Source: a virus | IMG/VR virus record: IMGVR_UViG_3300022929_000167 | Location: 1-26,209 of that record | Direction: 5' to 3' (one strand) | Length of the DNA: 26,209 bases | In this document: positions 1 through 26,209 of the stretch, in pieces | Numbering within the stretch: the stretch's first letter is position 1 | How the letters are laid out: the number at the start of each line of letters is the position of its first letter | The notes under the pieces: model-generated | Told to the model about the DNA's origin: nothing | What the model saw: only the letters and a program-made list of their open reading frames with translations | Databases searched by the model: none | Program-made: the position numbers and the translations under genes

Positions 1-178
1 GAACAGGACCAAGAACAGTAATAGGACCACCTTCTGCAGATGTGCCATCATGTGTGTGACCACTCGTACCAAAGGCACTTTCAATTGCGTCAAATTCACC
101 ATCTAAGTCTGCAGCATTGATAATGTTACCATCAGCAATGTTATTAGATGTATCATTTCTAGTGTAACCTGTTCCCAT
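1..178 (-). CDS. Tail fibre protein, N-terminal part (runs off left edge)
   Basis: Only the first 59 codons are in the window, reading leftward from ATG at 178. The translation starts MGTGYTRNDTSNNIADG and contains the pattern NAADLDGEFDAIESAFGTSGHTHDGTSAEGGPI. This is the usual N-terminus of short-tailed phage tail fibres and tail-attached receptor-binding proteins in marine phages, where an 'LDGEFDAI...HxHDG' stretch precedes the fibre body. A GAAGG ribosome site overlaps the end of the upstream 660-residue gene, whose stop is at 185, so the two are probably translated together. The C-terminal receptor-binding part lies outside the window, so fibre specificity cannot be judged. The assignment is by pattern resemblance. 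Confidence 0.75.
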   Translation of the reverse strand, partial: MGTGYTRNDTSNNIADGNIINAADLDGEFDAIESAFGTSGHTHDGTSAEGGPITVLGPV

Positions 179-184
179 TTTGGT

Positions 185-2167
185 TTACCTTCTCGTGTTT
201 GTACCAAATTCTATTGTGATTGCATCAAGAGAAAATGGTGGGTCTGTACTATCTGATTCAAACTGTATGGACCCTGTAAATCCTGATCCAATTAATTGTG
301 TTTCAAAGAGAGTTAAAAGTTTAGTGCTATATACAGCAGATGATCCAAATGTTGCTGTACCATAAAATGCAACTTGTCCTGTGTTGTTATCAAAGTCTAT
401 TTCAGTTGGCTGTATACTATCTTTTTGGTCAAAGTCTAATTTAAGACTCATATCAAATGAAACACTACCCTGTGGGTCTGTGTACAAGTACGCTTTATAA
501 AACGTTTTGCGTACACGTGGATCGTTAATTGGCATAAACGGTGTAGCAAATGTAGTTTGTATATTAGCTCCATCAAAGCTATTGCCATCTTCCATTTGAT
601 ACAGATAACCATCATCGTTAGCAAATACTATTGTTTCTGTGTTTTGATAAAACCTACTATCTGCTACATATGCACGTATACCCCTTGTTTCTGCCCATGC
701 CATACCCTCTCCACCTTGACCTGAAAACTGTGTACCTAGTATACCTTGAGCGTTTTCTTGTGTAATATTGGTGTTATATCCTAACAACCTATATTGTGAT
801 TTACCACGAATAACTACACTTGCAAAAGATGTGTTGGTTAAAATAAAACTTGTTACTTCTTTCTGTATAGTCTTAGACACATTACCAAGTCCAAAGTCAC
901 CAATACGATCTGTACCACTAAGTAGTCTTAAACCATCTGGCCCTAAGAACATTATATCACCACCAACCTCTTGTATTGTGTCTGTGTCTACACATCCAAT
1001 GTCTAATGTTATTGGTTGTAGGTTAAAGTCTGCAAGGGTATTACCGACTAACTGCAGTATAGATGTTTCAGTAAATATAATTAGTTGTTGTCTAAATACT
1101 ATTAGTCCTGTTATCGTTCCTCCTAAAGAGATTGTACCAGAACCATTAGCTGCTGTAAAGTCGTTATCTGTGTATGGGGCAGTAAAAGTTAATATATTAC
1201 TTTTGCCAAAGAATAGTTGGTTTTTAAAGTTGACTACAAAACTTGCACCATTAACATCTGTAGGGGCATCATTGATTGCAGTAAACGTACTGTTATCGTA
1301 TAGTGCAGGAACATTAGTGCCATCTACTATGGCTATTTTTTCTGTTCCTGTATAGTTATACCGTGCAAATCTAGTTTTACCAGCACTTTCTCTTGATGTG
1401 CTTAAAAAAGTTATTGCGGCATCATCTGCTGGTGAACTGTCTAATGCTGGGTTAATTGCTAATGTAGCATCATCATCAGTGAGACTAGCATCTGCAGTTA
1501 CAGTATATACAAGATCAACACCAGCAATTTTAAATACATCACCTGCTTGTGGGGCTGCAGTTAAACCATCTACAATAAGACTTGATCCAGTTTGTGATGC
1601 ACCGTTTACAAGTACAGTACCATAATTAGGTACATTAATGTGTGTTATTGTACTAGAAGATACTTTAAAAAGATCATCGTTTTTAGCAACAACAACTCTA
1701 TCTAAGAATACACCACAACCAAGCATAAGATAATTACTTGTTGTTGTAGCAAATGTAACTGCTGCTGCATTTGCAGGAGAACTATCAAGAGCACCTGTAA
1801 GAGTTAGTGTAGCTCTATTGTTTGTAGCATCGTATGATACACCGCCAGATGCAATGGTATATGTACCTGTAACCCCATCTATTGTAAGTGTGTCACCTGC
1901 TTCTGGTGTCTGATGTATATTACCAATAATAAGGGTAGTGCCAGACTGACTAGCTCCATGTACTACAGGAGCACCATACGGTGGTATAATACTGCTGTTA
2001 TATTTTGTGTACCCTTCAATCCTACGATAGCCACCCTCAATAGACGGTTCAAAGTTTCTAAGTACACGAGCAGAACCTGCAGCATTAATACCCTGCTGCA
2101 ATGGACTCATATTGGTAATAAGCCCACCTCTAAATTCTATGGGAAATGTTTGGCGTGTAGTAGGCAT
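185..2167 (-). CDS. P22 gp10-like tail hub / packaged-DNA stabilisation protein
   Basis: A 660-residue protein follows the gp4-like adaptor and precedes the tail fibre, which is the position of the gp10-type hub that closes the neck of podoviruses. The N-terminus (FPIEFRGGLITNMSPLQQG...ARVLRNFEPSIEGGYRRIEGY) is typical of this group in marine phages. The rest is beta-rich with many 'F..QL.F..SN.L' strands. Residues about 66-141 and 184-257 are two copies of one domain: both begin VxGASQxG, contain xPxAGD and end ALDSSPAxxAAxTF. They probably form inserted beta-sandwich modules. ATG at 2167 lies 3 nt after the upstream stop, with only a weak AGGG ribosome site, so coupled translation is likely. 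The role is inferred from position and resemblance. Confidence 0.65.
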   Translation of the reverse strand: MPTTRQTFPIEFRGGLITNMSPLQQGINAAGSARVLRNFEPSIEGGYRRIEGYTKYNSSIIPPYGAPVVHGASQSGTTLIIGNIHQTPEAGDTLTIDGVTGTYTIASGGVSYDATNNRATLTLTGALDSSPANAAAVTFATTTSNYLMLGCGVFLDRVVVAKNDDLFKVSSSTITHINVPNYGTVLVNGASQTGSSLIVDGLTAAPQAGDVFKIAGVDLVYTVTADASLTDDDATLAINPALDSSPADDAAITFLSTSRESAGKTRFARYNYTGTEKIAIVDGTNVPALYDNSTFTAINDAPTDVNGASFVVNFKNQLFFGKSNILTFTAPYTDNDFTAANGSGTISLGGTITGLIVFRQQLIIFTETSILQLVGNTLADFNLQPITLDIGCVDTDTIQEVGGDIMFLGPDGLRLLSGTDRIGDFGLGNVSKTIQKEVTSFILTNTSFASVVIRGKSQYRLLGYNTNITQENAQGILGTQFSGQGGEGMAWAETRGIRAYVADSRFYQNTETIVFANDDGYLYQMEDGNSFDGANIQTTFATPFMPINDPRVRKTFYKAYLYTDPQGSVSFDMSLKLDFDQKDSIQPTEIDFDNNTGQVAFYGTATFGSSAVYSTKLLTLFETQLIGSGFTGSIQFESDSTDPPFSLDAITIEFGTNTRR

Positions 2168-2170
2168 ACA

Positions 2171-2893
2171 TTAAAATACCCTAAATGAACTTACAGATGT
2201 ACGGTTTTGTGGAATTATAGTTGATCGTGCATAGTCGTAACGGTTAATATACAAACTACGCATACTTTTTATTTCTTCTAAATACTTAGCTTGCATGACT
2301 TGTGCTTCTTGAGTTTCTCCACGAAACATGTAAGCATAGTGCATTGCACCATCTACAATAATATAACGAAACTGTTCAGGTATAGATGGCACGTCTGTAG
2401 CGTTGGATAAGTCTACGGGAAGCCTGTAATACTCATACACAACTTCATATGCTTTATCTGGTGTTTTAGTAAAGCCAAATTCTGAAGCAGGTGTTCTAAA
2501 AACATAATCTGGCAAACCACGTAATGATGTAGACGTATTGTACTCAGCATCTACATAACCTTCCAAATACTCTTCGTATGCCATAATTCTTAGTTTTTTG
2601 GTATCGTTGCCTAGTGTATCATTTCGTTTAATCCGAAAGCTATCAAAGTCTAGTGTCTTTGCATCTGCAGGAAATGCATAACGTGTAATACCTGCGGTTA
2701 ATGTTTCTGTTGCTTCTACATGATTAAAGGGCCACTCATATTCATGTTGATTAATATAGCGGATAGAAGAGTTAACTGCATCTTTAACCATTCCGTACTC
2801 ACCTTTAGCCGTAGCAAAGTTAGTAGATGTTAGCTCAACTTCATTAAGTCTTTTGTTTATATCGTTAACAAGACCGAGATAATCGTATGCCAT
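2171..2893 (-). CDS. Head-tail adaptor, P22 gp4-like
   Basis: A 240-residue, mostly helical protein. It begins MAYDYLGLVNDINKRLNEVEL, followed by a stretch with 'VKDAVNSSIRYINQ', 'EWPFNHVEATETL', 'GITRYAFPADAKTLDFDSFRI' and 'PEQFRYIIVDGAMHYAYMFRGETQEAQ'. This is the normal pattern for the adaptor that docks below the portal and carries the tail hub. Related proteins are found in many marine podoviruses. It has an AAGGAA ribosome site and starts 1 nt after the upstream gene ends. Its place between the fibre-tail adaptor-like protein and the tail hub supports the role. A tail tubular protein of the T7 gp11 type is the alternative. Confidence 0.7.
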   Translation of the reverse strand: MAYDYLGLVNDINKRLNEVELTSTNFATAKGEYGMVKDAVNSSIRYINQHEYEWPFNHVEATETLTAGITRYAFPADAKTLDFDSFRIKRNDTLGNDTKKLRIMAYEEYLEGYVDAEYNTSTSLRGLPDYVFRTPASEFGFTKTPDKAYEVVYEYYRLPVDLSNATDVPSIPEQFRYIIVDGAMHYAYMFRGETQEAQVMQAKYLEEIKSMRSLYINRYDYARSTIIPQNRTSVSSFRVF

Positions 2894-2894
2894 A

Positions 2895-3260
2895 TTAACG
2901 TTCCTTTACTTTTAATTTAACAGTCCGTTCTGCAATTCGGTTCGTTGCACCAAAGGTAATGCGGCATGTAAATGTATACTCTACATTATTTTGCCCACCA
3001 GCAAGATTTATAGTTGCAACAGTTCCTGTGTTTGTCTGAGATATGTTTTGCATACTATCTGTAGTTGCACTACCTGAAGCAGTTGTAAATGTTTCTCCTG
3101 CATCTATTTGTGTTTTTGTGTCGTACAATGTAGATTGAATAAACCAAGTTACAGCAGTAATTGTTGGGGGTGTAGCTGTACCATCGTCAAGAAACCGTGA
3201 CCAATCTACACTGTAATCTAGCTGTTCATCTGGGTCTTTATTGGGCCAACGAAAACTCAT
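2895..3260 (-). CDS. Phage fibre-tail adaptor-like protein
   Basis: A 121-residue, single-domain beta protein. It starts MSFRWPNKDPDEQLDYSVDWSRFL and ends YTFTCRITFGATNRIAERTVKLKVKER. The start (W..KDPDExLDYxxDW) and the end (L.GG..xxYxxTxRIT....R..ERxVxLxV) match my recollection of the small fibre-tail adaptor family in alphaproteobacterial phages and prophages. The middle resembles an Ig-like fold with a Ser/Thr-rich loop. It sits among tail genes, just upstream of the gp4-like adaptor. Confidence in a virion role is good, but the exact partner is inferred. Confidence 0.6.
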   Translation of the reverse strand: MSFRWPNKDPDEQLDYSVDWSRFLDDGTATPPTITAVTWFIQSTLYDTKTQIDAGETFTTASGSATTDSMQNISQTNTGTVATINLAGGQNNVEYTFTCRITFGATNRIAERTVKLKVKER

Positions 3261-3273
3261 CTTTAATCCTTAT

Positions 3274-3447
3274 CTACACTTTTACAGTTCTATCTGCAGT
3301 AGTTGTTTCTCTTTTAGGAACAACAACTCTGTTTTCTTTTTGAACTATTGCAGTTCTTTCTTTTGCAGTTGTTGTTGTTGCACCATCTACATAAACTAAA
3401 CGTTGCTCTGTTCTTACTCTTACTGTTCTATCAAACGCTGTAGACAT
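3274..3447 (-). CDS. Small RTV-repeat virion-associated protein
   Basis: A 57-residue protein. The start ATG overlaps the stop of the upstream 242-residue gene (TAATG), which supports a real coupled gene. It is built from degenerate repeats of a beta-strand-like unit: DRTVRVRTEQRLVYV, KERTAIVQKENRVVV and TTTADRTVKV. The alternating Arg/Val pattern suggests a small beta-sheet protein. I recall similar short 'RTVxVxxExRxVxV' proteins beside tail genes in marine phages, but no function is known to me. The end of the neighbouring fibre-tail adaptor-like protein (ERTVKLKVKER) has the same flavour, so the two may share an origin. Confidence 0.65.
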   Translation of the reverse strand: MSTAFDRTVRVRTEQRLVYVDGATTTTAKERTAIVQKENRVVVPKRETTTADRTVKV

Positions 3448-4175
3448 TACGCTGCCCTTGGTAATATGACTGTACGTCTACGGCTATAGTTTTCAGCAAA
3501 TGCATTAAAGTCAGGGTTAACGGCTGTTACATTAGCATCACTAAATCCTATAGTTCCTGTGGCTGGTACAGAAGCTAAACGTTCTGATACTTTAACTTGT
3601 GCTACTGCTTGTACTGTACCTGTTGCCGATACACTATCAAGTCGTTCTGTAGTCTGTTCTTCTAACTCGTTTACTTGACCAGTAGCAGATACTGAAAAAA
3701 GTGTTATCTGTGAATCTGCATGTGGTATAATTGCAGCTACTGTACCAGTAACACTTACACTTGCAAGTCTTTCACTAACTTTAACTTGAGATAATGCCTG
3801 TATTGCACCTGTAGCACTAACACCATCTGTAATACGCTCACTGATGTCAATTTCAAAACCACCAGCAGATACAGGTTCTATTGTTCCTGTAGCAGATACA
3901 TTTGCAAGTGTAAATTTGTTATTGATGTGAAGTGTATTAATTGTGCCTGTGGCACTAACACTATCTAATCTTTCACTGACCTTAACTTGAGCAAGTGCCT
4001 GTACTGTACCTGTTGCACTTACACTGTCTAGTCTTTCAGTAGTTTGATCTTCTACTGTACCTATAGCACCTGTAGCAGCAACACCAGTAAGGGTAGTTGA
4101 TATGTCTTCAACACCGTAACTAGATGTACCATAAGCACCTGTGCCGTAACGTGCTGAAGCTGCTACTATAGCCAT
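3447..4175 (-). CDS. Repetitive tail or fibre-associated structural protein
   Basis: A 242-residue protein that is mostly nine imperfect tandem repeats of about 20-27 residues. Each repeat has a V(S/A)ATGxI/V core, usually followed by xxLxQVKVSERLxS. A block of about 40 residues (xEDQTTERLDSVSATGTVQ... and its partner LEEQTTERLDSVSATGTVQ...) is present twice, so the repeat number has changed by duplication. There are no catalytic motifs, signal peptide or membrane segment. The N-terminus (MAIVAASARYGTGAYGTSSYG) and the C-terminal tail (NPDFNAFAENYSRRRTVILPRAA) are unique. The position between capsid and tail genes implies a virion component such as a decoration, spike or fibre stalk. This is an inference. 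Confidence 0.6.
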   Translation of the reverse strand: MAIVAASARYGTGAYGTSSYGVEDISTTLTGVAATGAIGTVEDQTTERLDSVSATGTVQALAQVKVSERLDSVSATGTINTLHINNKFTLANVSATGTIEPVSAGGFEIDISERITDGVSATGAIQALSQVKVSERLASVSVTGTVAAIIPHADSQITLFSVSATGQVNELEEQTTERLDSVSATGTVQAVAQVKVSERLASVPATGTIGFSDANVTAVNPDFNAFAENYSRRRTVILPRAA

Positions 4176-4185
4176 AGCTTACCTC

Positions 4186-4674
4186 TTAGGCAATACGAAT
4201 TACTGCGTTTGAACTATCAGGAGAACTACCGCCTGTTGGTGGAAACTCAATTGTTAAATCACCTGCTGTAGCACTTACTGTACCACCAAAACTAATTACT
4301 GCGATTGCACGATTAGATGCTGATGAATTGTAAATAAGACAACCATCTGCTGATGTTGTTACGTTATTAAAAACAGCATCCGTAAAATCTACAATAGCTG
4401 TTGATCCTGATAAAGAAATACTAGCACCAGCTAGTGTGCCATCTGATCCACCACCTGCAGTATAGTTAGTACCTGTTGCTTCATCATTTGTACCTTGGGT
4501 TAATGATGTACCATTACCTCCACTACTACCATCATACGTAGTTGTAGCAGCCCCATAATCTTCTGTAGGAGAAGCCTTAATAAGTGCAAGTTTTATTACA
4601 TGCGTATCCAAATCATGGATACCGCCAAGTAATTCTGTTTTAAAACTATTACACATTGCTGTTGTAACGCCCAT
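4186..4674 (-). CDS. Virion structural protein (conserved phage family, role unknown)
   Basis: A 162-residue protein beginning MGVTTAMCNSFKTELLGGIHDL, followed by 'HVIKLALIKAS' and 'ATTTYDGSSGGNG'. The C-terminal half alternates short beta strands (VIKLALI, AIVDFTDAVF, AIAVISFGGTV, DLTIEFPP) with Gly/Ser/Thr loops. The 'CNSFKxELLxGxH' start followed by 'KxALxxxxA' occurs in a widespread family of phage structural proteins. It is read from the stretch just after a hairpin that follows the decoration-like gene. I cannot say whether it is a head or tail part. Confidence 0.6.
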   Translation of the reverse strand: MGVTTAMCNSFKTELLGGIHDLDTHVIKLALIKASPTEDYGAATTTYDGSSGGNGTSLTQGTNDEATGTNYTAGGGSDGTLAGASISLSGSTAIVDFTDAVFNNVTTSADGCLIYNSSASNRAIAVISFGGTVSATAGDLTIEFPPTGGSSPDSSNAVIRIA

Positions 4675-4699
4675 GTTTGAAATCCTCTAGTTAAGTTTA

Positions 4700-4723
4700 A
4701 GAGGCCACCCTAAAGCAGCCTCT
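4700..4723 (-). terminator. Possible terminator hairpin after the capsid and decoration genes
   Basis: Reading leftward, AGAGGC and GCCTCT (6 bp) enclose a 12-nt loop and are followed by TTAAACTT. The hairpin sits in the 60-nt gap after the decoration-like gene, where podoviruses often put a partial terminator to favour capsid transcripts. The stem is short and the T-run poor, so this is tentative. Confidence 0.35.
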
Positions 4724-4734
4724 CAAGTATTTAT

Positions 4735-5211
4735 CTAAGCGTTGTCACGAGCTACTTCATTAGCAGCCATGTCACCTTGATCGCTGATGTCCATCATTAC
4801 AGCGTAAGCACGTAGCTTACCTGCCGAAAATGACGCACCACTACCTGCTAATACAAAGTCAATTGTGTCAGCAGAAGTAGATGGAGCAAGTCCATCAATT
4901 GCAACCTGTGGCGCATAGTCACCGTCAGACGCACCGTCAATGTCAAGTGCTGCAGCAAACTCGTCAACATCACCACCAGTGAAGCCAAGAGCAGCAGTAG
5001 CATCTGTACCAGTATTCATGGTTGCAGATTCTGTAACTTGAAATCCTGCTGCCATAATTAAAGTGTTAGCAGGAACAGTAATTGCTTGGATAGTATCTCC
5101 AGGTGCAATACTGTTTGTTGTCAAGTCAATAGTAACATCGACATAGTATGGATTACGCCCACGCTGGGAATTGCCAGAAGCAGGATGTAGTAAAGCAGTA
5201 ATATTAGCCAT
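4735..5211 (-). CDS. Head decoration-like or capsid-associated protein
   Basis: A 158-residue, beta-rich, acidic protein directly after the major capsid gene (13-nt gap, GGGGGG ribosome site). It contains YYVDVTIDLTTNSIAPGDTI, VPANTLIMAAGFQVTESATM, 'ATAALGFTGGDVDEFAAALDIDG' and 'LRAYAVMMDIS'. A protein of this type and size beside the capsid gene is common in marine phages and is usually a minor head or decoration protein. The strand pattern resembles head-fibre or jelly-roll trimer proteins. No enzymatic motif is present. The role is inferred from place and composition. Confidence 0.55.
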   Translation of the reverse strand: MANITALLHPASGNSQRGRNPYYVDVTIDLTTNSIAPGDTIQAITVPANTLIMAAGFQVTESATMNTGTDATAALGFTGGDVDEFAAALDIDGASDGDYAPQVAIDGLAPSTSADTIDFVLAGSGASFSAGKLRAYAVMMDISDQGDMAANEVARDNA

Positions 5212-5224
5212 TGTCTATACCCCC

Positions 5225-6289
5225 CTATCGCAAGTTGTAAAGCGCATTAACCAACGCCTCTGGGCGTAGGATTTTGCGACCATATAGATGCATACCACGA
5301 ACAATGTCAGCAAAGCTGTCAGGGTCACGATATGTTTCTGTCTTATTGATCTGCTCTGCAGTTGCAACGGCTGAACTATGACCACCTACGATAACACCGT
5401 AGTTAGTTGCGTTTGACGCTGCGTTTGTTGCAGGACCAGAACCAAAAGTTGGTAGGTTGTTAGACACGTGTACTTGGAAACCGTGTAGGTTGTTTACAAC
5501 AAGACCATTACGGATACCGCCAGATTCACCGTAATCCGCATTTTGAAGACGTGAATCTTCATCACGAAGGATTTCCATAAATACTGGATCAACAACGAGC
5601 CAACGTCCTTGAGTGTCAACATTTTGCTGGTCTAGCTTACGAGCCATACGAGCAATAAGTTGTAGTGGGTTTGCTTCACCTGCAGTTGAAGGTGTAGCTG
5701 TTGCACCGCCAGTACGTGGCAAAAGTGCAATTGACTGACCGCCTGTACCTGCATTAAAGTCAGAACCATCTAACTTCATGCTGTCAAGCAATTCGTCTGT
5801 ACCTGCAGTTGATACAGCAACAGAACCATTAACAGTTGTGTTAGTGGTATCAGCATTACTATGTAGTGCAGATTGTTTAAAACCAGATAAGTAACCAAGT
5901 ACATCTTGGTCAAACTGGTCAGATAGACGATACGCAGCACGGTCACTTGCAAGACTTTGGAAATTGACGTGGGAGTGAGCTTCCTCAATATCATCGACTT
6001 TGAAGGCAAAATAGTTGGCCTTATCAATTGTCAATGAAAAATCTTCGTCATCCAAATCTTGTGGAGTGATTGTTGTACCACGACCATACGCTTTCACAGT
6101 AATCTCAGGTTCTTTGATGATTTTTACTGAGTCACCCATTTGGGCAATCTCACCAAAATAATCCGAGTTTGTGATCGCTTCAACAACAGATGCCTTGCGG
6201 AATGCAAGTTGCACCTGTTTGGAATAGATTACTGGTGAAAAGTTACCGTTAGGTAAGTTACCGTAACCTGCTGCTGTTGAAAATGCCAT
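5225..6289 (-). CDS. Major capsid protein
   Basis: Main shell protein, 354 residues when started at ATG 6289 (MAFSTAAGYGNLPNGNFSPVI). That ATG has an AAGGAG ribosome site 8 nt upstream. A longer reading from 6370 adds 27 residues without a ribosome site and is rejected. The pattern is that of P22-like marine coat proteins: 'SPVIYSKQVQLAFRKASVVEAITNSDYFGEI' near the N-terminus, 'GDSVKIIKEPEITVKAY', 'DFSLTIDKANYFAFKVDDIEEAHS' and a C-terminal 'LVNALYNLR'. The fold is presumably HK97-type. It follows the scaffold gene and has its own promoter candidate and long leader, as expected for the most abundant virion protein. Confidence 0.88.
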   Translation of the reverse strand: MAFSTAAGYGNLPNGNFSPVIYSKQVQLAFRKASVVEAITNSDYFGEIAQMGDSVKIIKEPEITVKAYGRGTTITPQDLDDEDFSLTIDKANYFAFKVDDIEEAHSHVNFQSLASDRAAYRLSDQFDQDVLGYLSGFKQSALHSNADTTNTTVNGSVAVSTAGTDELLDSMKLDGSDFNAGTGGQSIALLPRTGGATATPSTAGEANPLQLIARMARKLDQQNVDTQGRWLVVDPVFMEILRDEDSRLQNADYGESGGIRNGLVVNNLHGFQVHVSNNLPTFGSGPATNAASNATNYGVIVGGHSSAVATAEQINKTETYRDPDSFADIVRGMHLYGRKILRPEALVNALYNLR

Positions 6290-6457
6290 TATAATTCTCC
6301 TTATAGCATTGAGCACGACAGATGCAAAACTAACTATACTTATACGAAGGCTAACTCTACTAGGGTGCATTTTATGTAATATTGGCCTATACTACACTTA
6401 ATGGGCCATGAGACATTAGGTTGTCCGAAAGGATATGTTGTTTGCTAATATTGTAAA

Positions 6458-6491
6458 GTGGCACAGGTATTCCATATAGGGGCTGTACCAC
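6458..6491 (-). other. Hairpin in the capsid mRNA leader
   Basis: In the leftward transcript, GTGGTACAG pairs with CTGTGCCAC. This is a 9-bp stem with one U-G wobble around a 16-nt loop. It lies about 10 nt after the predicted start of the capsid transcript. It could protect the mRNA 5' end or act as an attenuator, although the T-run after it (TTTACAATATT) is imperfect. Confidence 0.45.
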
Positions 6492-6508
6492 TTACGATTA
6501 TACATATA

Positions 6509-6536
6509 GTTATACTTATAAAAATCTATATGTCAA
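6509..6536 (-). promoter_or_regulatory. Sigma70-like promoter for the capsid transcript
   Basis: In leftward reading there is a perfect -35 box TTGACA (6536-6531), a 16-bp spacer and a -10 box TATAAC (6514-6509). It lies 5 bp after the scaffold stop and about 220 nt before the capsid ATG. The 250-nt gap is the largest inside the structural block, which fits a dedicated promoter for high capsid output. No experimental support is available. Confidence 0.55.
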
Positions 6537-6540
6537 TAGC

Positions 6541-7392
6541 TTATCTAGCATTACCAGATAAATCATATACAAAATTGCCTGTACGAATAGCTTCCATGAT
6601 TTCGTCAGAACGTTTTTCGTATTCTTGTGCAGACATTCTATTGACTTCTGATTCTAGGATTGCACCTGAACCATCGCTTGTGTCTGGTCTACTACGTGAG
6701 TTACGTGAGTTTACAGAACGTGCAGCGTCTTTGTCTGTATTACGTTTCTTCTTAGAACTAATGTTCTTGTCAGATTTGTATAAATCAATAGCACGTGCAG
6801 CAGCACGAGCATCGTTATCATTTTCGTATAGTGCGTCTTGTACCCACTTAGGCTGTTCATTTGCCCATTCATGGAAGTCATCACTATCACGAATGTCATC
6901 AAAGTCAGGATGCAGCTTCATTAACTCTGCTTCTGCTTTTTCTCGTGCTGCAGTTTCACGCATTTCGTCTACTGCTTTTACACGTTCTTCTAACTCTGAT
7001 GCCTGTTCTTTTGCTTTCTTGATTGCAATTGTTTCTACAATCCCTGCTACATCTGGATACTTTTTCATCCAAGCATCTAAGTGCTCTTCAGATGTAGGTA
7101 GTTTCATTTCTTTTTTAGTGGCTTCTGTTAGTTGTTTTTGGATGCTATCAAACTTATCAGACCACTCTTTTTCTTTTTGCTGCATGTGTCTTCGTAGATC
7201 ACCGTAGCGTTTCTTAAAAGATTTTTCTTCTGCGTTTGCAGGTTCTGCTTCTTGTTCAGGAGCTTCACCCTTTTGTTCAGCCATTAACTGTTCTAGTTCT
7301 TCTTCTTCTTTTTTCAGTCGATCTTCGTTTGTGTATTTCTTATTAATAAAAGCAGATTTAGTTTCTACTTTTTCTACCATTGCGTCTTGCAT
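6541..7392 (-). CDS. Scaffolding protein
   Basis: A 283-residue, highly charged, helical protein immediately upstream of the capsid gene. Residues about 22-60 are Glu/Lys-rich (KKEEEELEQLMAEQKGEAPEQE). A central coiled-coil-like region holds 'LRRHMQQKEKEWSDKFDSIQKQL' and 'AREKAEAELMKLHPDFDDIRDSDDFHEWANEQPKWVQDALYEN'. The basic, Ser/Arg-rich segment after residue 205 and the final helix (SAQEYEKRSDEIMEAIRTGNF) fit a capsid-binding tail. Such proteins fill the procapsid and guide coat assembly. Ribosome site AAGGAAAAT precedes ATG 7392. The family pattern (xLHPDFxxIxxxxxFxxWxxxQPxxVxxAxYxN) is common in marine phages. Confidence 0.82.
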   Translation of the reverse strand: MQDAMVEKVETKSAFINKKYTNEDRLKKEEEELEQLMAEQKGEAPEQEAEPANAEEKSFKKRYGDLRRHMQQKEKEWSDKFDSIQKQLTEATKKEMKLPTSEEHLDAWMKKYPDVAGIVETIAIKKAKEQASELEERVKAVDEMRETAAREKAEAELMKLHPDFDDIRDSDDFHEWANEQPKWVQDALYENDNDARAAARAIDLYKSDKNISSKKKRNTDKDAARSVNSRNSRSRPDTSDGSGAILESEVNRMSAQEYEKRSDEIMEAIRTGNFVYDLSGNAR

Positions 7393-7464
7393 TTTTATTT
7401 TCCTTAACTGGGGCCACCGTAGCCATGTTGGATGGGGGATGAGTAGCCAGCGTATCTAGCTAGT

Positions 7465-7683
7465 TTATCGTGTAGCTAGTCCACGTCTTTTTGGCGCAGC
7501 AGTAGGTGTTCTTTTTCTACCCATATCTGCAAGTGCCAATTCGTTTCCTAGCACTTTACTAAGAACCAAACCTTGTTGAGTACCACGCATGGCACGTAAC
7601 ATATCTTTTTCATCTTCTGAAAGTTTGTTATAACGCATACCTACTTGTGATAGGTATTCTCCGTATGTATTCTGTCTATCCAT
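7465..7683 (-). CDS. Conserved small protein, unknown role
   Basis: A 72-residue protein whose ATG overlaps the stop of the 1216-residue gene (TAATG), so it is probably translationally coupled. It has a helical N-terminal half (TYGEYLSQVGMRYNKLSEDEKDMLRAMRGTQQG) and a basic tail (RKRTPTAAPKRRGLATR). No motif of known function is visible. Its constant place between a large internal protein and the scaffold suggests a head-assembly role. This is inference only. Confidence 0.6.
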   Translation of the reverse strand: MDRQNTYGEYLSQVGMRYNKLSEDEKDMLRAMRGTQQGLVLSKVLGNELALADMGRKRTPTAAPKRRGLATR

Positions 7684-10600
7684 TATACGTCCTCTTTTAC
7701 GAAAAGTCCAACAAAAAATGTTTGTGCAGCACGATAATAATACCTTGATGCAATTTTTATATTAAATGGACGTTTACCATTTGCCCACTCAATGCATTCT
7801 TTAAATTCTTTATACACAGTTTCGGCTGTTCCATTTTCAATGTGTTTACGGCCTAAGTACCTGTAACCCTTACGCATAGTCTCACCCCACCATTTATCGT
7901 GAAGTGTTTTCTTACACCATTCTACTGCATTAGCTTTATCTCTTACTTGAAATGCTCCACTTGCTACAGCATGTGTGGCAATTACGCAACCACTGTTATT
8001 AGATGCGCCTCCACCGCCACCACCGCCATCATCACTACCAGAGGAAGCAGCAGGTGTAGAACTACCCTCATTAGAACGAGCACTGTCACGTTCAGCTACA
8101 AGATCATTTAGTTCTGATGTCCACACATCACCCGATGCTTCTAGCGCAGCGTTAATATCAGCTTGAATTTGTGTTTCACTACGGCCTGATGAAGCAATGT
8201 TAGTGTCTCTACTGCTAGTTGAGGTAGTTGTAGTACTGCCACTATCATCGTCACGACCACCCGTTGATGTAGTGGGAGTAGGGTCTGTAACTTGTACTGG
8301 TGTAAATGGATTACCGTCATCTGTTGCACGTCCTTCGTTAATAGCAGTTTGTACACTACCACCAAACTCACGTGCTTGATCCATATCAGTTTGAGAAAGT
8401 CCAAGCGATCTACCAAGTGTTTCATCAAATCCACTTGCAGCAAACTCATCTTGTTTGTTGCGTAGTCTGTTTACACTTGCGTAGTGGTCTGCAACTGCGC
8501 TATTGCCACTATCAACAGCATAGTCAAACGCATCTTGTTCCGCTTCACTTAGTGTGTTGGTTGTGTATCCACCAGATAATGCAGATGCAGTTGGATCGTA
8601 TTTACCTTTCTGCTCTACCTCTTGTGCTTGCGGCTGTGCAGTTGCTGCAGCTTCTTCTGCAGTTGCAGTTGAATACATCTGACCATTAAATTCAAACTGT
8701 GATGTACCTGATGAAATGCCCAAACGTGCCTCTTCTGCACGTGCAGCAGCAAAGGCATCGTCAAACGACATTGCTGCGCCTGTAGTAGTTGCAGGTGTGC
8801 CTGTGTCTGGTACTACATCAGCAAGTTCCAGTGGTTGTGTATCGGCAAATGTAGTTGCGGTAGGCCCAGCCGCACCACCAAATGCTTCTGCCATATATGC
8901 ATCTTCATTTGCTTCAGCAATTTCTTTTACAGTAGAACTATCAAACTGAGGTAATGTAATAGTAGTTGCTTCCGCTGCACCCTGTTGACCTTCAGCAAAG
9001 GGTGAAGGGGTAGTTGTGTCTAACGCACCTTGCTGTCCTGCAGCAAAAGGTGAAACAGATGTTCCTAATGCTTCTGTTGTTTGATCTGTAGTTGTACCTG
9101 TAACTGTACCTGTACCATCTGCACTGACCCCCTCAAATGGGCTAGGCAACATTCTTTTAGCATAGTATTCTGGGTATGCAGGATCATCTTCTTTTGGAAG
9201 TGTATCAGTTGTTGTTGTTGCTGGTAGCTCAGTTGTTGTAACCGCAGGTTGTGCTGGAATTGGTGATATAACACTCGTTACTGCACCTGCTGCAGCTTCT
9301 GGCCCTTCCAGTGCTTCTACATCAGGTTGTTCTGTTACAGTTACTTCGGGAACAATTGCCGTAGGAATTGCAGCTTCTGCTAAATTTCTATCTACGCCAG
9401 CAGAAACTAAACTACTAATTTGATTTTCTCGTGCTTGTTCTTGTGTCTGTGTGCTAGGAGTAGTTAATTGTTGACCATCAACGGTAAGTGCATCTGCAGT
9501 AAAGTCACGTGTAATAGGAGCACGTGTACTATCAGAAGTGTCTAGCATACCTATTGCTGTACCGTCTTCTCTACGCTCACGTGAAGCAGCACGAGATTCT
9601 TCAGTAAGTCCATACTCACCTACTCTATCCATTGTTCCTTGAGGCTCATCAATAAAACGATTTTGTACCTCTAGTCTAGGTGTATCTGTTGGTAATATCT
9701 CTGCTACTTGCTCACGACCAAAATCAACAATATCAAGATAATTACTTACAGGTGTGGTTTCTAAATTTGCTAGTGCCTGTTCTGCTTGTTGTACTTCTTG
9801 TAAACCTGCGTTTGGATCAGCAATAGTTCTTTCGGCATTTTGCCGTACTGCCAATGCTTCAGATGGATCAATACCAGATGTATAACCCAAGAAATCTTTT
9901 TGTCCTTGTGTCAAAGCATCAAGCTGTTCTTTTACTACAGTAGCTGGTTGGTACGCAATGTTAACAAGATCAACACGTGTTTGTTCTGGTGTTCTACCAC
10001 CAATACCAGTTTGTACCGCATTCATAATACTTGGATCAACAAAGTTGCCTAACTCTTGACCAATGTGTTTAGCCAATATGTTTTGTGCAGCTTTCTTAAC
10101 TTCAGGATCACTTGACTCTAAATCAGTTATGGCTTGTAAATACTGATCTTTACTAATACCATCTACAATACCTTCGTTTACTGCTGCTGTACCTGCTTCT
10201 GTGATTTGTCCATTAGCACTATACTTACCAACTACAAGACCACTGCTACCAACTAAGTTTGCATTCTGGCCTTTCTTTTTTTGTTCTTCTGTAGAACCAA
10301 AAATGTTACCCAGTGTATCTACAATCTTACCAATGATGCCACCAAACAAACCTTTACCACGTGCTTCATAGGCTTCAATCATTTTTTCGTATTGTGCTCT
10401 TTGTGCAGAACCTTTTGGTAAGTTAGCCAAACGAGTACGTGCCATTGCAAGAACTTTATTGTCTTCCATACGCATTAGTCCAGCCATACCTACAGCAGCA
10501 AATGGACTAATCAAAGATGCTACACCCATTGCTAAGTTACGACCAAAGCCATTACGTGCATTTGCTTCTTTTAAAAAGTCTTCATCTGACAAAGTATCCC

Positions 10601-11333
10601 ACTGGATAGACGTATCTTTTTTAGTTGCACGATATGCTGTTAAGTTAGTGTCATCGTCATCATCATCACGTGCAGATGGTGTAATTGCTTCTGCACCTGT
10701 GTCTGGTAATTCTGTTTCACCAATTTCACTACCTTCACCTGTGTATAGTGTATAACCTTCTGGAATAGGATAAAGAGGTACACCACCAATAAACGGAACC
10801 ATAAGGCTCTGTCCTTCAGCGTTACGATACTCTTTAAACTCCATTTTGGCTTCTGCCATAACTTCATCAAAGGTTACTTTTCTACGTGCTTTAGTTGGTG
10901 TAGCTTGCTGCTGACCCTCAAGAGAAATAGTTTCGCCTTCTTGTCCACTTACAAAACCACCGTCCTGCATGTTTAGTTCACGCTGCTTACCATTCTTTTC
11001 GTCAATCTCTACAAGAAGAAGATCAGCCATACCAAATGGCATGTCATCTGGTAGTGTAGCCTCATCAGAATTACCCATCAATCCCATTGCTTCCATTTTC
11101 TTCATGCCCATCAAGGCTTCGTCACGCATACCTAAGAATGTTTTAAGACCATGATAGCGTGTAGTAGCTTCATCTGCTACCCACTCACCTGCACTCATGT
11201 TAACGTCAATGTCATCACGAACACCTTTTTTTGTACCACCGACAGGAACCCTGTTGCCCGATACTTCATCTATTTCTCCACCTTCATCATTGAGGCCACC
11301 TTGTTTGTACATTAAGTTGGGTCTATTCATCAT
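7683..11333 (-). CDS. Large internal virion / ejection-type protein with Cys-start C-terminal domain
   Basis: A 1216-residue protein and the largest in the window. The N-terminus (MYKQGGLNDEGGEIDEVSGN..., then VRDDIDVNMSAGEWVADEATTRYHG) has the 'DDIxxxxSxGExVxxxxxxRxxG' pattern I associate with large marine phage virion proteins. The middle holds a short hydrophobic, Gly-rich part (NLAMGVASLISPFAAVGMAGLM). Then comes a long Thr/Ala/Gln-rich low-complexity region with PFAxGQQGA repeats, then a Gly-rich hinge. The last 101 residues, from Cys1116 (CVIATHAVASGAF), form a compact domain that resembles the CFI-box C-terminal domain and ends in aromatic residues (YYYRAAQTFFVGLF). It follows the LPD-like gene with an ATGA overlap. 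I infer a DNA-ejection or internal head protein. No lytic motif was recognised. Confidence 0.6.
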   Translation of the reverse strand: MMNRPNLMYKQGGLNDEGGEIDEVSGNRVPVGGTKKGVRDDIDVNMSAGEWVADEATTRYHGLKTFLGMRDEALMGMKKMEAMGLMGNSDEATLPDDMPFGMADLLLVEIDEKNGKQRELNMQDGGFVSGQEGETISLEGQQQATPTKARRKVTFDEVMAEAKMEFKEYRNAEGQSLMVPFIGGVPLYPIPEGYTLYTGEGSEIGETELPDTGAEAITPSARDDDDDDTNLTAYRATKKDTSIQWDTLSDEDFLKEANARNGFGRNLAMGVASLISPFAAVGMAGLMRMEDNKVLAMARTRLANLPKGSAQRAQYEKMIEAYEARGKGLFGGIIGKIVDTLGNIFGSTEEQKKKGQNANLVGSSGLVVGKYSANGQITEAGTAAVNEGIVDGISKDQYLQAITDLESSDPEVKKAAQNILAKHIGQELGNFVDPSIMNAVQTGIGGRTPEQTRVDLVNIAYQPATVVKEQLDALTQGQKDFLGYTSGIDPSEALAVRQNAERTIADPNAGLQEVQQAEQALANLETTPVSNYLDIVDFGREQVAEILPTDTPRLEVQNRFIDEPQGTMDRVGEYGLTEESRAASRERREDGTAIGMLDTSDSTRAPITRDFTADALTVDGQQLTTPSTQTQEQARENQISSLVSAGVDRNLAEAAIPTAIVPEVTVTEQPDVEALEGPEAAAGAVTSVISPIPAQPAVTTTELPATTTTDTLPKEDDPAYPEYYAKRMLPSPFEGVSADGTGTVTGTTTDQTTEALGTSVSPFAAGQQGALDTTTPSPFAEGQQGAAEATTITLPQFDSSTVKEIAEANEDAYMAEAFGGAAGPTATTFADTQPLELADVVPDTGTPATTTGAAMSFDDAFAAARAEEARLGISSGTSQFEFNGQMYSTATAEEAAATAQPQAQEVEQKGKYDPTASALSGGYTTNTLSEAEQDAFDYAVDSGNSAVADHYASVNRLRNKQDEFAASGFDETLGRSLGLSQTDMDQAREFGGSVQTAINEGRATDDGNPFTPVQVTDPTPTTSTGGRDDDSGSTTTTSTSSRDTNIASSGRSETQIQADINAALEASGDVWTSELNDLVAERDSARSNEGSSTPAASSGSDDGGGGGGGASNNSGCVIATHAVASGAFQVRDKANAVEWCKKTLHDKWWGETMRKGYRYLGRKHIENGTAETVYKEFKECIEWANGKRPFNIKIASRYYYRAAQTFFVGLFVKEDV

Positions 11334-13012
11334 GCTGCTAATCCACCTCTGTTAAATCTTAAAGCATCGTTCTTAGGATCAAATTCAAAATCCGTAATGT
11401 CTATTTCAGTGAGAGTCTTCATCTCTTGTTTGTTTTGCAGTACATCTTTATACGGCATAGTTTTCTTGCCTACTTTAATTTGGCCTTTTGTTTCTTTTAT
11501 CAAAGTACCTAGTACCTTCGTCAAAGCATCACCATAAATAGGCTTAAACACTTTTTCAAAATAGTCTTGGGCTACTTCGTTTGCTGCATCTTCATAATTA
11601 GAATTGTACAGTTTAAAATATTTTTCTGCAGTCTTTTGGTCTTTTATATTGTGGGCAATGTCACCAAATGTAGAAACTCTTTGTGCTGCAATTTCTTTGT
11701 AGCTAGGTACAAGAATTTTATTAATGCCGTTTTCTTTTGCATATACAATGTTAGCTAGTATGCCCTTACGAACTACATCTGTTTTTGTTTTTACAGGAAC
11801 AGGTTTTCTAGGATCAGCATCTGGCGTGTATCCTTTATACCCTTTATTAATATCTATGTTGTTTTTTAATCGCTGATTAAAGTCTTCCATAATTCCAGGA
11901 ACAACATCGTCTACGGCTGAGTCAAAGAAATCAACTAATCCACCCATCATTTCTATTTCGTCAGGATCAACGTTTGTTTCATCTAATTCTAATATATATT
12001 TAAAAGCTCTTTTTATTAATTCATTATTATCTTTACCACTTACAATAATTCCAGCATCTTTTAACTTTAGTCGTGTTTCTTCACGTATATTACGTTTAGT
12101 ATTTTCTAACACACTTTGTACACGTGTATTAGATTCTAACTTTTCTAGTTTATCAAACGCATTGAGTACAACAGCAAGACCTTTTTCATTGCCTACAACT
12201 AAACCAAATTCTTCTGTTTGAAGTTCAATATCCGTTTTATGCCATTCTATTGCTGGTACTTGTATTTTTTCATGCTCATTAACAGATAAAGGTCTTAGTT
12301 CTTCTACAGAACCCGTAAAGGGTGTATACGTTTTATTCATTATTGTTCGCATTTGCATGTCTGAAAGTTCAGCAATTCTATAGAGGTCACTTTGTATTTC
12401 TTCTACAAGCACTGCTCTGTAGTCAGGTTCGTCAAAAGGACTAATTACAGATAGACGTGTGTGTACTAATGTCTCAGGACTAAAGTGTGTTACCTCTTCG
12501 CCTAATGGAATACTACCTCTATCAGCGTTTACGGTAATTTCTTCATAGATTTCTTCGTTTGCAAAAATAGGTTGACGTTGTTGATCTTCCCAGCTTAAAT
12601 CGTCATAATCTTCTTCACGTACTTTTTTACGTATCGTATATTCTGTATTTACACCTTTTAATTCGTCAAGTACTTCTTCACGTGTGTACTTTCGTTGTGG
12701 CTCAAATCCTAGTTCATAAAATTGTTTTTCTGCTTCTGTAACATTGGGAGCACGTTTACGTAAAAACGCTTCTATGTTTTCACCCTTAGTTCCCTCTAGG
12801 CCAATGTCCATTTGTTCTGCAGTAGAAACAAGCGGAGAATACATTTTTCCTACGGTTTTACTATCTACAGAATCTAGGTTTTCTTCGTCTATCTTTTTGG
12901 CAAGTTCTTCTGCCCTTCGTTTTATCAAAGGGTTCATTTCTCGTTTAGGAACGGAACGTGCAGCCTGTGCTGCCTCTGGTGCTTTCTGTAGAAGTTTAGT
13001 AAGTAAGCCCAT
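11330..13012 (-). CDS. Polyvalent-protein (LPD)-like virion protein
   Basis: A 560-residue protein. It contains 'VTHFSPETLVHTRLSVIS' followed by 'RAVLVEEIQSDLYR', and later 'GILANIVYAKENGINKILVPSYKEIAAQR' with 'YFEKVFKPIYGDALTKVL'. This order (HF...H.R, LxxEEIQSDxxQ, then a Y..ENG....P...E...R block and a Y..K..K..A module) is what I recall from domains in phage and plasmid polyvalent proteins that enter the cell with the DNA. It ends FNRGGLAA, a motif echoed in other genes here. The gene lies between portal and the 1216-residue protein, the usual place for ejection proteins. Enzymatic activity is unknown. Confidence 0.5.
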   Translation of the reverse strand: MGLLTKLLQKAPEAAQAARSVPKREMNPLIKRRAEELAKKIDEENLDSVDSKTVGKMYSPLVSTAEQMDIGLEGTKGENIEAFLRKRAPNVTEAEKQFYELGFEPQRKYTREEVLDELKGVNTEYTIRKKVREEDYDDLSWEDQQRQPIFANEEIYEEITVNADRGSIPLGEEVTHFSPETLVHTRLSVISPFDEPDYRAVLVEEIQSDLYRIAELSDMQMRTIMNKTYTPFTGSVEELRPLSVNEHEKIQVPAIEWHKTDIELQTEEFGLVVGNEKGLAVVLNAFDKLEKLESNTRVQSVLENTKRNIREETRLKLKDAGIIVSGKDNNELIKRAFKYILELDETNVDPDEIEMMGGLVDFFDSAVDDVVPGIMEDFNQRLKNNIDINKGYKGYTPDADPRKPVPVKTKTDVVRKGILANIVYAKENGINKILVPSYKEIAAQRVSTFGDIAHNIKDQKTAEKYFKLYNSNYEDAANEVAQDYFEKVFKPIYGDALTKVLGTLIKETKGQIKVGKKTMPYKDVLQNKQEMKTLTEIDITDFEFDPKNDALRFNRGGLAA

Positions 13013-13013
13013 G

Positions 13014-13238
13014 TTAATCCTGCTTTAGTACCTCATCACGTAAAAGTTTTAATCTTCGTAATGTATATATAGCACCTTGTGCTCTGTGCATTGCAAGCGC
13101 ATTATCTGTTTGTTCCATAACACGATGCTGTTGGTCTATTAAAAAATCTATATAATTACTGAACTGGCCCCACTGACGCTGGTTGCTCACCAGCCCCTTG
13201 AGCTTGCTCAGGTGCTCCTTGTCCTTGCTCATTTCCAC
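13014..13238 (-). CDS. Small helical protein overlapping the portal gene
   Basis: A 74-residue helical protein (LSKLKGLVSNQRQWGQFSNYIDFLIDQQHRVMEQ..., AQGAIYTLRRLKLLRDEVLKQD). It overlaps the 3' end of the portal gene by 83 nt in another frame. A later start at Met40 (MEQTDN) would avoid the overlap, but the segment lost belongs to what looks like one continuous helical-hairpin domain. Similar 'W..Y...L....................G....L..L..L.' proteins of this length follow portals in other podoviruses. The function is unknown; a portal-assembly accessory role is a guess. Confidence 0.6.
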   Translation of the reverse strand: MEMSKDKEHLSKLKGLVSNQRQWGQFSNYIDFLIDQQHRVMEQTDNALAMHRAQGAIYTLRRLKLLRDEVLKQD

Positions 13239-15297
13239 TAAATCCTTGTTCGTTAGGTTGCGGAGCCATACCAGTTCCTATGTTACCACCACCTGCTCCT
13301 GTTGGGTCTGCTGCGTCTGCACCAGCAGGTGCTCCTTCAGGTTGGGTTGGCTGTTGAAACTGTTTCATTAGCTCTGCTTGTATTGCCGCTTCGTTCATAT
13401 TGTTAGTAACTTTATCTGGGTCTAGTTCTAACGACTTAGCAATCTCCCTAATAATATACTGGAATCTTGCGAAAGGTGCAAGGGTTGGGGTACTTGCAAT
13501 CTGCATAAACTGCATTAGTCTTTGGCTACGTACCTCGTTAGCCATCAGTGATTCTGTTCCACGTGCTTTTACTTCTAAGTCGCCACGGATGTTAGGATCA
13601 AAATCAAATTGCATATTAAAACGATATAACCGTTCACCAAGTGGGCGTAACAGATAATCGTCTACGTTTTTAATAACATTCTTAATCGCACCACTAGCAG
13701 CACCCATAAGCATACTAATACCACTAGCTGTACGTCCTACGCCTGTAACACCTGTCTGTCCGTGTGCAAAGGATGGAAAGCCTGTTGACTCATCTGCAAG
13801 CACACGAGCCTTGTCAAATAGCTGCATGTTTTCGCCAGAAACGTTAGGAAACTTAGTGCCAAAGATAGCCTGTCCTGGTGCTCCACCTTGGCGTCTAAAT
13901 ACTTTCCCTGGGTATACTGTTAAGTCTTGACCTGGAACTAAGTTAGTTTCATCAACCTCAATTAACAAGTTACCTGACATAACTGCATTATCTACAGCCA
14001 TACGCATAAAGCCATTCATAAGTGTTTGTGTATCATCCATGTTTTCGGCAATACCTACACCAAAAAAGGAGTATGGGTTTAGCTCATAGGGAGATGCTAC
14101 ATAAGGAATAGTAGCAGGTTTAAATGGGTTAAGAACCATACGGATAAGTTTACCGTTACAAATCCAAACGTTTGCCTGTAGCTCATCCATAGCCATTAGC
14201 TCTTCTGGAATATCTACGCCTTGCTCTTCAAGTGTTTCGGTATCTACCATACCCCAATACTCAAGAACCTCAAAACGTTCTACACCATGCTCTGGTGCGT
14301 AGTCAGATAAATCATCTTCCCAATATTCTTTGTTATAGTTTTCGCCTAATCTAATTGCTTCATCAATTACAGTAGAACGAAAGTAAGGACGTTTCTTTAG
14401 CCCACGTATTTGAGAGCGTGACAACTTGTGTCGCTCAATCACATACTGTGCTTCGTCCATGTTGTTTGCATCTGGGTCAGGATAAAAGTTCCACACAGAT
14501 ACATGATTAACTTTTGGAACTGTTTTAAATATAGGATCATATTCACCCTCATCGTTCCAGTTAGGGTATTCTTTATCTACCGCAAATGGGCCTTTCATAA
14601 TACCTGTACCAAACAAAGCCATTTCAAATGCAGTGCTACGTAAATGTTTAGATGCATTTGACTCTTCTAGTTGGTCATGTATTTTTTTCTGCATGTTTTT
14701 AGCCGCAACCATTGCAGGACTAAATGTAACAGAGGTAGGCGTTTTACCAACACCTGCTTTTAAATTGTCGATACCCTCAAACTTATCTGCCATTGGACCA
14801 AGGCTTTCAGCAAGAGTTCTAGCTGTAGCACCTGCAGGTATCTCACGTCCATCCCCTGCAAAACCATACGGGTTAACCGCTTCATCCATAGCGTTAGTAC
14901 GTAGTTGCTCTGGTTCTTGTGGATCAAAGTTAACATCTGCAACTACACCGTCTGGTAGTTCTGTTGGATCAATAGTCAGGGGAAATTTATTGTTTGCAAA
15001 TAACACGTCTACAATCTGACCATATGCTGCAAGTGTTTTTGTTTTAGTTACTTTAATAAATACACGAGACTTTTCTGCTTCCGTAAACTGAACCTCTGGT
15101 CCATATATACCACGGTAGTTACGGTAGGAGCGTAACCAACGTTCTTCGTCTTGTCGCCTGTAATCTTCTGCACGATGAAAACGTTCCATAATAAATGGAA
15201 TGATATTTTCTGTTTGCGAATCTTCCGCTACATCTTCATCAATATCATCTAAGACAATTGAATCATCTTCAATAAATGTGTCGTTTTCTTCTGCCAT
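13156..15297 (-). CDS. Portal protein (P22 gp1 size class)
   Basis: A 713-residue protein following the large terminase gene, matching the size of P22-type portals (about 725 residues). It has an acidic N-terminus (DDSIVLDDIDEDVAED), then 'RHRAEDYRRQDEERWLRSYRNYRG'-type helices and 'VFIKVTKTKTLAAYGQIVDVLFANNKFPLTI'. The core carries 'VSVWNFYPDPDANNMDEAQYVIERHKLSRSQIRGL' and 'NGFMRMAVDNAVMSGNLLIEVDETNLVPGQDLTVYPGKVFR'. These are standard portal features, as is 'RTASGISMLMGAASGAIKNVIKNVDDYLLRPLGERLYRFNMQFD'. The last 60 residues are a Gln/Gly/Pro-rich tail, part of which shares DNA with the next gene. The portal forms the ring for DNA packaging and exit. Confidence 0.9.
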   Translation of the reverse strand: MAEENDTFIEDDSIVLDDIDEDVAEDSQTENIIPFIMERFHRAEDYRRQDEERWLRSYRNYRGIYGPEVQFTEAEKSRVFIKVTKTKTLAAYGQIVDVLFANNKFPLTIDPTELPDGVVADVNFDPQEPEQLRTNAMDEAVNPYGFAGDGREIPAGATARTLAESLGPMADKFEGIDNLKAGVGKTPTSVTFSPAMVAAKNMQKKIHDQLEESNASKHLRSTAFEMALFGTGIMKGPFAVDKEYPNWNDEGEYDPIFKTVPKVNHVSVWNFYPDPDANNMDEAQYVIERHKLSRSQIRGLKKRPYFRSTVIDEAIRLGENYNKEYWEDDLSDYAPEHGVERFEVLEYWGMVDTETLEEQGVDIPEELMAMDELQANVWICNGKLIRMVLNPFKPATIPYVASPYELNPYSFFGVGIAENMDDTQTLMNGFMRMAVDNAVMSGNLLIEVDETNLVPGQDLTVYPGKVFRRQGGAPGQAIFGTKFPNVSGENMQLFDKARVLADESTGFPSFAHGQTGVTGVGRTASGISMLMGAASGAIKNVIKNVDDYLLRPLGERLYRFNMQFDFDPNIRGDLEVKARGTESLMANEVRSQRLMQFMQIASTPTLAPFARFQYIIREIAKSLELDPDKVTNNMNEAAIQAELMKQFQQPTQPEGAPAGADAADPTGAGGGNIGTGMAPQPNEQGFSGNEQGQGAPEQAQGAGEQPASVGPVQ

Positions 15298-15307
15298 TTA
15301 ATTTTCC

Positions 15308-16885
15308 TTAATATCCAAAGGTGCTATCTGCAACTCTCATACCCGTTGATGGTGTACCATGTGGATCATAATCAAATACACTAAACCTTGGTCTTGACAT
15401 TATACCGTATCTTAAAGCATCATACAAGTGGTCTTCTGAAGTTGTATCAATGTCTTCGGGATTCTTTTTATCTATTGGTAGCGCAGGTAGTTGTGCAATA
15501 GTGTTAGTACAGTTGTTAAAGAATACTATTCTTGGTTCTTCTGTAAACTCATCTACCTGCAAACGTCTATGTATTTCGTTCTTACCTGCAACTCGTGAAC
15601 CTCGTGATCTGTCAGATGGACGCCAACGACATCCTTTCTGAATCATCTGTTCTGCCAAGCTAGGACCAGTATCGCCACGCTTATGCCACAAAGAACTATC
15701 AAGCACACCATATCGGATGTTTCCATCTTCTGCCTCTAACCCCATAACCATATCTGCTAAATCTGTAGCTAGAACTTTACTGACGTATAATTCTCTATAT
15801 ACGACAAGTTGCTCATTAGGCGATACGGCAAACCACAACACACCACTGTAAGAACCGTAACCATAATCGCAAGCTCTAAATTTAACCCAGTTATTAGGGA
15901 TGTTAAATGGCTCAACAACGTGTATATTCCTATCAAATTCTGTGAAGGCTGCACCTTCTTTAATATCCCAATCGCCTTCTAGCAATTGCCTACGCTGTTG
16001 TTCTGGTAACGACAGAAGCATTGCTTCATAGTCACCTTGTTCAGCTAGGTAAGGATTGTCGGAAAGACGGGCAGGTATAAACCTACGTTTGAATAAAGAC
16101 TTACCAGCTTTGGCATGTCCAGCAGGATAACGTAGTACCTCACTTGTTTCAATATCTGTAGCTTCAAATGCTTTACCGTGTGGGGCTGGATCAATAAACA
16201 TTTTCTTAACCCAGTGATGACCTCTACCTCCTGGGTTGGTAGTAGCCCTCATATACACTGGAAGATCGGGTGCAGTGGACCGTAAGCGAGAGCGCATGTA
16301 ATTCCACGCAAATGGTGTGGGCCATTGTGTCAACTCGTCAAAGCCTATCCAGCTAAACGCTAGACCCTGATAACGCAAAACATCGTCTTCTTTATCAAGA
16401 TACGACATCCACAATCTTGCGCCAGATGGCGCAGTCCACTGCATCTTCCGTTCTGACCACTTAATGCCTTTCCAAATCTTAGGGTACATTTCCTGTGATT
16501 TAAATATAAGTTCCCTAAGTTCTTCGGTGGTATGCCGTAGGAGTAATCCTGAAAAGGCTGGGTGGCCCATGTATCTGAGAGGGTCGGCAAGCATTGCATA
16601 ACTCTTACCCCCACCTGCAGAGCCGCCATATAGCACCTCACGCTCACCTGCGGCTAGGAAGTCAGTTTGTGGTCCTGTATTCGGCTTGAAGATAATATTA
16701 TGCGTTTCTTCAATAGGCAGTTCTTCAACTACAGGATTTGGTTTAGGCTGCGCTGGTTTCTTCTTCGCTGTTTGCTTTTGCACCGAGCCGTTTGGCTTCA
16801 AGCTCTTCCGCTTTGGCGATTGCCTTTTTCGCATAGTCTGCCCATCTGCGAAGGCTTCCAGCTTTGTTTTTTCTTGTTCGCTCAT
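15308..16885 (-). CDS. Terminase large subunit (TerL)
   Basis: A 525-residue packaging motor and headful or cohesive-end nuclease. Walker A is GGSAGGGKS (residues 87-95) and Walker B is FSWIGFDE (177-184). The coupling motif is in RATTNPGG (about 213-220). The nuclease domain shows FRACDYGYGSYSGV, YGVLDSSLW and a final acidic patch DHLYDALRYG, the expected RuvC-like metal ligands. Residues 1-60 are Lys/Pro/Gln-rich and not part of the ATPase fold. They are encoded where the upstream 140-residue gene also reads (143-nt overlap). The ribosome site at ATG 16885 is poor. Met18 is the only later ATG before the core, so substantial overlap is unavoidable with an ATG start. Confidence 0.93.
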   Translation of the reverse strand: MSEQEKTKLEAFADGQTMRKRQSPKRKSLKPNGSVQKQTAKKKPAQPKPNPVVEELPIEETHNIIFKPNTGPQTDFLAAGEREVLYGGSAGGGKSYAMLADPLRYMGHPAFSGLLLRHTTEELRELIFKSQEMYPKIWKGIKWSERKMQWTAPSGARLWMSYLDKEDDVLRYQGLAFSWIGFDELTQWPTPFAWNYMRSRLRSTAPDLPVYMRATTNPGGRGHHWVKKMFIDPAPHGKAFEATDIETSEVLRYPAGHAKAGKSLFKRRFIPARLSDNPYLAEQGDYEAMLLSLPEQQRRQLLEGDWDIKEGAAFTEFDRNIHVVEPFNIPNNWVKFRACDYGYGSYSGVLWFAVSPNEQLVVYRELYVSKVLATDLADMVMGLEAEDGNIRYGVLDSSLWHKRGDTGPSLAEQMIQKGCRWRPSDRSRGSRVAGKNEIHRRLQVDEFTEEPRIVFFNNCTNTIAQLPALPIDKKNPEDIDTTSEDHLYDALRYGIMSRPRFSVFDYDPHGTPSTGMRVADSTFGY

Positions 16886-17165
16886 TATCTAACCGCTTCT
16901 TCAAACCTACGTGAGATATATCTCTGCCTGTATTTCGTGTTAGCCAGTTGGCTACTTCACGATATGAGTATTGTTTTAGATATTGCTTTGCTTTCTCTAG
17001 CATATCTAACTGGTGCTCATTGGGCAACAGTACGTCTGGATCATCGGGGTCTATGTCATATCCAAATGGAATTGTTCTGGATATACGTGGAATGGGTATC
17101 CACTCGTTGTCTTCTTTTATGTCAGTTGGTTGGGGTAACTTCCATTTCTTTAATGGTTTAGTCAT
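16743..17165 (-). CDS. Helix-turn-helix-like packaging-region protein
   Basis: A 140-residue protein between the small and large terminase genes. It overlaps the former by 8 nt and the latter by 143 nt. Residues about 50-95 (EHQLDMLEKAKQYLKQYSYREVANWLTRNTGRDISHVGLKKRLDNERTRKN) look like a resolvase-type helix-turn-helix: 'SYREVANWL' as first helix, 'ISHVGLKKRL' as recognition helix. The C-terminus is a charged helix (Lys/Ala/Glu-rich). A DNA-binding role in packaging or pac/cos recognition is the natural reading from its place, perhaps as a second small-terminase component. This is an inference; I recall similar genes in the same place in marine phages. Confidence 0.6.
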   Translation of the reverse strand: MTKPLKKWKLPQPTDIKEDNEWIPIPRISRTIPFGYDIDPDDPDVLLPNEHQLDMLEKAKQYLKQYSYREVANWLTRNTGRDISHVGLKKRLDNERTRKNKAGSLRRWADYAKKAIAKAEELEAKRLGAKANSEEETSAA

Positions 17166-22592: not shown

Positions 22593-22803
22593 AAAGGTTA
22601 GAATGTCACAACAAGGTTGTGTTGCAATGCCGATGCTAATTATACCCATCCCCTTGGGATGATGGTCATATCAAAGTGTCCGACATCGGACGGTTCAGAG
22701 CTTCGTGCATACACACAAGTTTAGCGCACGAACTTCAGAACACTGAAGGTGTTCTTGCAGTCGCACGGGAAACGACAGGCGCAGAGGATCACGCATGAAG
22801 AGC
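22593..22803. other. Non-coding, hairpin-rich stretch before the rightward block
   Basis: No credible gene is seen. Inverted repeats follow each other: CATCCC-CTT-GGGATG near 22650; a GTCCGACATCGGAC element (22678-22691); TTCGTGC...GCACGAA around 22700-22730; and AGAACAC-TGAAG-GTGTTCT near 22738-22756. Such a row of stems could be a structured RNA or a compound operator region. No tRNA-like fold was found. Confidence 0.4.
22678..22691 (-). promoter_or_regulatory. GTCCGAYRTCGGAC element, copy 1
   Basis: GTCCGACATCGGAC. The flanks AAAGT...GGTT are the reverse of copies 3 and 4, so this copy points leftward in the extended site. It lies alone in the non-coding stretch, 244 bp upstream of the first rightward gene. 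Confidence 0.7.
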
Positions 22804-22832
22804 TTGACAACCAACTCTCTATCTGATCTAAC
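22804..22832 (+). promoter_or_regulatory. Candidate promoter for the first rightward gene
   Basis: TTGACA (22804-22809), 17-bp spacer, TCTAAC (22827-22832). The -35 is perfect; the -10 matches 4 of 6. The -10 begins at the last base of the left 12-bp arm and otherwise fills the 5-nt bulge of the following inverted repeat, so the hairpin would form in the DNA or early RNA. Confidence 0.45.
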
Positions 22833-22908
22833 GTTTATACAATAAATATTTAACTATTCATCTTTAGTGAAATAGTTAAATATTTCTTATATAAACATCA
22901 GATAGAGA
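22816..22908 (+). repeat. Long interrupted inverted repeat before the first rightward gene
   Basis: Arms pair in three blocks: 12 bp (22816-22827 with 22897-22908), 7 bp (GTTTATA 22833-22839 with TATAAAC 22890-22896) and 15 bp (22844-22858 with 22871-22885). A 12-nt loop separates them, with a 5-nt bulge and a 4x4 internal loop. In total, 34 bp. It ends directly at the AAGGAG ribosome site of the 220-residue gene, so it would sit at the mRNA 5' end. Possible RNase III or stability element, or an operator. Confidence 0.7.
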
Positions 22909-22921
22909 AAGGAGCCATCCA

Positions 22922-23584
22922 ATGGCAAAATCAGCAAAAACTCAGCAAGCTCAAGTTCAAGGAACTTCACTCGATGAAATGGTCAAGGAAGGCAAGGCCT
23001 TGGGTCGTATTTGGAAGCAGACGAATAGTCTGAAGGACAGTACAAAAGCCAACGGCTTTGACACTCGCTTGGGTAAATTGCTTATGCAATTGAAGGCCGC
23101 TTCATCACTGGATAGTGGTCAGATTTCTCGTCAAGTATTGACGACTCATGGAATCCACAACATTGACCGTAGACGCAGAGCAGAAGCTCTGTGGTTCGCT
23201 GAGAATGAGGTCAAGTGTCGTGAGTTCATGCAAGCCTCAAAGAAAGGCTTCACGTCACTCAGTGCCTTGCAGAAGGCCATGAATGCTGCTGACAAGGCTG
23301 CTTCTGAACCTGCTAAAGCAGAACCGTCCGACATCGGACAGTCTGAACCGACACCTGCTAAAGCAGAGAAGTCAGGTGCAACAGAACAACGTTCTGTCAA
23401 TGTGATGGTCACTCGTACAAAAATGGTGGATACCATTTTGGAGCACTGCAAACGTAACAACCTCAACCTTGAGGACATCATCAATGATCTTCAATCACAT
23501 GTTGCAAAGCAATCACGTGCTGAAGATAAGGCGTCACCTGCAAAGGCAAAGCCTAGCAAGCGTAAGGCGAAGAAAGCAGCCTAA
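22922..23584 (+). CDS. First rightward-arm protein, unknown (helical, basic tail)
   Basis: A 220-residue protein with strong ribosome site AAGGAG 7 nt from ATG 22922. An N-terminal helical domain (residues about 15-120: 'GKALGRIWKQTNSLKDSTKANGFDTRLGKLLMQL..., ISRQVLTTHGIHNIDRRRRAEALWFAENE') is joined by an Ala/Pro/Glu-rich linker (EPAKAEPSDIGQSEPTPAKAE) to a second helical part (TRTKMVDTILEHCKRNNLNLEDIINDLQSH) and a histone-like tail (PAKAKPSKRKAKKAA). It looks like a DNA-binding protein made early. The linker carries a GTCCGACATCGGAC copy, flanked by two TGCTAAAGCA palindromes. I do not recognise the family. Confidence 0.7.
   Translation: MAKSAKTQQAQVQGTSLDEMVKEGKALGRIWKQTNSLKDSTKANGFDTRLGKLLMQLKAASSLDSGQISRQVLTTHGIHNIDRRRRAEALWFAENEVKCREFMQASKKGFTSLSALQKAMNAADKAASEPAKAEPSDIGQSEPTPAKAEKSGATEQRSVNVMVTRTKMVDTILEHCKRNNLNLEDIINDLQSHVAKQSRAEDKASPAKAKPSKRKAKKAA
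23326..23339 (+). promoter_or_regulatory. GTCCGAYRTCGGAC element, copy 2 (inside a gene)
   Basis: GTCCGACATCGGAC inside the linker of the 220-residue protein, encoding P-S-D-I-G-Q. Its left flank (GAACC) matches copies 3 and 4, its right flank (AGTCT) does not. Confidence 0.6.
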
Positions 23585-23598
23585 GATTGACGCATTTA

Positions 23599-23620
23599 TG
23601 CAGCCCCTTTGGGGGCTGTA
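23599..23620 (+). terminator. Hairpin after the first rightward gene
   Basis: CAGCCCC-TTTG-GGGGCTG (7 bp, plus a G-U and a T-A pair) starts 15 nt after the stop of the 220-residue gene. It is the most GC-rich stem around but lacks a T-run (TTGGTGTTTC), so it may be a weak terminator or mRNA 3' protector, with the next gene's ribosome site just beyond. Confidence 0.45.
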
Positions 23621-23650
23621 TTGGTGTTTCAATCTCGAAGGAGTTTATAC

Positions 23651-23815
23651 ATGTTTATTGCTAAAGCAATCATCGTGATTGCCATGCTATCTGCAACCGT
23701 GATTGTGGGTAGCATAGGCATACTTACGTCTGGTGGTATGTTAAGCCCAGCGTTTATCGTATGCCTGATCCCCTATGTCTTTGTGCTGCTGATGCTGCTG
23801 ATTGAAGGCATTTAA
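23651..23815 (+). CDS. Small two-TM membrane protein
   Basis: A 54-residue protein from ATG 23651 (MFIAKAIIVIAML), with AAGGAG 8 nt upstream. An earlier ATG at 23609 adds 14 residues, lies in the hairpin and has no ribosome site. Almost the whole chain is hydrophobic: TM about 4-24 (AKAIIVIAMLSATVIVGSIGI) and 33-52 (FIVCLIPYVFVLLMLLIEG), with a Gly/Ser turn between. It could be an inner-membrane effector such as a superinfection-exclusion or small toxin-like protein. No family is recognised. It lies on the putative early arm, not beside the lysis genes. Confidence 0.65.
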   Translation: MFIAKAIIVIAMLSATVIVGSIGILTSGGMLSPAFIVCLIPYVFVLLMLLIEGI

Positions 23816-23825
23816 CAGTGCCACA

Positions 23826-23866
23826 GTTATATAACACTTGAAACATAAGTGAAAGTGTTATATAAC
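23826..23866 (+). repeat. AT-rich inverted repeat upstream of the 77-residue gene
   Basis: Two perfect 14-bp arms, GTTATATAACACTT (23826-23839) and its complement (23853-23866), are separated by 13 nt. The right arm contains the -10 box of a promoter, so it may be an operator as well as an RNA hairpin. Confidence 0.7.
23838..23866 (+). promoter_or_regulatory. Sigma70-like promoter of the 77-residue gene
   Basis: TTGAAA (23838-23843), 17-bp spacer, TATAAC (23861-23866), fully inside the inverted repeat. The predicted start is about 23873, and the GTCCGACATCGGAC element begins at 23889, roughly +16. Confidence 0.55.
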
Positions 23867-23888
23867 ATGTGTACACTTAACTGAAACC

Positions 23889-23902
23889 GTCCGACATCGG
23901 AC
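23889..23902 (+). promoter_or_regulatory. GTCCGAYRTCGGAC element, copy 3 (leader of the 77-residue gene)
   Basis: GTCCGACATCGGAC with flanks GAAACC on the left and ACTTTTACGGAGT on the right. The ribosome site GGAG is 8 nt after the element. The whole 35-bp block is nearly the same as at copy 4. Confidence 0.75.
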
Positions 23903-23922
23903 ACTTTTACGGAGTAACCGAA

Positions 23923-24156
23923 ATGATTATTGAACACATTGCAGAGAACAAGGTTGTTGTTCACAAGAAGTCTATGGTATCAGGTAGAGTAAACTCTATG
24001 CTTTTACCTACGACTCAGGGCAAAATAGAATACTGGATCGAATCAGGTAAACTGATTCAAGATGTGATGCCCGATTTAAGTGCGGATCATCGTGAGTTTC
24101 TTATGTCTGGGATTACACCACGTGAATGGGATGCCACATTTGGAGAGGAAGAATAG
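23923..24156 (+). CDS. Conserved small protein, unknown
   Basis: A 77-residue protein (MIIEHIAENKVVVHKKSMVSGRVNSMLLPTTQG, ending SADHREFLMSGITPREWDATFGEEE). Ribosome site GGAG lies 8 nt from ATG 23923. The pattern 'SGRVNxMxLPxTQxxxxxWxxxGxLIQDVxPxLxxxxREFLxSGITPxEWDxxF' occurs in many phages and some bacterial genomes. I recall no function. The gene is preceded by an AT-rich inverted repeat with promoter and a GTCCGAYRTCGGAC element, so it is probably independently controlled. Confidence 0.7.
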   Translation: MIIEHIAENKVVVHKKSMVSGRVNSMLLPTTQGKIEYWIESGKLIQDVMPDLSADHREFLMSGITPREWDATFGEEE

Positions 24157-24174
24157 CCCTTATGTATAGTATAA

Positions 24175-24212
24175 GTTATTTATACTTGATATTTATTGAA
24201 AGTATAAATAAC
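24175..24212 (+). repeat. AT-rich inverted repeat upstream of the 229-residue gene
   Basis: 13-bp perfect arms GTTATTTATACTT (24175-24187) and AAGTATAAATAAC (24200-24212), with a 12-nt loop. Three more pairs (ATA/TAT) extend it after one mismatch. The sequence is unrelated to the inverted repeat at 23826, but the layout is the same. Confidence 0.68.
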
Positions 24213-24225
24213 GTATACGTATACT
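24196..24225 (+). promoter_or_regulatory. Sigma70-like promoter of the 229-residue gene
   Basis: TTGAAA (24196-24201), 18-bp spacer, TATACT (24220-24225). The -35 side falls in the right arm of the inverted repeat. The predicted start is near 24232, 10 bp before the next GTCCGAYRTCGGAC element. Confidence 0.5.
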
Positions 24226-24241
24226 AAAGCAAACCGAAACC

Positions 24242-24255
24242 GTCCGATGTCGGAC
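24242..24255 (+). promoter_or_regulatory. GTCCGAYRTCGGAC element, copy 4 (leader of the 229-residue gene)
   Basis: GTCCGATGTCGGAC. Its two centre bases are the reverse complement of those in copy 3, while the flanks keep the same orientation (GAAACC and ACTTTAACGGAGT). This compensating centre with fixed flanks suggests selection on the two arms. Confidence 0.75.
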
Positions 24256-24275
24256 ACTTTAACGGAGTTAGTCGA

Positions 24276-24965
24276 ATGACTTATCAAGTACATACCACAA
24301 TCAAATCAAACAATCGCAAGGTTGGTAAGATACCCGTCACAACCACATCAGCAGATACATGCCCCGATGTTTGCCCGTTCAACAATGCAAACGAAGGTGG
24401 ATGCTATGCTAACGGTGGCCCACTCGCTATGCATTGGGCAAAGGTGACTAAGCGTGAACGTGGTGATGGTTGGTCAACATTCATTGCCAAAGTCAAATCG
24501 TTCAAGGTTGGTGAATTGTGGCGGCACAATCAGGCTGGTGATCTTGCAGGTGATGGCAAATTACTTGATGCCGATGCCAATGCGGAGCTTGCCGATGCTA
24601 ACACTGGCAAACGTGGTTGGACATACACACACTATCCCGTATTGACTAGCAAGCATAATGCACAAGTAGTCAAGCATATGAATGACAAGGGCTTTGTGGT
24701 CAACCTGTCTGGTAACAATCTCAACCATGCTGACGCATTGTATGATCTTGGCATTGCACCAGTGACCACAGTTTTACCTGCCGATCAAATGTCCAATACA
24801 ACCACACCCAAAGGACGCAAGGTTGTTGTATGCCCTGCCGTGGTCAAGGATGATGTAGCATGTGTTGATTGCCAATTATGTGCAAGAATGCGTGATGCAA
24901 TCGTAGGTTTTCCTGCACATGGTGCAAGTAAACGCAAAGCAGATCAAGTAGCACAAGGAGTTTAA
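24276..24965 (+). CDS. DUF7227 / Gp88-like Cys-rich phage protein
   Basis: A 229-residue protein. N-terminus: IPVTTTSADTCPDVCPFNNANEGGCYANGGPLAMHW. Middle: WRHNQAGDLAGDGKLLDADANAELADANTGKRGWTYTHYPV and FVVNLSGNNLNHADALYDLGIAPVTTVLP. C-terminus: VVVCPAVVKDDVACVDCQLCARMRDAIVGFPAHGASKRK. The Cys clusters CPxxCPF...GCYA and CPA...CxxCxLC are the features I recall from the DUF7227 family, related in style to mycobacteriophage Gp88. They suggest a bound Fe-S cluster or Zn. The reaction is not established to my knowledge. Ribosome site GGAG; the stop overlaps the next ATG (TAATG). Confidence 0.72.
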   Translation: MTYQVHTTIKSNNRKVGKIPVTTTSADTCPDVCPFNNANEGGCYANGGPLAMHWAKVTKRERGDGWSTFIAKVKSFKVGELWRHNQAGDLAGDGKLLDADANAELADANTGKRGWTYTHYPVLTSKHNAQVVKHMNDKGFVVNLSGNNLNHADALYDLGIAPVTTVLPADQMSNTTTPKGRKVVVCPAVVKDDVACVDCQLCARMRDAIVGFPAHGASKRKADQVAQGV

Positions 24966-25240
24966 TGATGGGTTTAGTTTTCAATAACATAAATGTTAAG
25001 CACAAGGGCAATGAAGTTTCAATTGCCCAACACAAAGACAATGATACAACATGGGTACAGGAAGCTGCAATATTGCCAGCGACAGCAGACATGTACATTG
25101 TACGTTATGGCAGTTCGCTCACAAGTTTGATACGAGCATTACAGGAGATACGTGATGAAATCGACAAAACTCACATACATAAATCCCGTAGCAAGGGCAA
25201 TGCTACAGGAACGCAAGTCACCGCAGACAGTGCCACCTAA
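24965..25240 (+). CDS. Small protein, unknown
   Basis: A 91-residue protein from ATG 24965, where the preceding stop overlaps (TAATG). ATG 24968 is an equal candidate, with AAGGAG 7 to 8 nt upstream. The first two thirds look like a small alpha/beta domain (VFNNINVKHKGNEVSIAQHKDNDTTWVQEAAILPATADMYIVRYGSSLTSLIRALQEIRDEI). The last 28 residues share DNA with the next gene in another frame and look less structured. The family is not recognised. Confidence 0.6.
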   Translation: MMGLVFNNINVKHKGNEVSIAQHKDNDTTWVQEAAILPATADMYIVRYGSSLTSLIRALQEIRDEIDKTHIHKSRSKGNATGTQVTADSAT

Positions 25241-25310
25241 AAAGGGCAACAAACGTAAACCAAAGCAGAAGGAAAAGCAAAATGCGTTACGAGATGCAAA
25301 ACTTTATTAA
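25155..25310 (+). CDS. Small basic protein (51 aa), nested overlap
   Basis: A 51-residue gene: MKSTKLTYINPVARAMLQE then RKSPQTVPPKKGNKRKPKQKEKQ. The ATG at 25155 has an ideal AGGAG site with 7-nt spacing. The 'NPVARAML...P..V..KKG..KRK' pattern resembles a family of short basic proteins (INPVAxA...VxxxKKxxxRK) seen in proteobacteria and phages. It overlaps the 91-residue gene by 86 nt and the next gene by 29 nt. Good ribosome site and recognisable pattern support it as real. Confidence 0.6.
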   Translation: MKSTKLTYINPVARAMLQERKSPQTVPPKKGNKRKPKQKEKQNALRDAKLY

Positions 25311-25434
25311 GTTTTCTAAGTCAAAAGTGTCCGATGTCGGACGGTTTGACAAACCTAGCAAGCGTGATGATTGGAAGCGAGAGCGTAAGATTGCACGTAA
25401 GCAAAAGCAAATTAACCGTAAACTAGCAAACTGA
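25282..25434 (+). CDS. Small basic protein (50 aa)
   Basis: A 50-residue gene: MRYEMQNFIKFSKSKVSDVG then RFDKPSKRDDWKRERKIARK and QKQINRKLAN. AAGGAAAAG lies upstream of ATG 25282. It is strongly basic and probably helical at the C-terminus. The GTCCGATGTCGGAC copy is inside it, encoding V-S-D-V-G-R. No family is recognised. Given five small genes in 1.2 kb, this is a compact early-type cluster. Confidence 0.55.
   Translation: MRYEMQNFIKFSKSKVSDVGRFDKPSKRDDWKRERKIARKQKQINRKLAN
25329..25342 (-). promoter_or_regulatory. GTCCGAYRTCGGAC element, copy 5 (inside a gene)
   Basis: GTCCGATGTCGGAC with flanks AAAAGT...GGTTT, the reverse orientation of copies 3 and 4 (same as copy 1). It lies in the 50-residue gene, in the same codon frame as copy 2. 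Confidence 0.65.
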
Positions 25435-25448
25435 AAAGGAGACAAAAC

Positions 25449-25679
25449 ATGTTTGTATTACTAGCGACTAAACCACTCAATGACGGTACACGTGGGTTCC
25501 GTTTCAACTTCCTTGGCAACAAGGGCTTGATCCGTAGACGTGACCACCGTAGCCGTGGCGTGTCATTCTACAACCGTGGTGCTTGTATGACTGCACATCA
25601 CTTGTTCAAGACAAGCCTGTACATTGAGCACAATCGCAACCGTAATACGGAGCGTAAGTTCTGGCACTTTGCAGGTTAA
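25449..25679 (+). CDS. Small basic protein (76 aa), unknown
   Basis: A 76-residue protein with an AAAAGGAG site before ATG 25449 (MFVLLATKPLNDGTRGFRFNF). Arg/His/Asn-rich (RRRDHRSRGVSFYNRGACMTAHHLFKTSLYIEHNRNRNTERKFWHFAG) with one Cys. It may be a compact nucleic-acid-binding domain. The family is not recognised. The stop is followed within one base by the next ATG. Confidence 0.6.
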   Translation: MFVLLATKPLNDGTRGFRFNFLGNKGLIRRRDHRSRGVSFYNRGACMTAHHLFKTSLYIEHNRNRNTERKFWHFAG

Positions 25680-25802
25680 ATGCAACTGATGCCTTACAAA
25701 AGTAAGTGGGTTGTGTATGGTGATGACGGAAAGGTCATCATCATATGCAGCAACAAACGTATTTGCATAGAATATGCGAAAGGAAAAGACGATGCGAGTT
25801 GA
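25680..25802 (+). CDS. Possible small protein (40 aa)
   Basis: A 40-residue reading: MQLMPYKSKWVVYGDDGKVI then IICSNKRICIEYAKGKDDAS. ATG overlaps the previous stop region (TTAAATG), without a good ribosome site of its own, so coupling would be needed. It ends 8 nt past the overlap with the next start. The strand-rich 'KWVVYGDDGKVIIIC' looks like a small beta fold. It could be noise; kept as low confidence. Confidence 0.45.
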   Translation: MQLMPYKSKWVVYGDDGKVIIICSNKRICIEYAKGKDDAS

Positions 25803-26187
25803 AGTTTATTTTAATCTACACAAACACCAATGGTCTGTTCGTTCATGTAGGACGGGCAGAGTAATGTTACACACTGACGAAGTACACATAGACAATCCTA
25901 CGTTTGTGGTACGTAAAGCAGGACGTGAGCGTGTACTGCGTGAAGGCAAGAAGAATGTCCATGCCTTTGTACGTGGTGACATCACAGTGTTTAACGACTT
26001 TGATCCAGACTATGTGGATTATACACTTGTTTCATACAACCCATACAAATTTGACACGTTTGTGGATGTATGTGACACAAGACCTGTACGTACAGCCAAA
26101 CGTGCAGTGTTAAAAATACAACCAAGTATGGTGGTATATGATACCGTAAACAGACCATACCTATATGCAGAAGGAGCAAAATCATGA
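25792..26187 (+). CDS. Conserved phage protein, unknown role (131 aa)
   Basis: A 131-residue protein from ATG 25792 (MRVEVYFNLHKHQWSVRSCRTGRVMLHTDEV). AAAGGA lies 10 nt upstream. An ATG at 25774 adds six residues and is less likely. The 'VYFNLHKxxWSVRxxxTGRVxxHxDxVxxxxxTFVVxxAGRERVLREGKKNVHAFVRG' pattern is common in podo- and siphoviruses of proteobacteria. It is basic and His/Arg-rich. The likely role is unknown. The second half (NDFDPDYVDYTLVSYNPYKFDTFVDV...) is beta-rich. The stop overlaps the next ATG (ATGA). Confidence 0.7.
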   Translation: MRVEVYFNLHKHQWSVRSCRTGRVMLHTDEVHIDNPTFVVRKAGRERVLREGKKNVHAFVRGDITVFNDFDPDYVDYTLVSYNPYKFDTFVDVCDTRPVRTAKRAVLKIQPSMVVYDTVNRPYLYAEGAKS

Positions 26188-26209
26188 CCAAAGCAAAAAC
26201 ACCAGAGAA
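26184..26209 (+). CDS. Start of a further rightward gene (runs off right edge)
   Basis: ATG 26184 with AAGGAG 9 nt upstream, in an ATGA overlap with the previous stop. Only MTKAKTPE is visible, so nothing can be said about the product. Confidence 0.5.

Follow-up and report, generated by a model that had tools for sequence, protein, structure and literature searches.

A dispersed palindrome in the early region of an HMO-2011-type marine phage, with gp01 as its candidate reader

Introduction

The rightward arm of a viral record in IMG/VR (IMGVR_UViG_3300022929_000167) repeats one short palindrome five times, both between and inside genes. What reads this element, and with what effect? The window, by which we mean the whole stretch of 26,209 nucleotides that was analysed, covers part of the genome of an HMO-2011-type marine phage, near CRP-345 and CRP-1. 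Such phages are called dominant and broadly distributed (PMC9038755), and some of them integrate. The word "repressor" has no occurrence in the main text of those papers on HMO-2011-type phages that were searched for it.

Results and Discussion

The element in the window

There are five exact matches to GTCCGAYRTCGGAC in the window (Table 1) and none elsewhere in it, as the preliminary description had it; 100 dinucleotide shuffles gave none. No extra copy appears in the window when 3 mismatches are allowed (chance mean 0.92). The arms are indeed invariant and the centre is CA in three copies and TG in two. The conserved unit is about 22 bp long (AAnY-GTCCGA-YR-TCGGAC-RnTT), and the right side of copy 2 deviates from it. 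The flanks also agree with the earlier account: copies 3 and 4 have a common 48-nt stretch at 81% identity, and the opposite flanks of copies 1 and 5 reflect an element in reverse orientation. Copies 2 and 5 both encode Ser-Asp-Ile/Val-Gly in their respective ORFs of 220 and 50 aa.

Table 1. Features of the rightward arm (window coordinates).
Feature	Position	Strand	Remarks
Element copy 1	22674..22695, core 22678-22691	-	~230 nt upstream of gp01; same place in L253
gp01, 220 aa	22922..23584	+	First gene of rightward block; orphan family; candidate site reader
gp01 codons 113-128	23258..23305	+	Predicted helix (model); class-linked residues 114, 118, 121, 122
Element copy 2	23322..23343, core 23326-23339	+	Inside gp01, residues 135-140, low-confidence linker of model
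AT-rich inverted repeat	23809..23883	+	Directly before copy 3 leader
Element copy 3	23885..23906, core 23889-23902	+	Leader of ORF 23923
77-aa ORF, phrog_20898	23923..24156	+	Unknown function; copy 3 in its leader
AT-rich inverted repeat	24169..24218	+	Directly before copy 4 leader
Element copy 4	24238..24259, core 24242-24255	+	Leader of DUF7227 gene
DUF7227 protein, 229 aa	24276..24965	+	Copy 4 in its leader
50-aa ORF	25282..25434	+	Contains copy 5
Element copy 5	25325..25346, core 25329-25342	-	Inside 50-aa ORF 25282-25434

Of the five copies, only copies 3 and 4 lie in leaders, and copy 1 lies in the gap between the two gene blocks. Copies 3 and 4 had been placed between a promoter and a ribosome site. 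The ribosome site is present, but a promoter is not established, because the region has 10 promoter-like matches and shuffles give 10.3. A search of Rfam returned two matches only, both on the AT-rich repeat and far below the gathering scores of their families.

A near-twin phage with all five cores switched

The locus L253 aligns to the window in pieces that are 89-97% identical and retains the five sites in the same order and places, yet all five cores are switched. Around copies 3 and 4 the flanks of the two phages are identical over 30 nt per side except for one base. The gene-internal copies and the copy upstream of gp01 switch jointly with the leader copies. Between residues 23 and 125, gp01 of the two phages differs at 80, 118, 121 and 122 only; over the whole protein there are 33 differing alignment columns, mostly in the N-terminus and linker.

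The leader core of L253, like that of CRP-1, is GTCCAA..TTGGAC, and the ribosome site there is still ACGGAGT. The suggestion that the TCCG arm of an RNA stem pairs with CGGA of the ribosome site is therefore rejected, as these cores lose the pairing.

Distribution among related phages

Several copies of the element are also present in related contigs. The final phage set comprises 442 contexts (379 GTCCAA, 59 GTCCGA and 4 GTCCGA..TTGGAC) with 12 GTCCGA groups. It leaves out L014, L016, L018 and L019, which look unrelated, and 27 bacterial loci, of which 21 have a TA centre. Counts of orientation, leader distance, TATANT boxes, integrase-cluster contexts, gp01-internal frame, stop-codon distance and stem pairing come from an earlier set (447 contexts, 13 GTCCGA groups) and include five contexts dropped later.

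Fetched loci carry 1-8 copies. The sites span a median of 2.5 kb and at most 7.5 kb in pattern-fetched loci with at least three sites, and HMO-2011 has five variant sites inside ~3.3 kb of its 55-kb circular record. Copies in related phages are dispersed, and some lie inside genes or directly after stop codons. Sites matching copy 1 occur at record position 53808 in CRP-1 and 54485 in CRP-345; if these linear records are read as circular, both fall upstream of gp01 (record position 1).

Each phage has a nearly uniform site core. Among the 69 groups with at least two distinct sites, 54 have only GTCCAA..TTGGAC, 12 have only GTCCGA..TCGGAC and 3 are mixed. There are odd copies: two GTCCAA groups each contain a single GTCCGA copy, the contigs of L011 and L096 each contain one GTCCAA match, and the contig of L192 contains one GTCCGA copy; matches in the contig of L063 are scattered across >12 kb. 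The integrase-gene match GTCCAAGGTTGGAC probably reflects coding conservation, because the L011 contig, whose other sites are GTCCGA, has a GTCCAAGGTTGGAC too, 4.7 kb past them and presumably the integrase one. The 15 unique contexts of the integrase cluster were retained in the group counts, which become 50, 12 and 3 when any CC/GG centre is removed.

Orientation, leader placement and the RNA alternative

The core is palindromic in both GTCCGA and GTCCAA phages, and asymmetry is confined to the flanks. Outside conserved ORFs, 137 strong-flank copies run with transcription and 11 against it; weaker-flank or gene-internal copies are less biased. GTCCGAnnGCGGAC cores point in one direction in 17 of 18 cases. 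Leader copies were defined in this comparison as those having strong flanks and, no more than 30 nt away, a ribosome site with a start codon. Among 121 unique leader copies, 83 have a start codon 19-21 nt past the core, and 34 start at most 20 nt from an upstream stop codon, which leaves little room for a promoter. TATANT boxes occur 8-35 nt upstream of 17/121 leader copies and 21/240 others (25/121 and 22/240 for a looser box). They do not favour any single place, and a promoter at a fixed distance was rejected.

These patterns could also be expected if gp01 or another factor recognised an RNA hairpin, formed by the element in mRNA leaders, and thereby repressed translation. The RNA can be folded as a 5-6 bp stem, and over all 443 sites pairing exceeds that in shuffles at -3/+3 (z 6.6) and, including G-U, at -1/+1 (z 4.2). 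However, -2/+2 and -6/+6 pair less than in shuffles over all sites, and covariation does not exceed z 2.1 in the strong-flank copies, which are mostly C-A and C-C at -1/+1 and -2/+2. The inner A/T never varies, yet it is unable to pair across a 2-nt loop. The only centres are TG, CA, CG, TA, GG and CC, and the reverse complement of each is again in this set, as expected from a DNA dyad. The gene-internal copies and the one located 230 nt before gp01 also switch with the leader copies. We consider an RNA target unlikely.

Intrinsic terminators, or hairpin promoters of the N4 virion-polymerase type, are a further alternative. Four copies resemble intrinsic terminators when read on the minus strand, but their tails have no run of >4 T. 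The presence of copies inside genes and the core switches that follow gp01 make terminators or hairpin promoters hardly credible.

gp01 occurs with the sites

The gene that accompanies the sites is gp01, whose homologue in HMO-2011 is gp74. Among 102 loci with at least three sites fetched by the DNA pattern alone, gp01 is present in 93 and was not seen in 9; we use this count in place of 129/143, which included loci fetched with gp01 itself. A tblastn search for gp01 in 14 loci gave no match in 8, some of these loci being fragments. Loci fetched with DUF7227 have gp01 in 17 of 18 cases with at least three sites and in 2 of 60 without sites, and the two gp01 loci counted as site-free (L190 and L191) carry a variant site. 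In gp01 genes, 69 of 70 unique internal sites share one reading frame. In CRP-3, neither gp01 nor a repeated palindrome was found in the first 9 kb; others have shown that CRP-3 integrates, so not every integrating member has the system. gp01 was not found in plasmids, nor among 385 genomes sampled from the class to which a Rhizobiales bacterium belongs, a sampling that shows little.

The family is an orphan. Profile scans of 65 gp01 sequences gave scattered weak matches of one or two members only (best E 0.0004 in Pfam and 0.0002 in PHROGs), and gp74 of HMO-2011 matched a PADLOC methyltransferase model at E 0.008. There was no convincing match to families or PDB sequences, no ParB/ParA-like family was matched, and the gp01 model found no significant match among PDB structures. 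The L193-type protein is collinear with the gp01 profile over 91 columns, but at a probability of 0.5% (E 0.12) homology is not claimed; its viral fold search was empty and its model is weak (pLDDT 68).

Palindromic, stringent sites clustered by one gene might instead be dispersed centromeres, or replication or segregation sites. Phage N15 provides a precedent, with few dispersed palindromic centromere sites in control regions, an arrangement resembling that seen here. Unlike in N15, the annotations of CRP-1, CRP-345 and HMO-2011, which leave many genes hypothetical, name no partition genes (ParA or ParB), and the leader placement and orientation fit gene control. This explanation seems quite improbable.

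Core class follows residues of one gp01 helix

Residue 114 is Ser in all 12 GTCCGA phages; in 72 GTCCAA phages it is Thr (69), Val (2) or Ser (1). The single Ser114 case, L140, is on the same contig as L253 and has Arg118 and Arg121. On a tree from gp01 residues 1-109, GTCCGA requires 7 changes, 6 of them forced by well-supported branches. Ser114 has the same direction in 5.5 of 6 independent pairs and the opposite in none, a borderline result (sign test p 0.03-0.06) on a tree with long-branch warnings. In a control with 30 gene clusters, column 114 of gp01 reached a balanced accuracy of 0.99, and the best columns of other clusters with at least 7 GTCCGA rows reached 0.70-0.88; for this control L008, L012, L015 and L272 were labelled GTCCGA and L050 and L051 GTCCAA by hand. 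Three further markers were set aside: gp01 residue 137 tracks the core but its codon lies in copy 2 itself, cluster 12 is an antisense frame over the copy 5 ORF, and cluster 27 has only 3 informative GTCCGA rows.

The class-linked helix may contact the base that changes. As there is no significant structural match in the PDB, the call of a recognition helix rests on co-variation. A host DNA-binding protein, with the core following the host, could also be imagined as the reader. It would leave the link to gp01 residues and the co-occurrence with gp01 unexplained, and L253 and the window are near-twins, yet their cores differ. We regard a host reader as very improbable.

A model for gp01 action

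The interpretation of the element as the operator of a phage regulon is well supported. Multiple copies, their early-region cluster, their kept places and the joint core switch uphold this half of the earlier proposal of an operator for an unseen repressor; the regulator is probably not unseen, the likely one being gp01, which lies in the same arm. From the comparisons above we infer, as separate steps, binding by gp01, DNA as the target and repression upon binding. The five elements would be binding sites of a phage-encoded, sequence-specific and probably dimeric DNA-binding protein, most likely gp01, and that gp01 reads the sites appears very probable. It may occupy the sites that precede and interrupt its own gene, as well as those within and between the early genes that follow, and thereby damp or shut off early transcription. 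Next to a promoter it would block initiation; between or inside genes it would block elongation in a stoperator-like manner. If gp01 reads the sites, action as a repressor or roadblock is only slightly favoured. For gp01 as a sequence-specific regulator that binds dispersed early-region operators, with the mode of repression left open, we estimate a probability of about 0.6.

Cluster K mycobacteriophages have start-associated sequences, short repeats by the start codons of several genes. The element is similar in its proximity to several gene starts, but it differs in that it is palindromic, is found within genes as well, and tracks a single gene.

A closer parallel may be the repressor of mycobacteriophages L5 and Bxb1 (cluster A), with its operators and stoperators. 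As described in PMC6550527, these sites are many (up to about 30 per genome), asymmetric, dispersed, mostly not promoter-linked and mostly oriented with transcription, and every phage group has its own site consensus matched to its own protein. The sites described here are likewise dispersed and mostly in one orientation to transcription (window copies 1 and 5 being reversed), and their consensus varies between phages along with the candidate cognate protein, gp01. Unlike the sites so described for L5/Bxb1, they are palindromic, few per locus, clustered in the early region and in part inside genes, and no relationship of gp01 to any known family of repressors was detected, although fold searches were weak. 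The best reading is that the gp01 system would work like these stoperators, but through a palindrome and a protein that seems unrelated to theirs.

Implications

Copies that change together where gp01 differs at few residues of one predicted helix suggest an undescribed regulator with a switchable address code. With somewhat less than even confidence, we propose jointly that gp01 may found an undescribed class of phage master regulators, reading several dispersed palindromes with a DNA-binding fold so far unmatched; that a few changes on a single face of a helix may switch its address code, as may its replacement by an L193-type protein that cannot be aligned to it and has its own palindromes; and that immunity-like specificity groups may thus have formed in the sea. 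If true, a regulator would be named for many HMO-2011-type phages and its operators given in dozens of contigs. These phages would also preserve a natural record, open to testing, of how the address of a protein changes jointly with that of every one of its dispersed sites. It includes two near-twins in which all five sites are switched and gp01 differs at only four positions between residues 23 and 125.

Repeated element and its genomic setting

All five copies of the inverted repeat were recovered where the preliminary description had placed them, with no occurrence in 100 dinucleotide shuffles; no extra match appeared in the window with three mismatches allowed, and a backward control pattern had none there. 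The repeat is real, although 14 bp understates the unit, which extends to AAnY-GTCCGA-YR-TCGGAC-RnTT (commonest form AACC-core-ACTT, with asymmetric flanks). The opposite flanks ascribed to copies 1 and 5 are borne out: both lie backward, and copies 2, 3 and 4 forward. In the copies within genes the core encodes Ser-Asp-Ile/Val-Gly.

Features of the window and GTCCGAnnGCGGAC sites of HMO-2011 (circular record, 55,282 bp)
Feature	Position	Remark
Copy 1	22678	~230 nt upstream of gp01
Copy 2	23326	within ORF
Copy 3	23889	leader, directly ahead of ribosome site
Copy 4	24242	leader of DUF7227 gene, directly ahead of ribosome site
Copy 5	25329	within ORF
gp01 gene	22922-23584 (+)	first rightward early gene
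DUF7227 gene	24276-24965 (+)
L5 gp82-family protein	25774-26187	PF25735, E 1e-34
AT-rich inverted repeats	22826-22903, 23809-23883, 24169-24218	directly ahead of three early genes
TACATTGTACGTGT, identical copies	22072-22085, 22149-22162	gap between two gene blocks
TACATTGTACGTGT, near copy	25094
HMO-2011 GTCCGAnnGCGGAC sites	53879, 54808, 61 (reversed), 1262, 1927	n=5

The large AT-rich repeats have a form, TTATATAACACTTGA..AGTGAAAGTGTTATATAA, that recurs exactly in loci of six records, and looser forms lie upstream of many leader sites. The TACATTGTACGTGT copies may serve another factor as sites.

The terminase shares 91% identity with that of CRP-345, 88% with CRP-1 and 84% with HMO-2011, and the gene order is that of CRP-1 and CRP-345 (structural genes leftward, early genes rightward). 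Two papers assign these phages to the HMO-2011-type group, in which some members have an integrase and integration was demonstrated for CRP-3 (PMC6918029, PMC9038755). The word 'repressor' is absent from the main text of both. No literature match was found for the 14-mer of the second core, GTCCAA..TTGGAC, and the roseophage papers listed for a palindromic intergenic motif concern, judged by titles, other phages. The mycobacteriophage L5 gp82-family protein has a counterpart in the annotation of HMO-2011 gene 02 (similar to L5 Gp82).

Distribution among phages

In a scan of viral contigs the strict form was present in 8 stretches, the relaxed form in 16 (L014, L016, L018 and L019 look unrelated) and the doubly changed second core, also carried by CRP-1 and CRP-345, in at least 120. 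With duplicate contexts and those four loci taken out, the matches listed contain 442 sites: 379 GTCCAA..TTGGAC, 59 GTCCGA..TCGGAC and 4 GTCCGA..TTGGAC, the last all in one phage group (L096/L075). Each pattern-fetched locus among them has 1 to 8 sites. Most phages keep to one core: among the matches listed, 69 groups have at least two distinct sites, and 54 are pure GTCCAA..TTGGAC, 12 pure GTCCGA..TCGGAC, two mix these cores and one mixes GTCCAA..TTGGAC with GTCCGA..TTGGAC.

A motif-free search for repeated near-palindromes yielded further cores: GTCCGAnnGCGGAC in HMO-2011 and loci L190, L191 and L192, GTGGTAnnTACCAC in L193, and GTATCTnnCGATAC in L195/L244. The HMO-2011 record has no sixth exact GTCCGAnnGCGGAC site, and the first 9 kb of CRP-2, -3, -9, -13, -207, -212, -235, -603, -738 and HTVC033P hold neither gp01 nor a repeated palindrome. 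Among other phages with a DUF7227 gene, L195 has 5 copies and L244 has 4 of a longer palindrome built around GTATCTTACGATAC; most copies sit between early genes, and neither locus has a recognisable gp01. Many relatives have a GTCCAAGGTTGGAC palindrome within the coding part of the integrase gene (e.g., L048 6868, L049 7079); it is probably not an operator.

Bacterial loci with TA-centre palindromes such as AAAGT-GTCCGATATCGGAC-ACTTT include L021, L036, L039, L041 (Telluribacter), L043, L047 (Spirosoma), L022, L023, L028, L037, L046 and others; 15 of 27 bacterial loci are Bacteroidota by name. These palindromes, part of whose flanks the search pattern itself demanded, exceed a rough expectation of ~4 and represent either a separate system or coincidence.

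Association with gp01

The 220-aa product gp01 is the candidate reader of the sites. To avoid circularity, counts were split by how each locus was fetched; most records are fragments, and ORFs were called mechanically. A profile search found gp01 in 93 of 102 pattern-fetched loci with at least three sites, among the matches listed. Among loci fetched through DUF7227 it occurs in 17 of 18 with at least three sites, 1 of 2 with one or two, and 2 of 60 without sites, these last two being L190 and L191, with the variant core. In eight loci gp01 is accompanied by one standard site or none: L190, L191 and L192 (variant core), L273-L275 (cut off within the gp01 gene), L139 (half of a split contig) and L015. 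No convincing relative of gp01 was found in Pfam, PHROGs, NCBIfam, PADLOC or PDB. A viral fold search gave one good match (S4S2E1, E 4e-5, 205 aa), which has the same length as gp74, the HMO-2011 homologue of gp01, and may be that protein.

Covariation of gp01 residues with the core

L253, a near-twin from the contig that also holds L140, aligns with the window arm at 92% identity for 2.06 kb, at 96.5% for 1.35 kb and at 89% for 0.52 kb. It has five sites in the same order, with nearly identical 30-nt flanks at copies 3 and 4, and all five cores are GTCCAACGTTGGAC. Because each differs from its window counterpart at both arms, the cores are unlikely to have drifted independently at all five places. 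Between the two phages, gp01 differs at 33 alignment columns; residues 23-125 differ only at 80, 118, 121 and 122, and three of these four fall within the 13 helix residues of the 103-residue span (chance ~0.7%, with the span picked after the data were seen).

Across 89 distinct gp01, with each phage classed by its own sites, all 12 GTCCGA phages have Ser at residue 114; the 72 GTCCAA phages have Thr (69), Val (2) or Ser (1). Ser114, Lys118 and non-Arg121 combine in 12/12 versus 0/72, and the two gp01 from GTCCGA..TTGGAC phages have Ser114 and Arg121. On a gp01 tree (62 rows, residues 1-109) the GTCCGA class requires seven changes, six forced by starred branches; Ser114 tracks the core in 5.5 of 6 independent pairs and runs opposite in none (p 0.03-0.06, on a tree with long-branch warnings). 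In a control of 30 gene clusters, each with GTCCGA rows representing three or more lineages, balanced accuracy was 0.99 for gp01 column 114 and 0.70 to 0.88 for other clusters with at least seven GTCCGA rows; among clusters of at most six rows, 1.0 was reached by cluster 12, which lies over copy 5, and 0.96 by cluster 27. Residues 113-128 are modelled as a single helix (pLDDT 80.6, pTM 0.53), and from their spacing residues 114, 118, 121 and 122 would share one face. Thr or Val versus Ser at 114 would fit gain of a thymine methyl in DNA.

DNA or RNA as target

A DNA target is favoured by the two-fold symmetry, which includes an inner A/T unpairable in RNA across two bases, by the restriction of the centre to TG, CA, CG, TA, GG and CC (within fetched loci, no centre being specified in the search), and by the joint switching of in-gene and upstream copies. 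Other features would suit action as RNA, or as oriented roadblock sites: a start codon follows 83 of 121 leader copies by 19-21 nt, a stop codon lies at most 20 nt ahead of 34 of 121, of the strong-flank copies outside conserved ORFs 137 are oriented with transcription and 11 against it, and GTCCGAnnGCGGAC cores face one direction in 17 of 18. L5-type stoperators are likewise mostly oriented with transcription (PMC6550527). Flank pairing over all sites exceeds shuffles at -3/+3 and, counting G-U, at -1/+1, and falls below them at -2/+2 and -6/+6; in the strong-flank set z is never above 2.1.

A second protein and site set

L193 has several neighbouring gene families in common with site-bearing phages. 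At the place of gp01 it encodes an unalignable 206-aa protein, surrounded by six GTGGTAnnTACCAC sites; comparison with gp01 gave no demonstrable homology. The relatives L290 (58%) and L291 (51%) also encode it, and their looser site sets follow GTGnTA..TAnCAC, with seven sites in each, of five types in L290 and three in L291. Site uniformity is weaker there because the sets hold several types. Given an L193-type protein with its own sites at the gp01 place, protein and site set appear to be exchangeable as a unit.
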